From contig SUXS01000010.1 of assembly GCA_015060865.1 (NCBI GenBank), positions 62,001 to 126,000 of the forward strand: a stretch of DNA of 64,000 nucleotides, in the 5' to 3' direction. Origin of the DNA: Bacteroidales bacterium (lineage in GTDB: Bacteria; Bacteroidota; Bacteroidia; Bacteroidales; Bacteroidaceae). This document shows positions 1 to 64,000 of this stretch, piece by piece (the stretch's first letter is position 1; each line of letters begins with the position of its first letter). A program made the position numbers and the translations under genes. Under the pieces are notes generated by a model. It had not been told where the DNA came from and did not search any database. It was given only the letters and a program-made list of their open reading frames with translations.

Positions 1-1
1 T

Positions 2-1345
2 GGTATCGACATCGATGCCTTTGCACCCCGCTTATCGTTCTTCTGGGCTATCGGCATGAACCACTTCATGGAAATCGCCAAGATGCGTGCAGCCCGCATG
101 CTGTGGGCCAAGATTGTGAAGCAGTTTGGTCCCAAGAACCCCAAATCACTGGCTCTGCGTACCCACTCGCAGACTTCAGGCTGGAGCCTCACTGAGCAGG
201 ATCCCTTCAACAATGTGGGCCGCACCTGTATCGAGGCGATGGCTGCTGCATTGGGTCACACCCAGTCGCTCCACACCAACGCCCTCGACGAGGCCATCGC
301 ACTGCCTACCGACTTCTCGGCACGTATCGCGCGTAACACACAGATTTATATCCAAGAGGAGACCTACGTATGCAAGAACGTAGACCCCTGGGGCGGCTCA
401 TACTACGTGGAGGCGCTCACCAACGAGATTGCTCACCGCGCATGGGAGCACATCCAGGAGATTGAGAAGTTGGGCGGTATGGCCAAGGCTATCGAGACCG
501 GACTCCCCAAGATGCGTATCGAGGAGGCTGCTGCCCGCACACAGGCCCGCATCGACTCAGGTGCACAGACCATCGTGGGTACCAACAAGTACCGCCTCGA
601 GAAGGAAGACCCCATCGACATCCTCGAAGTGGACAACACCGCTGTGCGCCTCGAACAGGTGGAAGGCCTCAAGCAGCTGCGTGAGAAGCGCGACGAAGCC
701 GCCGTACAGGCAGCCCTCGATGCTATCACCAAGTGCGTAGAGACTGGCGAGGGCAACCTCTTGGCGCTGGCCGTAGAGGCTGCACGCGTACGTGCTACCC
801 TCGGAGAGATTTCTTATGCTTGCGAGAAGATCGTAGGCCGTTACAAAGCAGTAATCAGAACCATATCAGGCGTGTATTCATCAGAAAGCAAGAAAGATGC
901 AGACTTCGAGCGTGCATGCGCACTCACTGAGGAGTTTGCCAAGAAGGAGGGCCGCCGCCCCCGTATCATGGTAGCCAAAATGGGTCAGGACGGTCACGAC
1001 CGCGGTGCCAAGGTAGTAGCCACCGGCTATGCCGACTGTGGCTTCGACGTGGACATGGGCCCCTTGTTCCAGACACCTGCCGAGGCTGCCCGTCAGGCAG
1101 TAGAGAACGACGTGAACGTGCTCGGTGTATCGTCACTCGCAGCAGGACACAAGACCCTCGTTCCCCAAGTGATCGAAGAGTTGGCCAAGCTCGGCCGCGA
1201 GGACATCATGGTCATCGCCGGTGGTGTAATCCCCGCACAGGACTACGACTTCCTCTACAAGGCTGGAGTAGCTGCCATCTTCGGCCCCGGCACCAACGTT
1301 GCCCAGTCGGCCTGCAAGATTGTAGAGCTGCTGCTCGAGGAGTAA
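2..1345 (+). CDS. mutB: Methylmalonyl-CoA mutase large subunit, C-terminal part (5' end outside window)
   Basis: Frame open from base 2 ([36 protein letters not shown]...); B12-binding C-terminus [34 protein letters not shown]; ends TAA. Confidence 0.95.
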
Positions 1346-1364
1346 TCCGCAAGCAATATAACAG

Positions 1365-1400
1365 AATAATGGGGTGACCGGTTGGACACCCCATTATTTT
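1365..1400. terminator. Intrinsic terminator after mutB
   Basis: AATAATGGGGTG-accggttgga-CACCCCATTATT, perfect 12-bp stem followed by T-rich tract. Confidence 0.8.
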
Positions 1401-1713
1401 ATTGGCCATTTTGAGCAAAGCGAGAAATCTCGCTCCGCACACCAACATCGACTACAACCGAAGAAATGCCGACTTAACAAGCTCTGGTTCCACATATCCA
1501 TTACGTGGATAGTAACACTCTCCAATTCAATGTAATGTTATCATAATCCCCTGGATAATCCATAACGACATCTCACACATAGGTTATTATAAGTACATAG
1601 CAATAAGAATGATGCACTCTACCGTAAAGCAAGGTGCATTCGTCATATAGGGCTCATCATCTACGTGGGTGTGATACCTGCCCTTTCAGCCTAAGACGCG
1701 CCACAAAGATGAA

Positions 1714-2259
1714 TCAACGGGAAGGAATATAAAGTTCCAACACGCGCGCTACCCCCTCGCGCACCGACTGCAGCCCAAAGTCCTCTGAACGCACCTCGTG
1801 AAGAGGCACCCAAAAGCATTCCTCTACATCGTCAGCTGCGGTAACTGTACTGCATTCGTCAACCACACAATGGAAGAAGTTATCTACCGTGTGGACCAAG
1901 AAACCACTATAGAGATAAGTATTGGGCAGTGAAAAGAGATATCGGGTGGCTGTCACCTTCAGTCCTGTCTCTTCATACACCTCACGCGCTACGCCCTCCT
2001 CGGCCGTCTCATACATGTCGCAGAATCCGCCAGGAAGATCCAAAGTCCCCTTGGCCGGTTCCTTGGCACGACGGCATGTAAGGAGTTCGCCCCGGTCATT
2101 GACAACCACTGCCACAGTAGCTGCACTTGGATTAAAGTAGTATACAAAGCCACAAGCACTGCAGCGGCATGCTTTCTCATTGTATATCAAAAAACGACCA
2201 CCACATTTGGGGCAGTAATGAAAGGAGGCTAACGGATGGGAATGGTCAAAAACATTCAT
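1714..2259 (-). CDS. NUDIX hydrolase with N-terminal zinc ribbon
   Basis: CPKCGGRF...CSACGF zinc ribbon plus Nudix box GGFCDMYETAEEGVAREVYEETGL. Confidence 0.9.
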   Translation of the reverse strand: MNVFDHSHPLASFHYCPKCGGRFLIYNEKACRCSACGFVYYFNPSAATVAVVVNDRGELLTCRRAKEPAKGTLDLPGGFCDMYETAEEGVAREVYEETGLKVTATRYLFSLPNTYLYSGFLVHTVDNFFHCVVDECSTVTAADDVEECFWVPLHEVRSEDFGLQSVREGVARVLELYIPSR

Positions 2260-2404
2260 GACTGCATTTTTAGATGCGACAAATATACGGATTTATCCGT
2301 TAAGTAACATTAACCTGCATTCGCTTTTTAACAGATAGCTTGTAAAAACCATATAAAACAACTAAATTCGCGCGACTTATCAAAAAACAGCAACATATAT
2401 ATAT

Positions 2405-3670
2405 ATGATCTCCACATCGCATGACAAAGGAAGGAAACGTGTATTGGGCATAGGCATCATCGTCGGGATGCTACTCGCTGCAACGATAGTTGCCACAATC
2501 GAACCGCACCAGCATAGCCCTAACCAGAACGAGAGGCAAGAAAATGACACGATAGCCGCACACGACACCATCTACAAGTATGGGCTCCCAATTGAGATGT
2601 TTGCCGTAAAGCACGACACCATACGTCCCCGCCAAACATTGGCCGAGGTGCTGACTGGATATGGACTGTCGGCAGGGAAGGTGTTTGCCCTTACCCGTTG
2701 CCCCGACTCGATTTTCGATGTACGAAAGGTTAGGGCCGGAAGGCCCTGTGCCCTGCTGACAGACAAGGACAGCATGGCCCTACCACGGTACTTCATATAC
2801 GAGGCCAGCGCCAAGGAGTATGTGGTACTACACCTTGATAACGATAGCGTATCACGCGGCGTACACCCATCGGAATGGCATGCTAAAGCGCTGAGGGGGA
2901 CGATAGAATCATCGCTATGGAATGCCATGACCGACAATCAAGCCTCGCCGCACCTTGCTGTACAGCTGTCGCAGATTTTCGGATGGACTATCGATTTCTT
3001 CGGGATACAGCAAGGCGATGAGTTTCGCCTCATCTACGAACAGGAATATGTGGACCACAAGGCGCTCACCAACTTCAACATCAGAGGCGCATCGTTCCGT
3101 ACGGCCGACAGTACCTACTATGCCATTCCCTTCGTGCAGGACGGCGAAGAACTTTACTATAACGAAATGGGCAATAGCCTAGAAGGCGCCTTCTTGAAAG
3201 CCCCTTTAGACTACTATCGCATATCTTCGCGTTTCACCAATAACCGCTACCACCCAGTACTGAAACGATACCGGGCCCATCATGGTGTAGACTATGCCGC
3301 CCCTACAGGTACGCCCGTATATGCCATAGGAAGCGGCAAGGTAATAGACAAAGGATTTCAGGCCAATGGAGGCGGCAACTATGTAAAGATTCGCCACAAC
3401 AGCACCTATACGACCACCTACATGCATCTATCCCGATTTGCCAAGGGGCTCAAGGTGGGCGATGCCGTAGCACAGAAAGAAGTCATAGGCTACGTAGGTT
3501 CTACTGGACTGTCTACGGGTCCACATCTGGACTTCCGCGTGTATGAGAACGGCAAGCCTGTGAACCCGCTTACCATCAAGTCGCAGCCCAAGAAGCCTAT
3601 CAGCCAAGAAAACAAAGAGGCCTTTGATGCGTTATGCGACTCGACACTTTCCTGCTTACAACGCTTGTAA
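2405..3670 (+). CDS. M23 family metallopeptidase (peptidoglycan endopeptidase-like)
   Basis: HHGVDYAAPTGTPVYAIGSGKV...YMHLSRF...GSTGLSTGPHLDFRVY motifs. Confidence 0.92.
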   Translation: MISTSHDKGRKRVLGIGIIVGMLLAATIVATIEPHQHSPNQNERQENDTIAAHDTIYKYGLPIEMFAVKHDTIRPRQTLAEVLTGYGLSAGKVFALTRCPDSIFDVRKVRAGRPCALLTDKDSMALPRYFIYEASAKEYVVLHLDNDSVSRGVHPSEWHAKALRGTIESSLWNAMTDNQASPHLAVQLSQIFGWTIDFFGIQQGDEFRLIYEQEYVDHKALTNFNIRGASFRTADSTYYAIPFVQDGEELYYNEMGNSLEGAFLKAPLDYYRISSRFTNNRYHPVLKRYRAHHGVDYAAPTGTPVYAIGSGKVIDKGFQANGGGNYVKIRHNSTYTTTYMHLSRFAKGLKVGDAVAQKEVIGYVGSTGLSTGPHLDFRVYENGKPVNPLTIKSQPKKPISQENKEAFDALCDSTLSCLQRL

Positions 3671-3680
3671 AGTCTACGCA

Positions 3681-4445
3681 CTATCTCTTCCTCACCTTGC
3701 CAATGCCGCTGCTGCGGATGTTGGTATGCTTGGGCTCGCCCTTATAATAGATGCTGCCTACCCCATTTGCCTGACAGGTGAAGCGCTCGGTCACGTAGCA
3801 CTCTATGCCCCCCACCCCATTGAGGTCGGCCGTGAGGTCGGGAGTTTCCAGTTCAAAGGCTTCGATGTTGCCCACGCCGTCGGACTTGAACACAGCACGC
3901 TTCGTGGCCTTTCCCGTGAGTATGATGTTGCCTACACCCTCATTGATAACCTGCAGAATCTCGCACCGTAGGTCGTCGAAAGTGATATTGCCCACTCCTT
4001 CGTTGGTCACCGTCATCATCTGTGCCTCAAAGGCACCCTTCAGGTGGATATTACCCACGCCTTCATTATATACCATATCTACGGTGGGGGTTACGATGCG
4101 AATATCGATGCCATTGTTCTTCTTCACCTTATACTCTTTGGTCGATTTCACGGTCAATGTACCGTTCTTGCTCACCTCAGGTTCTATGAGGCGGATGATA
4201 TGCTCGGGGCCGCGTGCCTCGATCAGATATTCGTCGCCCTGCTCGATGGTGATGTTGGCCACCACATCGCAGTATACGGCACTGAACTCGGCCAGCTCCA
4301 TGCGTGCTATCACGCCACGGCTCTTCTCAGGTGCTGCATTCGGCTCCTCACTCATAGGGCTACTCCACACTGTCGTGGCATTCATAGGCATGGTTGTTGC
4401 CAACATACCGCCCCATATACACACTGCTATCAATGACTTTTTCAT
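3681..4445 (-). CDS. Head-GIN (DUF2807-type) putative auto-transporter adhesin domain protein
   Basis: Signal peptide; repeated NEGVGNI turns typical of GIN beta-solenoid; stops with TAG. Confidence 0.75.
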   Translation of the reverse strand: MKKSLIAVCIWGGMLATTMPMNATTVWSSPMSEEPNAAPEKSRGVIARMELAEFSAVYCDVVANITIEQGDEYLIEARGPEHIIRLIEPEVSKNGTLTVKSTKEYKVKKNNGIDIRIVTPTVDMVYNEGVGNIHLKGAFEAQMMTVTNEGVGNITFDDLRCEILQVINEGVGNIILTGKATKRAVFKSDGVGNIEAFELETPDLTADLNGVGGIECYVTERFTCQANGVGSIYYKGEPKHTNIRSSGIGKVRKR

Positions 4446-4549
4446 ATCCTTTTTCGTTTTAGTTGTTCTGCTTTCTATGCATTAGACGTAACGAACACCC
4501 CAAAAAGTTGCAACAGACAGAATATTTTTTCACTTTTTTCCCTCTTCGC

Positions 4550-5437
4550 CTATTTTTCGCTTCGCTGATACCCATCTGCATCGCGGTTCTCACGACTCTG
4601 CATGGCAGGCTCCTCGGGACTTTCCGCCGGTTCTTCAGGACGCACGGTAGGTTCCTCAGCACTCACGGTACGAGTCTCGGCCACCATGGCCAGTAGCCCG
4701 GCACCCAACCGCCTGTTCAGCCACAGCGTAGCAAGCACAAAGGCTACCGTTGCTATCGCAGCCCATGTCCACATCATGGCCTCGTCCTGCACCTGCTCTT
4801 CAAGAGGGATGTCTCCGTAGAGTATCATATTGACTGCCGCCACGGAGTTGTTGAGCACGTGGCCTATGATGCCGGGCAGCAGACTGCCGGTGCGGTAGTA
4901 GAGCCATCCGAACATCACCCCCAGGAGGAAGGCAAAGGGTATCTGTGCAGGGTTCATGTGTACCACACCGAAGACGAGCGACGACACGATGATGGCGCCC
5001 CACGGACTCTTCCATGCCTTGAGCAGATACCCTTCGATGCTCCCGCGGAAGAGCATCTCTTCCAATATCGGGGCCAATAGGGCTATGGAGAGCAACCCGA
5101 GAGGATTGCGGCTCATCTCGATGAAGGTGTCCTCCATCGTATTGGGAATACCTGCTTGCTCGATGAGCAGATTGAGCACATACATCGCGGCGAATACAAA
5201 CACTATCGACACAAGCAGCACCTGACGGCTTACCTCTCTATATTTATCGCGCGAGAGATCTACATACTTGAAATGCAGAAGATGCCACATCATTACCACG
5301 GTTGATGCCACCATAGCCACAGAGGTTGTCATCGTCAGGTCCATCGGCGCGATGTATTTCGACACCAGCATCGCCACAGCACTGAATCCCAGCTGATAGC
5401 CGAAATAGTAGATAATTAGTTTTACGATTGTTAGCAT
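4550..5437 (-). CDS. CPBP family intramembrane glutamic endopeptidase (CAAX protease/Abi)
   Basis: Motifs APILEEMLFRGSIEGYL and FGVVHMNPAQIPFAFLLGVMFGWLYYRTGSL; stops with TAG. Confidence 0.88.
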   Translation of the reverse strand: MLTIVKLIIYYFGYQLGFSAVAMLVSKYIAPMDLTMTTSVAMVASTVVMMWHLLHFKYVDLSRDKYREVSRQVLLVSIVFVFAAMYVLNLLIEQAGIPNTMEDTFIEMSRNPLGLLSIALLAPILEEMLFRGSIEGYLLKAWKSPWGAIIVSSLVFGVVHMNPAQIPFAFLLGVMFGWLYYRTGSLLPGIIGHVLNNSVAAVNMILYGDIPLEEQVQDEAMMWTWAAIATVAFVLATLWLNRRLGAGLLAMVAETRTVSAEEPTVRPEEPAESPEEPAMQSRENRDADGYQRSEK

Positions 5438-5535
5438 GTTATGTTGTTTTTAAGTTTTGAGTTTTTTGACAACAGACAACGGACAACAGTCATTGCTGCT
5501 TCGCAGCGGTTGATGGCTATGATGGTTGAAAAGTT

Positions 5536-5657
5536 GTGTGTCATCTCGAACGAATCAACGGTCGACGCCCGAAGGGGCTGAAGTCAAAGATTGTGTCATC
5601 TCGAACGGATGTGAGAGATCCCTCGCGCTGCTCGGGATGACACGCTGGGCGTCGACC
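5536..5657. repeat. Nested inverted-repeat intergenic element
   Basis: GGTCGACGCCC (5560-5570) / GGGCGTCGACC (5647-5657) enclose TGTCATCTCGAACGGATGTGAGAGATCC...GGGATGACA; TGTGTCATCTCGAACG also occurs at 5536. Confidence 0.7.
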
Positions 5658-5661
5658 TTCG

Positions 5662-5703
5662 GTTCATCATTCACCATTCATCGTTCACCATTCACCATTC
5701 ATC
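5662..5703. repeat. Heptanucleotide tandem array (6 units, RTTCAYC)
   Basis: gttcatc attcacc attcatc gttcacc attcacc attcatc; contains the ribF stop codon. Confidence 0.9.
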
Positions 5704-6698
5704 TCCCTCACCCTCTCCTTGTCGGCATTGAGTTGGGCAATGAGGTCGTCGAGGCTTTCGAAGGGTTTCTCGTCGCGCAGTCGCTCCATCACCTCCAACC
5801 GTAGTGAACGCCCATAGAGGTCACCCTCAAAGTCGAGGATATGCACTTCAATGCTGCGCTCCTCACCATTGTTCACCGTAGGGCGATGGCCTATGTTGAG
5901 CATCCCCATCCCTAATTGACAATTGACAATTGACAATTGATAATTATTTCCATCGTGACGATAGTTATCGTTCTCGTTGGTGTCATCGTTGTTAACGACG
6001 TTAACCCTCACCGCATACACCCCATCAGCAGGCAGCAACTTATGCTCGTCGCTGACGCGTATGTTGGCTGTGGGAAACCCTATCTTACGGCCCACCTTAT
6101 AGCCATCCACCACCTTTCCTTCGAGCAGGTAGCAGTAGCCCAGCAGGCTGTTGGCCTCAGCGATGCGCCCTTCCTTTATGCAGCGGCGTATGCGGGTGGA
6201 GCTCACCGCTTCGCAGCCATCCATACAGGCCTCACCACGCACCACCTCAATGCCCAGTTCCTCGCCATAGCGCACATAGTCGTCAAAAGCCTCAGTACGT
6301 CCACGCCCGAAGCGATGGTCATACCCGATCACCAGCACCTCCACGCCCAACTGCTCCTTCAGCACCTGCTCCATGAACTCGCGTGCCGTGAGCTGTGCCA
6401 TCTCGTGGGTGAAGGTGAGCAATGCCACCTCATCCATACCCGCCTGGCGCAACAACTCCACACGCTCATCGCGCGTCGTCAGTGAGGTACGCGCATTGCC
6501 ACTCCCCTCCAACACCCGCTTGGGTGCCGTGTCGAAGGTCACCGCTGCAGCTCTCAAGCCACGCTCATCGGCCATGCGGCGCACCTGGCCCAGCAGGCTC
6601 CTGTGGCCGCGATGCACCCCATCGAACGAACCTATCGTGGCAACGCACTTCAATGGAGAATGGAGAATGGAGAATGGAGAATTAAATGCTGAACTATG
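5685..6698 (-). CDS. ribF: Bifunctional riboflavin kinase / FAD synthetase (start uncertain; ORF open to 6737)
   Basis: CVATIGSFDGVHRGHRSLL...VIGYDHRFGRGR...SSTRIRRCI...GRKIGFPTANI...GVYAVRV...NIGHRPTV. Confidence 0.92.
   Translation of the reverse strand, partial: HSSAFNSPFSILHSPLKCVATIGSFDGVHRGHRSLLGQVRRMADERGLRAAAVTFDTAPKRVLEGSGNARTSLTTRDERVELLRQAGMDEVALLTFTHEMAQLTAREFMEQVLKEQLGVEVLVIGYDHRFGRGRTEAFDDYVRYGEELGIEVVRGEACMDGCEAVSSTRIRRCIKEGRIAEANSLLGYCYLLEGKVVDGYKVGRKIGFPTANIRVSDEHKLLPADGVYAVRVNVVNNDDTNENDNYRHDGNNYQLSIVNCQLGMGMLNIGHRPTVNNGEERSIEVHILDFEGDLYGRSLRLEVMERLRDEKPFESLDDLIAQLNADKERVREMNGEW
5914..5941. repeat. Heptanucleotide tandem array (4 units AATTGAY) inside ribF
   Basis: aattgac aattgac aattgac aattgat. 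Confidence 0.95.
6652..6679. repeat. Heptanucleotide tandem array (4 units AATGGAG) in the 5' part of ribF
   Basis: aatggag x4. Confidence 0.95.
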
Positions 6699-6720
6699 CA
6701 TAGCAAGGAGAGTAAACTTA

Positions 6721-6748
6721 CAATTTTCAATTCTCAATTTTCAATTCA
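6721..6748. repeat. Heptanucleotide tandem array (4 units CAATTNN) spanning the end of the HAD gene
   Basis: caatttt caattct caatttt caattca. Confidence 0.9.
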
Positions 6749-7338
6749 GAGCGCCAGTCGCTGTTTGCCTTCGGGCAATAGGTATGGAATCCCAGCGCCT
6801 CGGCCGCATCGCAGCTTGCCTGCAGGTCATCAATGAAGAGCGTCTCTTCGGGCTTGATGCCTGCCAGCTGTGCCACCTTGAGGAAAGCCTCGGGCGTAGG
6901 TTTCAGCTCGTGTATCTCGTGTGAGAGGAATATCTTCTCAAAGTAGTCCTCAGCCTTATGCCCTTGATAGTCGAATAGCTTGCGCCCCTCCTCCCAGTGC
7001 ACGGCATTCGTGTTGCTCAGCAGGAACAGGCGGTAGCGCTCCTTGAGCGAGAGCAGCATATCGAGCTTATAGGCAGGGATATCGAGCAGCAGCGCATTCC
7101 ACGCCTCGTCGATCTGCTCATCGGTAAGTCCGGGAGCATATATGCGGCGCACCGTGTCATGAAACTCCTCCACCGACATCGTGCCCCGTTCAAAGTCCTT
7201 CAAGTCGGCACGCTGCCCGTAAGGGTTGGTCAGTTCGTCACTCACCTCCACTCCCAAGCGGGCAAACGCCTCGGTGCAGCGATGCTTGTCGAGGTGTATG
7301 AGCACACCGCCCCAGTCAAAGAGTATATTCTTTATCAT
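6727..7338 (-). CDS. HAD family hydrolase (HAD-IA, phosphatase-like); start chosen at MIKNILFDWGGVL
   Basis: NILFDWGGVLIHLD motif I; FLLSNTNAVH; FIDDLQASCDAAEALGF. Confidence 0.88.
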   Translation of the reverse strand: MIKNILFDWGGVLIHLDKHRCTEAFARLGVEVSDELTNPYGQRADLKDFERGTMSVEEFHDTVRRIYAPGLTDEQIDEAWNALLLDIPAYKLDMLLSLKERYRLFLLSNTNAVHWEEGRKLFDYQGHKAEDYFEKIFLSHEIHELKPTPEAFLKVAQLAGIKPEETLFIDDLQASCDAAEALGFHTYCPKANSDWRSELKIEN

Positions 7339-7481
7339 AATATCTGTCTTAACCATTATAGATACAAAAGTACGACAAAAATCAGACATTTTAAATGTTT
7401 TTTCCACGAAACACTTGTAAATTTCAAACAAACCCCTTACCTTTGCACTTGCAATTTGAGGGTAACCTCATCGATTGTGTC

Positions 7482-7555
7482 GGGCTTTTAGCTCAGTTGG
7501 TTAGAGCAACAGACTCATAATCTGGAGGTCCTAGGTTCAAGCCCTAGATGGCCCA
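7482..7555 (+). tRNA. tRNA with CAT anticodon (Met or Ile2); integration target
   Basis: GGGCTTTTAGCTCAGTTGGTTAGAGCAACAGACTCATAATCTGGAGGTCCTAGGTTCAAGCCCTAGATGGCCCA; D-stem GCTC/GAGC, anticodon stem CAGA/TCTG, T-loop GGTTCAAGCC. Confidence 0.93.
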
Positions 7556-7556
7556 C
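7512..7556 (+). repeat. attL core, direct repeat copy 1
   Basis: GACTCATAATCTGGAGGTCCTAGGTTCAAGCCCTAGATGGCCCAC, identical to 18208-18252. Confidence 0.95.
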
Positions 7557-7683
7557 GACAAAGAAGAGAAGCTAAGCATTTAGAACTAAAGTGTTTAGCT
7601 TCTTTCTTTTTTTGCCTGTTACCGAGTGTGCCACTGCCTGTAGCGCTGAAAATTCTGTAGTTTTAAGCTTTTTTCGCATGATG

Positions 7684-7707
7684 TGTTGACTAATTGTTGA
7701 CTAATTT
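7684..7707 (+). repeat. Tandem arm-type repeat, left end (TGTTGACTAATTGTTGACTAATTT)
   Basis: 23/24 match to 18082-18105; internally two GTTGACTAAT half-sites spaced 11 bp. Confidence 0.85.
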
Positions 7708-7720
7708 TATTGCGCATAAA

Positions 7721-8989
7721 ATGCTGACAATCAGAGCAGAAATTAAGAAAAGCGAACAAAGAAGTGACAAAACTTACAATGTAAAGCTGAGATTTACACT
7801 TGACAGGAAGGTCAAGAGGGTTTCTACGAGTTTATTTGTTACAGCTAAGGACTTGACCAAAGACTTAAAAATTAAGCCAAGCTCCCCTATTAAAAAAGAA
7901 GTAGATGCACTAGTGCGTGTCTATCAAGAGAGGTGTGCAAAGCTACAAATAGAACTAAACGACTACACCGTTGATGATATTGTAGACATGTTAAATGGCG
8001 AGCAAGCTAAATCACAGAAGATTGATTTCATCAAGTTTTGTCGTGAGTGGATAGCTAATGCTGAGATAAAGGGTGCTCCAAACTACACGACTGCCGTTAA
8101 TGCTTTAGTACGTTTCGTAGGTAAAGACGAGTTGGATGTTAAGTTGATTACAACTGAGTTCTTGGAACGCTTCAAGGAGTTTCTAAGTAAGGAACGTGAA
8201 GAGCGTGCAAGGAAACTCGCATTGCAAGGAAAGCGATTACCATCAAACCGTGCGCAGTCCCTCTACTTAATGAGCATAAAGAAGTTGTTTAAGGAGGCCA
8301 AGAAGTTCTACAACAAGAAATACAAGAACACGATACTGATTTCTCACTCTCCGTTTGAAGACCTTACTATTCCCAGACAAGAAGCTACACGCAAGAGGGC
8401 TATATCCGCGGAATTGATACGTGAAATTTGGAAACTCCCCTACAAGAATATAAAGAAAGGTTACAGGAATACCTGCTTGTTTGATATGGCCAAAGATTGT
8501 TTCATCCTCTCGTTTGGTCTTATTGGAATGAACTCTGCTGATTTATATTATGCCACTGATTACCAAGATGGGATTATCACTTACTACAGAACAAAGACCA
8601 AGGCACGTAGATTGGATAAGGGTAAAATGCAGGTGGTAGTTCCTAAGATGTTGCTTCCTCTGGTAGAGAAGTACAGAGACCAAACAGGTGAACGCATATT
8701 TAACTTCTATCATTTATATGCCAATGAGAAAGCTTTGAGCAAGGCTCTCAATCGTGGGTTGAAGGAGATAGGTGCATTGCTCAATATAGATGATTTGGAA
8801 TACTACGCCGCGCGTCACTCATGGGCGACTATAGCAGTCAACAAAGTGGGAATAGATAAGTACACAGTACATGCAGCATTGAACCACTTGGATGAATCAA
8901 TGAAGGTTACAGACATTTACATAGAGCGCGACTTTGCTATAGAAAACAGGGCGAATGCCAAGGTTATGGAGTACGTTTTTAATCGTTGA
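7721..8989 (+). CDS. int: Tyrosine-type site-specific integrase (Bacteroidetes conjugative-transposon type)
   Basis: SAM-like N-terminal and catalytic domain; YYAARHSWATIA and TDIYIERDF boxes; box I reads FGLIGMNSADL without canonical Arg. Track start 7694 is TTG; ATG 7721 preferred. Confidence 0.93.
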   Translation: MLTIRAEIKKSEQRSDKTYNVKLRFTLDRKVKRVSTSLFVTAKDLTKDLKIKPSSPIKKEVDALVRVYQERCAKLQIELNDYTVDDIVDMLNGEQAKSQKIDFIKFCREWIANAEIKGAPNYTTAVNALVRFVGKDELDVKLITTEFLERFKEFLSKEREERARKLALQGKRLPSNRAQSLYLMSIKKLFKEAKKFYNKKYKNTILISHSPFEDLTIPRQEATRKRAISAELIREIWKLPYKNIKKGYRNTCLFDMAKDCFILSFGLIGMNSADLYYATDYQDGIITYYRTKTKARRLDKGKMQVVVPKMLLPLVEKYRDQTGERIFNFYHLYANEKALSKALNRGLKEIGALLNIDDLEYYAARHSWATIAVNKVGIDKYTVHAALNHLDESMKVTDIYIERDFAIENRANAKVMEYVFNR

Positions 8990-9081
8990 CCACAGCATTT
9001 AATCCCATTGATTATAACAGCCATTAACAACGAGTGGATTGAAATTTTCGCTATCTTTGTAGCATATTATATGATACGACA

Positions 9082-9975
9082 ATGAAATCATACGCACGAT
9101 ACGTCAGAAAAAATGAGGATGGCGAACTTGGAATTTACCCATTTGAATATTTGGAGTACTACGAAGCCAATCTACATCCATACCATGATTTTCCTCTTGA
9201 AGATGGTAATAGAAGAGTTTACGATGGCATAACAGTTGAGGAGTTCTATTCACGGCATGGAGAAGGATTCTGGGGATTGCTGCAACCATTTCTGAGGGAC
9301 GAACGATTGATGCAGTTACAGAGTGAACTTGAAGAGGAGGGCAAGGAGGTTTGCATGTTAAACATGTGCATCTTGGCACAGTTTCTTGTTGAGAAAGGGA
9401 AATCGCGCTACATGTTTCTGTTGAAGCCAAACCTATCAGATACCTTGTCGGCCTTAAAGGATGTTTCAAGAATCACTTTTACCAATAAAGACGGTTCGAC
9501 TGTAGAGAGTTCATCTTCCAAATTGATAGAAAAGGTAATGGAAGTTCTGGAAAAAGAAAAGGAATCTGATGCAATGTACTGTGAGGTGGAAAAAGTTGTA
9601 ACATGGGATAAGGTCTCAAACAATTCAATCATGCAGAGTTGCTTCGTTTATGACTTGACCATGTTTCTTAACAGATACTTTCCTGTCAAGCGCAAGAAGG
9701 ATGCACTTGTTTCCACCAAGGAAGTGGAGCTGATACTTTACCTTATGAAGCTTTTTGAATTGTCGGCAGTTGAGTTGACCAACAAGCGTTATTGGCAACT
9801 GATGAAGACAAACGAAGAGATAAATACGCAATTGCCCGGCTACCTTAAGCATGAAGAAACGTTGATACCTCTATATTTTATACCTTATTCTATATGGAGT
9901 AAAGGTAAAATAGATTGGAGGGGGAAAGACTTGCCAATATCCAACATAGAGGTAGGAATGGTTGTTCGGCTGTAA
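9082..9975 (+). CDS. Hypothetical protein of the integrated element
   Basis: 297-aa ORF preceded by TATCTTTG promoter motif near 9053; no family recognised. Confidence 0.75.
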   Translation: MKSYARYVRKNEDGELGIYPFEYLEYYEANLHPYHDFPLEDGNRRVYDGITVEEFYSRHGEGFWGLLQPFLRDERLMQLQSELEEEGKEVCMLNMCILAQFLVEKGKSRYMFLLKPNLSDTLSALKDVSRITFTNKDGSTVESSSSKLIEKVMEVLEKEKESDAMYCEVEKVVTWDKVSNNSIMQSCFVYDLTMFLNRYFPVKRKKDALVSTKEVELILYLMKLFELSAVELTNKRYWQLMKTNEEINTQLPGYLKHEETLIPLYFIPYSIWSKGKIDWRGKDLPISNIEVGMVVRL

Positions 9976-10189
9976 TATAACACGCTGATTTTCTTTTTAA
10001 TGCTTACTTTTGCCTATGTGCAACGGTAAGCATTTTTTCTTTCAAAATGGTTAATTTTCAAGGGGTGGCTATAACTAACTTTTTCTTCTTTCTTGCTTAT
10101 ATGGCTTCTTTTTACCTTTGTGCTCGGAAAGTAAATAACGGGCGTGCCAGATGCCATAATAAATCCGCAGGGCAGCGGTGTAATGAAAT

Positions 10190-11089
10190 ATGATGGAACA
10201 TCATAATGATATTGAGACAAGAAAGGCAGTACCTGCTACTGCAAGTGTTAACCCTGTAATTAAAGCAAAGATGAAAGTAACTACAATTGAAGCCCTCCAA
10301 GCTGAGGGTAAACAAATCGTCTTCTTGGCATTCAATCGCGATGTCACAGACAAGACACCCCATGTAAAGAAACTCGCCAAGTCTATCAAAGGTGAAGGAC
10401 TTCACACCCCATTACATTTAGTTCCTGCCACAACAGCCATCAATGAGGGCGTAATGCTGCTTGACGAGAACGGTAGCGTTGTAACTGATGGCACAGACAA
10501 ATTTGCCTTGGTAGACGGTAACAATAAGTACAGAGCAATCCAAGTACTTAGAGCTACCCAAGAGCCTGGCATGGCAGCTGCTCCCATCAACTGCATCATT
10601 GATGAGGAGGCCAAGGAGATTCAGAAAATGGTAATGACCATAAATAATGTGGTGAAGCCGTGGAGTAACGCAGATGCCATCAAGGCAGCTTCCAGAACAA
10701 AGAATGATGAGGTCGCAGACTTCATTGCTGAAAAGGTAAAAGAAGGATTCTCCTTCTCCACTCTGTCGCTAATCTTGACAGGCTACAACAATAAGATTAC
10801 AAAGAGCATTGTAATGAACTTTATTGCCGACACAGGCGAGCTGCCCGATTGTGACCTTGCTATAGCTAAGAAGAAGTTGACCGCCATGAAAGAGGCTGGT
10901 TTCTCTGACAAGTTCATCAAGAACCGTTATCTCATAGAGACCATCAACGGCTTGGTCTTCCAAGGCCATAATTTGGATAATGTCTTGGCCGCACTCAAGA
11001 CATACACTGACGATGAAGTGCAATTTGCACAAGACCGCAGGAGTTTGGCCTTGTTGAAAACGAAGGTGGAGGAAATAGAAGCCGCCTAA
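10190..11089 (+). CDS. ParB/sulfiredoxin-like domain protein of the element
   Basis: FNRDVTDKTPHVKKLAKSIKGEGLHTPLHLV...LVDGNNKYRAIQVL ParB-like core; TACCTTTG promoter motif upstream. Confidence 0.75.
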   Translation: MMEHHNDIETRKAVPATASVNPVIKAKMKVTTIEALQAEGKQIVFLAFNRDVTDKTPHVKKLAKSIKGEGLHTPLHLVPATTAINEGVMLLDENGSVVTDGTDKFALVDGNNKYRAIQVLRATQEPGMAAAPINCIIDEEAKEIQKMVMTINNVVKPWSNADAIKAASRTKNDEVADFIAEKVKEGFSFSTLSLILTGYNNKITKSIVMNFIADTGELPDCDLAIAKKKLTAMKEAGFSDKFIKNRYLIETINGLVFQGHNLDNVLAALKTYTDDEVQFAQDRRSLALLKTKVEEIEAA

Positions 11090-11116
11090 AACAACTAATC
11101 AGCGGTTACTTCCAGA

Positions 11117-11150
11117 AAGTCTGTTGCCAGAACGGCAGCAGACTTTTTTT
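11117..11150 (+). terminator. Intrinsic terminator
   Basis: AAGTCTGTTGCC-agaac-GGCAGCAGACTTTTTTT. Confidence 0.85.
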
Positions 11151-11543
11151 GTGGGTACACCTATTATCTATTATAGTTTCCTCCTTGTCTCAATAATCAT
11201 ATTTTTTGACCTAACATCATATTATTACCTCCTACTAAAAATCGCACCCCATTAGCTATTACACTTCCAAATACATCCATATCCTCCAAATCCCCCATCT
11301 CCTGTTTAGCTAAAATCAAAGTTAGGTACTTATGTAAAGTCCCCCCTCCCAATGTTGAGAGTGCCCCACTGGGCAGACATGCCCTTTCATCCGCCCCACA
11401 AAAAAACTAGTAAAAAGCATTCTTTTAAAAAGTAGCGATTATAGGCGTAGTAGGTAATTGAGAGAATATAGAAACTAGTAAAATTTATAAGGGCTAGTTC
11501 TATCCATCAATTCAATCAATAACCATTTAATTCATTTACCATT

Positions 11544-12560
11544 ATGAGAAATTTAAGCATTGTGCCCACAGTGGCAAGAACTCGTTTCAATGACTACGCA
11601 GAAGATGCTGTAATCGTAACAGAAGAAGTAAGAACCGCTCCAAGCAAGCAACTGCACTTCATTGAGGCCAACACAACGGAAGTGACCCTGCAGCACCTTC
11701 GCGATGATTGCGTTACTCCTGTCTTTGCCAAGGACAACGAGCTAACCATCAACCACGCTCAGTTTGTAGAGGCCATCCAAGAGGCAGCGCGTGACTTCTT
11801 TAGAGGCGAAATCGTTGAGGAGGCAGACATCCGTGTCTCCCACATCATCAAGGGACGCATCCCAGAGGCGCTTCACAAGAAGACCAGCGAGCTGTTGGAG
11901 AGTGACAAGACGCAGTACTACGAGCGTTGCGCGTTCAGCATTGACATTCCATCCATCTACGAGGTGGTGGACGGTTGCAGGCTCAATCTCTCCATCGTAG
12001 GAGTACGTGCATACAACCACGAAAACCTCTACACGAAGAAGACTCCAGAGTGGTTCCGCTTGGCTATTGGCTTCAAGAACCAAGTGTGCTGCAATATGTG
12101 CATCTTTACGGATGGCTACAAGGACTGCTTGCGAGTGAGTAGCGTGCATGAGCTATATCGTTCTGCATTGGAGCTATTCAACAACTTCAACCCTGCAAAG
12201 CAACTCCACCTGTTGCAGAACCTTGGCACAACTACCCTCACAGAACACCAATTCTGTCAGATATTGGGCAGGATGAGACTTTATCAAGCATTGCCAAGCA
12301 GTCAGCAGAAGCGCATCCCAAGAATGTTGCTTACAGATACGCAAGTCAACGCAGTAAGCAAGGCCTACGTCACTGACCCCAACTTTGGTGCGTTGGATGC
12401 TACGCTCACCATGTGGCAGTTCTATAACCTGCTTACAGGGGCGAACAAGAGTAGCTACATTGACAGCTTCCTTGACCGCGCCTTGAACGCTACGGAGATT
12501 GCCGTGGGCATCAAAGAAGCATTGCACGGTGACGAAAGATACAAGTGGTTTATTGATTAA
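11544..12560 (+). CDS. DUF3871-family protein
   Basis: NLSIVGVRAYNHENLYTKKTPEWFRLAIGFKNQVCCNMCIFTDGYKDCLRVSS...LTGANKSSYIDSFLDR pattern typical of DUF3871. Confidence 0.8.
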   Translation: MRNLSIVPTVARTRFNDYAEDAVIVTEEVRTAPSKQLHFIEANTTEVTLQHLRDDCVTPVFAKDNELTINHAQFVEAIQEAARDFFRGEIVEEADIRVSHIIKGRIPEALHKKTSELLESDKTQYYERCAFSIDIPSIYEVVDGCRLNLSIVGVRAYNHENLYTKKTPEWFRLAIGFKNQVCCNMCIFTDGYKDCLRVSSVHELYRSALELFNNFNPAKQLHLLQNLGTTTLTEHQFCQILGRMRLYQALPSSQQKRIPRMLLTDTQVNAVSKAYVTDPNFGALDATLTMWQFYNLLTGANKSSYIDSFLDRALNATEIAVGIKEALHGDERYKWFID

Positions 12561-12582
12561 ACAGGCTTGTTGATTGGAGAGT

Positions 12583-12619
12583 GAGGGCATCCCATTACGG
12601 TGGGGTGTCCTCTTTTTTA
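12583..12619 (+). terminator. Intrinsic terminator
   Basis: GAGGGCATCCC-attacggt-GGGGTGTCCTCTTTTTT. Confidence 0.75.
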
Positions 12620-12647
12620 TTTAATAACTATACAGATACAGATAATA

Positions 12648-13096
12648 TGACAAACAACATCGTTTCAGAGGTGGAAATCTCATACAAGAACAGAGTACCA
12701 TACAGCCAAAGGCAGAAGATAACAACATCACATAGTGCTTATGAAGTCTTAACGCAGTTGTTCCCTGCTGATACCATTGACTACAGAGAAACATTCATCG
12801 TTCTCTATCTGAACAGGGCAAGCCAAGTGTTAGGCTACTCTATCGTTTCACAGGGAGGAACAGCAAGCACCGTAGTTGACACAAAGATGGTGATTCAAAC
12901 AGCTCTACTTGCTAATGCTTCATGCATCCTTTTGGCGCACAACCACCCAAGCGGCAATTTGCGGCCAAGTCAAGAGGATAACAGGCTAACAGATAGAATC
13001 AGAGAGGCAGCAAAGCTCTTTGATATAGCTGTGCTTGACCATATCATCATTACCAATGAGAGTTTTTATAGTTTTTCAGATAACGGAGATTTTTAA
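12648..13096 (+). CDS. RadC-like JAB/MPN domain protein
   Basis: LLAHNHPSGNLRPSQEDNRLTDRIREAAKLFDIAVLDHIIIT; ATG at 12648 preferred over track start. Confidence 0.9.
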
Positions 13097-13101
13097 TGAC
13101 T

Positions 13102-13278
13102 ATGGAAAAGAACGTGACAATGGAAATTATTGGCAACTTTGCCAAGACCGTACATGAGACCCATGAGGTGATTGTGAGAGAGTGTGACTACTGTGGTAAG
13201 CCTATGACCGCAAGTGAAGCAAACGACTACGGCACATTATGCGAAAGGTGCTATATGCGCGAATACTATAATGAGTAA
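13102..13278 (+). CDS. Small CxxC...CxxC zinc-ribbon-like protein
   Basis: ECDYCGKPMTASEANDYGTLCERCYMREYYNE. Confidence 0.6.
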   Translation: MEKNVTMEIIGNFAKTVHETHEVIVRECDYCGKPMTASEANDYGTLCERCYMREYYNE

Positions 13279-13281
13279 GCT

Positions 13282-13479
13282 ATGGAATACGTTGTTTTGC
13301 TTGATTACTCAGATGGTGAGATAATCAAAATCAGACTATCTGAACAAGAAACCATCCTTGCAGATGAAGCAGAGGATTACGAAGAGTTCTTGCGAACATT
13401 GGAAGAGAAGTACGATTTCAGATTGGATAACTGTTGTTGGATGAGCACAACCAACTTGAAAGAACGAAGCCATCTTTAA
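13282..13479 (+). CDS. Small hypothetical protein of the element
   Basis: 65-aa ORF 3 bp downstream of the preceding gene, same strand. Confidence 0.55.
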   Translation: MEYVVLLDYSDGEIIKIRLSEQETILADEAEDYEEFLRTLEEKYDFRLDNCCWMSTTNLKERSHL

Positions 13480-13587
13480 TGTTCACTTTCATTATTAGTG
13501 AATGTTTCTCAGGGAATCAATCTATTATAAATTGAAGCTCAAAAGGAACATTCACTTTTATTCATTAACTAATAAAACAGAACATTT

Positions 13588-14175
13588 ATGTCACTCAAAT
13601 ACACAAAGACAACCGCAGATTATCTGCAATGGGACGAGGCGATGAATCTCATTCGTAAGTTAGCTAAAGATGGTAATTACAAAATGTCCCTTCTTATAGC
13701 ATTGGGATGTTTTACAGGATTACGAATCTCTGATATTCTTGCATTACGATGGAAGCAAATCCTCCACGTTTCAGAGTTTACCATTACTGAGAAAAAGACA
13801 GGAAAGCAGCGTACACTACGATTGAATCCACAACTGCAAAGGCATATCGCGGAATGTTACGAGCAGATTCAACCAATAGGAACGAGTGCGCCAATCTTGG
13901 TAAGTCAGAAGGGCACAATCTTCACCATTCAGAGGATAAACGTAATGCTCAAAGAGATTAAGAAGAAATATCGCTTACACGTGGGTAATTTCTCTTGTCA
14001 CTCTCTACGCAAGACCTTTGGCAGGCAGGTTTACACGATGAGCAGTGATAGTGCAGAACTCGCATTAGTTAAGTTGATGGAACTCTTCAATCATAGTAGC
14101 ATAGCTATTACTAAACGCTATCTTGGATTGAGACAAGAGGAGATATTGGAGACTTACGATGTGCTGAGTTTCTAA
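13588..14175 (+). CDS. Short tyrosine recombinase (catalytic domain only)
   Basis: FTGLRISDILALRWKQI, CHSLRKTFGRQ, LFNHSSIAITKRYLGL: complete RHRHY-type signature in 195 aa. Confidence 0.88.
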   Translation: MSLKYTKTTADYLQWDEAMNLIRKLAKDGNYKMSLLIALGCFTGLRISDILALRWKQILHVSEFTITEKKTGKQRTLRLNPQLQRHIAECYEQIQPIGTSAPILVSQKGTIFTIQRINVMLKEIKKKYRLHVGNFSCHSLRKTFGRQVYTMSSDSAELALVKLMELFNHSSIAITKRYLGLRQEEILETYDVLSF

Positions 14176-14375
14176 AGGTAGGAGAGGTGACATTTTTTGA
14201 GGAGGAATGTTTTTATAGTCCCTGTTCAAATTTTGTCGCCTACCAACCTTTTTGACGATTTTTGTTCCAAAAATTAAAGAAAAGGTAGATTGAAACTAGT
14301 ACGGTGATATGGATTACAGATTTTGAGCATATTTATCCATCATGGCCTGCGGATATTTAAAAACTTTTACTACTT

Positions 14376-14383
14376 TTGCATCT
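14376..14383 (+). promoter_or_regulatory. Bacteroidetes-type -7 element (TAnnTTTG) upstream of the LRR gene
   Basis: aaaaacttttacTACTTTTGcatc; coordinates approximate. Confidence 0.5.
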
Positions 14384-14521
14384 ATACCTCCGTAGTGACT
14401 CCCTACATACTTCCGGTTGGCAACAAGACAATACGGGAAATTCCACTATAAGGTAAAGACAACAGGTTCCCACAACCTATTTTCTTTCATAGAGGATTTA
14501 TAAAGACAAAACAATAAAAAA

Positions 14522-16228
14522 ATGGGAAAATTCAACTTTAGACAGATGTTGGTAGCAGTAGCAACACTCTTGTGCAGCATGACAGCAAATGCTTATGACT
14601 TTGAAGTCAATGGTTTTTATTACAACATTATTTCAACAGCAGATTTAACCGCAGAATTTACCAGCCCTACCGGAAACACATACTCCGGCAATGTAATAAT
14701 ACCATCTAATGTAACATATAAAGGAAGGACATTCACAGTCGTTTCAATAAGTAGAGCCTTTGCTGATTGCAACAATATTACCTCTGTAACTATACCAAAC
14801 TCTGTAACAAACATTGGCGATTTAGCTTTCGCTAATTGCAATAGTTTAACCTCTATAACCATACCTAATTCTGTAACAAACATTGGGAATCATGCTTTTT
14901 GCGAATGCTACAACTTAGCTTCTATAACTATTCCAGGTTCTGTCACAAACATTGGAGATTGCGCTTTTCAACGTTGTGAGAGTTTAACTTCTATAACTAT
15001 CCCTAATTCCGTTGTAAGCATTGGAGGTCTGGCTTTTCAACATTGTGAAAGTTTGACATCTATAACCATTCCTAATTCTGTCACAAACATGGGCAGTTAT
15101 GCTTTTCAGCGTTGTTTATCTCTGGTTTCTGCTACTATTAGCAATTCTATTGGGCGCATTGAAGAGGGTACTTTTTACTGCTGTGAAAGTTTAACATCTA
15201 TAACTATTCCTAATTCCGCCTGGCATATTGGGGCTTATGCATTCTATGGGTGCACAAATTTGAAGGACCTTACATTTGGTCAAAAAATAGCAGTAATTGA
15301 GGAGTCTGCTTTCAAAGAATGCCCTTCTCTCACAACAGTTAATTCAATAAGAAAGACTTTTTATGGGGAGGCCATGAGTTTTTCTTCAGAAGCCTTTGAT
15401 ATTAAAACATATACAGAAGCGACACTACGCATACCTAAAGGGTCTTTAGCCGAATATCAATCTTTGCCATGTTGGAAAGAATTCTGGGATATTGTAGAGG
15501 TTGATGATTTTGAAGATAATGGAGTTATTACTAACTACTATGTAAATGCACGTTATGATTTCAATCAAGGTTCTGTGACCATAAATGGAGTGTCAGGAAC
15601 AAATGCGACAATAAAAGCGAATGAAAAAATTGAATTTGAGATCATCCCATTTGCAGGTTACGAAATTGACAAGATAGATTTGAACGGTATAGATATAACC
15701 GCTGATATCATTAATGGGAAATACACCATTGCAAGTGCAAATGAAGACATTACTCTTGAAGTTACTTTCAAGATACAAACATTCGCTTTAACGCTGAAAT
15801 GCTGCGAAGTTGGTTCATTTGAGATGAGAATAAAATATGGCGAAACAGCAACATGCAAGATTAATCCAAGTGCAAACTGGACAATCAGTTCAGTGACATT
15901 CAATGGAAGAGATGTTACTGGCGAACTCACGAATAATGTTTTCACAACCCCTGCTATCACTTGTGATTCAGAGCTTAATGTGGTGTTTGCAGATATTAAC
16001 ACATCTGTTTACATGAGCAACAGCACCAGAAATGTCATCGTTTCCGCTTCACGACAAACAATCCTCATTAAAGGTCTTGAAGAGAACACTTTAGTAGAAG
16101 TGTTCAATACAAATGGTAACCTTTATTATTCTACAGTAACAAATGATGACGAGCTGAACGTCAGCGCAACTGAGGGTGGTGTTTATGTTATAAAAGTCGG
16201 TGAAAGAACTTTTAAAGTAGTCTTGTAA
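14522..16228 (+). CDS. Secreted BspA-like leucine-rich-repeat (LRR_5) protein
   Basis: Signal peptide; tandem 23-residue repeats SLTSITIPNSVTNIGxxAFxxC; C-terminal sorting-like tail VEVFNTNGNLYYSTVTNDDELNVSATEGGVYVIKVGERTFKVVL. Confidence 0.9.
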   Translation: MGKFNFRQMLVAVATLLCSMTANAYDFEVNGFYYNIISTADLTAEFTSPTGNTYSGNVIIPSNVTYKGRTFTVVSISRAFADCNNITSVTIPNSVTNIGDLAFANCNSLTSITIPNSVTNIGNHAFCECYNLASITIPGSVTNIGDCAFQRCESLTSITIPNSVVSIGGLAFQHCESLTSITIPNSVTNMGSYAFQRCLSLVSATISNSIGRIEEGTFYCCESLTSITIPNSAWHIGAYAFYGCTNLKDLTFGQKIAVIEESAFKECPSLTTVNSIRKTFYGEAMSFSSEAFDIKTYTEATLRIPKGSLAEYQSLPCWKEFWDIVEVDDFEDNGVITNYYVNARYDFNQGSVTINGVSGTNATIKANEKIEFEIIPFAGYEIDKIDLNGIDITADIINGKYTIASANEDITLEVTFKIQTFALTLKCCEVGSFEMRIKYGETATCKINPSANWTISSVTFNGRDVTGELTNNVFTTPAITCDSELNVVFADINTSVYMSNSTRNVIVSASRQTILIKGLEENTLVEVFNTNGNLYYSTVTNDDELNVSATEGGVYVIKVGERTFKVVL

Positions 16229-16254
16229 CACTAAAAGATATATCCCGACAAACA

Positions 16255-16288
16255 AAAAGCCAACCTACCACAACGGTAAGTTGGCTTT
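16255..16288 (+). terminator. Intrinsic terminator after the LRR gene
   Basis: AAAAGCCAACCTACC-acaac-GGTAAGTTGGCTTT. Confidence 0.8.
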
Positions 16289-16644
16289 CTTCGTTCTAGA
16301 TAAAATATATGAGTGACATTCTTACGAACTTACATGAGGCTGTAGGATAGTTCCCTTAAACATATCAATCTTCATTCATACTTAATCCGTACAATCTCAT
16401 ATACACAATGATACTCATTACAGACAACAACCCCAAGCAAAATAATGATTTTTCTGGGCCGTCGTTTTAATGGCCTCACGGCATTAGTTATTCTACAGCC
16501 AATTGCGCTCCAAGGGCAAATTATGCACGAAATGAGCACATAAGACCCGCTATCAACTTTTTTCGTCATAATTCTTGGCATGTCGAATTTCTATGAATAT
16601 ACTCGTACTATAGGAGGAATACAAGTAAAAACATACGCTCCCTC

Positions 16645-16697
16645 AACTTTCCTATAGTTCCCCCTTTTCTTTCCTGTAGTTCTCCCTTAACTTTCCG
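16645..16697 (+). repeat. 22-bp tandem direct repeats (iteron-like), about 2.4 copies
   Basis: aactttcctatagttccccctt / ttctttcctgtagttctccctt / aactttcc. Confidence 0.7.
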
Positions 16698-16924
16698 CTC
16701 TAATAATACAGTAATACAAATAATACAACAAGCCAGCACTGACCAAATGGCCAGCTCTGGCAATATGACTTTTGATAATATGATTATTTACAAACCTACC
16801 AAACAAATCTTTTAGAATCGTCTGGAAGCTAAACTATATTTTGGCTCAGCAAACTTTCACAGATTGATACGTAAACAACATTCAGATTTTCTCTTTACTA
16901 ATAATCAAACTCCATTTGCTAATA

Positions 16925-17734
16925 ATGAGTACGTTTATACAAATACCCAATAGAATCAACCAGCTTACGAAGAGAAGCAAACTCTATGAGATAATAACTT
17001 ATGCCACCATCAGAAGCCAGATTAAAGACAGTTCCTATACAGCTGCATATCCAGAAATATAGTTGGCAGAGGGGCTTGGAGTAACGGACAGAACAGTCCG
17101 TGCTTATGTAGAAGAGTTAGAACAAGCAAACTTCTTTACTATTACCAAACGCTACGGAATAGGAGAATATGCCCACAATGTCTATCATCTTGATTACTTG
17201 TCAGAAGATTACTTTGTAATAGTGCCAGAGTTTATTACAGAGAATAGCATAACTCCACATTTGAAGGGACTTCTACTGTTAATGAAGACATATTGCGTCA
17301 AAGGAACGAATTACCTACAATTCAGTAGTAAAGAAGCATTGGCCAAACTACTACATATTGGTAAGAACACACTACCAGTCTACTTGCAAGAATTGGAAGA
17401 AAACGGCTTGATAAGATTTATTGATGATACGTTGCATCTACCTTGCCAATACTTCAAACTTTCTATTATTGACGGAATAGATAATAGAATGTACGAAACT
17501 ATATATAAATACTGTTTGAGCAAAGGCAGTGTGCCTCCATACAAGGATGCCGACACCTATGATATTGGGGCGTTTATTACGCATTTTGACACTCCAGATG
17601 AACTGTTCAAAGCCTTGGACACAAGGTGCTCCAAACTGCCCAGAAAAGTCTCATTCGCATATTTTACAGAAGCATTGCTAAACAAGAGAACAGAAACTAG
17701 AGTTAAACCCACATACGAAATAACACATGATTGA
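16925..17734 (+). CDS. Two-winged-helix (Rep-like) DNA-binding protein interrupted by an in-frame TAG at 17060-17062
   Basis: MSTFIQIPNRINQLTKRSKLYEIITYATIRSQIKDSSYTAAYPEI[TAG]LAEGLGVTDRTVRAYVEELEQANFF...; ORF track shows only the part after the TAG (17063-17734). Confidence 0.7.
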
Positions 17735-17936
17735 ACAAGAACTAAACTATATTACAGGCGACCGCCTAACCAACAAAGAACTGAAGGAAATTTTACAACG
17801 GTTATACGACAAACATTAGATACACGAGCGTGCCAAGGCCACCCATATTGCAAGATATGGCTATACATTCAAACGCTGCAAGATACGCATTGATGGAAAA
17901 AGAGTAGACGGATTAGAACTATATCCAACCCTATAA
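17727..17936 (+). CDS. Small element protein interrupted by an in-frame TAG at 17817-17819
   Basis: MIEQELNYITGDRLTNKELKEILQRLYDKH[TAG]IHERAKATHIARYGYTFKRCKIRIDGKRVDGLELYPTL-taa; overlaps upstream stop by 8 bp. Confidence 0.6.
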
Positions 17937-18008
17937 TTCTCTTTTCTGTAGGATTGACAGCACACAAGAAATGCCATCACCACATATTCACCAACACTTA
18001 AATAACTT

Positions 18009-18039
18009 ACGAGAGAGCCTTAAAAACTCTCTCGTTTTG
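18009..18039 (+). terminator. Intrinsic terminator
   Basis: ACGAGAGAG-ccttaaaaa-CTCTCTCGTTTTG. Confidence 0.8.
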
Positions 18040-18081
18040 TTTGTGGTACGGTGGATAATTGTTACCTTTGCATCAAACAAA

Positions 18082-18105
18082 TGTTGACTAATAGTTGACT
18101 AATTT
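18082..18105 (+). repeat. Tandem arm-type repeat, right end (TGTTGACTAATAGTTGACTAATTT)
   Basis: 23/24 match to 7684-7707. Confidence 0.85.
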
Positions 18106-18147
18106 GTTTATGAGAGTTCATTTACATAGTCATCACCCATGCCATAA

Positions 18148-18251
18148 GGGCTTTTGGCTCAGTTGGTTACACACGATGAATCCGCAAGGATTCAGCGTGC
18201 TTGGCACGACTCATAATCTGGAGGTCCTAGGTTCAAGCCCTAGATGGCCCA
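18148..18251 (+). pseudogene. tRNA-like sequence with hairpin insertion at the right end of the element (attR)
   Basis: 5' 22 nt GGGCTTTTGGCTCAGTTGGTTA (21/22 with tRNA at 7482), 38 nt in place of GAGCAACA, then the identical 45-bp 3' part; D-stem and anticodon stem not formable. Confidence 0.85.
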
Positions 18252-18252
18252 C
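18208..18252 (+). repeat. attR core, direct repeat copy 2
   Basis: Identical to 7512-7556. Confidence 0.95.
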
Positions 18253-18444
18253 CGAAAGACAAGATGCCAAATATCTGCAGAGATATTTGGCATCTTTCAT
18301 TTTACTATAGCAGTATCAGAAAGGCCTTCCATTCTCATCATACTTTTCTCATTTTATAACTACACTAAGAAAAACAACCAATTTATACCATTGCTCATAA
18401 AAAATATTTATATTTGCAAAAGAAAAAAATGAATTAGTATCACT

Positions 18445-19713
18445 ATGAAAAGACATTACTCCCTACTTTCTATTTTAGCCGTTGGAGCTGCACTCATTGC
18501 TTGCAACAAAGAAAATGCCATAGAGACTCCCGTGAACGACATCATGCAAGAGACCTCTGCCAACACTCATACCAGAGGCTTTGCAGAACCCGATGGAGCC
18601 AACCCGCTCAAAGGTACCCCTAGCGAAAACTTGAAGGCCATATTTGAAGCCACAGGCCCTGGGATCATCACCTCATTAGGAGAGATGAACATCACAGAAG
18701 AGCAATACAAGGAGCTTAAAGAGTTTACTGACAAACTTGTAGCGAACAACAACACGCAGATGGAGAAGTATAGGACAATATTTAGATGGGTATCTACTAA
18801 TCTAACTTTCAACGATTTCAGTAACCCAGATTGGTACCATATGGGCAACGATCCTTATGAAGTGTTCAAAAACAGAGTTGCAGTGTGCCAAGGATACTCA
18901 AATCTACTCACTGTAATGTGCTTCTCACAAGGAATCCCCACCGTGGTAGTCAATGGTTTTCTTGACACAGGCTATTACGAACTCGGGCATGCATGGGTAT
19001 ACACCTGCCCTGACAACACATGGATTGTAAGTGACCCCACAAACAAAGGATCGTATGAGATGAAAAACACAAGTACATACAAACATCTCAGACCGATGCA
19101 AGCTGATGTAGAGCTGTATTGGGACGGCAGTATCGTATATAATTACGCAAACTATTCAATCAACATAAAAGAAATACATACTGGTAGCGCCTCATTATCG
19201 ATTCCTTATAGCACATTAGGATTCGTCATCAGCTCATTCAACCCTACGATGGGAATCCCTGAAGATATCTCTGAAATCTATATAGGCAGAAACATTACTA
19301 CATTTGGAGAATCCTATAATATGGGTCTCAGCTATCACGGAACACATCTCCAGGCCATTCATGTAGATGAAAACAATCCCACCCTTATGGGGCATAAGGG
19401 AATTGTATATAAGCGCAATGGTGACGACCCACAACTCTACTATATTCCAGGAGGTATGTCTTTCATCGAATTGCTCCCGATGGAATTGGTAGACAAGAAC
19501 ACCATCTACAACCACACGAGCGTGGAGGAGATATATTTCCCAGAGGGGACCAAGCGCCTCGAGAGCTATGCTATAGAAAATTGTCCCAAGCTAAAGCGCA
19601 TCTATGTTCCTGTTAATGCCACAATAGCCAACAATGCCCTGTACAATGTACCAAAAAATGTGGACATAATAAGAGGAGTACCAAGTGGTATCACCAACAT
19701 TACGATGGATTAG
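18445..19713 (+). CDS. Lipoprotein with transglutaminase-like domain and C-terminal LRR_5-like segment
   Basis: Lipobox ALIACNK; NRVAVCQGYSNLLTVMCFSQGIPTVVVNG...GHAWVYTCPDNTWIVSDPT transglutaminase core. Confidence 0.85.
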   Translation: MKRHYSLLSILAVGAALIACNKENAIETPVNDIMQETSANTHTRGFAEPDGANPLKGTPSENLKAIFEATGPGIITSLGEMNITEEQYKELKEFTDKLVANNNTQMEKYRTIFRWVSTNLTFNDFSNPDWYHMGNDPYEVFKNRVAVCQGYSNLLTVMCFSQGIPTVVVNGFLDTGYYELGHAWVYTCPDNTWIVSDPTNKGSYEMKNTSTYKHLRPMQADVELYWDGSIVYNYANYSINIKEIHTGSASLSIPYSTLGFVISSFNPTMGIPEDISEIYIGRNITTFGESYNMGLSYHGTHLQAIHVDENNPTLMGHKGIVYKRNGDDPQLYYIPGGMSFIELLPMELVDKNTIYNHTSVEEIYFPEGTKRLESYAIENCPKLKRIYVPVNATIANNALYNVPKNVDIIRGVPSGITNITMD

Positions 19714-19798
19714 GCGTCTATCCCTCATGAAGCTATCACGACCGACATCACACTTCTAGGAAAACTATAAAACCATCATAGAACCAACCTATTAGACA

Positions 19799-22700
19799 AT
19801 GAAAATCATCCATTCATGCATCGTAGTTTCTTTCATTTCAGTGTGCGCTATGGCAACTGAAAACGACATTACTCAACAATATATCACGAATGCCTCGTTT
19901 GAGGCCAATGCCGTGACCAGTCTTGCTGAAGTGACAAACTCTGCCGATGGGCGTCGCGGCTGGACACTGGCCAATCCTACAGGCTGGGCGGTGAGCGGCA
20001 CCGCAGTGACGCAGCTGCTGGTGAAGGCCGACTGTTATGCCGACAATAACTTTGGCCTAGTGACTACTATCGCTGATGGCGAAGCGGCCTACTACCTGCG
20101 TCAAGGATGGGCCGAGGGTACGACCAAGGTGGCGCAAACCTTGAAGAATCTGCCTGCAGGCAAGTACAAACTCACCATAGACCATCGCACGGGGTATGCC
20201 AACAGTGCTTCCTCATCGCTCACCCTCTCGGTGGGTGCTACCGCAGTGACCGAGAGCTTCGTGCAGGGCAGTGAGGGCTTCTTTGCTACGGCTCCGTGGA
20301 AGACGACCGAGGTGGTGTTCTCGACAGCCTCGGTAGGCGATGTGGAGATTGCCGTGAAGGCCGATTGGCTCTCAGGCGGCAGCTGCGTGATGATGGACAA
20401 TATACGTCTCTACGAACTTCCCGACGACTATGTGGAGCCCGAGCAACCTGACGAGACCGACGTGGAGAGTCCCACCGAGGGTGTCATCACCCACGACTTC
20501 GTGCCCGAGGCGCAGATGAAGGACGACCTGCTGCAGATGCTGGCTAACTTCAGCCTCTGGATGAAGAACGATTTCCAGCCATGCGAGGCTCCCAATAGCA
20601 TAGGTGAGGTGTGTGGCTGCTTCCGTGGTGAGAACACCATGGCCAACGATGAGCGTGGCGTGCGCCCCAATGCTGACCTCTCGATGATATGTGCCTTCCT
20701 GGTGAAGTATGCCAAGGATAAGGTGACCCTGCCCGAGGGTGTGACATGGGCCGAGGTGGAGGATATGGCCATGCAGTCACTTGTGTTTGCCTACTCTACC
20801 CACAAGGCCAACCGCCTCAAGGTGTGCAAGGGCAACAACTACTGGGGCTCAACGAGCAAGAACGATTACACATGGGAATCATCGCTTTGGGCCATGTCGG
20901 TAGCCTACTCGGCCTACTTCCAGTGGGACAAGCTTACCGACGAACAGAAGGGTTACATCTACGCCCTGCTCAAGGCCGAGTGTAACTACGAGCTGGAGCG
21001 CTCTATCCCCACGGGATATGCCTCTGACTCCAAGGCCGAGGAGAATGGCTGGGAGGCCGACGTGCTGGCTGCAGCTCTGGGTCTCTTCCCCAACGACGAG
21101 TTGGCACCGAGGTGGTTTGCCCGCCTACGTGAATTTGCCATCAATAGCTATTCACACTATGCCGATGCTACGGACAAGACCGTCATCGACCCCGACTATG
21201 ACAACACCACTGTGGCCGACCTCTATAAGGGCAAGAATCTCTACGACGATTTCACCTTGCAGAATCACAACCTCTTCCATACCAGCTACCAGAACGTGGT
21301 GATGCAGGAGTTGGGCGAGGCTGCCCTGGCGCTGAAGATGTTTCAGCTGGGTACCACAGGCGTGGAGAAGTGGCGCACCAATGCTCTGATGCACAACAAC
21401 CAAGAGGTGATGGACGAGGTGCTCAACTGGCTGGCTTTGGCCGATGGCGAACTGGCCATGCCCAACGGCAATGACTGGAGCCTCTTCCTCTTTGACCAAA
21501 TAACCTCGTACTCTACGATGGCCTGTTTCCTGCGCGACCCCAATGCACTCATGCTCGAGAACATGGCCTATAAGTATATCAAGGCACGTCAGCAGACCAC
21601 TGCCGATGGCTCATGGTTGCTCAATGCCGATGTGGGTGCCCGCCGTATGGGTGTGGAGGCTCACCGCGTGATGATGACTTGGCTGATGCACGAGACGCTC
21701 TCCACGGCCAATCTCACGGCAACGGTGTGGAGCGACTTCAACGCCCGCTATGCCGATGCCAAGGTGTTCGACACACAGAATATCGTACGTGCTGCCACGG
21801 ACGACCGCTTCACCTGCTTTTCATGGAGCACCGGATTGAAGAGCTACACGGGCTATGTGGCAGCCAACAGTCCCGATAAGAACAAGATCATCGTGCCCTA
21901 CCGTGCCAACAATACGGGTAACTTCCTCGGCTGGTATACCGTGAGCGGTAAAGGCACCAATGCCACTCCTGTGGTGAGCGGCATCTATGACCTGCGCGGC
22001 AACAGCTACACCATGAATGGAGAACTCAACACCAACGACGCTACGCTCAACAATCGCTTTGCCATCTATTCCACACCGGGCAACGCCGTCATCTACCTCG
22101 ACTATGTACGTGGCAATGCTGCCGGCACTATCACCCGTGAGCAGGGTGGACTGATGGCCATCAGCGTGGACCCGATGATGAAGGGGAAGAGGACGATGTA
22201 TAGTCAACAGTCAGCGGTCGACGGTCTACAGTCTGTACAGCTCGATGGTAGCTCGCTTACCACATGGCAGACTCCGTGGGTCAACGTAGACAATGAGCTG
22301 GGTATCGTGTCGAAGAGTGCCCGCAGCATGGCCTTTGGTGACCGTTCGCTTAACAACTCCATTCACACGGCCAAGCTATACCCCTCTTACTCGGCAGAGA
22401 GCCGCAACTTCAGTGCTGGTGAGGTGGTAGACCGCCGTCATATCATCTACTATAGCAATATGGATGCTGCAACTACGCAGACCATGAGCGAGGCGCTGCA
22501 GGTGCTTACCGACCGCATTCCCGAGGGCTGGAATGGTGTCATCGCTCCCGACCCCGACGGTGCATATTACCTCCTGCTCTCCAACTTCGTGAGCGACCGC
22601 AAGTGTGCCCTCACCGAGGTGGCTTGTCCGCTGGGAGCTCCGGTATTTGGCTCGCCGACCTCTATCGCCGATAGCAAGTCGGCTGCTGAGTTCGTAGCCG

Positions 22701-23836
22701 AGATCAACCACTCGGTGAGTGAGACGCTGCGTGTGTTCGTCAAGGGCGATGGACTCACCGCACTACAAGATCCCGTCGACTCATGTGCCGCCTACCTCGC
22801 CACTACAGGCAAGCAACCGACCGAGGTCACGGTGAGCATCGTATCGGGTGATACCGTAGCTACAGGCACCTTCACCTTCAGCGGCTCTGTCAAGGTGAGC
22901 GTCGAGGGTACCACACTCAAAGTAGAGGAGGCGTCCTTCCCCGAGGATGGTAGCGTAAATTTTAATGAGGGTTATACCGATATCACCGCTGAAATGCTGA
23001 CCAATGCCAGTTTTGAAGACGATGCCACCTATGGCAATGCGGGTGGCAACGTGACGTTGGGCAGCACGGTCTATAACCCTTGCTATGTGAACGCGGTGAA
23101 AGCAAAAGATTCGAAATACCCCAATGTGCTCCCCGTGGAGGGATGGACAGCAAAGGCCTCGCTCAGTGGGGGTTCCAACTATGCTCGCATGTACTCCATG
23201 CCTTATAGCACTACGATGTATTGTGTGAGTCCATCCAATGTGGGCAACTATGCTGCCCAGTGTGCCCGCCCGCTGATGGACGACAGCTGTGGTATGCGCT
23301 GCCTCACGGTGCTCAACTCATGGACATCGGGTACCAACCGTATAGTGCAGTCGGTGACCCTCCCTGCCGGAGACTACCGCCTGCTCATCGATATGCGCTA
23401 CGAGTGCACCAACCAACAGAGCAACGATGGCAGCCGTGTGGTGGCTTCGGGCAATACCAATACATCATATACCGGTATCAAGTATGCCGGAACCACAGAC
23501 TATCGTTACCCTGCGGAGAATGCCTCTTGGGGACTCATACCCTATGACTTCACCCTTACCGAGCAGGGTGAGGTGGAGATAAGCCTTGGCTTTGCTACCT
23601 CAGCTAGTGTAGGTGCAGCCAACAATACGCTGCTGTATATCGACAATGTGCGCCTACTGAAGAAGAATACCAATGTGGAGAGTGCCATCAATCCTATAGA
23701 GGATAACAAGCATGTCGACGTATACAGTCTACAGGGAGTGCGTCTACGTACCCACGTATCGAAAGCCAATGCTACAAAGGGCCTCGACAAAGGGATTTAT
23801 TTGGTAGGTGGCAAGAAGATGGCAAACAATGAATAA
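19799..23836 (+). CDS. Large secreted multidomain protein, polysaccharide-lyase-like central region with N- and C-terminal binding-like modules
   Basis: Signal peptide; two ITNASFE(A/D)-type modules; central helical then beta region; C-terminal tail DVYSLQGVRLRTHV...GLDKGIYLVGGKKM. Enzyme family not certain. Confidence 0.6.
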   Translation: MKIIHSCIVVSFISVCAMATENDITQQYITNASFEANAVTSLAEVTNSADGRRGWTLANPTGWAVSGTAVTQLLVKADCYADNNFGLVTTIADGEAAYYLRQGWAEGTTKVAQTLKNLPAGKYKLTIDHRTGYANSASSSLTLSVGATAVTESFVQGSEGFFATAPWKTTEVVFSTASVGDVEIAVKADWLSGGSCVMMDNIRLYELPDDYVEPEQPDETDVESPTEGVITHDFVPEAQMKDDLLQMLANFSLWMKNDFQPCEAPNSIGEVCGCFRGENTMANDERGVRPNADLSMICAFLVKYAKDKVTLPEGVTWAEVEDMAMQSLVFAYSTHKANRLKVCKGNNYWGSTSKNDYTWESSLWAMSVAYSAYFQWDKLTDEQKGYIYALLKAECNYELERSIPTGYASDSKAEENGWEADVLAAALGLFPNDELAPRWFARLREFAINSYSHYADATDKTVIDPDYDNTTVADLYKGKNLYDDFTLQNHNLFHTSYQNVVMQELGEAALALKMFQLGTTGVEKWRTNALMHNNQEVMDEVLNWLALADGELAMPNGNDWSLFLFDQITSYSTMACFLRDPNALMLENMAYKYIKARQQTTADGSWLLNADVGARRMGVEAHRVMMTWLMHETLSTANLTATVWSDFNARYADAKVFDTQNIVRAATDDRFTCFSWSTGLKSYTGYVAANSPDKNKIIVPYRANNTGNFLGWYTVSGKGTNATPVVSGIYDLRGNSYTMNGELNTNDATLNNRFAIYSTPGNAVIYLDYVRGNAAGTITREQGGLMAISVDPMMKGKRTMYSQQSAVDGLQSVQLDGSSLTTWQTPWVNVDNELGIVSKSARSMAFGDRSLNNSIHTAKLYPSYSAESRNFSAGEVVDRRHIIYYSNMDAATTQTMSEALQVLTDRIPEGWNGVIAPDPDGAYYLLLSNFVSDRKCALTEVACPLGAPVFGSPTSIADSKSAAEFVAEINHSVSETLRVFVKGDGLTALQDPVDSCAAYLATTGKQPTEVTVSIVSGDTVATGTFTFSGSVKVSVEGTTLKVEEASFPEDGSVNFNEGYTDITAEMLTNASFEDDATYGNAGGNVTLGSTVYNPCYVNAVKAKDSKYPNVLPVEGWTAKASLSGGSNYARMYSMPYSTTMYCVSPSNVGNYAAQCARPLMDDSCGMRCLTVLNSWTSGTNRIVQSVTLPAGDYRLLIDMRYECTNQQSNDGSRVVASGNTNTSYTGIKYAGTTDYRYPAENASWGLIPYDFTLTEQGEVEISLGFATSASVGAANNTLLYIDNVRLLKKNTNVESAINPIEDNKHVDVYSLQGVRLRTHVSKANATKGLDKGIYLVGGKKMANNE
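22202..22236. repeat. Heptanucleotide array (5 units RGTCNNN) inside the 1345-aa CDS
   Basis: agtcaac agtcagc ggtcgac ggtctac agtctgt, encoding SQQSAVDGLQSV. Confidence 0.75.
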
Positions 23837-23869
23837 TCGACCTTTAACCTATTTGATTCATAACCTTAT

Positions 23870-24772
23870 ATGAAAGAGAACAACAAGGCTATAGTTCTAG
23901 CTATAGCCGCTGTACTGAGTTGGTCTACCGTAGCAACAGCTTTCAAAGTTGCCCTTACCCATCTCACCCACTTCGAGATGTTACTGGTGGCCAGCATCAC
24001 CTCATTACTCATCTTTGCAGTAGTACTAACCATACAACGCAAGTGGAATGACATCAAGGCTCTCCCCAAACATATGTGGGGATATTTTGCTTTATTGGGG
24101 CTACTCAATCCCGTAGCCTACTATCTTGTTCTGTTCAAGTCGTACGACCTCCTACCTGCCCAAATAGCACAGCCCGTCAATTATATATGGCCAGTATTGT
24201 TGGTCGTACTATTAGCTATTTTCACCAAGCAGCCTATTCCTGCAAAGAAATATATCGGCATGTTGGTTTCATTGGGTGGGCTGATAGTCATCTCTGTGGG
24301 AGGGAAGCAAATTAAAGGGGATATGGGCACCCCTGCCTATGGGCTGCTACTCGGTGTGATGAGTGCCTTCCTCTGGGCCACCTACTGGATGGTAAACAAC
24401 AAGAACAAGCACAAGACCGATGCCACCATAGCTTGCTTCATGAGTTTTCTTTTTGGGAGCATCTATCTTAGTATAGGTGCCTCGGTAGTAGGGGTAAACC
24501 TTAACACTATACCCGGCATCCTTTCGGGCATGTATGTTGGAGCCTTCGAGATGGGTATCCCTTTCATTTGCTTCGGTTTGGCCATACGCAAGACCACCAA
24601 CCCAGCTCTCATCAACCAGCTATGCTATCTATCTCCTTTCTTATCGCTATTCTTTGTATCCACGATTCTAGGCGAACAGATTGTTCCTACGACCTATATA
24701 GGCCTAGTGCTGATTGTCGCCGGAATCATATTCAACGAATATTGCGTAAAAGGAGCAAACAGCAAGAGATAA
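23870..24772 (+). CDS. EamA/DMT-family transporter
   Basis: Ten-TM hydrophobic protein; AVLSWSTVATAFKVAL...FLWATYWMVNNKNK... Confidence 0.88.
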   Translation: MKENNKAIVLAIAAVLSWSTVATAFKVALTHLTHFEMLLVASITSLLIFAVVLTIQRKWNDIKALPKHMWGYFALLGLLNPVAYYLVLFKSYDLLPAQIAQPVNYIWPVLLVVLLAIFTKQPIPAKKYIGMLVSLGGLIVISVGGKQIKGDMGTPAYGLLLGVMSAFLWATYWMVNNKNKHKTDATIACFMSFLFGSIYLSIGASVVGVNLNTIPGILSGMYVGAFEMGIPFICFGLAIRKTTNPALINQLCYLSPFLSLFFVSTILGEQIVPTTYIGLVLIVAGIIFNEYCVKGANSKR

Positions 24773-24822
24773 TCCTAATCTCCACGCAAGCCCCCCTCGC
24801 GCCACTCTATTACCTATTATAA

Positions 24823-25182
24823 AAATGGCATACGGGGCCATGCCCGTTGCCTATCTTGTAGGCAGCACCGTGGATGATGGCATTGTTGATGTATGCTTTC
24901 GCCGCGCGAGCGGCTTCGGTAAGCGGGAGCCCCCTGGCCAGTTGGGCTGCAAAAGCGCTTGAGAGGGTACAGCCTGTACCGCGGGAATGTTTTTTGGGGG
25001 GAGATGACTCGCCCAGTGGCATCAGGTCGCTCTTCAGCACGACGATGGCGCTGTCCTCGATGAGCTTGTGCCCCGAGGTGGATAACACCGCCTGCAGCGG
25101 CTTCACGCACTATCCAAGCCATGTCGCGACCACCCGAAAGGGGGCGGTCGGTGACAAAGTAAAGGGAGAGGTCAAAGGGTTT
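24823..25182 (-). pseudogene. Collapsed remnant of a second thiE-thiD fusion
   Basis: Near-identical blocks to the 3' and 5' ends of 26749-28242 joined across deletions; fragments [49 protein letters not shown]. Confidence 0.92.
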
Positions 25183-25224
25183 GAGTTGTGAGTTATGAAT
25201 TTTTCAGTTTTCAATTCTCAATTA
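25183..25224. repeat. Heptanucleotide array (6 units) in the thi remnant
   Basis: gagttgt gagttat gaatttt tcagttt tcaattc tcaatta. Confidence 0.75.
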
Positions 25225-25452
25225 GTTTGTCTTCCTATCATAAAGAACTCCAGCTCCAGGGCCAGCCTTCGGCGAAGATGCGGCGCATGAGTGCCTGCTT
25301 CTCGGGAGTGCAGTTCTCGGCCAGGCGGTCGATGAGGCCGACTACGTAGTTGGTAGCCTCATCCATCTCGGGCGAGCTGCGAGCACTACGGGCACGTCCA
25401 GCGTGTCGGTATAGTGACGTAGGAAACGGGTGTAGCGCAGCATGGAGGGCTT
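25225..25452 (-). pseudogene. Remnant of the thiM-tenA fusion, C-terminal portion with internal deletion
   Basis: MDEATNYVVGLIDRLAENCTPEKQALMRRIFAEG matches TenA C-terminus of 28270-29718; joins to the ...GCGAGCACTACGGGCACGTCCAGCG block. Confidence 0.9.
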
Positions 25453-25657
25453 GGCCACCTTTGAGGGTGAGGAGTATTATTGGGTAGTACACCCACTCGA
25501 CGGCACTACCAACTATATCAATGGTCTTTCGCCTTATGCCGTGAGCATAGCCGTATCACCGACTTTAGTGGAAGCAACTCTTTTACTATGGGCGACAACA
25601 TTGTAGCCACCAACGGATGTTTCCACGACGAGATGCTACGTTTGGTACAGATGTAGC
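25453..25657 (+). pseudogene. Inositol-monophosphatase family remnant
   Basis: Plus-strand LATFEGEEYYWVVHPLDGTTNYINGLSPYAVSIAVS, then in another frame TDFSGSNSFTMGDNIVATNGCFHDEMLRLVQM-tag. Confidence 0.8.
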
Positions 25658-25805
25658 ATCTATCCCAACTGATCTTCTCTATGCATATAAATAGGAGGCG
25701 ACCCTCACGGGCAGCCTCCATAAAGAAGTCTCAAAAAACATGATAGGAATTATTCTATCATCGTCACAAAGGTAGCTTATAACATTACTTTTAACCGAAC
25801 AAAAA

Positions 25806-25849
25806 GCGTGACATTTGCGTGACATGGGCGTGACATTTGCGTGACACGG
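25806..25849. repeat. Four 11-bp direct repeats GCGTGACAYKK
   Basis: gcgtgacattt gcgtgacatgg gcgtgacattt gcgtgacacgg. Confidence 0.95.
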
Positions 25850-25867
25850 CTGTATTATCTATCAAAA

Positions 25868-25936
25868 AACCAGCCAAGGGGTGTTGGCAGGTTTGGCATT
25901 CGTTTCCAAGAACCTGCCAGAGGGCGTTGGCCGGTT
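25868..25936. repeat. Two related 26-nt hairpins
   Basis: AACCAGCCAAGGGGTGTTGGCAGGTT (25868-25893) and AACCTGCCAGAGGGCGTTGGCCGGTT (25911-25936). Confidence 0.8.
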
Positions 25937-25983
25937 TCTCTTTAGTGTCGCTGCAACGTTCTCATAATGAAAGGATAAGAAGT

Positions 25984-26318
25984 CTATACAATTACATTTT
26001 TGCCGCCTGGCAGGTTTTTATATTTTCATCTTTATCTGCAAATCAATAAAATCTGCAGTAAGAAATTAAGTACGACAAACTATTCATTTTCAAAATACTA
26101 ACCATTCAAAAGTTTTTTTCATCGCGAAGAGAATACTTTACCCTCGCGAGAAGAATAGTTTATCTTCGCGAAGAGAATAGATTATTCTCGCGAAGGTAAT
26201 GTGTAGTGCAACCATAGAATAGAGACAAATGTCCTGCAAATCATCACCGAAGGCACTATACAACTGCAAATAGAGGGCTACAAAAAAACTGCCACCCGGC
26301 AAAAATGTAATTGCATAG
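25984..26318. repeat. MITE-like noncoding unit bounded by inverted repeats
   Basis: CTATACAATTACATTTTTGCCGCCTGGCAGGTTTTT left; right end reverse complement CTATGCAATTACATTTTTGCCGGGTGGCAGTTTTTT. Confidence 0.65.
26122..26201. repeat. 22-bp direct repeats starting with TCGCGA (about 3.6 copies)
   Basis: tcgcgaagagaatactttaccc tcgcgagaagaatagtttatct tcgcgaagagaatagattattc tcgcgaaggtaatg. Confidence 0.92.
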
Positions 26319-26439
26319 GGTGGCAGTAGGGGCTACAATAATCCCATTTATGGATAATTTGCGGATAATTGCCAGCGACCTAAAGGTTCACGGAAATTTA
26401 TGTTGAAAAAGGAAGGAAACACAAAGGCTTTGTATACAC

Positions 26440-26715
26440 CTACCCTTTCTCGCCGAATATCACCTGATAGAGGTCGGTGGGTAGTTTCTTGCGGATACGC
26501 TCCTTGCGCTTGCGAATGGTGGTGGGAGTAGTGTGGCCGATGTAGGCAATGACATTGTTGCTATAGCCCAGATAGGTGCAGAAGCAGCATACCAGCTCTT
26601 GATCATTCAGTTCAAGTCCCTCGTGCAGCGTGCTGCAAGCCTCCTTGAAGGAGTCGAACAGCGTGCTCTCCACATCACGAGTAGCCGGTGGTATTCTCAA
26701 AAGCGCAGCGACCAT
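26440..26715 (-). pseudogene. C-terminal fragment of a LuxR-type HTH regulator
   Basis: LNDQELVCCFCTYLGYSNNVIAYIGHTTPTTIRKRKERIRKKLP; sensory/TPR N-terminal region absent. Confidence 0.65.
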
Positions 26716-26748
26716 CGGAGTAAAAATACCCCGATGAAATGGGCGTTT

Positions 26749-28242
26749 TTAGTAGAAATGGCATACGGGACCATGCCCATTGCCTATCTTGTAGGCAGCA
26801 CCGTGGATGATGGCATTGTTGATGTATGCTTTGGCTGCGCGAGCAGCTTCGGTGAGCGGGAGCCCCTTGGCCAGTTGGGCAGCAAAGGCACTTGAGAGGG
26901 TGCAGCCTGTACCGTGGGTGTTGGGCGTGTCGACGCGGCGGGCACTGAGTTCGGCCACCTCGCCTGTCTCGTAGTTGTAGAAGATGTCGATGAGTTCGTC
27001 GTCCACCAGGTGACCTGCCTTGAGCAATACCGATACCCCATACTGCTGGGCCAGGCGGCGGGCTGCACTGGGCAGGTCGCCCTGCTTCTCGATAGGCTCG
27101 CCAAGCAGAATCTCGGCCTCGGGAATGTTTGGGGTGATAACTCGCGCCAGCGGCATCAGGTCGCTCTTCAGCACGGCAATGGCGCTGTCCTCGATGAGCT
27201 TGTGCCCCGAGGTGGATACCATCACGGGGTCGAGCACCACATCCTTGACACCGTACTTGCGCAACAGACGCGCCACGCTGCGCACCACCTCGGCTGAGTG
27301 GAGCATGCCTATCTTCACGCTGTCGGTGCCGATGTCGCTGAGCACGGCTTCAATCTGCCCTTCGAGGATGTCGATGGAGAGGCCCTCCACGGCATTTACG
27401 CCCAGCGTATTCTGTGCGGTGATGGCGGTGATGGCCGATGTGGCAAAGCATCCGTTGGCCGAGATACTCTTGATATCGGCCTGTATGCCGGCGCCACCGC
27501 CCGAGTCACTGCCGGCGATGGTGAGGACTCTTCTTAATTGAGAATTGACAGTTGACAATTGACAATTCTCGGAGAGCTCTGAGTACTCGGAGTGCTCTGA
27601 ATGCCCATGGCGGTTATTTCTGATAATCCCCGCCAGCTCTGCTGCTGCTTCGCGGGGCGAGGGAGCTGCCACGATGGCCGATACCACGGCTACGCCCTCT
27701 ACGCCGTGGGCGATGACCTCACCCACGGTGTCTCTGTTCATGCCGCCGATGGCCACGCAGCGGTGGCGCGAGCAGCGCATCACCTCGTCTATACCGTCGA
27801 GGCCGAAGGGGGCGAACGTGTCGGTCTTGGTGGGCGTGGCATACACGGGCGATATACCTATATAATCCACGTCGAGGGCATTGGCAGCGATGACCTCATC
27901 CATCGTCTCCACCGAGAGACCGATAATCTTGTCGCTGCCCAGCAGCTTGCGGGCTGTGGCATAGGGCATATCGCTCTGCCCGATGTGTACACCGTCGGCA
28001 TCCACGGCGAGAGCCACGTCTACACGGTCATTGATGATGAGGGGTATGCCGAGGGGAGCCAGGGCGGCTTTCAGCTCGCGGGCCAGTTGGATGAATTCGG
28101 CTGTGGAGCACTCCTTCTCGCGGAGCTGCACCATGGTGACACCGCCTGCAGCGGCTTCACGCACTATCCAAGCCATGTCACGACCACCCGAAAGGGGGCG
28201 GTCGGTGACAAGGTAAAGGGAGAGGTCAAAGGGTTTAACCAT
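26749..28242 (-). CDS. thiED: Bifunctional thiamine-phosphate synthase / HMP(-P) kinase (ThiE-ThiD fusion)
   Basis: Thi[16 protein letters not shown]...VTMVQLREK...[14 protein letters not shown]; Thi[22 protein letters not shown]...[12 protein letters not shown]. Confidence 0.95.
27536..27603. repeat. Compound array in the ThiE-ThiD linker: 5 x 7 nt followed by 4 x 9 nt
   Basis: aattgag aattgac agttgac aattgac aattctc, then ctcggagag ctctgagta ctcggagtg ctctgaatg. Confidence 0.92.
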
Positions 28243-28270
28243 GAGTTGTGAGTTATGAATTATGAATTTT
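28243..28270. repeat. Heptanucleotide array (4 units) between thiM-tenA and thiED
   Basis: gagttgt gagttat gaattat gaatttt; contains the thiM-tenA stop codon. Confidence 0.85.
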
Positions 28271-29718
28271 CAATTACTTTGTCTTCCTATCATAAAGAAC
28301 TCCAGCTCCAGGGCGCAGCCTTCGGCGAAGACACGGCGCATGAGTGCCTGTTTCTCGGGAGTGCAGTTCTCGGTCAGGCGGTCGATGAGGTCTACTACAT
28401 AGTTGGTAGCCTCATCCATCTCGGGCGAACCGTAGGTCTGTATCCACTCCTTATAGGGATTGTCGGGAGTGATATGCTGTGCCACGAGGTACTTGCCCAC
28501 CTCATTGTATACCCAATAGCAGGGCAATACGGCTGCGAGCACTACGGGCACGTCCAGCGTGTCGGTATAGTGGCGCAGGAAACGGGTGTAGCGCAGCGTG
28601 GTGGCTACGGGGAGTGCCTCGCCATGGATGCCAAAGCGCTCGCTCAGCATAGCCTGCATGGCATTCTCGCTCTCCATGCCCTCCTTGGCGGTAGCGCGGA
28701 AGAAGTCGCCCTCGGCCTTATCTGCCATCATATCGGCAACGGCGTAGAGGTCGCGTGAGTACTCCTTGAGGTATATCTTGTCTTGCTGCAGGTAGCGCAC
28801 AAACTGCTCCTGCGGCAACGTGCCAGCCAGCATCTCCTGTATGAAGGCATACTGCTCGATGCTGCGCATGGTGTCGGCTACCGCCTCGAAGGCTGTGCTG
28901 CTCCACTTGACGCGATGGTTGCCCGGTGTTGCTACTACCTGCTCGGCCAACTGCTCGGGAGTGATCTCGTACATCGCATCCACGAAGTGGGTGAGCAGTG
29001 AGCCGGGAGCGGACTTCTGCGCTACGGCACGTTCGCCACATACGCCCATCACTGCCATACCGTGCAGGGCAGCCTCAAAAGCATCGGAGTTGATACCGGC
29101 AAAGGCTCCTACTACCGAAGTGGCTGTGCAGCCCATGGCCGTGACGAGTGTCATCAGCGGAGAGCCATTGCCAATCGTCTCTACGCGCGAGCCATCGGTG
29201 ATATAGTCGGTAGCACCACTGATGACTACGACGGCGCCTGTCGTGCCTGCCAGTTGCTTGGCCGACTCCACGGCATCGTCGGAGCTCTGGCTGCTGTCTA
29301 CGCCCTTGCTCTTGATGTCGGCATTCACGAGTGCCATAATCTCAGAGGCATTGCCACGGATGATGGTGGGGTGGCACTCGCGGATAATCTGCCACGCAGT
29401 CTCTGTTCGATAGGGGGTGGCTCCTGCACCTACGGGGTCGAGCACGATGGGCTTGCCCATGCGATGTGCTGCACGGCCAGCTGCCAGCATGCCGCGCACC
29501 CACTCGGCATCGAGCGTACCGATATTGATTACCAGGGCCGAGGCGATACTGACCATATCGTCCATCTCCTCCACGGCATGGGCCATCACGGGTGAAGCGC
29601 CCAAGGCAAGCAGGGCATTGGCCGAGAAGTTCATGGCCACGTAGTTGGTGATGTTGTGTACCAGCGGACTCTTTTCGCGCACTAGCGCGAGGTCTCTCTT
29701 CAGATTCTCTTTGTTCAT
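28270..29718 (-). CDS. Bifunctional hydroxyethylthiazole kinase / aminopyrimidine aminohydrolase (ThiM-TenA fusion)
   Basis: ThiM: PLVHNITNYVAMNFSANALLALGASPVMAHA...VLDPVGAGATPYRTE; TenA C-terminal helical domain ...PVVLAAVLPCYWVYNEVGKYL. Confidence 0.92.
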   Translation of the reverse strand: MNKENLKRDLALVREKSPLVHNITNYVAMNFSANALLALGASPVMAHAVEEMDDMVSIASALVINIGTLDAEWVRGMLAAGRAAHRMGKPIVLDPVGAGATPYRTETAWQIIRECHPTIIRGNASEIMALVNADIKSKGVDSSQSSDDAVESAKQLAGTTGAVVVISGATDYITDGSRVETIGNGSPLMTLVTAMGCTATSVVGAFAGINSDAFEAALHGMAVMGVCGERAVAQKSAPGSLLTHFVDAMYEITPEQLAEQVVATPGNHRVKWSSTAFEAVADTMRSIEQYAFIQEMLAGTLPQEQFVRYLQQDKIYLKEYSRDLYAVADMMADKAEGDFFRATAKEGMESENAMQAMLSERFGIHGEALPVATTLRYTRFLRHYTDTLDVPVVLAAVLPCYWVYNEVGKYLVAQHITPDNPYKEWIQTYGSPEMDEATNYVVDLIDRLTENCTPEKQALMRRVFAEGCALELEFFMIGRQSN

Positions 29719-29796
29719 TTTTCTCCTTTTTTTAGGTTTGACATTTAGTTTCGTAAATGCCGGTTCCTTGCTTGCGGAGCCGTGTATGGCATGGGC

Positions 29797-29844
29797 AAAA
29801 AAAGAGAGAAGACCTATTCTAACGGGGGAATACGGTCTTCTCTT
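29797..29844 (-). terminator. Riboswitch-associated intrinsic terminator
   Basis: Minus strand AAGAGAAGACC...GGTCTTCTCTCTTTTTTT between riboswitch and thiM. Confidence 0.85.
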
Positions 29845-29882
29845 ATACTATCAGCATCGCTTGTGCCTACACACCAAGTTCC

Positions 29883-29957
29883 GTTTTCCTCTCTGCAATT
29901 ACGCCAGCAGGTTCAAAGGGTATAATCTCAGCCTGCCCTTGGGCAAGCACCCCTAAC
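29883..29957 (-). ncRNA. TPP (THI element) riboswitch
   Basis: Minus strand AGGGGTGCTTGCCCAAGGGCAGGCTGAGATTATACCCTTTGAACCTGCTGGCGTAATTGCAGAGAGGAAA. Confidence 0.93.
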
Positions 29958-30011
29958 ATTGGGATCACCTCACACAACGCGGCGCGCTACGCGCTTGTTT
30001 AGTGATTCCGC

Positions 30012-30034
30012 GACAAAATTAGTGCAAGCCGAAC
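30012..30034 (-). promoter_or_regulatory. Probable thi operon promoter (TAnnTTTG)
   Basis: Minus strand CGTTCGGCTTGCACTAATTTTG; related sequence CGTTCGGCCTGTGCTAACTTTG about 100 bp upstream. Confidence 0.6.
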
Positions 30035-30297
30035 GAAAAAGCAAGTAAAACTTGATTTTTCTGAGGCATTGCCAATGTTTACGCCCTACTCTCCCGATAA
30101 ATCCCTTTTCCACAACACAAAAATCAAAGTTAGCACAGGCCGAACGGATCGCCCAATCTATCTGGATATTTGATTTCAGCCATACAGGCACTATCAGTAT
30201 TGAAAAAAATCATTACCTTTGTGGAGTGATTGATTGAGGATTGAGAGTTTATGGTTGAAAGCGCCATCTGGATGGCATACCCTTCATCCATAAAAGT

Positions 30298-30364
30298 CAT
30301 AACCATCATCCATAAAAAACCATAACCATCATCTATAAAAACCATAACCATCATCTATAAATCC
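30298..30364 (+). repeat. Three 22/23-bp tandem repeats abutting the metF start codon
   Basis: cataaccatcatccataaaaaac cataaccatcatctataaaaac cataaccatcatctataaatcc atg. Confidence 0.95.
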
Positions 30365-31318
30365 ATGTCCGTCATTGACTCCATAACCACCGGCAACGGC
30401 ACCGCCTTCTCCTTCGAAGTGCTGCCCCCGCTCAAGGGCACAGGCATCAACAGCCTGTTTCGCACCATCGACGAGCTGCGCGAGTTCGGTCCCCGCTACA
30501 TCAATATCACCACCCACCGCAGCGAATACGTATATCAAGAATCGCCCGAGGGCGTCTTCCACAAGGTATCGCTGCGCCGCCGCCCCGGCACCGTGGCTGT
30601 GGCTGCCGCCATCAAGAACAGGTACGACATCCCCGTCGTCCCCCATATCCTATGCAGCGGTTTCACCCGTGAGGAGACGGAGTATGTGCTGCTCGACCTC
30701 CAGTTTCTCGGCATCACCGACCTGCTACTCCTGCGCGGCGACAAGGCCAAGCACGAATCCCTGTTTACCCCCACAGGCAACGGCTACAGCCACGCCATAG
30801 AACTGCAGGCACAGGTCAACCGCTTCAACGAGGGCTACTTCATCGACGGCTCGCCCATCAAGGAGCCCGGCCAGCCCTTCACCTACGGCGTAGCCTGCTA
30901 CCCCGAGAAGCACGAAGAGTCGCCCAATATCGACATGGACCTCCACTGGCTGAAAGAAAAGGTCAAGGCCGGCGCCCAATATGCCGTCACCCAGCTCTTC
31001 TACGACAACGACAAGTACTTCCGCTTCGTCGATCGTGCCCGTGCCGAAGGCATCACCATCCCCATCATCCCCGGCATCAAACCCTTGAAGACCGCCCGCC
31101 AGCTAAGCATCATCCCCAAGACCTTCAAGGTGGACATCCCGCAAGCCCTGGCCACCGAGGTGCTCCGTTGCAAGAGCGACGAGGAGGTGCGCCAAGTAGG
31201 CATCGAGTGGTGCACCGCCCAGTGCCGCGAGCTCATCGCACACGGCGTACCCAGCATCCACTTCTACGCCATGGCAGCCACAGACAGCGTGAAGCAGGTG
31301 GCACGTGCCATCTATTGA
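30365..31318 (+). CDS. metF: Methylenetetrahydrofolate reductase
   Basis: FSFEVLPPLKG...PHILCSGFTREETEYVLLDLQFLGITDLLLLRGD...AQYAVTQLFYDNDKYFRFVDRARAEGITIPIIPGIKPL. Confidence 0.95.
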   Translation: MSVIDSITTGNGTAFSFEVLPPLKGTGINSLFRTIDELREFGPRYINITTHRSEYVYQESPEGVFHKVSLRRRPGTVAVAAAIKNRYDIPVVPHILCSGFTREETEYVLLDLQFLGITDLLLLRGDKAKHESLFTPTGNGYSHAIELQAQVNRFNEGYFIDGSPIKEPGQPFTYGVACYPEKHEESPNIDMDLHWLKEKVKAGAQYAVTQLFYDNDKYFRFVDRARAEGITIPIIPGIKPLKTARQLSIIPKTFKVDIPQALATEVLRCKSDEEVRQVGIEWCTAQCRELIAHGVPSIHFYAMAATDSVKQVARAIY

Positions 31319-31475
31319 CGGCTTGCCGCTATACTCAACAGGCATTTCATTAGCTTTTTCAAGACATTAGGGTTTTGAGCAAAAAATGACATATAACAGA
31401 TTTGGCTAGAAAGAGATTTGCGGATTTGAAGAAAAAACTATACCTTTGTCATAATATGCCAAATAAGGACAGAAA

Positions 31476-32600
31476 GTGTACTTCAAGGATATCATAGGAC
31501 AAGACAACGCGGTGCAGATGCTACGCTCGGCAGTTGCCGAGGGGCGCATACCGCATGCGCAGCTCATCTGCGGCCCCGAGGGTACGGGCAAGCTGGCCGT
31601 GGCCATCGCCTACGCACGCTACCTGTGCTGTTCACACCGCAATGGCGAAGATGCCTGCGGCGAATGCCCCTCGTGCAAGAAGTTCGACAAGCTGGTGCAC
31701 CCCGACCTGCACTTCGCCTTCCCCATCTACAAGAAGGACTCCAACAAGACGCCACGTAGCGACGACTTCATCGACAAATGGCGGCAGGCTGCACTGGAGA
31801 ATCCCTACATGAACCTCAACCAGTGGATGGACCACATAGGTACGGAGAACCAGCAGGGACTCATCTATGCCTCGCAAAGTGAGGAGATAATCCGCAAGCT
31901 CACACTCAAGTCGAGCGAGGGCGGCTACAAGGTGATGATCATCTGGATGGCCGAGAAGATGAACACGGAGTGCTCGAACAAACTGCTGAAGATGATAGAG
32001 GAGCCGCCAGCCCAGACGGTATTCCTGCTCGCGGCAGAGAACCCCGACCTGCTATTGCCCACCATACAGAGTCGAGTGCAGCGGCTCACGCTACGCCCCA
32101 TCGAAGAGAGCATCATCAGCGAAGCCCTCATCGGAAGGTATGGGCTGACCGAGGCCGATGCCCGACAGATAGCCCATGCCTCGGCAGGGAACTGGCTACA
32201 AGCGGTAGAGACCATCCATCTGGGCAACCGCACGAAAGAGTACATCGAACTATTCATGACGCTTATGCGCCGATCCTATGCCCGTGACCTCAAAGGCATG
32301 CGCCAATGGGCCGACACGGTGGCCGGCATGGGACGCGAGCCGCAGAAGAACTTCCTCATCTACTGCCAGCGCATGATACGCGAGAGCTTCATCTGCAACT
32401 TCCACCGCCCAGAGATAAACTACATGAACACGGACGAGACCAACTTCACCTCACGCTTCGCCCCATTCGTGAACGAGAAGAACATCTTCGGCATCATGGA
32501 GGAACTGAGCGAGGCACAACGGCACATTGAACAGAATGTGAATGCCAAGATGGTGTTCTTTGACCTCGCACTAAAAATGATTATGCTACTGAAACAATAA
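31476..32600 (+). CDS. holB: DNA polymerase III delta' subunit (GTG start)
   Basis: DIIGQDNAVQMLRSAVAEGRIPHAQLICGPEGTGKLAVAIAYARYLCC...CGECPSCKKF...SNKLLKMIEEPPAQTVFLLAAENPDLLLPTIQSRVQ. Confidence 0.93.
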   Translation: MYFKDIIGQDNAVQMLRSAVAEGRIPHAQLICGPEGTGKLAVAIAYARYLCCSHRNGEDACGECPSCKKFDKLVHPDLHFAFPIYKKDSNKTPRSDDFIDKWRQAALENPYMNLNQWMDHIGTENQQGLIYASQSEEIIRKLTLKSSEGGYKVMIIWMAEKMNTECSNKLLKMIEEPPAQTVFLLAAENPDLLLPTIQSRVQRLTLRPIEESIISEALIGRYGLTEADARQIAHASAGNWLQAVETIHLGNRTKEYIELFMTLMRRSYARDLKGMRQWADTVAGMGREPQKNFLIYCQRMIRESFICNFHRPEINYMNTDETNFTSRFAPFVNEKNIFGIMEELSEAQRHIEQNVNAKMVFFDLALKMIMLLKQ

Positions 32601-32712
32601 ATTGCAAGTTTGTAAGTTTTTGAGTTTGTTTGTTTACAAGTAGCCTTTAGGACAATAACTCAAGAATTGAATGAACAGAAAACTCAGAAACTAAAAAACT
32701 AAAAAACTCAAT

Positions 32713-33885
32713 ATGAACGACTATAAGACCAACGGCTGCGACGGCATATGCTGCCAAGGATGTGGCCGACAAGATAAGCAACTCAACGTATTCGACTGGC
32801 TTGTCGATGTGCCCGGCAACATTGATGCCACCGACTATGTGGAGGTGCAGTTCAAGAACACACGCAAAGGCTACTATCTGAACAGCAACAAGATACCCTT
32901 GCAGAAGGACGATATCGTAGCCGTAGAGGCCAGCCCGGGTCACGACATAGGCACCGTCACCCTCACCGGTAGCCTCGTGTCGCTACAGATGAAGAAGGCA
33001 CGCCTCAAGAGCGATGCCGAGGTGCGCCGCGTATACCGCAAAGCCCGCGAGGTAGACATGGAGAAGTACTACGAAGCCAAGGCCAAGGAACAAGACACCA
33101 TGATACGTTCGCGCCAGATAGCCAAGGACCTCGGCCTGAACATGAAGATAGGCGACGTGGAGTATCAGGGCGACGGCAACAAAGCCATCTTCTACTACAT
33201 TGCCGATGGGCGCGTCGACTTCCGCCAACTCATCAAGGTGCTGGCCGAAGTGTTCAGAGTACGCATCGAGATGAAGCAGATTGGTGCCCGCCAAGAGGCA
33301 GGGCGCATCGGCGGCATCGGCCCGTGTGGCCGCGAACTATGCTGTGCTACCTGGCTCACCAGCTTCACCTCCGTATCGACCAGCGCAGCCCGTTTCCAAG
33401 ACATCTCCATGAATCCACAGAAGCTTGCCGGACAATGCGCCAAGCTGAAATGCTGCATGAACTACGAAGTAGACACCTACGTGGAGGCCATGAAGCGCTT
33501 CCCCGCCCGCGACATCACGCTGGAGACATTGGAAAGCACCTACTACTTCTTCAAGTGCGACATCCTCAAACGCGAGATTACCTACTCTACCGACAAGAGC
33601 TTTGCTGCCAACCTCGTCACCATCAGCACACGCCGAGCCTTCGACGTCATCAACATGAACAAGAAGGGCATGAAGCCCGAGTCGCTATTGGAGGATGGCG
33701 CGAGCAGCGAGCCACAAAGAGTCGATCTCCTTGACCAAGACAGCGTGACCCGCTTTGATAACGCCAAGAAAAAGAAGAAAAAGAAAAAAACAAGCAACAA
33801 GAACGGCAGATCCAGTCAGAAAGAAGGCGGTAGAGACGAGAATAATCATGGGCACACTTCCGAGAGCACAGAAAAGCAGGAGTAG
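32713..33885 (+). CDS. PSP1/RicT-like regulatory complex subunit
   Basis: GRIGGIGPCGRELCCATWL...QKLAGQCAKLKCCMNYEVD. Confidence 0.9.
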   Translation: MNDYKTNGCDGICCQGCGRQDKQLNVFDWLVDVPGNIDATDYVEVQFKNTRKGYYLNSNKIPLQKDDIVAVEASPGHDIGTVTLTGSLVSLQMKKARLKSDAEVRRVYRKAREVDMEKYYEAKAKEQDTMIRSRQIAKDLGLNMKIGDVEYQGDGNKAIFYYIADGRVDFRQLIKVLAEVFRVRIEMKQIGARQEAGRIGGIGPCGRELCCATWLTSFTSVSTSAARFQDISMNPQKLAGQCAKLKCCMNYEVDTYVEAMKRFPARDITLETLESTYYFFKCDILKREITYSTDKSFAANLVTISTRRAFDVINMNKKGMKPESLLEDGASSEPQRVDLLDQDSVTRFDNAKKKKKKKKTSNKNGRSSQKEGGRDENNHGHTSESTEKQE

Positions 33886-34366
33886 GAATCTTATCCACTG
33901 CCTATGCTTACTCCTCTGCATTTGCGGATGCAAAGGAGAATCAGAAGAGATGCTGTTCAAAACATTCCCCTCTGAGGGGTGGAACCGCACAGACACCCTC
34001 AAGTGGAGATTACCGGCATCCAACACCAATGGAAACAAGGCAGGGGTGAGCCTTTTACTCCGCACAGAGCAGTACCCATACAGTAATATTGCCGTAGAGG
34101 TGATTGTATATGTCGATACCACGAATCTCCTCCATGAACGCAAGCAGTTTGTTTTATCCGAAAGCAGTTCACAGCCAACCCACATCGTAGGGAATCGGTT
34201 TGACTATACATTACCCATTGGGAACACCGACACAAGAGACACCTTTAATATCTGTGTGCTACATCTAATGGCAGACACCCTCTTGAAAGGTATCCATCAA
34301 GTAGGCATCAAAGCTGGACAACCCTTGTGTGATGAAGAGGAAGTGGTTTGGAAGGTTAGGTGGTAA
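33848..34366 (+). CDS. gldH: Gliding motility lipoprotein GldH
   Basis: Lipobox CICGCKG; W(N)RTDTLKWRLP...YPYSNIAVEV; overlaps RicT-like gene 3' end. Confidence 0.8.
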   Translation: MGTLPRAQKSRSRNLIHCLCLLLCICGCKGESEEMLFKTFPSEGWNRTDTLKWRLPASNTNGNKAGVSLLLRTEQYPYSNIAVEVIVYVDTTNLLHERKQFVLSESSSQPTHIVGNRFDYTLPIGNTDTRDTFNICVLHLMADTLLKGIHQVGIKAGQPLCDEEEVVWKVRW

Positions 34367-34394
34367 CATCCAAACTCCAGAGAGCACAAAACTC

Positions 34395-35858
34395 TTAGAA
34401 ATGGGTGTCGCGCTCAGCATCGAAGCGCAACAGTACAGCCAGCAAGATAGTAAACCCCCATAAAGATGAGCCTCCATAGCTAAAGAACGGCAGGGGAATA
34501 CCAATCACAGGAGTCAAGCCAATGACCATTCCAACGTTAATAAATAAGTGGAAAGTAAAGATAGAAACCAACGAGTAGGCATATACACGCGTAAACTTAT
34601 CCTTCCCTTGCCGTTCAGCGATATAGAGCAATCGGAAGATAAAAGCGCCATAGAGCAGCAAGATAAAGGTTGTTCCAGCAAAGCCCTGTTCCTCGCCAAT
34701 GGTACAAAAAATAAAATCTGTATCCTGTTCCGGCACATAGTTCAGTTTAGTCTGCGTCCCTTCAAGGAACCCCTTTCCCCATAAGCCACCAGAGCCTATG
34801 GCTATCTTTGACTGATTGATGTTGTACCCCACGCCAGAAGGGTCGTCCTTAAGCCCAAGAAGCACCATGATACGCATCTGCTGATGAGGTTGCAACTTAT
34901 CGATAAGCATATTGCATGAATAATAGAAACCGATCGACCCTAAAGCAAAAAGAGCTATCAAGATATAGGATGCATAACGTTCCAACACATATAGACACAA
35001 GAGATAAATTGCAGTCAGAGCCAAGAGCGCCAATTGTACATAAGTGATATCGAACGGAATGACATAACGTGAAAAAAGCCAAGCCAGCAATGTACCAGCC
35101 CAATTGCCGCCAAGCACTATCCATGCCAGATTCTTGCGTTTACTGTACATCCCCAAGAGAAACGCTGTAAATAAGGGTATCAGCAAAAAGACAACAAATG
35201 CCCCCACGTTGACTGGCATCGCTGAAAAAAACGCTTCACTCTGTCCTACCCCTATGACAAAATACATGACTGCACAAACACCCAACAGCAACAATGTTCC
35301 CGACATCCCTTCACGAAACAATACAAAGAAAAAAGACAGATACACCAAAGCAGACCCCGTCTCATTCTGTAGAATGATTAGAAGCATGGGAATCAACACC
35401 ACAGCAAACATCTTCACCTGATCCATACGGTTCTTCATGCTGAAGCCGTAAGAGCCCAGCAACCGGGCCAAGGCCAAAGCCGTGGCAAACTTGGAAAACT
35501 CCGCAGGTTGTATGCTGACAGGACCAAACCTAAGCCAAGAATGAGAGCCCTTGATGTCAGGGGCTATAAAAGGAGTCACAAATAAGATTATAAGAAATAA
35601 AAGGTATAAGGGATAAGCAAATAGCTCATAATACTTTTTTTCAACATTAAGCAACACTATCCCCAAGACTGCGGCACAAGTTATCCACAGCAACTGCTTA
35701 CCTGCACGAGAGTCAAAGCTAAAGAACTCTGTTACACCAACACCAAAGTCATAGCTAGCACCGCAAATACTAAGCCACCCGCACAATATCAACGAATAGT
35801 AAAGGACAATAGTTAGCCAGTCAATGGACTTCCATAAATTAACGTTCCTGCTCGCCAT
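34395..35858 (-). CDS. rodA: Rod shape-determining protein RodA (SEDS family)
   Basis: SEDS signature GLTPVIGIPLPFFSYGGSSLWGF; order with mrdA/mreDCB. Confidence 0.93.
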   Translation of the reverse strand: MASRNVNLWKSIDWLTIVLYYSLILCGWLSICGASYDFGVGVTEFFSFDSRAGKQLLWITCAAVLGIVLLNVEKKYYELFAYPLYLLFLIILFVTPFIAPDIKGSHSWLRFGPVSIQPAEFSKFATALALARLLGSYGFSMKNRMDQVKMFAVVLIPMLLIILQNETGSALVYLSFFFVLFREGMSGTLLLLGVCAVMYFVIGVGQSEAFFSAMPVNVGAFVVFLLIPLFTAFLLGMYSKRKNLAWIVLGGNWAGTLLAWLFSRYVIPFDITYVQLALLALTAIYLLCLYVLERYASYILIALFALGSIGFYYSCNMLIDKLQPHQQMRIMVLLGLKDDPSGVGYNINQSKIAIGSGGLWGKGFLEGTQTKLNYVPEQDTDFIFCTIGEEQGFAGTTFILLLYGAFIFRLLYIAERQGKDKFTRVYAYSLVSIFTFHLFINVGMVIGLTPVIGIPLPFFSYGGSSLWGFTILLAVLLRFDAERDTHF

Positions 35859-37686
35859 AAATAATCTTCTTTCGTTCAATACCCGCTGCCTTAGCCATGC
35901 TCTCTTCCGACAATGTACCTGTAAGATATTGCTCCATTATCAAAGCACCGATAGGGACACCGAAGACAGCTCCAAACCCTCCATTCTCCACATACACGGC
36001 TACAGCTATCTTGGGGTCGTTCATCGGAGCAAACCCCATAAAAGCCGAGTGGTCCTTCCCTCGATTTTGCGCCGTACCCGTTTTTCCACAAACCTCAATA
36101 CCAGGCAAATCAGCGCCGGAACAGGTACCATCAAGGACAGCTTCGCGCATACCCTGCACTACAGCCTCATAATGTTTCTTATCCACCAATGTGCGTTTTG
36201 GGAAGCGGTAGAGGCTATCCAGTTCTTCTCCCTCAATATCCTTTACGACGTGAGGGGTGATATAACTTCCACGGTTGGCAATGGTTGCCCCAAGATTTGC
36301 AATTTGCAAAGGTGTAAGTGTAACCTCACCCTGCCCGATAGAGATCGAGATAACCGTAAGTCCCCGCCACCGGCCACCATACCACTTGTCATAGAATGCC
36401 GCATTGGGAATAAACCCACGAGCTTCACCAGGCAAGTCAATCCCTAAACGATAGCCAAACCCCATAGCCACCATATGATCCTTCCATACCGTCATTGCAT
36501 CCTGCACTCTGCCGTATTGGGGAGCACTGAACATACGATGTAAGCCCCAACAAAAATAGCTGTTGCAAGAGGTAGCCAATGAAGGAACCAACGAAATTGG
36601 CGAGCCATGAGTATGGCAACCTACATGCAAACCTCCGAACACAAAACCATGTGAACAAGGGAACTGCGTAGTAGGCGTAACAATCCCTTCGTGGAGGAAT
36701 GTGAGTGCCTGAGCGGTCTTAAATGTTGAACCAGGAGGATAGGTACCCATAACAGCCCGATTAAGCAATGGTTTCTGCTTGTCTTTAGAAAGTATACGAT
36801 GATTGGCTCCGCGATCTCTTCCTACAAGCAGACTCGGGTCAAATGTTGGCGATGAGGCCATGCATAAGACTTCGCCTGTTGACGGCTCAATTGCCACCAC
36901 ACTGCCAATCTTGTTTTTCAATAAGCGTTCAGCCAATTGCTGCAACTCAATATCAATACTTAATACCAAGTTCTTACCAGGAACTGGAGCCACATCATTT
37001 GCTCCATCCAAATACTTTCCTTTGATTCGGCCATGTGCATCGCGCAATAGGACCTCCACTCCCTTCTCTCCACGCAGTTGCTTCTCATAAAAACTCTCTA
37101 CGCCTTGCTTCCCAATATAATCTCCACGCGTATAATACCCATCATTGGCCATATCCTTCTTGGAGACTTCGCCTAAGTCGCCAAAGAGATGGCCAGCGAC
37201 ACTATATCCATACTGTCGGATAGAACGACGCCGCACAGAGACCCCATTGAACTTATAAAGCTTCTCCTGGAATTTTGCAAAATCTGTCGCAGCAAGTTGT
37301 CCCATAAACAACTGATCTGTATAGGGAGAATATCCCGGATTGAGCGAACGGTTTTTGATATCCTTCACCCGCTTATCGAAAAAATCACGGGTAATTCCTA
37401 ACGACTCACAAAAAGCGAGGGTATCCAACCCTTTAAGGTTACGCATGCATACCATCACATCGTAGGCAGGCTGATTGGAAACCAGCAATTTCCCGTTACG
37501 GTCATAAATAACCCCACGCGAAGGATATACGGTCTTGCGCAAAAATGCATTATCAACGGCCTGCTCTTTATAATCATCATTGATTATCTGCAAATAATAC
37601 AATCGTCCAATAAATGTTAGGATTATGCCTGCAACAATACCTGCAATCACATACTTCCGCTTCTCGTAACGATACTCGTTTCTCAT
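35839..37686 (-). CDS. mrdA: Penicillin-binding protein 2
   Basis: PPGSTFKT, SCNSYF, CGKTGTAQN transpeptidase motifs. Confidence 0.95.
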   Translation of the reverse strand: MRNEYRYEKRKYVIAGIVAGIILTFIGRLYYLQIINDDYKEQAVDNAFLRKTVYPSRGVIYDRNGKLLVSNQPAYDVMVCMRNLKGLDTLAFCESLGITRDFFDKRVKDIKNRSLNPGYSPYTDQLFMGQLAATDFAKFQEKLYKFNGVSVRRRSIRQYGYSVAGHLFGDLGEVSKKDMANDGYYTRGDYIGKQGVESFYEKQLRGEKGVEVLLRDAHGRIKGKYLDGANDVAPVPGKNLVLSIDIELQQLAERLLKNKIGSVVAIEPSTGEVLCMASSPTFDPSLLVGRDRGANHRILSKDKQKPLLNRAVMGTYPPGSTFKTAQALTFLHEGIVTPTTQFPCSHGFVFGGLHVGCHTHGSPISLVPSLATSCNSYFCWGLHRMFSAPQYGRVQDAMTVWKDHMVAMGFGYRLGIDLPGEARGFIPNAAFYDKWYGGRWRGLTVISISIGQGEVTLTPLQIANLGATIANRGSYITPHVVKDIEGEELDSLYRFPKRTLVDKKHYEAVVQGMREAVLDGTCSGADLPGIEVCGKTGTAQNRGKDHSAFMGFAPMNDPKIAVAVYVENGGFGAVFGVPIGALIMEQYLTGTLSEESMAKAAGIERKKIIYGEQER

Positions 37687-38183
37687 TGGCGATGGCGGAT
37701 TAAATCAATACAAACAACAAATATGCATGTAAATAGCACACTACCTAGTATGCGCAACAAAACGTGAGCGATATAAACTAACGAAAATGCATCGAGCAGA
37801 AACAAAACCGCGTGATGGATGGATACCGCAAGAAGAATATAGAAAATGAAAGCGCCTTTGCCCATCACCGCCATAGAAGGCTCAAAATTCTCGTACTCCT
37901 CATGGGAAACAAACATCCGTATAAGCCAAGGACGGACAAAAGCCAACAATACACAAGCAGCCGCATTGATACCCCACATGTTACTAAAGACATCAACGCA
38001 CAATCCTAACATGAAGGCCCACAATAGTTGCGCACATGGTGGCTCATCGCGATCCATACCTAATAGGAAATAGACATACACGAAAGGAGTGGCTACTCCT
38101 AACCAACAGATTTTATTGAATATCAGAACCTGAATCAATACCAAGCCCGTAAACCAAACTATACGATTGAATATCTTCTCCAT
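37683..38183 (-). CDS. mreD: Rod shape-determining protein MreD
   Basis: Hydrophobic 166-aa ORF between mreC and mrdA. Confidence 0.85.
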   Translation of the reverse strand: MEKIFNRIVWFTGLVLIQVLIFNKICWLGVATPFVYVYFLLGMDRDEPPCAQLLWAFMLGLCVDVFSNMWGINAAACVLLAFVRPWLIRMFVSHEEYENFEPSMAVMGKGAFIFYILLAVSIHHAVLFLLDAFSLVYIAHVLLRILGSVLFTCIFVVCIDLIRHRQ

Positions 38184-38187
38184 TACA

Positions 38188-39042
38188 TCACTCCGTATTA
38201 GCTTTACTCAAGACTTTAAAAGCTTCCAGTTCATCCACATTACGCTTACGCAAAATAAAAGAATGGCGTAGATTGGCAAAATCCGTACTTAAAGCCACTT
38301 TCAATGTTACATAGAGCCCATCTGTAGAAGGGGTAAGCCCCTCAACGAAGCCAACCATTAAACCTTCCGGAAAGAAACTTGAATGGCCACTGGTTACAAT
38401 AGTATCGCCAATCTGCACATCAGAATACCGAGGAAGATCATTCAACACAGCATAACGCGTATCACCACCCGGCCAATTCAAATAACCAAAATAGTCGCTA
38501 CCCAACACTTTACAGCTAACACTGCTCTTGCTATTGAGTATAGACATCACTAATGAATAGTGTTGTGAACATTTATATACAACGCCAATGACACCTTCAA
38601 TGCCAACAACACCCATATCCGGAACAATCCCATCGGACAAACCCCGGTCAATGGTAATGTAATTGTCAGAACGAGTAATGGAATTGTCGATTACTGAAGC
38701 TGCATATACTTCGTATGCGTTGCGCTCTACCATCTGATTGACATATACAGACTTGACACTATCGGTCTGCACGACTAGCAACGCTTGTTCCAGCTCATCC
38801 ACTCGTTGTTGAAGTTCTGCATTCTGAGCTGCTAGAGACTCATTGGCTTCTTTCAATGAGAAATAAGCAGTTATATCACTCTTCATCTCCAATATACGGC
38901 CAGACACCACGTTGGCAGCAGAGAAATAGACACTTCCCTGAAAGCTATTGAAAGTAAAAAGCAGTGCCATACACACCAGTTCCAGAAAGATAAAAAGGAA
39001 CCAATGGAGATACCTCTGGATAAAACTGAAGAGACCGTTCAC
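38188..39042 (-). CDS. mreC: Rod shape-determining protein MreC
   Basis: N-terminal TM, coiled coil, MreC core NYITIDRGLSDGIVPDMGVVGIEGVIGVV. Confidence 0.92.
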   Translation of the reverse strand: MNGLFSFIQRYLHWFLFIFLELVCMALLFTFNSFQGSVYFSAANVVSGRILEMKSDITAYFSLKEANESLAAQNAELQQRVDELEQALLVVQTDSVKSVYVNQMVERNAYEVYAASVIDNSITRSDNYITIDRGLSDGIVPDMGVVGIEGVIGVVYKCSQHYSLVMSILNSKSSVSCKVLGSDYFGYLNWPGGDTRYAVLNDLPRYSDVQIGDTIVTSGHSSFFPEGLMVGFVEGLTPSTDGLYVTLKVALSTDFANLRHSFILRKRNVDELEAFKVLSKANTE

Positions 39043-39122
39043 AAAGCTATACTAAAATTATACAACAATAGCCGTTGAGACGAATGTATCCACCGGCTAT
39101 TGACTTAGTTATTCCTATTATC

Positions 39123-40148
39123 TCATCTAAATAAGATTGTAGAAGCAAAACGTTCTACATTCTTCAGTGCAATACTTGTGCCTCGTGCCACACTATGCAA
39201 TGGATCTTCTGCAACATGGAAAGGGATGTTTATTTTTTCCTGCAAGCGCTTGGCCAAACCACGAAGCAAAGCTCCACCTCCCGCCAAATAGATGCCATTA
39301 TGAATAATATCTGCATAAATTTCAGGCGGGGTACTTTCCAAAGCACTAAGCACTGCATTTTCAATTTTGGCGATAGACTTATCCAAGCAATGTGCAATCT
39401 CTTGATAACATACACGAACCTCCATTGGCAATGCAGTAATCTTATTCGGTCCATACACAACATAATCCTCCGGAGCGCCTTCTTCTAGATCAGTCAAGGC
39501 AGAACCGACATGTATCTTGATACGCTCAGCCATGCGCTCACTCACCCTTACATTGTGTTGGCGGCCCATGTACTCTTGTATGTCTGCCGTAAAGTCATCT
39601 CCCGCAACACGAATGGAGTTATTAGATACGATACCGCCTAGAGAAATCACCGCAATTTCAGTAGAGCCGCCGCCTATATCCACCACCATATTTCCTTCAG
39701 GAGCCTCAACGTCGAGACCGACACCAACGGCTGCTGCCATTGGCTCGTATATCAAATAAATTTCACGTCCACCAGCATGTGCGGCCGAGTCGCGCACCGC
39801 ACGCAGCTCAACCTCAGTACTACCTGAAGGAACACCAATCACCATACGCAACTGTACAGGAAACAGATGAGTACCAGTGGCAATTTTGATAAGGCCTCGC
39901 ATCATCTGCTCACAAGCATTAAAGTCTGCTATCACGCCATCACGCAATGGGCGGATAGTACGAATCTTATCATTCGTCTTTTCATGCATCAGTTTGGCTC
40001 GCTCCCCTACAGCAACCATCTTGTCCGTAAGACGGTCGAGGGCCACCACAGACGGTTCATCCACCACAATCTTGCCATTATGCAGGATGATAGTGTTGGC
40101 CGTGCCGAGGTCCATCGCTATTTCTTGAGTTAAAGAGAAAAGTCCCAT
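39123..40148 (-). CDS. mreB: Rod shape-determining protein MreB
   Basis: MDLGTANTIILHNGKIVVDEPSVVALD...VDIGGGSTEIAVISLGGIV...YLAGGGALLRGLAKRL. Confidence 0.97.
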   Translation of the reverse strand: MGLFSLTQEIAMDLGTANTIILHNGKIVVDEPSVVALDRLTDKMVAVGERAKLMHEKTNDKIRTIRPLRDGVIADFNACEQMMRGLIKIATGTHLFPVQLRMVIGVPSGSTEVELRAVRDSAAHAGGREIYLIYEPMAAAVGVGLDVEAPEGNMVVDIGGGSTEIAVISLGGIVSNNSIRVAGDDFTADIQEYMGRQHNVRVSERMAERIKIHVGSALTDLEEGAPEDYVVYGPNKITALPMEVRVCYQEIAHCLDKSIAKIENAVLSALESTPPEIYADIIHNGIYLAGGGALLRGLAKRLQEKINIPFHVAEDPLHSVARGTSIALKNVERFASTILFR

Positions 40149-40158
40149 TTCTTAATTA

Positions 40159-40250
40159 GTTAGGAATGAGGAGTTTGGTGTTAGGAGTTAAGGTGCTACC
40201 AAAAACCTTTGCAGGAAATGAATTCCTAACTCCTAATTCCAAACTCTTAA
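40159..40250. repeat. Two mutually inverted heptanucleotide arrays between purH and mreB
   Basis: gttagga atgagga gtttggt gttagga gttaagg (40159-40193) versus ttcctaa ctcctaa ttccaaa ctcttaa (40223-40250). Confidence 0.75.
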
Positions 40251-40257
40251 TTAGACA

Positions 40258-41781
40258 TTAGTGTTTGAAATGACGGAAACCAGTGATTACCATGGCTACG
40301 TCATGGTCGTTGCAGTACTGCACCGACTCGGCATCGCGTACTGAGCCACCGGGCTGGATTACCGCAGTAACGCCTGCCTCGTGTGCAATCTCCACGCAGT
40401 CGGGGAAGGGGAAGAAGGCATCGCTGGCCATCACAGCGCCGTTGAGGTCGAAGCCGAAGCCATGAGCCTTCTCGATAGCATGCTTGAGCGCATCCACACG
40501 TGAGGTCTGCCCCACACCGCTTGCGAGCAGCTGCTTGTTCTTGGCGAGTACGATAGCATTGCTCTTGCTGTTCTTCACAATCTTGTTGGCAAAGAGCATG
40601 TCCTCAATCTCCTCGGTTGTAGCCACCTTGTTGGTCACAGGCTTGCAATCCTCGGGAGTCTCTGTCTTGAGGTCACGATCCTGCACGAGCACGCCGTTGA
40701 GTACTGAACGATACTGCTGACGGGGCATCTCGGTCTCTTTACGAACGAGGATGATACGGTTCTTCTTCTGTGTAAGAATCTCGAGCGCGTTCACATCGTA
40801 GTCAGGGGCGATGATTACCTCAAAGAAAATCTTGTTGATCTCCTCGGCTGTAGCCTTATCAATAGCGCGGTTGGTGATGAGCACACCACCGAAAGCCGAT
40901 ACGGGGTCGCCAGCCAAAGCGTCGGTCCAAGCCTCGAGCAATGTATCGCGCGAAGCAAGACCGCAAGCATTGTTGTGTTTGAGGATAGCGAAGGTGGTAT
41001 CTTCAAACTCGTCGATAAGGTCTACGGCAGCATTGATGTCGAGCAGATTGTTGTAAGAAATTTCCTTACCGTGAATCTGGTCGAACATAGCCTCGAAATC
41101 GCCATAGAAATAGCCCTTCTGATGAGGATTCTCACCATAGCGGAGAGCCTTGGGGTGGTTAATAGCCTTGCGGAACATAGAGCCGTTCTCGCCATCGAAG
41201 TAGTTGAAGATAGCCGAGTCGTAAGCCGATGATACGCCGAAGGCCTCCTTGGCAAACCATGCGCGCTCCTCAAGTGTAGTCTGCGCACCCTTTGAGCGAA
41301 GGATATCGGTAAGCGGAGCATACTGGTCCTTGCTGGCCACGATGACTACATCCTTGTGGTTCTTGGCAGCAGCGCGGATGAGTGAGATACCGCCTATGTC
41401 AATCTTCTCGATGATAGCCTCATGCGAAGCGCCCGATGCTACAGTAGCCTCGAAGGGATAGAGGTCCACGATGACGAGGTCAATCTCGGGAATCTCGTAG
41501 TTGACCATCTGCACCTGGTCTCCTTCGTTGTCGCGACGGCCAAGGATGCCACCAAACACTTTGGGGTGAAGGGTCTTCACACGGCCACCGAGGATTGAGG
41601 GATAGCCCGTCAGGTCCTCAACACGCTGACAAGGTATACCCAGCGACTCGATAAACTCCTGAGTACCTCCTGTAGAAAGCAACTGCACGCCCTCCTTATG
41701 GAGCGTAGTGATAATCTCTTCCAATCCATCCTTGTGGAACACCGACACAAGGGCGGTTTTCATTTTCTTGTTATCCGACAT
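40258..41781 (-). CDS. purH: Bifunctional AICAR formyltransferase / IMP cyclohydrolase
   Basis: ALVSVFHKDGLEEI...STGGTQEFIESLGI...RYGENPHQKGYFYG...QTSRVDALKHAIEKA. Confidence 0.97.
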   Translation of the reverse strand: MSDNKKMKTALVSVFHKDGLEEIITTLHKEGVQLLSTGGTQEFIESLGIPCQRVEDLTGYPSILGGRVKTLHPKVFGGILGRRDNEGDQVQMVNYEIPEIDLVIVDLYPFEATVASGASHEAIIEKIDIGGISLIRAAAKNHKDVVIVASKDQYAPLTDILRSKGAQTTLEERAWFAKEAFGVSSAYDSAIFNYFDGENGSMFRKAINHPKALRYGENPHQKGYFYGDFEAMFDQIHGKEISYNNLLDINAAVDLIDEFEDTTFAILKHNNACGLASRDTLLEAWTDALAGDPVSAFGGVLITNRAIDKATAEEINKIFFEVIIAPDYDVNALEILTQKKNRIILVRKETEMPRQQYRSVLNGVLVQDRDLKTETPEDCKPVTNKVATTEEIEDMLFANKIVKNSKSNAIVLAKNKQLLASGVGQTSRVDALKHAIEKAHGFGFDLNGAVMASDAFFPFPDCVEIAHEAGVTAVIQPGGSVRDAESVQYCNDHDVAMVITGFRHFKH

Positions 41782-42115
41782 TATTCTGTATTTTAGTTAT
41801 TACTCGATAGATGCACTTTTAGGGGTACAAAGATACAAATAAACACACGAAATAATATCAAGCTTACTTGAATATTTTGCGACGAGTGCGAGTATCTTTG
41901 CGATTTCTGCAAAGTTAGTAAATATATGCAAGACTGCCCCACAAATAGTAACAAAAAGCACTGAGTTTTTGGATAAATCTTGTTAATAATTGTTACCATT
42001 CAAAGCACGGTCAAACAAAAAGAGGCATATTTTGATTGAATAACAGAAATCAGGCAATTCCCGGAAAAGTGTGAACAAACTTGCATTTTCTCTCGGCTTA
42101 CACTAATTTTGCCGA

Positions 42116-42718
42116 ATGAAACGTACAATAAGACTCTCCATCGTCGTTCTATATATCGCTATAGCTAGTTACGGCTGCTACAGCTCATGGGCATATGGCA
42201 CCCGCTTCTTTCTTTACTTTACCAATTTAGGCAATCTTTACTGCCTTGGGATGATGCTGAACGAGCTGATACGGCTCATACGCCGGAAGCCTATTTCCAT
42301 TCCTTTGATGCAATGGGAGTTTGGAGGCCTCATTTCCATTCTTGTGATAGGTGTCGTATTTAACATATTATTGGGAGATCCCACCTCGGCTGCCTATTGG
42401 AACAATTTCCCCAGCGTATGCCTGCACCTTCTCACTCCCGTTCTATATAGCATCTATTTCTTTGCCACACGCCCTGTACGCAAAGTCACAGCAGGCGGTA
42501 TCCAATGCAGCATACTTCTCCCCTACCTATACATTGCTCTCATCTATATTCGCCATCTCATCACAGAAGACTCATGGTTCCCCTACTTTTTCCTTGACAT
42601 CAACCGTATTGGTTGGGGAGGTGCGATAGGTTGGATTATAGCTCTCACCATTTCCTTCATACTTATTGGGGTTATTTTTATATATATTGACAAAAAGCGG
42701 AACAGGCGAGGCAAATAA
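42116..42718 (+). CDS. Pr6Pr family membrane protein
   Basis: Six-TM hydrophobic protein; FFLYFTNLGNLYCLGMMLNEL...LLHLLTP-like motif. Confidence 0.65.
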   Translation: MKRTIRLSIVVLYIAIASYGCYSSWAYGTRFFLYFTNLGNLYCLGMMLNELIRLIRRKPISIPLMQWEFGGLISILVIGVVFNILLGDPTSAAYWNNFPSVCLHLLTPVLYSIYFFATRPVRKVTAGGIQCSILLPYLYIALIYIRHLITEDSWFPYFFLDINRIGWGGAIGWIIALTISFILIGVIFIYIDKKRNRRGK

Positions 42719-42722
42719 CACT

Positions 42723-42763
42723 AATGTAAGGGGGGGGGGCAAATTTGCCCCCCCCTTTACAAT
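42723..42763. terminator. Bidirectional terminator between convergent genes, with long G/C homopolymers
   Basis: aatgtaaGGGGGGGGGGcaaatttgCCCCCCCCtttacaatt. Confidence 0.85.
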
Positions 42764-42780
42764 TAGTGCCGCAAGTAACA

Positions 42781-43770
42781 TTAAACCAAATTAGGGTTGA
42801 TAGTACCCCACTCGCTTACAGGGGGGATGATACCAAGCTCAATAATCTCATCACGCATCACCTGAAGGTGAGCGTATGAAGCGTCAAGAGCTGCAAGCTC
42901 CTCGGCTGTACCTGTTACCTCACCGAAGTGTACGCCAGTAGCGTCCATCACGGTAGGCATAGCCATCAGTACGTTCTGGTACTTCTCGTTGTTCACGTAG
43001 CAACCTGCAGGCCATGTAAACTCAGCGCCACCCATAGCAGCCTCGATCATCTTTACAGCCTGATAAGCGGGGCTCTGGAATGAAGAACGGCCACGGAGCT
43101 TGATGATGCGTGAACCACCCTGGATGGTATTGTGCTTGATCTCGGCCCACTTCTCCTCAGAGATTTCATACTCGGCGAGAGGCTTGCCATCAACGGTAAT
43201 CTTTGAAGCGAACACTGCCATTGCCTCACCGTGGCCACCATAGGTGCGAGCGTTCTCAACCTTGTACTGAGGTACACCTACTGCCTCGGCGATAGCCTCC
43301 TGCAGACGGGTAGAGTCGAGCGCTGCGAGTGAAGTGAGCTGGTTGGGCTTCAAGCCTGAGCGGATGAGTGCTGTGAGAGCAGTCACATCGGCGGGGTTGA
43401 AGATTACCACTACGTGCTTTACATCGGGGCAATACTTCTTGATATTGTCACCAAACTCAGCAGCAATCTGGCAGTTGCCCTTCAGCAAATCCTCACGGGT
43501 CATACCCTCCTTACGGGGAGCACCACCAGAAGAGATGATGTATTTAGCATTGGTGAATGCCTCTTCGGGGTCGGTTGTCCAAGTGATGTTTGCACCCTCA
43601 AAAGCGCAATGTGCCATCTCCTCAGCTACACCGTGTACACCAGGGCCATAGATGTCGTAAAGACAGATGTTGGGAGTAAGGTTCAACATCAAGGCTGTCT
43701 GAGCCATGTTAGAGCCGATCATACCACCGGCACCTACAATCACGAGTTTCTCGTCAGTCAAGAATTTCAT
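42781..43770 (-). CDS. mdh: Malate dehydrogenase
   Basis: KLVIVGAGGMIGSNMAQTALML...YIISSGGAPRKEGMTREDLLKGN. Confidence 0.92.
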   Translation of the reverse strand: MKFLTDEKLVIVGAGGMIGSNMAQTALMLNLTPNICLYDIYGPGVHGVAEEMAHCAFEGANITWTTDPEEAFTNAKYIISSGGAPRKEGMTREDLLKGNCQIAAEFGDNIKKYCPDVKHVVVIFNPADVTALTALIRSGLKPNQLTSLAALDSTRLQEAIAEAVGVPQYKVENARTYGGHGEAMAVFASKITVDGKPLAEYEISEEKWAEIKHNTIQGGSRIIKLRGRSSFQSPAYQAVKMIEAAMGGAEFTWPAGCYVNNEKYQNVLMAMPTVMDATGVHFGEVTGTAEELAALDASYAHLQVMRDEIIELGIIPPVSEWGTINPNLV

Positions 43771-43890
43771 AATCTTTTCTTATTTATTGAGTTAAACAAA
43801 TGTTATCAAAATCCAATATTCAAAGCACAAAGGTAACAATAAAAGAGAAATCTTGCAAGTAAGAACAATTTACCAGACAAACTTATGCCA

Positions 43891-45723
43891 TTAAAGGCTC
43901 TGCATATCATTCAACCGTTTGTAATAACCTCCCTTTGCAAGCAACGATTCGTGTGTGCCACGCTCCACGATCTCGCCCTCGTACATCACACATATCTCAT
44001 CCGCATTCTTGATAGTAGAAAGGCGATGGGCAATCGCAATTGTCGTGCGCGACTTCATCAAGCGCTCTAATGCCTCTTGCACCAAGCGCTCAGACTCGGT
44101 ATCTAACGCCGAAGTTGCCTCATCCAGAATAAGAATTGGCGGATTCTTCAATATAGCACGAGCAATACTGATTCGCTGACGTTGACCACCGGAAAGACGA
44201 CATCCGCGGTCACCTACCATCGTGTCATACCCATTCTCGCTCTCCATAATAAAGTCATGGGCATTAGCTATTTTAGCAGCCTCTATAACCTGTTCCATTG
44301 TGGCATTATCCACACCAAAGGTGATATTGTTATAGAAGGTGTCATTAAAGAGTATTGCCTCTTGATTTACATTCCCGATAAGGGCACGCAAATCCTTAAT
44401 AGGAACCTCACGTATATCTTTGCCGTCGATGGTGATGACACCCCCAACGACATCGTGGAAACGGGGCACAAGGTCTACAAGTGTAGATTTACCCGACCCA
44501 GACTGTCCCACAAGCGCAATAGTCTTGCCCTTCTTTACGGAAAGACTAACCCCACGCAAAACGGGAGCCCCTTCCACATAGTGAAAGTCTACATTCTTAA
44601 ACTCAATGCCCTGCTCAAATGTAGACAACGGACTCGGCACAGCCGGTTCCTTGATAGGATTTTCCGCTGAGAGAATCTTGTTCACACGTTCCCAGCATCC
44701 CATACCCACGGGTACATTATAATAGGCCTTGGACAAGTCCTTAAAGGGATTAAGTATATTGTAGAGCAATACTAAATAGTAAATGAAAGAACTGGCATCT
44801 ATCGAAGAGTTGTCGCCCAAGATAAAATAGCCACCGCCCCACAATACGACAACGATAATGCACGTACCCATAAACTCACTCACTGGATGTGCACTGGATT
44901 TGCGAATATTCATCTTTATCACAGCCTTGCGATAAGTATTATTGGCATCGGCAAAGCGTTTCTTCATTTTGTCCTCAGCAACGAATGCCTTGATGACACG
45001 CAGCCCCCCTAAAGTCTCATCCAACTGAGCAATCAACATGCCCCAGAAATTCTGGACATCCTTGGATCCCCGCTTCAAGTTGCGGCTGATGGCTCCCATT
45101 ACCCAAGCCAACAAAGGCATTACAAGGAACACGAATAAGGTGAGTTCCCAACTGATAGCAAAAAGCGCAAAGAGTGTAATGATGATAGCTATAGGATTCT
45201 TTATGAGCATTTCGAGTGAGTTGGTCATTGCAGTCTCCAATCCTCCGACGTCGGAACTCATACGGGCGATAATGTCCCCTTTACGTTCTTCGGAGAAGAA
45301 GCCTAATGGCAATTTCATCACCTTATTGTAAACCTGCACGCGAATATCTCTTACGACACCAGTGCGCAAAGGCACAAGTGCTGCCGCAGAGCCAAAATAA
45401 CATGCCGTTTTCAACAATGTCATCACAGCAAGTATCACACCAGACATGACCAACACCCACAAGGGACCTTTGGTATCAATGAAAGTTGCCATGTAGTAAT
45501 AGAAGTTGTTCTTGATCACATCCAACATGTTTCCGTCTGCCCATGTCATAAAGGTGTAGGTAGATTCTGTCACTTTAAAAAGAATCTGCAGGATAGGTAT
45601 CAGTAGAGCAAACGAAAAAACATTGAGTATCTGAGCCAGGACATTGAGAGACAAGTTAACTGCCAGATATTTCTTATATGGCGACATGAAACGCTTGATT
45701 AACGACAGAAAATCTTTTAGCAT
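43891..45723 (-). CDS. ABC transporter, fused permease/ATPase (MsbA-like)
   Basis: Walker A GQSGSGKSTL, LSGGQRQRISIARAI, Walker B ILILDEATSAL. Confidence 0.93.
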   Translation of the reverse strand: MLKDFLSLIKRFMSPYKKYLAVNLSLNVLAQILNVFSFALLIPILQILFKVTESTYTFMTWADGNMLDVIKNNFYYYMATFIDTKGPLWVLVMSGVILAVMTLLKTACYFGSAAALVPLRTGVVRDIRVQVYNKVMKLPLGFFSEERKGDIIARMSSDVGGLETAMTNSLEMLIKNPIAIIITLFALFAISWELTLFVFLVMPLLAWVMGAISRNLKRGSKDVQNFWGMLIAQLDETLGGLRVIKAFVAEDKMKKRFADANNTYRKAVIKMNIRKSSAHPVSEFMGTCIIVVVLWGGGYFILGDNSSIDASSFIYYLVLLYNILNPFKDLSKAYYNVPVGMGCWERVNKILSAENPIKEPAVPSPLSTFEQGIEFKNVDFHYVEGAPVLRGVSLSVKKGKTIALVGQSGSGKSTLVDLVPRFHDVVGGVITIDGKDIREVPIKDLRALIGNVNQEAILFNDTFYNNITFGVDNATMEQVIEAAKIANAHDFIMESENGYDTMVGDRGCRLSGGQRQRISIARAILKNPPILILDEATSALDTESERLVQEALERLMKSRTTIAIAHRLSTIKNADEICVMYEGEIVERGTHESLLAKGGYYKRLNDMQSL

Positions 45724-45856
45724 ATGTGAATAATCGTGTTATTTGATTGTATTCAGGACAAAGGTACTGCTTTTTTGATTAAATTAATGCCTTTCTTTTT
45801 ATTTTTTTATATCTTTGCCGATGAAAGATTTTGCGGACTAAATAGAGTGTTATACA

Positions 45857-46783
45857 ATGGCTAAAGTTAGCGTTATTGTCCCTGTACATAATACAGCGAA
45901 GTATTTGGAAAAATGCGTTGAGTCTATAATAGCTCAGACATTGAACGATATAGAGATTATTCTTGTTGAAAATGCATCAACAGACAACTCGTTAGAACTT
46001 TGCCATCAAATAGCACAAGCAGACAATCGCATCAAAGTCCTTCACATTGACAAAGCCGACCTATCCACGGCACGTAATGAAGGCATCAAGATTGCAACAG
46101 GTGAATACATCGGGCTTGTTGATAGCGACGACACGATAGAGCCCAATATGTATGAGGATATGTATACCTTAGCCATCCAACACGATTTGGGGCTGGTGAA
46201 TTGCAATTGCCGTTCCACCTATGACGACAGACCTCCCAAATATAACTTCTCACAAGATGGCTCCATACGCATATTATCCGCAGAAGAGATGACCACCCTC
46301 AATTTCCTAGGCGAGATTCCCCGTAATGCATGTGTCAACCTATACCACAAAAGGCTATTCGAGCAGATGCTGTTCCCCGAAAATGTTTACCATGAAGACA
46401 GAGCATCCACATTCCTATTCATGTCCAAATGCAGAAGGGGGGCAATAATCAACAAGTCCTATTACAACTATTACCAACGGACAGGAAGCATCATTCACAC
46501 CAAAAGCTACATTCACTACAGAGACTTTGCCCTAGCCTGCTGCAAATCATTGGAATACATATACAACTGCGATTCCTATGTCCCAGAGCAGAAAGCCATC
46601 GTCGCCAAATACATCGCCGACACCTTCTTGAGAAAACTAAGACATGTCATTGCCTTAGGCAAGAAAAGCGATAAAGAAGAAGTGTTGCAACTATGCAATA
46701 AGGTCAGCCTAATACCTTATGGGACTAAACTATCCTTAAAGCCTCGGCTAATAAAGTTTTATGTAGAAAAGTTTGTCCTTTGA
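45857..46783 (+). CDS. Glycosyltransferase family 2
   Basis: VSVIVPVHNTAKYLEKCVESIIAQT...GLVDSDDTIEPNMYE. Confidence 0.93.
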   Translation: MAKVSVIVPVHNTAKYLEKCVESIIAQTLNDIEIILVENASTDNSLELCHQIAQADNRIKVLHIDKADLSTARNEGIKIATGEYIGLVDSDDTIEPNMYEDMYTLAIQHDLGLVNCNCRSTYDDRPPKYNFSQDGSIRILSAEEMTTLNFLGEIPRNACVNLYHKRLFEQMLFPENVYHEDRASTFLFMSKCRRGAIINKSYYNYYQRTGSIIHTKSYIHYRDFALACCKSLEYIYNCDSYVPEQKAIVAKYIADTFLRKLRHVIALGKKSDKEEVLQLCNKVSLIPYGTKLSLKPRLIKFYVEKFVL

Positions 46784-46794
46784 AGGCTTTCCGG

Positions 46795-48000
46795 TTATCG
46801 GATAGCATGAAGCTTCATCCATTCCGTCAATGCCTGACAAGCTGTACCATTCTCTATCAGTCCTACTTGCTCTGTAAAGAATTTTTGCAGTCCCCGTTCA
46901 TAGCTGTCATTATCAAAAGACTCTATGAGATCAATGAGTTCTTGTTCCGTACGGGCCAGCGGGTAGGGAAGTTCTCTGAAATCAAAATAATACCCTCGAT
47001 CATAAGCTTCTACATCCGTAGCATAAAGAAGACACGGTCGTTTCAATATAGTATAATCGAACATAGAACTTGAATAATCGGTTATGAGCATATCGCTTAT
47101 ACAAAGCAGTTCCTGCATATCATGATACCTAGTAACATCAATCATAGAAGGATCATTCATCAATGTAGACACATCTACCTTGTTGATTAGATTAGGATGC
47201 AGACGGATAAGCAGCGTCACCTCTTCTCCACCAAAGTAGCTCCGCAGATAGGGGATTACTCTATTCCAATTTATACGGTAGGCGTCTGTGGCATATCCAC
47301 GACGAAAAGTTGGAGCATAAAGCACTATACGATTGGTCAGAGCTATATTATACTCTCTGCATACACGTTCATGGATTTGTTGATGCAAAGCGGTTTGAAA
47401 GAATATATCATTGCGTGGAGTACCTTTTTCCAGCACCTCTCCACTGTACCAAAACTTATTCTTCAATAAGTCGGTCTGCATACGGCAGCCAGATATCATC
47501 AAATCACAATTCTTAGAATCAAGCTTAGCCTTCTTCACATAGCTGTAACTTAACTGCCCTTCCGCATCAGCCTCAATTTTTTTCAAGGCCACACCTCCAT
47601 GCCATAGCATCATATACTTTTGTCCAGGGCGCTTATTCCAGAAGATTTTCCATGAGTCGGTACGCACATTGGTTACTAAATACTCCGCAGTATTCATAAG
47701 AATAAAATATTTCCAAGTACGTCGGCGCACATATTTCACACGCTTATCAATGGAAGACACATCCAAACGATGCCGAAACACCCAATACACTTCAAAATCC
47801 AAATCATTATCAAGAATATATTCCGTCAGATAACGTGGATTGCAACTATACTGTTTAAAATCATAAGACCAACAAACAACCCTACCTTTTTTAATGGGTA
47901 ACACACAACGGAAGCACAGAGAAAACAAATTCCCAAAGACTTTTTTTACTCGGTTTACCCCCCATCCTAAGGCAGACTTATTGATTTTTATTCCAAACAT
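46795..48000 (-). CDS. CDP-glycerol glycerophosphotransferase family protein (TagB/TagF-like)
   Basis: MMLWHGGVALKKIEAD...VLYAPTFRRG...ADMLITDYSSSMFDYTILKRP. Confidence 0.92.
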   Translation of the reverse strand: MFGIKINKSALGWGVNRVKKVFGNLFSLCFRCVLPIKKGRVVCWSYDFKQYSCNPRYLTEYILDNDLDFEVYWVFRHRLDVSSIDKRVKYVRRRTWKYFILMNTAEYLVTNVRTDSWKIFWNKRPGQKYMMLWHGGVALKKIEADAEGQLSYSYVKKAKLDSKNCDLMISGCRMQTDLLKNKFWYSGEVLEKGTPRNDIFFQTALHQQIHERVCREYNIALTNRIVLYAPTFRRGYATDAYRINWNRVIPYLRSYFGGEEVTLLIRLHPNLINKVDVSTLMNDPSMIDVTRYHDMQELLCISDMLITDYSSSMFDYTILKRPCLLYATDVEAYDRGYYFDFRELPYPLARTEQELIDLIESFDNDSYERGLQKFFTEQVGLIENGTACQALTEWMKLHAIR

Positions 48001-48095
48001 AAACTAACTATTTACAAAGGTGGTATACAAAGGTAGGCATTTCTTTCAGTAAATTAAAAAAAAAACCTAATTTTGCATCATATAACACTAAATCT

Positions 48096-48950
48096 ATGGA
48101 CTGTAATAACCAAAAAGCATCTCCCATCTTAGCATTGAAGGAACGCTACAGCCCTGAAGGGTCCAAATTACGACGTGACCAAAAAGAGCTTCTTCGGATG
48201 CTGTTGATAGTTGGGGATATATGTGATCAACATAAAATTCAATGGTGGTTGGCGGCTGGCACGCTTTTAGGTGCCGCCCGTCACAAGGGGTTTATACCTT
48301 GGGATGATGATATTGACATCTTTGTACTTCGCAAAGACTACAGAAAGCTGGAAAAAATATTATGCAACCTCCAAAGCGATGAGTTTGTATATCATTGTAT
48401 GCATACAGATGTTGATTATATCAATTGCTTTGGCAAATTCCGTAAGAAAGAGGGCTGTATTCAGTCTAAAAGTAAACGATACAATTATTATAAGTGGAAA
48501 GGTATCGGATTGGACATCTTTGCCGTAGAAAGAACCAATTATTTTGCGGCTCGGCTATCTTCTGTCATCTACAAGAATCTTCAGCACCTAAGCATTTACA
48601 TCTCTCAAGACTGGCTCCGGAAACCTCTCATCAGGATTATAGAAGTCTTATGCTTGGGTCTTATCAATCCAATTCTGCGGCTTATCGGACTTATAAATCC
48701 CAAGGGAGAGTATCACTATATGCTGGGTATGGGATGGCCCAAACCCGTCTTTTTCAAAAAAGACATTTTTCCTCTAACTACTGCAGAATTTGAGGGGATA
48801 CAACTTCCTGTTCCTAAAGATACGGACGCATTCCTTCAAGGAGAATACGGGGATTGGAAGCAACTGCCCTCCGAGGAGTCTATCAAGAAAAGTATTCACT
48901 GCCAAGAGTATCGTGATGAGATATTCGGAGAGGAGGAACAGCTGCAATGA
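48096..48950 (+). CDS. LicD family phosphotransferase
   Basis: WWLAAGTLLGAARHKGFIPWDDDIDIFVLRKDY. Confidence 0.93.
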   Translation: MDCNNQKASPILALKERYSPEGSKLRRDQKELLRMLLIVGDICDQHKIQWWLAAGTLLGAARHKGFIPWDDDIDIFVLRKDYRKLEKILCNLQSDEFVYHCMHTDVDYINCFGKFRKKEGCIQSKSKRYNYYKWKGIGLDIFAVERTNYFAARLSSVIYKNLQHLSIYISQDWLRKPLIRIIEVLCLGLINPILRLIGLINPKGEYHYMLGMGWPKPVFFKKDIFPLTTAEFEGIQLPVPKDTDAFLQGEYGDWKQLPSEESIKKSIHCQEYRDEIFGEEEQLQ

Positions 48951-50299
48951 AGAAAGTTATTACATACGGCACATACGATCTCTTGCATGAGGGTCACATC
49001 AATCTTCTGCGGCGTGCCAAGGCATTGGGTGATTACTTGATTGTAGGAGTCACAAATGACAGTTTCGATCGCGAACGCGGAAAGCTCAATGTTAGAGACA
49101 ATGTACTCGATAGAGTAGAAGCGATAAAAGCTACAGGCTTAGCCGATCAAATCATCATAGAAGACTACATAGGGCAGAAGATTGACGACATACAGAAATA
49201 CAATGTTGATATTTTTGCCATCGGCTCGGATTGGGTAGGGAAGTTTGACTACCTCAACGAGTTCTGCCAAGTAGTATATTTGCCTCGAACTGAAGGAGTA
49301 TCCTCCACAATGCTCCGCGCCCAAACCAGTCCCTTAATCAAGGTCGGAGTTGTCGGATGCGGACGTATCGCCCGGAAATTCGTTTCCGAAGCGGCCGAGG
49401 TGGACACTGTAGCCATAAAAACCGTATACGACATCGACAGTAAGGCTGCATCACGGGTAGCCCAAGAATATAGTATTAAGGAGATCTCCTCCTCCTTTGA
49501 GGAACTGGTAGATTCTTCCGACGCTATCTACATAGCCACTCCCCATCTGTGCCATTATGCACAGGCCAAATACGCATTGCAGCATGGGTGCCATGTCTTG
49601 TGTGAAACACCTCTTGTGCTTGAGGCCAAACAGGCACAAGAGCTCTATGCCTTGGCAGAAGAGCGTTCTCTAGTCCTCCTTGAAGCTAACAAGACGGCAT
49701 ATTGTCCTGCATTCAACCACCTAATCACATTAGTGAAAAGCGGTCTCATTGGCGATGTGGTAAGTATCGACGCTTCTGAATCCAAACTTTGGGGAAAAGA
49801 GAACCTGCAACGCGAACTCGACCCCCAACTGGCTGGAGGCTCAATGTATGAGATGGGGTCCTATCCTCTGCTTCCTATCATCAAATTATTGGGTACTAAT
49901 TACAGAAATATAAACATCTATAGCCGTCCTAACGATTGCGGAGTAGACGTATACACGCGTGGCATCATGCTCTATGAAAAAGCCATATGCTCGTTCCAAC
50001 TGGGATTAGGGGTAAAAACTGAAGGTAACCTGGTTATTTCTGGCACAAAAGGATATGTATATGTACCTTCCCCATGGTGGAAAACAGACTACTTTGAGAT
50101 ACGATACGAAGACCAGAACAAGAATAAAAAATATTTCTACAAGTGGGATGAGCCTGGCTTACGCTATGAAATTCAAGAATTTGTTTCATGCATCGTCAAT
50201 CATCGCTATCACTCTGCACGCCTAAAGCCACAAGAGAGTATTTGCATGGCAGGAATCATGCAGCAATTTCACGAACGGAAAAATTTTAAAGAAATATAA
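48947..50299 (+). CDS. Fusion: TagD-like glycerol-3-phosphate-type cytidylyltransferase + Gfo/Idh/MocA oxidoreductase
   Basis: N-term VITYGTYDLLHEGHINLLRRAKALGDYLIVGVTNDSFD; C-term IKVGVVGCGRIARKF...HVLCETPLVLEAKQAQELY. Confidence 0.92.
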   Translation: MKKVITYGTYDLLHEGHINLLRRAKALGDYLIVGVTNDSFDRERGKLNVRDNVLDRVEAIKATGLADQIIIEDYIGQKIDDIQKYNVDIFAIGSDWVGKFDYLNEFCQVVYLPRTEGVSSTMLRAQTSPLIKVGVVGCGRIARKFVSEAAEVDTVAIKTVYDIDSKAASRVAQEYSIKEISSSFEELVDSSDAIYIATPHLCHYAQAKYALQHGCHVLCETPLVLEAKQAQELYALAEERSLVLLEANKTAYCPAFNHLITLVKSGLIGDVVSIDASESKLWGKENLQRELDPQLAGGSMYEMGSYPLLPIIKLLGTNYRNINIYSRPNDCGVDVYTRGIMLYEKAICSFQLGLGVKTEGNLVISGTKGYVYVPSPWWKTDYFEIRYEDQNKNKKYFYKWDEPGLRYEIQEFVSCIVNHRYHSARLKPQESICMAGIMQQFHERKNFKEI

Positions 50300-50311
50300 G
50301 GGAAAAAGCTT

Positions 50312-51259
50312 ATGGATTCCGCCAATCACCCCGTTACCATTTCATTGATAGCCCCCATATATGGAGTAGAAAAGTTCATTGCTGAATTTGCCGATTCGGT
50401 ACTTGGACAATCATATCCGCACATACAATACATTTTTGTCAACGATGGCACCAAAGATGCTTCTATGGAGGTTCTCGATAAGGTTATCCGTGAAAGATAC
50501 AACCATCGGAGACATCAGATTGTCGTTGTAAACAAGAAGAATGGAGGACTCCCGGCAGCCAGGCATACGGGGCTTTCACATGTCACTGGAGATTATGTCT
50601 ACCATGTAGATCCTGACGATTGGCTTTCAGACGATGCTATAGCCATGCTGGCCGCAAAGATAGAGGAGACCGGAAGCGATATCATCTACTTCAACTACGT
50701 AAAGGAATACGCCAACCATTCAAGCATTAAGCGAGAGAGACTATACGATACATCCTCCAAAGAGAGATATATCCGCAATATGTATAACCACAAAGCATAT
50801 GGGACCCTTTGTAACAAATGCGTAAAAGCATCTCTTTATACTGATCACAGGCTCTACATCCCGCAATATGGCTATGCCGAGGACTGCTGCCTGAGCATGC
50901 AATTGATTGGTTATGCCTCAAGCATAAGTTTTCTTGACGAAGTGTTATACCACTACCGTAAAGACAATCCCCATGCAATGACAGGCCAAGGATTGAAAAA
51001 GCGTAAAAGAGAATATGCAGAAAACTTCCTCAACCTATACGAGACCTATAGAGACACCCCCAGGGACGAGAATCCCATAGCTTGTGTATTTGACGATATC
51101 CTCATACAGGCTGGTTGGTATTCCATTCTCTTTCGCTTCGGCTTATTCGGCAAACGCCCCTATCTTGCCAAACAGATACGTAAGGCCCAAATAAAGAAAT
51201 CGTCCAATGTATGGATTATGAGCCAACTGATAACGAAGCTATACGCCCTTTTCAGATAA
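50312..51259 (+). CDS. Glycosyltransferase family 2
   Basis: ISLIAPIYGVEKFIAEFADSVLGQSYPHIQYIFVNDGTKDASMEV...YHVDPDDWL. Confidence 0.92.
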   Translation: MDSANHPVTISLIAPIYGVEKFIAEFADSVLGQSYPHIQYIFVNDGTKDASMEVLDKVIRERYNHRRHQIVVVNKKNGGLPAARHTGLSHVTGDYVYHVDPDDWLSDDAIAMLAAKIEETGSDIIYFNYVKEYANHSSIKRERLYDTSSKERYIRNMYNHKAYGTLCNKCVKASLYTDHRLYIPQYGYAEDCCLSMQLIGYASSISFLDEVLYHYRKDNPHAMTGQGLKKRKREYAENFLNLYETYRDTPRDENPIACVFDDILIQAGWYSILFRFGLFGKRPYLAKQIRKAQIKKSSNVWIMSQLITKLYALFR

Positions 51260-51295
51260 CATTGAAGGAGCGCCTCAGCGCTCCATTCATCATTC

Positions 51296-52285
51296 TCATT
51301 GTCCATCCGCTACAACTGAACCGACAGACACGTCCAGCCTCTCCTCCATCCACTGGATTATCTGCTTGTATTCCTCAGACGTGGCCTTGTCCAGTGAGTT
51401 GAAACAGCAAAACTTACATTGAGGCATATGTCTGAGGCGATTCATTTTTCTTGACACATACCCTTTACGTGCTTTCGGCTGAAGGAAAAACAGCTTGCCT
51501 CTGACCGAACGCACCTCAAGCCCTGAGCGGTCTTGCAGGAATAGATATTGCAGCTCCTGAGAGGTAAACTGTTCCGAATGGCGGAACCGATGGGTGATAT
51601 TTCTTATCAAGCTATCAGGGAAATTGGAGAAGTATTGCTCGTAGCAGCTTTTTCGTAATGCTTTAGGGGTATGAGCTAATTTCAGGAAGAGAAAACGCCT
51701 GTTCATCATCAATGCTGCATTATACATATTCCCCTTAAAGGTCACCTTCCTCCGGCCATTGATGTTCGGTTTCAGCAGGCGAGTAAATCTCGTCCAATGC
51801 ATACTATAATGATTCGCATAACAGACCGATTGTCCATTGGGCAGGAAGAAGTCTTCTGGCGAAACGGGAGATGCCAACACCAAATCGTCATTAAACTCAA
51901 TATAATATTCGCTCAGCCCGGGAATACGCCAAGTCATGGTTTCTATAGATATAGAATTGAATGTAGGCAGATATTCCTCATAGCCACGATATATTATTTT
52001 ATGGTCTACAATCTCCATTGGGATGTATCCGTCAGGGAAATGCCGCTCAAGGAAGGGAAGCAGATTGGGGTCCTGGTTATCCGTAACGATATATATTCTA
52101 TGGAGCCAAGGAGCAAATCTGTTTAGTGAAGCCACACAATAGAAAATCTCTCCCAGGTTACTGTAACGTGTGCTTCCTGCCACATCCTCAGCTTCCAGTT
52201 CTTTGGGAGTGCCATATTTGAGGAGTTTGTCCCGGAGCTTTGGATCACCACCATCAACCCATGTAATTACGGCATCTATGTCCAT
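51296..52285 (-). CDS. Stealth family phosphotransferase
   Basis: IDAVITWVDGGDP (CR1); RYSNLGEIFYCVASLNRFAPWLHRIYIVTDNQ (CR2); YYIEFNDDLVLASPVSPEDFF. Confidence 0.9.
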   Translation of the reverse strand: MDIDAVITWVDGGDPKLRDKLLKYGTPKELEAEDVAGSTRYSNLGEIFYCVASLNRFAPWLHRIYIVTDNQDPNLLPFLERHFPDGYIPMEIVDHKIIYRGYEEYLPTFNSISIETMTWRIPGLSEYYIEFNDDLVLASPVSPEDFFLPNGQSVCYANHYSMHWTRFTRLLKPNINGRRKVTFKGNMYNAALMMNRRFLFLKLAHTPKALRKSCYEQYFSNFPDSLIRNITHRFRHSEQFTSQELQYLFLQDRSGLEVRSVRGKLFFLQPKARKGYVSRKMNRLRHMPQCKFCCFNSLDKATSEEYKQIIQWMEERLDVSVGSVVADGQ

Positions 52286-53160
52286 TGCTCAAATTTTGAT
52301 TGGTTAGGGAATTTCTGCTCAAATGCAGAAAGCATCGTTTCACGCAGCTCTTTATATCTATCCTCCTTTAATTGCACATCATTGATACATACCAACCGGT
52401 GCGTCGGAGATGCAATAAACTCACTCAACTTCTTAGCCGATGCCACACCCACTGAGAAGTGTTTCTTTGACTGGCGTTCATTGACAATCTTTCCTTTCAG
52501 ATACATATAGTCCAGGAAGAGATATTGGTTCAGGTTATTATTCTCACGGATACGCGTGAGCGACTCCTTAATATCCTTCTCCACAATGCCAAACAGTTCT
52601 TCGCACTCGCTCCTCAGCAAAGGAGAGCAGATGTGTTGTGGACGCAAGAAGCGGCAAGAGCCTCTCATCCCCAAGGCCTTACGTGCCAGGCTATCAGAGT
52701 TTCGGCATATATGCCTATACATATTCGATACGAACCAATGATGCGACATGCCTATAACGCCCTTCCCCTCGCGAAAGAAATCCTCCGGACGGCATGCGAG
52801 CATAGGGAACATATCATCGTTGAAATATAAGAACTCTTCATCCAACCTCTCTATCCTATGCAGATACATCTCTATCGGGTTGCAATTGAACGTAGGCAGG
52901 TACTCAGTCGGGATAATATCGCTATGCAGCACTATATGCACCTCATTCCTGTCCACCCATTGCGGTATCTGGCTCTCGTGCGACACCACTAAGTGTACTT
53001 TGCGGATGAATGGCATATTCACCTCTATCCCTCGAAACAGGTAGCGCAAAGTACCCCAGTCACGGAATCGTTTCTCCAAGACTGGTTGTTTTGTATACCG
53101 CTCATAATCCTTCTGCCATATTGGATCGAGCCCATCAACATATGTGATTACTATATCCAC
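52276..53160 (-). CDS. Stealth family phosphotransferase (second copy)
   Basis: MDIVITYVDGLDPIWQKDY; RYLFRGIEVNMPFIRKVHLVVS; FLYFNDDMFPMLACRPEDFF. Confidence 0.9.
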   Translation of the reverse strand: MDIVITYVDGLDPIWQKDYERYTKQPVLEKRFRDWGTLRYLFRGIEVNMPFIRKVHLVVSHESQIPQWVDRNEVHIVLHSDIIPTEYLPTFNCNPIEMYLHRIERLDEEFLYFNDDMFPMLACRPEDFFREGKGVIGMSHHWFVSNMYRHICRNSDSLARKALGMRGSCRFLRPQHICSPLLRSECEELFGIVEKDIKESLTRIRENNNLNQYLFLDYMYLKGKIVNERQSKKHFSVGVASAKKLSEFIASPTHRLVCINDVQLKEDRYKELRETMLSAFEQKFPNQSKFEQWT

Positions 53161-53358
53161 TTAATCTAATAATGCTACAAATAGTCATTTGTTTGGCAAA
53201 TTTAATCTTTTCTACAGAAATATTACCATTTATATCACTAAAAAATCGTGTCAAGGCCCCAAAACGGGCAACCCTAAACAAAAAAAAACTTTTTTTTCAT
53301 TTTCTATTCAGAATTGATGATTACCTTTGTCACGTAAATTTTAAAAATAGTTAGACAA

Positions 53359-53772
53359 ATGAAACGAATTTATTTGTATGTATGTGCGATGATATGCACT
53401 TTGGGAATGATGACATCGTGTGGAGAACTGGATGCCAACGACATTGCAGGCACCTATACCGGAGAATTAGAAATCGCGGAAGGTGCATCTTTCACAAAAG
53501 ACGTGACGATAAAAGCTTTGACAGACAACCAAGCCGAAATTTCCTTGGCAGGCATTGATCTTGGGGTATTAGGCCGTATCGACATCAAAGCCACATGTAC
53601 CGTTGTCTCCATTGAAGGTGCTGCCGACTTGGCAGGAACCACCACTATCAACTTCGGAGGATTCTCATATAATGCTATACCAGTAACCGGTGAGGTAGAA
53701 GGCAACACCTTAGAGTTGAGCATCCAAATTCCGAACTATGAGATTGAGTTCGAAGGAGTTAGGAAGAATTAA
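53359..53772 (+). CDS. Small calycin-like lipoprotein
   Basis: Lipobox MMTSCGE; ANDIAGTYTGELEI... Confidence 0.65.
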   Translation: MKRIYLYVCAMICTLGMMTSCGELDANDIAGTYTGELEIAEGASFTKDVTIKALTDNQAEISLAGIDLGVLGRIDIKATCTVVSIEGAADLAGTTTINFGGFSYNAIPVTGEVEGNTLELSIQIPNYEIEFEGVRKN

Positions 53773-53794
53773 GCACAAGACCTTTCAGATACAA

Positions 53795-53830
53795 GCAGAG
53801 GAGGGGCGATTGCCCTCCTCTGCTTTTTTT
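53795..53830. terminator. Intrinsic terminator
   Basis: GCAGAGGAGGG-gcgatt-GCCCTCCTCTGCTTTTTTT. Confidence 0.9.
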
Positions 53831-53852
53831 ATCGACTTGCCTTTCATGCCCC

Positions 53853-56342
53853 TTACTTCACCTTCATTCGCCATACGGTAAGTGAGTTGGCTGGTGTCAT
53901 ATAGAGGCTCTCCTTGAAGGTCAGATTACACTCTGTGCTGGTGGGCACCACCTTCTCGGGCTCGGTGAAGGTATTCTCATCCTTGCCGCTCTCAGAGGTG
54001 AGCAGAGTGACGGTGCTCGATACGATGTCGGCTCCCTTGATGTTCATCTGCAAGGGTATCATCACATCATCAAAGTTGACCACCTTCACGACCAGTTCGC
54101 CTGTCTCCTTGTCGACCATCGCATTGGCATAGAGCATATCGGGTGTGGCGATGGTGATGTCGTGCACGAGCTGCCCATCCACGAAGGCACGTATCTGCTC
54201 ATCGCGCACCTCGATGCGGATGTCATACCAGCGCTCCTTCTCGATGGTGCCGGCTGCGGTGATGGTGGTACTTTTCGATGCGGCCATAGTGGTCTCTATG
54301 CCATGCTGGGTATTGCCCCATCCGCCGAGGTTGAGCCACTTGTAATTGTCCTCGTCAAAGTAGTCGAAGATGATGAGGAAGCCCTCGTCGCCAGCCTGCT
54401 TGCGGGCCTTGAGGGTGAGGTCATAGGAGGTGGCATCAAACACTTCGGGGCAGATGGCCACACACTCGGTGGTCTGTGTCGACTGGCTGATGACGCCATC
54501 TTTTACCTCCCACTTGCCCTTCTTGATGTTCAGGTCAGGAGCAATCACCAATGGCGTATTGTCAATCGTCAATTCCACATCCTTATACTCTACCTCCGTG
54601 TTCCACGAACCGAAGCCTACGCTGAACTTCGAAGATTTGGGGCGGCGTGTCTGCTTCACCTCCGAAGCCACCATCGTGGTGCCCACATTCTCGGCAAAGA
54701 GGCGCTGCACATAGTAGGAGGGCGAGCCCCAGCTGTGGGCGGCATCGAAGCGTATCATATCGGGCATCCAGGTCCTGTCATGTATGTTGACAAACACGGG
54801 GGCATAGCTACACATGGCCACGATATCGCTATTGTTCTCCATACCCATCATATAGATGGCTTCGCCAAGTGCGGCTTTGAGGTTGCCCTCGCCGCAGTTT
54901 GAGGTCACGGCATACTCGCCCACGTAGATCTTCGGGCCCTTGCGGTCGTAGTTGTCGTAGTGGTGATACTTGCCAGCAAACCAGGAGGGCGAGCGGTAGT
55001 AGTGCTCATCGAGCAGGTCCACGGGGTGCTCATTGCGCCACGAGGGATAGTCGGTACCCCACGATTCCACATTGCCGATGACCTGCATCTCGGGGTAGCG
55101 GGCCTTGATGGCATTGTAGAACTGAATGTAGCGCTCAGCGTAGTGGTCGCTCTGCTCGCGCGGATTGGGTTGGTAGTTCTCGTTGCCAATCTCGATATAC
55201 TTCATGTTGAAGGGCTCGGGATGTCCGTTGGCTATACGCATACGGCCATACTTGGTATTCTTGTCACCATTGGCATACTCGATGGCATCAAGCGCATTTT
55301 GTATATACTCGTCAATCCGGTCGTAAGGCTCGAATCCGCCGTGCCATATACCCACGTTCACCACGTAGAGCGGCTCGGCACCAAGGTCCTCGGCCAGTTG
55401 CAGGTACTCATGATAGCCCATACCGTCGGTGACGGGATAGTGCCAGTTGGCATTGTAGTGTCCGGGGCGCTCCTCGAGCGGGCCCACCGTGCGCTTCCAC
55501 TCATAGGCACTCTCCTTCGACATACCCTCCACGAAGCATCCACCTGGGAAGCGTACAAACTTCGGGTGCAGGGCCTCGAGCATCTCGGCAAGGTCCTTGC
55601 GACATCCGTTTACGCGGTCCTTATATGTCGGGGGGAAGAGTGACACCATATCCAGATACAGCGTGCCGGGCATGTCGGCCGCCATGACGAAGCGGGCATA
55701 GTCGGTATTGGCCTCGGGGGTGAAGGTCACGGTATACTTCTTCCACGTCTTGCCAATCTTGCCCTTGACGGTAGCCTCGGCATACCACACCGCGCTGTCC
55801 TTGCTCTGCAGGCCTACGCGGAGCGTACCCTTGTAGTTCTTGTCGGCACGAGCCCAGAAGGTCAGCGTATAGGTATCACCCTTCACCGACTCTATGCCCC
55901 AGAAACCCGTGTTGGCAATGGCTGCCGGAGCCTCGGCCGTAGCCTCGGTGATACTCCACTTGAGTGCCTTCTGCTGCACCTTGTTGAGCAGATTCGCGGT
56001 GGTAATCTCCATCTTCGATGCAGCGCCCTCACTGTTGGCACTCACCCAAGCAGGAATCATTCCCGGTAGCGGACGGTGTCCGAAACGTTCCCCCTCACCA
56101 TTCTCACCAAAGCGGCGGTTGCGGATGGGGCGAGCCTCGTCCTCGAACGAACGGTTTTGAATGAGCTCGGCATAGAGGCCACCCTCACCGGCATGGTTGA
56201 TCTCCTCGTAGAAGAGTCCGTACAAGGTGGGGCTGATGATGACTCCCTCTTGCGAGGCATCTACATTCAATACAGCATTCTGCGCCTTGCCTGACATGCA
56301 GAACAGGCCAGCTACAAGCAGCGATACACAAATCTTCTTCAT
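53853..56342 (-). CDS. GH51 alpha-L-arabinofuranosidase (secreted)
   Basis: VISPTLYGLFYEEINHAGEGGLYAELIQNRSFE...KFVRFPGGCFVEG...MKYIEIGNENY...IYVGEYAV; start at MKKICVSLLVAG. Confidence 0.92.
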   Translation of the reverse strand: MKKICVSLLVAGLFCMSGKAQNAVLNVDASQEGVIISPTLYGLFYEEINHAGEGGLYAELIQNRSFEDEARPIRNRRFGENGEGERFGHRPLPGMIPAWVSANSEGAASKMEITTANLLNKVQQKALKWSITEATAEAPAAIANTGFWGIESVKGDTYTLTFWARADKNYKGTLRVGLQSKDSAVWYAEATVKGKIGKTWKKYTVTFTPEANTDYARFVMAADMPGTLYLDMVSLFPPTYKDRVNGCRKDLAEMLEALHPKFVRFPGGCFVEGMSKESAYEWKRTVGPLEERPGHYNANWHYPVTDGMGYHEYLQLAEDLGAEPLYVVNVGIWHGGFEPYDRIDEYIQNALDAIEYANGDKNTKYGRMRIANGHPEPFNMKYIEIGNENYQPNPREQSDHYAERYIQFYNAIKARYPEMQVIGNVESWGTDYPSWRNEHPVDLLDEHYYRSPSWFAGKYHHYDNYDRKGPKIYVGEYAVTSNCGEGNLKAALGEAIYMMGMENNSDIVAMCSYAPVFVNIHDRTWMPDMIRFDAAHSWGSPSYYVQRLFAENVGTTMVASEVKQTRRPKSSKFSVGFGSWNTEVEYKDVELTIDNTPLVIAPDLNIKKGKWEVKDGVISQSTQTTECVAICPEVFDATSYDLTLKARKQAGDEGFLIIFDYFDEDNYKWLNLGGWGNTQHGIETTMAASKSTTITAAGTIEKERWYDIRIEVRDEQIRAFVDGQLVHDITIATPDMLYANAMVDKETGELVVKVVNFDDVMIPLQMNIKGADIVSSTVTLLTSESGKDENTFTEPEKVVPTSTECNLTFKESLYMTPANSLTVWRMKVK

Positions 56343-56491
56343 ATCTATCATGTGTTTATAGGTATATTTTCCATCTCTAAGGGCAAATATACAAACAAAT
56401 GAGCAAAACATAAAGCTTCGCCGCATTATTTTATCACATACGTTATAGATATTTCGGGCCTATCACTGCCGAGGGGCATCGCAGGGTTACC

Positions 56492-56749
56492 CTACTCTTT
56501 GATTTCTTCAAAATCTACATACTCGCCTTCCGAGTCTTCAAAGATTTTTTCCCGCTTCTTGCCTCCTGCAGATGTATCCCGACGGTTCTGGCCAGACTGA
56601 TACGTAGAGCCACTCCCCTGCTCCCCATAGGGCGAGCGCGGTGTGCGACGTCCCAGTAGGAGGTTGAGTATGCCACGCAACAGGGATCCGCCTATAATGA
56701 TAAGGAATAGCAGGAAGAGAAATATAAAGAAGAGTATACTTACAAACAT
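56492..56749 (-). CDS. DUF4834 family protein
   Basis: N-terminal TM followed by ...GEYVDFEEIKE C-terminus. Confidence 0.7.
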   Translation of the reverse strand: MFVSILFFIFLFLLFLIIIGGSLLRGILNLLLGRRTPRSPYGEQGSGSTYQSGQNRRDTSAGGKKREKIFEDSEGEYVDFEEIKE

Positions 56750-56818
56750 CCGTTTTCAAAGTTATCGTTACGATAAAGGTATATACAAAAAGTGTGCCAA
56801 AAGGTTCACCCCCGATGG

Positions 56819-57520
56819 TCATGCACGCTTTTGTGTCAGGACTGACAGAATGATATACCATCCAATGACAGCCGAAAGCCCTTTGAGCCTCAGCACGATG
56901 AGCAGTATAAGACTGACAAGAAGGAAGATGTAGGCTATGCGGTTACTCTTCCAAGAGAGGTTCTTGAATTTGAGCGAGAACATGGGAATCTCGGCTATCA
57001 AGAGCCAGGAAAAGAGCATCACCAGGGCGATGACAAGTATCCAGCCATAAGGATTGCCTACGACGGCATCGTGCGACCCTATGACAAGAGCCCCCCAGAA
57101 GAGGGCGTTGGCAGGTGTGGGGAGCCCGATGAACGAGCTGGTCTGCCGCTCGTCAACATTGAACTTGGCAAGACGCAAAGCCGAGAAGGCAACCAGAAGA
57201 AAGGCCACAAACGGCATGGCCGAGGCTACCGACACGTCAAGATGGGCACCGGCACATTCGCATAGCCAGCTATACACCATCATGGCAGGGGCCAAGCCGA
57301 AGGTGATCACATCGGCCAGCGAGTCGAGCTCCTTGCCTATAGGCGAGCTCACCTTGAGAGCACGGGCCGAGAGGCCGTCAAAGAAATCGAACACCGCACC
57401 GGTTATGATACATGCAAGCGCCACGAGGTAGGCCCTTTCGTAGGCAAACACCGCCGCCACACATCCCGAGAGAAGGTTGCAGCAGGTGATGGTGTTGGGT
57501 ATATGCTTCTTGACATTCAT
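56819..57520 (-). CDS. pssA: CDP-diacylglycerol-serine O-phosphatidyltransferase
   Basis: CDP-alcohol phosphotransferase motif DFFDGLSARALKVSSPIGKELDSLADVITFG. Confidence 0.93.
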   Translation of the reverse strand: MNVKKHIPNTITCCNLLSGCVAAVFAYERAYLVALACIITGAVFDFFDGLSARALKVSSPIGKELDSLADVITFGLAPAMMVYSWLCECAGAHLDVSVASAMPFVAFLLVAFSALRLAKFNVDERQTSSFIGLPTPANALFWGALVIGSHDAVVGNPYGWILVIALVMLFSWLLIAEIPMFSLKFKNLSWKSNRIAYIFLLVSLILLIVLRLKGLSAVIGWYIILSVLTQKRA

Positions 57521-57532
57521 GCTATAGAGCCA

Positions 57533-58219
57533 CTATTTCAACTTTGCCAGGATGGTCTGGTTACCCGTAGTCTTCTGCCCCATGGTGACACACACCTCGG
57601 TGCCGACAGGCAAGTACACATCTACACGGGAGCCCAACTTGATGAAGCCAAAGTGCTCGTCGATGAAGCTCTCGTCACCGGGCTTGGCATAGGTCACGAT
57701 ACGGCGTGCCATGGCACCTGCAATCTGGCGCACCATCACCTCCTTGCCGTCGGGGGTCTCGATCACTACCATGGAGCGCTCGTTGTCAGTACTTGCCTTG
57801 GGCAGGAAGGCCCGATGAAACTTGCCGTTGTCGTGTGTCACCTTCTTCACCACACCGTCTACGGGATACCAGTTGGCATGCACGTTGAGCGGACTCATGA
57901 AGATGGAGAGCAGCAGTCGCCGGTCATGGAAATAGTCGGGCTCCTCCACCTCCTCGATGACCACAATCTTGCCATCGGCAGGAGCTACCACGATCCCCTC
58001 GGTTTGCTCACCGGGGAAGCGACGGGGAGGACAACGGAAGAAATTGATGAGCAAGGCATATACCGTGGTGGTGATCACGGCAATGACGACAAATAACCAA
58101 CGCAGCTCGGGATAGGTAAGGTAATAGGTCAGGGCATTGATGGCCAACCATATAAAGAAACCTACTGTGAGCTGGTGGGTACCCTCTTGGTGAAGGTGTA
58201 TTTTACGTAGTTTTCGCAT
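57533..58219 (-). CDS. psd: Phosphatidylserine decarboxylase family protein
   Basis: [13 protein letters not shown]...[20 protein letters not shown]...[15 protein letters not shown]. Confidence 0.92.
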
Positions 58220-58425
58220 ATACAAGTCCGTTAAATTATGCAAATGTAGGACTTATCCCCCAAAACTGCAAGAAAAATCCACAATAATTGCCTTGCCCCT
58301 CCCTACGACCATACCGAGAGGGGGCTGCTTTTAGTCTCACTCATGCTCATGTAGCGTGAGTGAGACACTCCTTTATAAAGCTGAAGGTTGCTTTTCCCCT
58401 TACGGCCAGCGAGCTGCCACGAGGG

Positions 58426-59700
58426 TTATCCCAGGGCCTGCTCTATATCGGCGATGAGGTCCTCCACGTTCTCGATACCTACCGAGAGGCGGATGAGGTC
58501 GGGGGCCACGCCGGCTTCGCGCAGCTGCTCGTCGGAAAGCTGACGGTGGGTGTGGCTGGCGGGGTGGAGCACACAAGAGCGGGCATCGGCCACGTGGGTG
58601 ACGATGCAGATGAGCTTCAGGTTGTCCATGAAGCGGATAGCCTCCTCGCGCGAACCTTTGAGACCGAAGGCGATGACACCGCACGAACCGTTAGGCAGGT
58701 ATTTCTGTGCCAGGGCGTGGTAGGGGTTGTCGGGCAAACCGCTATAGTTGACCCAGGCCACCTTGTCGTTTTGGCTTAGCCACTCGGCTATGCGCTGGGC
58801 ATTCTCGCAATGGCGCTTCACGCGGAGGTGTAGCGTTTCGAGTCCGAGGTTGAGCAAGAAGGCATTCATCGGAGCCTGTATCGAACCCAGGTCGCGCATC
58901 ATCTGTGCGGTAGCCTTGGTGATGTAGGCCATCTTGCCGAAGCTCTTCGAGTAGGTGAGCCCGTGGTATGAGGCATCGGGGGTGGTAAGCCCGGGGAACT
59001 TGTCGGCATGGGCGTCCCAGTCAAAGTTGCCGCTGTCCACGATAGCACCGCCCACTGCGGTAGCATGGCCGTCCATATACTTGGTGGTAGAGTGTGTCAC
59101 GATGTCGGCACCCCACTCGAAGGGGCGGCAGTTGATAGGCGTAGCGAAGGTGTTGTCCACGATAAGGGGTACACCGTTGCGGTGGGCGATGCGGGCAAAC
59201 TTCTCTATGTCGAGCACTTCGCAGCCTGGGTTGGAGATGGTCTCACCGAAGAGGCACTTCGTGTTGGGGCGGAAGGCCTTCTGTATCTCCTCTTCCGAGG
59301 CGTTCTGGTCGATGAAGGTCATGTCGATGCCGAGCTTCTTCATCGTCACGCTGAAGAGGTTGTATGTGCCGCCATAGATGGCTGTGGAGCATACGAAGTG
59401 GTCGCCACTCTCGCAGATGTTGAACACGGCGTAGAAGTTGGCCGCCTGGCCCGACGAGGTGAGCATGCCTGCCACGCCACCCTCGAGGGCCGCAATCTTG
59501 GCTGCTACGGCATCGTTCGTGGGGTTTTGCAGGCGGGTATAGAAGTAGCCGCTGTCTTCGAGATCGAAGAGGCGTGCCATCTGCTCGCTGTTGTCATACT
59601 TGAATGTGGTGCTCTGATAAATGGGCAGCACGCGCGGCTCGCCCTTCTTCGGTGTCCAGCCCTCTTGCACGCAGAGGGTCTCGCGACGGTATTTCTTTTC
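58426..59700 (-). CDS. metY: O-acetylhomoserine aminocarboxypropyltransferase / cysteine synthase family PLP enzyme
   Basis: LPIYQSTTFKY...YTRLQNPTNDAVAAKIAALEGG...VDNTFATPINCRPFEWGADIVTHSTTKYMDGH. Confidence 0.9.
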   Translation of the reverse strand, partial: EKKYRRETLCVQEGWTPKKGEPRVLPIYQSTTFKYDNSEQMARLFDLEDSGYFYTRLQNPTNDAVAAKIAALEGGVAGMLTSSGQAANFYAVFNICESGDHFVCSTAIYGGTYNLFSVTMKKLGIDMTFIDQNASEEEIQKAFRPNTKCLFGETISNPGCEVLDIEKFARIAHRNGVPLIVDNTFATPINCRPFEWGADIVTHSTTKYMDGHATAVGGAIVDSGNFDWDAHADKFPGLTTPDASYHGLTYSKSFGKMAYITKATAQMMRDLGSIQAPMNAFLLNLGLETLHLRVKRHCENAQRIAEWLSQNDKVAWVNYSGLPDNPYHALAQKYLPNGSCGVIAFGLKGSREEAIRFMDNLKLICIVTHVADARSCVLHPASHTHRQLSDEQLREAGVAPDLIRLSVGIENVEDLIADIEQALG

Positions 59701-59903
59701 CATATGATGCTGATTGATGCAAATTTGCTGCAAATTTACAAATCAAATGGCAATAATGATTAACTTTGTGCGATTTTTAATCAAGAATCTGTTTTTAATT
59801 TATTTGAGTTTTTGTCCCAAAAGGTGTTTCCGGGTGGCGGACGTGCGAGGATGCCTCAGAAGGAATCTTGGACAAAACCGGAAAAGCAGCGTAAAAAAAA
59901 GAC

Positions 59904-60779
59904 ATGGGTAGCAATAGAGCAAAGCTGTTATACCATATACTTGCCCTCGTCACCATCTTTGTATGGGGCACCACCTTCGTCTCTACCAAGGTGCTGCTCA
60001 CCCACGGGCTCACCCCACCGGAGATCATGCTCTACCGCTTCATCATAGCCTATGCGCTGACGTGGCCATTCACCCGCAAGCTCCGTGCCGACAATTGGGC
60101 CGACGAGCTGTACCTTGCCGTGGCGGGCTTCACCGGGGGCACGCTCTACTTCCTTGCCGAGAACACCGCTATCGACTACTCCATCACCTCCAACGTGGCA
60201 TTGGTGGTATGTGTCACGCCCGTGCTCACTGCCCTGCTCACGAGCCTCTGCTACAAGGAGCGCATTACGGGGCGCCTCATCATAGGGTCGGCCGTGGCAC
60301 TGCTGGGCGTAGGGTTCGTGATACTCAACGGCACAGTGCTCAAGATACACCCCCTGGGCGATGCCCTTGCCCTGGTAGCAGCCCTCGCCTGGGCAGTATA
60401 TAGCGTGGTTGTGCGCCGCTTCGACGGCAAGTACACCACGTGGTTTGTCACCCGCAAGGTGTTCTTCTACGGCATCGTCACCATGATACCCTTCATGGCG
60501 GCGGGCATGGGCGGCGGGCTACATCCCGACAAGCTCACCATTCCAGTAGTGGTCGCCAACGTGCTCTTCCTTTCCGTAGTGGCCTCCATGCTCTGCTTCT
60601 ACTCATGGAACCTCGTCCTGGAAAAGATAGGCACCATCCGTGCCTCCAACTACATGTATTCCCAACCCTTGGTATCGCTGGCCTGCTCGGTGGCCGTACT
60701 GGGCGAGCCCATCACCCATATCGCCCTGCTGGGTACGGCACTGATCCTTGTGGGCATCTACGTTGCCGAGCGGAAGTGA
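59904..60779 (+). CDS. EamA/DMT-family transporter
   Basis: ALVTIFVWGTTFVSTKVLLTHGLTPPEIMLYRF...; ten TM. Confidence 0.9.
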   Translation: MGSNRAKLLYHILALVTIFVWGTTFVSTKVLLTHGLTPPEIMLYRFIIAYALTWPFTRKLRADNWADELYLAVAGFTGGTLYFLAENTAIDYSITSNVALVVCVTPVLTALLTSLCYKERITGRLIIGSAVALLGVGFVILNGTVLKIHPLGDALALVAALAWAVYSVVVRRFDGKYTTWFVTRKVFFYGIVTMIPFMAAGMGGGLHPDKLTIPVVVANVLFLSVVASMLCFYSWNLVLEKIGTIRASNYMYSQPLVSLACSVAVLGEPITHIALLGTALILVGIYVAERK

Positions 60780-60917
60780 GACTACGGCAAGGTGCCCCCA
60801 CACGCTCTGCACCATCCTCCCACCCCCGACAGTGGGCCGCTACTCAAATAGCCTTCCATTTCTTTGGTTATCAGGATTCTTTTACATAACTTTGCAATAT
60901 AACCAAAGACATTCACC

Positions 60918-61403
60918 ATGAGAAAGGAACAAGCCATCTTTGCCGCCGGATGCTTCTGGGGTGTACAGTATCAGCTACAACGCATGCCGGGCGTATTGGC
61001 CACCTCGGCAGGCTATATCGGAGGCCCCGAAGAGAACCCCCTATATGCCGACGTGAAGGCCCACCGCACCCATCACGTGGAGGCCGTATGGGTAGAGTAT
61101 GACGCCGAGGCGGTGAGTTATGAAGCGCTATGCAAGTTGTTTTTCGAGATTCACGACCCCGCACAAACCGATGGCATAGGACCCGATATCGGGCCACAAT
61201 ACCGAAGCCAGATATTCTACCTTACCGACGAGCAGCGCCATATAGCCGAAGAGGTGATAGCCCTCCTGCGCAGCAAAGGGCATGAAGTGAACACCACACT
61301 ACGCCCAGCACAGCACTTCTGGCATGGCGAGGAGTATCATCAGGACTACTATAACAAGACAGGCGAGGAGCCCTACTGCCACATCCGCACCAGAAAGTTC
61401 TGA
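60918..61403 (+). CDS. msrA: Peptide-methionine (S)-S-oxide reductase
   Basis: AIFAAGCFWGVQYQLQRMPGVLATSAGYIGG...HYAQHFW-like RPAQHFWHGEEYHQDYY. Confidence 0.95.
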   Translation: MRKEQAIFAAGCFWGVQYQLQRMPGVLATSAGYIGGPEENPLYADVKAHRTHHVEAVWVEYDAEAVSYEALCKLFFEIHDPAQTDGIGPDIGPQYRSQIFYLTDEQRHIAEEVIALLRSKGHEVNTTLRPAQHFWHGEEYHQDYYNKTGEEPYCHIRTRKF

Positions 61404-61472
61404 CCCATCACTCATCGCGGATAACCTGGACAAAAAACCGTCACCTCCGTTTTCCTGAAAAAACAATAGCTT

Positions 61473-63170
61473 ATGAAAACACGCCTATCATTACTCGTTG
61501 CTACTGCTTTAGCCTGTATGCAATCCTGTGTACAAACGCCTGTACCTGATGCCGGCACAGCCCTGTTCGATAGTTTCTCCTACTCAGGAGCCGATACCTG
61601 CTACACCCATCACCCACTCACCGAGGAGGACGCCTTCTACAACCCCATCCTGCCCGGCTGGTACTCCGACCCCAGCGTATGCACCAATGGCAAGGGCGAC
61701 TATTTCCTGGTGACCTCCACCTTCAGTTACTATCCGGGGGTACCCATCTTCCACAGCCGCGACCTGATGCACTGGGAGCAGGTGGGTCATGTGCTCGACC
61801 GCCCCAGCCAGCTACGCAACCTACAGCCCCAGCATGTGAGCGGCGGCATCTTTGCTCCTGCCATCGAGTACAACCCGCACAACGAGACCTACTATATGGT
61901 GACCACCAACGTGGGATGGGGCAACTTCTTCGTCACCACAAAGGATCCCTTTGGAGAATGGTCTGAGCCGATACGCCTGCCGACGGTAGGTGGCATCGAC
62001 CCCTCCTTCTTCTTCGATGACGACGGACGTGCCTATATCGTGAACAACGATGATGCTCCCGACCGCAAGGCCGAGTACGACGGACACCGCACGATACGTA
62101 TCCAAGAGTTCGACCCAGCTACCAACCGCACCGTCGGTGAGCGCAAGATTCTGGTCAACAAGGGAGCCCGCCCTGAGGATAACCCGATATGGATTGAAGG
62201 CCCGCACATGTACAAGATCAATGGCAAGTACTTCCTCATGTCAGCCGAGGGTGGTACAGGCGGTTGGCACTCCGAGGTTATCTTCCGCAGCGACTCACCC
62301 ATGGGCCCCTTCGAGCCGTGGGAGAAGAATCCGATTCTCACCCAGCGCCATCTCGACCACAAGCGCCCCTACCCCATCACCTGTGCCGGCCATGCCGACC
62401 TCGTACAGGCCAAGGAGGGCGACTGGTGGGCCGTGTTTCTGGCTTGCCGCCCCATCGACAATCAGTTTGAGAACCTCGGGCGCGAGACCTTCATCATGCC
62501 CGTGCAGTGGAGCGACGACGGATTCCCCTACATGACTCAGGGCAGCGACATCGTGCCCCTCATCGTGCATCGCGACGGTGTGAAGCGCCAAGAGAGGTAT
62601 GCCACCGCAGGCAACTTCGCCCACACGGATGAGTTTACCGATACGCTGCTTGCACAGGATTGGCACACCCTGCGCGGCCCTGCCACCGAACACTACTCGC
62701 TCACGGCTGTGCCAGGCTACCTCGCCTTGAAGTGTGCTCCCAAGCTCTCCACCGAGCGTGGCACGCCAGCCTTCGTAGGGCGCCGCATGCAGCATCACGC
62801 CTTCGAGAGCACCACAGAGATGCTCTTCGCCCCTGCCGACACGCTTGAGCGGGCAGGTATGGTGCTCTTCAAGGACGAGACCCACCAGTATCTCTTCGTC
62901 GTAGGCAACGACGGCACCAATAAGTATATCACTCTGGAGAAAGTTGGCCGACAAGGCACTGAAACCCTTGCCCAGCAAACCCTGACGGAGCAGAATCCTG
63001 CTATCACACTGAGGGTAGTATCCGACGGCAAGCACTATGCCTTCCACTACACCACGAAGAAAGGACGTTGGCAGACCCTCGCCGAGGAGGTCGATGCTGC
63101 TCACCTCTCTACCGCCCGTGCCGGAGGATTCACCGGCAGCTTGATAGGTCTGTATGCAACCAACAAATAA
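61473..63170 (+). CDS. GH43 family glycoside hydrolase (beta-xylosidase / arabinofuranosidase type), lipoprotein
   Basis: NPILPGWYSDPSVC...FSYYPGVPIFHSRDLMHWEQVGHVLDR...GIFAPAIEYN...IEGPHMYKINGKYFL. Confidence 0.92.
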   Translation: MKTRLSLLVATALACMQSCVQTPVPDAGTALFDSFSYSGADTCYTHHPLTEEDAFYNPILPGWYSDPSVCTNGKGDYFLVTSTFSYYPGVPIFHSRDLMHWEQVGHVLDRPSQLRNLQPQHVSGGIFAPAIEYNPHNETYYMVTTNVGWGNFFVTTKDPFGEWSEPIRLPTVGGIDPSFFFDDDGRAYIVNNDDAPDRKAEYDGHRTIRIQEFDPATNRTVGERKILVNKGARPEDNPIWIEGPHMYKINGKYFLMSAEGGTGGWHSEVIFRSDSPMGPFEPWEKNPILTQRHLDHKRPYPITCAGHADLVQAKEGDWWAVFLACRPIDNQFENLGRETFIMPVQWSDDGFPYMTQGSDIVPLIVHRDGVKRQERYATAGNFAHTDEFTDTLLAQDWHTLRGPATEHYSLTAVPGYLALKCAPKLSTERGTPAFVGRRMQHHAFESTTEMLFAPADTLERAGMVLFKDETHQYLFVVGNDGTNKYITLEKVGRQGTETLAQQTLTEQNPAITLRVVSDGKHYAFHYTTKKGRWQTLAEEVDAAHLSTARAGGFTGSLIGLYATNK

Positions 63171-63176
63171 AAAGAT

Positions 63177-64000
63177 ATGAAGAAGCTACTCCCCATCATG
63201 CTATGCTGCATCGCCCTGCTTGGTGCATGCGGTACCCGCAAGGCCAGTGAGACCACGCTCAAGTCGGTATTGGCCGACAAGTTCTACATCGGCACTGCCC
63301 TCAACAGCTGGCAGGTAGCAGGGCGCGACTCCAACGCCACGGACATCGTCACCCGCCACTTCAACGCCATCGTAGCCGAGAATTGTATGAAGAGCGAGTC
63401 GCTACAGCCACGCGAGGGAGAGTTCCGCTTCCGTCAAGCCGATGAGTTCGTCGCTTTTGGCGAGCGCCACGGCATGCACATCACCGGGCACTGCCTCATC
63501 TGGCACTCGCAGCTGCCACGCTGGTTCTGCACCGACGAGCAGGGCAATAACATAAGCCCCGAGCTGCTGCGCCAGCGCATGAAAGCCCACATCAGCACCG
63601 TCGTGGGCCGCTACAAAGGGCGCGTCAAAGGGTGGGACGTGGTGAATGAGGCCATCATGGAAGACGGATCGTACCGCAAGAGCAAGTTCTATGAGATCTT
63701 GGGCGAAGAGTTTATCCCCCTTGCCTTCCAGTATGCCCATGAGGCTGACCCAGAAGCTGAGCTTTACTATAACGACTACAACATGTACTATCCCGGCAAG
63801 CGAAAGGCCGTATGCCAGCTGGTACGCCAGCTCAAGGAGCGTGGCCTGCGCATCGACGCAGTAGGCATGCAAGGACATATCGACATGCATCACCCCTCGT
63901 TGGAGGAGTTTGAGGCCAGCATCGAGGCCTATGCCGATGCAGGGGTGAAGGTGATGATTACCGAGTTCGACATGAGTGCCCTACCCTCACCATGGCAGTC
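63177..64000 (+). CDS. GH10 endo-1,4-beta-xylanase, lipoprotein, truncated by window end (not in the ORF track)
   Basis: [72 protein letters not shown]. Confidence 0.95.

Follow-up and report, generated by a model that had tools for sequence, protein, structure and literature searches.

In many prokaryotes, heptamers outnumber all other long repeats; a proposed cause of their excess is slippage linked to the polymerase footprint (Mrazek 2007, as summarized in PMC4679880 and PMC4692102). Tandem units of 7 nt are over-represented in the Bacteroidales genome described here too, but where repeats in coding regions mainly have units divisible by three, as far as the summaries of that survey go, here non-triplet arrays occur inside core enzymes, at sites that stay fixed while the arrays are replaced. 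In this genome 7-nt tandems exceed chance and change by whole units between relatives, as heptanucleotide repeats do. Heptamers of the STRR type were reportedly observed in cyanobacteria by Vioque in 1997, including in the RNase P RNA gene; they share with our arrays the location in an essential gene, the difference being that there it is an RNA gene, without a reading-frame rule.

The TAACTGA repeats known from Beggiatoaceae, some Cyanobacteria and Bacteroidetes are located close to starts and stops; copies in ORFs are rare and lie mostly at protein peripheries (PMC4679880). They resemble the arrays described here in being tandem heptamers next to starts and stops, with a stop in one orientation and few copies in ORFs, but they consist of one fixed unit, while here many units are found and internal loops of RibF, ArgS, TopB, MnmE and ThiED are occupied. 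TAACTGA is absent from the 24 dominant units of the 58 arrays in a 756-kb sample of our genome. The GGGAATC and GGGGATT heptamers of Xanthomonas and Nostoc are also intergenic, sometimes form inverted pairs and vary among close relatives, but they are G-rich and quadruplex-forming, whereas ours are AT-rich and also intragenic (PMC4692102). Rickettsia palindromic elements are inserted in frame in many protein genes and are tolerated there; these are palindromes of about 150 bp with conserved peptides, unlike the short tandem heptamers of variable unit described here (PMC10969869). Heptamer repeats, some of them genic, are known, and it is the position-conserved replacement of units in core enzymes that looks undescribed. 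A limited literature search yielded no account of heptamer arrays whose units are replaced at orthologous loops of core enzymes, and none of heptamer arrays in coding regions of Bacteroidales, the latter being weak evidence from a search of this size.

Heptamer arrays of the ribF locus

The window, i.e. the whole stretch of DNA analysed (64,000 nucleotides of contig SUXS01000010.1, assembly GCA_015060865.1), carries the only ribF copy of a genome that is 92% complete. The product was identified by TIGR00083 (E=1e-72) and by FAD_syn and Flavokinase domains above cut-off. All three heptamer arrays that a preliminary description had placed at the start, in the kinase loop and at the stop of this gene were recovered by TRF, and a fourth, which had been overlooked, runs over the stop of the neighbouring HAD-family gene (Table 1). 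The third array does contribute the C-terminal MNGEW and the TGA stop (5687-5685). The N-terminal peptide is encoded by its array as described, but it does not directly precede the next motif, a Lys being situated between it and CVATIG (FNSPFSILHSPLKCVATIG). Likewise, the kinase-loop insertion is present and its array encodes NYQLSIVNCQL, but it had been put at roughly 30 residues and was measured as a net gain of 24 over the 21-residue GVY..NIG loops of ancestral type. The arrays, from which a 7-residue peptide period had been read, cover just 1.3-1.6 heptapeptide periods. Four arrays in 1.09 kb correspond to a Poisson P of about 2e-6 at the genome density, for a site that was chosen post hoc and with junction arrays being often paired.

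Table 1. Coordinates of genes, arrays and other features in the window
Feature	Position	Strand	Details and basis
CPBP-family intramembrane protease gene, downstream of ribF, co-directional	4550..5437	-	
Palindromic spacer past ribF stop	5560..5658	-	arms GGTCGACGCCC / GGGCGTCGACC, enclosing GTCATCCCGAG..GAGATGACA; sequence
ribF 3' array, sense AATGGTG/AATGATG	5662..5703	-	TRF: 21-mer x2 at 95%, 7-mer x5.6 at 84%
ribF CDS, bifunctional riboflavin kinase/FAD synthetase	5685..6701	-	338 aa, ATG 6701 (MHSSAFNSP...)
RibF lineage-specific kinase-loop segment, whole (Asn/Asp-rich stretch and array)	5907..6002	-	relatives, model
RibF kinase-loop heptamer array, sense AATTGTC x4.6	5914..5945	-	encodes NYQLSIVNCQL; TRF, 96%
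RibF N-terminal heptamer array, sense ATTCTCC x4.4	6652..6682	-	encodes part of FNSPFSILHSPL; TRF, 100%
Fourth array, sense AATTGAA/AATTGAG, over HAD stop (...SELKIEN*)	6721..6747	-	TRF: 14-mer x1.9, 100%
HAD-family hydrolase gene, upstream of ribF, co-directional	6727..7431	-	domain match
Second coding-internal heptamer array, linker of ThiE-ThiD fusion (CDS 26749-28242)	27536..27567	-	
Heptamer-like array immediately 5' of ThiED start codon	28242..28268	-	

Period 7 across the genome and the genus

The genome was surveyed in 756 kb of stretches. In 392 kb of the genome 30 arrays of period 7 reached a score of at least 10, against none in Markov-3 sequence. The 756-kb sample contains 58 such arrays and at most 12 for every other non-harmonic period, period 7 and its harmonic 14 being by far the most enriched, and AATTNNNAATTNNNAATT occurs 189 times genome-wide compared with 20 times for the reversed control. 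The units are AT-rich (30% GC on average) and diverse, with 24 different dominant units among the 58 arrays. The arrays of ribF are real and not a product of chance, and the excess is specific to period 7.

The closest named relatives of the window genome are MAGs, mainly from ruminant guts, and all relatives compared are MAGs, with one genome per species. Across the genus the period-7 pattern AATTNNN is abundant in most species and nearly absent in two (G004 and G015); in the sister group (G002, G008, G011, G016 and G017) matches to TTAANNN exceed those to AATTNNN, the reverse of the window's group, and in other genera of the family the pattern is patchy. Since every genome is a MAG, the arrays could be attributed to assembly or binning, but this is extremely improbable: arrays of 28-42 nt are shorter than a typical read, and the same positions bear arrays in MAGs of many species from different hosts and projects. 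The occurrence of period-7 arrays in several housekeeping genes is a property of the whole genome and genus; the preliminary description had recognised neither this nor the replacement of units at fixed positions.

The ribF gene in relatives

In two relatives (G007 and G018) the HAD stop and the ribF start are separated by 3 nt (TGA-CCG-ATG) and the kinase loop from GVY to NIG is 21-23 residues long. Both the loop (GVYAVWVVIEETYYKGMLNIG) and the protein start (MIAVATIG) of G007 are free of insertions, and the ribF stop of G018 is compact, 12 nt from the next gene; this arrangement appears to be of ancestral type, with empty sites. The insertions are lineage-specific, a point that the preliminary description had proposed to check by alignment. 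Relatives outside the array-bearing species lack them, so that conserved non-repetitive sequence, which would have spoken against the reading given there, was not encountered at these positions.

At the N-terminus, G001, G014 and G013 possess a single ATTCTCC unit (MHSSAFNSPLK or MHSAAFNSPLK), while the window genome (G000) has MHSSAFNSP-FSILHSP-LK, which is exactly three units, 21 nt and seven residues more. Apart from this 21-nt insert, its N-terminal stretch differs from that of G001 and G014 only synonymously. An in-frame TTG (6653) follows the array and is a less likely candidate for the start, as MHSSAFNSPLK is common to three relatives (with one S to A); ATG 6701 has good, though not conclusive, support. 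In G012 the nearest in-frame ATG sits within a heptamer array, and in G003 the start candidates within the array are GTG and TTG only.

The unit in the kinase loop is AATTGTC in G000, G012 and G003 and AACTTTC in G006, and in G013 two AATTCTC stretches flank a core in direct orientation. The equal length of the loop array in G000, G012 and G003 fits either slow change or selection on length. Stop-codon units are of the AATTGAC type in G001, G014, G012 and G003, AATTGAG in G006 and AATGGTG in G000. In the sister clade, ribF of G016 and G002 is 96.7% identical in nucleotides, yet the same kinase loop differs in length by 48 nt, made up of six units of the octamer GTCAACGA, a parallel expansion and again by a multiple of three units. 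The unit length differs from that of the heptamer case, and the site and the frame rule are shared. The steps of three heptamers and six octamers are both in frame, and so are the ribF genes of all relatives in which the gene is readable.

Gain or loss of one 7-nt unit within a coding region is a frameshift and arrays are present at both the start and the stop of an operon gene, as could be expected of a contingency locus in which changes of unit number deliberately switch or tune RibF and its operon by phase variation. With ribF in single copy and all readable relatives in frame, we rejected this as the main reading and regard it as highly unlikely; the genes that carry arrays are unrelated housekeeping genes and not surface ones, and RibF is a core cofactor enzyme under purifying selection. 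Cells would not be expected to survive an OFF state of an enzyme that exists in single copy and is presumably essential.

Constraint and predicted structure of RibF

RibF and ArgS are expected to be essential enzymes. The family-invariant residues are all kept in RibF of the window and its dN/dS is 0.13-0.21; the protein is functionally constrained and under purifying selection. Together with the single copy, this supports the earlier suggestion that repeat-derived peptide is tolerated at three sites of an enzyme expected to be essential. The AlphaFold2 model has a mean pLDDT of 88.7 and is confident except for residues 1-17 and 241-260, within which the array-encoded residues fall. The structure prediction of the loop insertion, suggested in the same description, placed it between strands 227-236 and 262-272; residues 241-260 have a mean pLDDT of about 51. 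By this model the array residues are probably disordered, some at the N-terminus and the others at the tip of a beta-hairpin. The fold is that of solved FAD synthetases, the enzymes of C. ammoniagenes and T. maritima being among the top PDB hits, and when the sequence is aligned to the best solved homologue, the alignment is interrupted exactly at the kinase loop.

Placement and orientation of arrays

Counts of placement and orientation are based on a simple hexamer gene prediction, in which single calls may be off: 36 of the 38 intergenic arrays lie between co-directional genes, against 266 of 400 gaps of that kind (P=4e-5), and coding-internal arrays are mostly open (10/13). There is an orientation bias, in that units with a stop on one strand have it on the sense strand 7:0 at or after stop codons and 0:5 before starts (Fisher P=0.0013). 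For 38% of the arrays the same spacer also holds an inverted partner of at least 10 nt, compared with 5.8% after permutation.

Position near starts and stops between co-directional genes, with a strand rule, is also what one would expect if the arrays were recognized by a protein or formed an RNA structure controlling translation of the operon, the coding copies being by-products, and translational control was proposed by MacGregor for TAACTGA repeats before start codons (PMC4679880). We consider such a role very unlikely, because 24 dominant units in 58 arrays are unlike a single binding motif and the RNA hairpin predicted by folding at the HAD-ribF junction is weak (z=-1.7). This hairpin is not significantly stable and we do not claim it as a functional element.

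Arrays in other housekeeping genes

Coding-internal arrays of the 756-kb sample were found in RibF, the ThiE-ThiD fusion, arginyl-tRNA synthetase, topoisomerase III, MnmE and others, among them an alpha-rhamnosidase, a GH35 enzyme and a GDSL esterase. In several relatives, each of ThiED, ArgS, TopB and MnmE has heptamer arrays in one orthologous loop or linker and the units differ, so that units are replaced at fixed sites; the ThiED linker of relatives contains other units or elements. The ArgS site is occupied by heptamer or heptamer-derived sequence in 10 of 10 genomes of the array-rich clade, including a degenerate array below the detection score in G006. The units there are AATTGAC or AATGGAC in four genomes, AATTTTC in two and AATTCAG in three, with an arm-core-arm element in one; in the sister clade the corresponding sequence is similar in length and non-repetitive. 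ArgS of G000 and G012 is 96% identical over 900 nt before the array and 94% after it, but 60% within; for G000 and G003 identity falls from 92% upstream and 89% downstream to 69% in the array. In ArgS the unit is replaced, with position and length unchanged.

Complete arm-core-arm structures, with differing cores, are located within ArgS of G018 and within TopB of G012 and G009. These, the inverted partners in spacers, the direct array-core-array in RibF of G013 and the preference for spacers of co-directional genes would be in accordance with a mobile palindromic element, of which the arrays are the arms and the single RibF arrays are remnants, with an effect like that of Rickettsia palindromic elements. 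We nevertheless find this origin unlikely. Cores and units vary from site to site, ArgS arrays substitute loop sequence and add no length, the HAD-ribF junction folds only weakly, and the RibF arrays of the window genome are plain direct repeats without terminal inverted repeats and conserved internal sequence. No conserved peptide was found across array sites, and no target-site duplication at filled and empty ribF sites, which are too diverged or too short for their ends to be defined.

Possible origin of the arrays

Most of these observations are probably explained by period-7 arrays that are prone to slippage and exchange throughout the genus and are filtered by selection for reading frame and for tolerant sites. 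AT-rich tandem heptamers would arise and change their size through replication slippage, would repeatedly be re-homogenised or swapped among units, and would persist where they are harmless: in spacers within an operon, across stops and starts, and in flexible loops or linkers. Whole-unit steps are what slippage should give, multiples of three units reflect selection for frame, and loops, linkers and ends as sites reflect tolerance. Within RibF only frame-keeping changes would survive, with a net difference of three units, 21 nt and seven residues. The orientation that survives at the stop codon would be the one with TGA in every frame, so that gain or loss of a unit alters only the last few residues. 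We infer that RibF itself draws no benefit from the arrays.

Slippage alone does not readily explain the replacement of units at constant length in ArgS, and the inverted partner arrays in spacers fit it poorly as well. The simplest cause of such replacement may be exchange between arrays or rapid homogenisation. A bolder version is rather doubtful: going beyond passive slippage, an active process would write period-7 arrays into fixed sites or exchange them there, overwriting units in essential genes with length and frame unchanged. Candidate routes would be a dedicated element or ectopic conversion between arrays that share the AATT core.

Loops and termini of core enzymes here draw on non-triplet repeats as raw material, and the reading frame is seen as a filter in the 21-nt (3 x 7) and 48-nt (6 x 8) steps. 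As the same loops of RibF, ArgS, TopB, MnmE and ThiED carry different units in different species, they form a natural, replicated test system for the birth and replacement of repeat units and for which protein sites accept new sequence. In proteins of Bacteroidaceae, peptide periodicities such as NCQLSIVNCQL should be taken with caution, as repeats on the DNA level and not as protein motifs.

Other repeats and possible mobile sequences

In TopB and ThiED loops of relatives (L207, L210-L213, L152), Ser-Glu-Asn stretches originating from a 9-nt TCNGAGAAC-like repeat are situated beside the arrays, which indicates that such loops collect several repeat types. Palindromic inserts are found in frame at array positions of other species, CCTCCCTGTGAGGGAGG in the ThiED linker of G007 (L155) and CCCCCTCTGTTCATAGAGGGGG in the MnmE loop of G010 (L232). 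The spacer sequence GTCATCCCGAGC..GCGAGGGATCTCTCAC..TTCGAGATGACAC is present in two operon spacers of the window genome, at 5560-5658 of the window and around 7300-7450 of L112. At 24819-25185 of the window (G000:C29:86819-87185), 1.6 kb from the ThiE-ThiD fusion, fragments 71-93% identical to pieces of thiE-thiD lie in scrambled order and resemble a decayed duplicate. An 11-nt tandem, TGTTGACTAAT.GTTGACTAAT, at 7684-7706 and 18082-18105 flanks a 10.4-kb stretch that opens with a recombinase-like ORF (7694-8989, + strand), and the two copies look like the ends of an integrative element. Within this putative element, at 14758-15115, about five imperfect 69-bp tandem repeats have a leucine-rich (BspA-like) appearance.

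Follow-up and report, generated by a model that had tools for sequence, protein, structure and literature searches.

Gut phages that read TAG as glutamine (code 15) are known, and the recoding is supported by mass spectrometry (PMC9523058). Their suppressor tRNAs have been proposed to permit late gene expression (PMC10879173), and a tRNA-CTA is encoded by about half of the predicted code-15 phages (PMC11210395). Phage satellites that possess an integrase, a regulator and replication genes, and that are induced by a helper phage, have also been described (PMC10803314). In a literature search of incomplete coverage, no report was found that joins phage satellites with suppressor tRNAs or describes amber gating of satellites. 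The window analysed here, a stretch of 64,000 nucleotides from a Bacteroidales genome (GCA_015060865.1, contig SUXS01000010.1, positions 62,001 to 126,000), carries a small integrated element with a group of TAG-bearing genes, and these TAGs look like the glutamine codons of a phage-type module.

The element (Table 1) is integrated at a tRNA-Met gene, its left att repeat lying inside the intact tRNA (7482-7556), while genes 0, 1 and 2 form its right end, beside the right att site. Comparison of element proteins with Pfam and PHROGs revealed neither a structural phage gene nor a relaxase. A near-identical right end is present in L002 (JAFQLT010000024.1), which comes from a congeneric goat-caecum MAG, with 6 differences in 893 bp (99.3% identity). 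At the right att junction (18148-18251 in the window, about 789-892 in L002), the first 22 nt of the tRNA-Met recur, followed by extra bases with a hairpin; the junction resembles a tRNA with an insert in the D-arm, scoring 28.2 bits with the Rfam tRNA model, just below its gathering threshold. In a related tRNA-Met element (L061; G029 C19), toxin-antitoxin-like and abortive-infection-like genes lie near the right att site and the TAG module is absent, as judged by eye, which suggests that the right-att region is a cargo spot. Outside the element, a short frame at 24810-25106 resembles a stretch of a ThiE/ThiD-like thiamine-synthesis gene (26749-28242) and has the look of a partial duplicate or remnant.

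Table 1. Features of the tRNA-Met-integrated element and its TAG-bearing module, in window positions.
Feature	Position	Strand	Remarks
tRNA-Met-integrated element, 10.7 kb	7482-18252	+	45-bp att repeats 7512-7556 and about 18208-18252
Tyrosine integrase of the element, without TAG	7721-8989	+	Starts at ATG, or possibly at TTG 7694
DUF3871 protein, marker of this element class	11544-12560	+	
RadC-like protein	12647-13096	+	
Second tyrosine recombinase	13588-14175	+	
BspA-type leucine-rich-repeat protein, cargo	14522-16228	+	
Segment spanning gene 0 and the start of gene 1	16778-16949	+	71-74% DNA identity to L093/L094, L060 and L120
Gene 0, small protein (a DNA-binding role is a guess)	16780-16989	+	In-frame TAGs 16813-16815 and 16951-16953
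Gene 1, phage-type replication initiator or helicase loader, two winged HTH regions	16925-17734	+	ATG 16925, TGA 17732-17734; in-frame TAG 17060-17062
Gene 2, small accessory protein that follows the initiator in recoded phages	17727-17936	+	ATG 17727, TAA 17934-17936; in-frame TAG 17817-17819

Genes 1 and 2 overlap by 8 bp, and each frame is open apart from its single TAG, with no frameshift or further stop in either translation, exactly as given in the initial annotation. Both TAGs which that annotation described are real, but the account was incomplete, having overlooked a third TAG-bearing gene, gene 0, directly upstream and overlapping gene 1, which came to light when its translation was seen to align with related loci. 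Its second TAG falls near the end of the gene and is possibly the real end of gene 0. The PHROG families matched by gene 1 carry the annotations replication initiation protein and DnaD-like helicase loader. When its TAG is read as Gln, the predicted fold contains two winged-HTH regions at low model confidence, and the TAG residue (46) lies within the predicted helix 44-51 of the first of them, in keeping with the earlier proposal that the pieces on either side of this TAG form one HTH. Gene 1 was also considered as a member of a defence system and rejected, having only a weak generic HTH match. The L002 copy stops short of the gene 1 TAG and keeps that of gene 2, which is therefore no base-calling error; the copy is no independent evidence of function.

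Regarding the host code, no CTA anticodon occurs among the 47 tRNAs found with the Rfam tRNA model in the window's genome, an absence that is strong but not absolute, as the assembly is about 92% complete. With a covariance model derived from the tRNA-CTAs of three phages, the only matches were the two tRNA-Gln genes of the host. Likewise, no suppressor tRNA was found in the window or its element with ARAGORN, Rfam or the phage-tRNA model, as the initial annotation had noted, and no CTA tRNA was found in G000, G072, G106, G316, G377 or G013; the module has in-frame TAGs in otherwise open frames, as recoded phage genes do, and no cognate tRNA-CTA located on its own replicon or genome. An odd tRNA-like gene among the 47 (L048, G000 C4:50530-50613) scores 44 bits and has an abnormal anticodon arm and no CTA; it was not called by ARAGORN. 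A genome-wide change of code was rejected, with no CTA tRNA found and TAG serving as a stop on the chromosome, where 7 of the 40 flanking ORFs of at least 150 aa end in it. Meanwhile, none of the other element genes terminates in TAG, all stopping at TAA or TGA; both observations agree with what had been read from the window initially. Recoding of the whole element was also rejected, since its other genes are without TAG and the other DUF3871 elements had no TAG excess in a mechanical survey that was noisy, judging by its TAA and TGA counts.

By sequence comparison, the module corresponds in homology and synteny to the replication module found in temperate phages in which TAG is read as glutamine and a CTA-anticodon tRNA is encoded. 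For the DNA around gene 0, a match was found in G018, which belongs to the window's genus; the matching locus is part of a prophage with in-frame TAGs in terminase, portal, capsid, HNH and other genes, which also contains homologues of gene 0 and gene 1 and a CTA-anticodon tRNA close downstream of its HTH gene. As this one contig passes from chromosomal, standard-code genes with a GC of about 0.5 into the TAG-rich region with a GC of about 0.35, a TAG-recoded temperate phage has lysogenised the window's genus. Decay had been argued initially from the missing suppressor tRNA, but that absence does not speak for it, given that this genus is lysogenised by members of the same clade of recoded phages. 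Three IMG/VR sequences (L093, L094 and L120) share the order gene 0, HTH gene, gene 2 and also carry a tRNA-CTA; L122 has the module, with no tRNA found in the sequenced piece examined. No convincing homologue of the module was found in plasmids or GenBank phages.

In the four recoded phages compared, Gln stands opposite TAG at 49 of 116 positions, against a background of 2.5%, followed by Lys, Glu and Ser with 12 each; TAG is therefore most likely Gln in these phages, and their tRNA-CTA is closest to the host tRNA-Gln. At the window's own TAG sites, the homologues have mostly Lys in gene 0, Thr in gene 1 and Gly in gene 2, not Gln, and the gene 0 TAG faces AAG in the phages, one base apart. 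Thus, comparing homologous residues at each TAG, as the initial annotation advised, answers for Gln in the related phages and at one G072 site, where relatives have CAG, but is by itself no proof of Gln in the window genes, for which this decoding would follow from context. The gene 0 region is 74% identical to the phages in DNA (Table 1), whereas the rest of gene 1 has a protein identity of only about 20%, a mosaic that, judged from sequence, suggests that such elements and phages have recombined. TAG does not occur in the phage HTH genes examined, in contrast to gene 1. In L060, L094, L120 and L122, the HTH initiator is without TAG, which is scarce in or missing from most genes beyond it and frequent in the structural genes, a distribution that would suit recoding as a mark of late genes.

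Standalone gene 2 was found in 6 of 400 genomes of the family, in three element lineages, always in a module with in-frame TAG and in the same right-end position. The first lineage comprises the window and G013; the second, G072, G106 and G316, from a genus different from that of the window; and the third, G377, from the genus of G072 but at a tRNA-Pro site. Codon 9 of gene 2 and codon 8 of an HNH gene are TAG in all three genomes of the second lineage, while codon 52 of gene 2 is TAG in G072 and CAG in G106 and G316; no phage counterparts of the G072 HTH and HNH genes were found. In the G106 element (L077/L079), an extra segment of about 1.3 kb with a 401-aa ORF splits a gene that is intact in G072 (689 aa), and it looks like an insertion sequence. 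In G377, a helicase frame of about 600 codons with three TAGs precedes gene 2, and it is 56% identical to the helicase of the recoded phage L169, which has a tRNA-CTA. Leaving out the second gene 0 TAG (16951-16953), the in-frame stops across the three lineages are TAG in 9 of 9 cases, with no TAA or TGA; single-base stop-gains would be expected to give TAG in a share of 0.33, so that nine of nine has p ~4e-5 under decay, a value to be read with the ascertainment bias that some frames were found by allowing TAG and that the modules may share ancestry. Genome searches reading through any stop likewise showed only TAG in standalone gene 2.

The window and L002 are too alike for signs of selection, and constraint was therefore read from related elements, where the dN/dS of HNH and gene 2 is 0.10-0.21. 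The HNH gene has a dN/dS of 0.10-0.16 in three pairwise comparisons (G072, G106 and G316), with the TAG at codon 8 kept. Between G072 and G106/G316, gene 2 has a dS of 0.41 and a dN of 0.085 across its TAGs, while dS outside gene 2 is about 0.01-0.13; gene 2, with a dS far above its neighbours, has therefore been exchanged, and the purifying selection on it may have acted in phages, not in elements.

Several explanations can be weighed against these data. Plain decay, in which abandoned cargo genes acquired independent nonsense mutations, was one of the two defaults of the initial annotation; it agrees with a genome in which no suppressor tRNA was found and with the single base that separates the gene 0 TAG from the phage AAG. 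Pseudogenes would show mixed stops, frameshifts and relaxed constraint, whereas the nine counted stops are all TAG, no frameshift is present, dN/dS in the related elements is low and the homologues belong to phages that read TAG as Gln. Since the stops are TAG only, the frames open and the pattern repeated in related elements, decay is improbable. The other default, regulated readthrough, would have a near-cognate host tRNA-Gln produce a low level of full-length protein in the uninfected cell. The insertion of Gln at UAG is an established near-cognate event, and TTG and CTG are the anticodons of the host's tRNA-Gln; readthrough would, however, be needed separately in three successive genes and gives no account of why phages equipped with a dedicated tRNA share them, and we consider it slightly less credible still. 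What stood from that annotation is the option of TAG-to-Gln recoding, as the module is common to phages with tRNA-CTA. Least probable is the use of internal starts past the TAGs, giving shorter working proteins: a TTG codon directly follows the gene 1 TAG, but this TAG lies inside the first HTH, the homologues align from the upstream start, and in the related gene 2 no ATG, GTG or TTG close after the codon 9 TAG is common to the G072 and G106 versions.

The main rival, and a serious one, is that the module is a silent passenger, acquired by recombination with recoded prophages and stranded with leftover Gln codons, of no benefit and heading for loss. The DNA-level mosaic with phages around gene 0, the exchange of gene 2 between elements, the close likeness of the window and L002, which hides any selection, and the absence of the module from most DUF3871 elements would all fit, and this reading is quite possible, if below even odds. 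Against it stand the same right-end position in three element lineages, the purifying selection on HNH in three genomes and the lack of TAA, TGA or frameshift in the counted genes.

The explanation that we favour, with a probability of roughly 0.5, is conditional expression, in which the full-length proteins would appear only in cells where a recoded phage provides the tRNA. A replication-type module of small protein, initiator and accessory protein would have been shared by exchange with a temperate Bacteroidales phage clade that probably decodes TAG as glutamine via its own tRNA-CUA. In the uninfected cell, each TAG-bearing gene would then yield only a short N-terminal fragment, because the element is without the phage tRNA; once a recoded phage infects or is induced, its tRNA would be made, the UAGs read as Gln and the full-length proteins produced. 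The element could thereby respond to the phage in a satellite-like manner or interfere with its replication. A wider proposal, tentative and rather doubtful at present, is that Bacteroidales satellites or interference islands keep an amber-held replication module that the suppressor tRNA of a recoded phage switches on, thus sensing the helper.

Stop-codon recoding is known from phages that bring their own tRNA, whereas here it would reside in chromosomal elements unable to decode it. If the genes are used, the incoming phage tRNA would act as an infection signal, a type of regulation for which no report was found in our search, and the system would offer a direct route to testing what recoding does. 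Standard annotation takes such TAG-bearing genes for broken. In addition, the finding connects mobile elements with a clade of recoded temperate phages within their own host genus.

Compared with known systems, the module resembles code-15 gut phages in its in-frame TAGs, its homologous replication genes in the same order and its Bacteroidales hosts; unlike them, it is carried by a small integrated element that has neither structural genes nor a suppressor tRNA-CTA, and TAG is confined to the right-end module. Like phage satellites (PICI, P4-like, PICMI; PMC10803314), the element is about 11 kb long, with an integrase, a tRNA att site and, as judged from their sequences, phage-type replication genes, and no structural genes were found in it. 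It differs from them in that neither a known regulator such as AlpA nor a packaging or capsid-remodelling gene was found in the element, nor was a shared packaging site identified, and its helper is putative. Finally, its backbone of integrase, DUF3871 and RadC proteins at a tRNA att site is that of the tRNA-integrated DUF3871/RadC elements of Bacteroidales; among the 19 usable others surveyed no convincing TAG-bearing module was seen, and the window element is set apart from them by carrying one.
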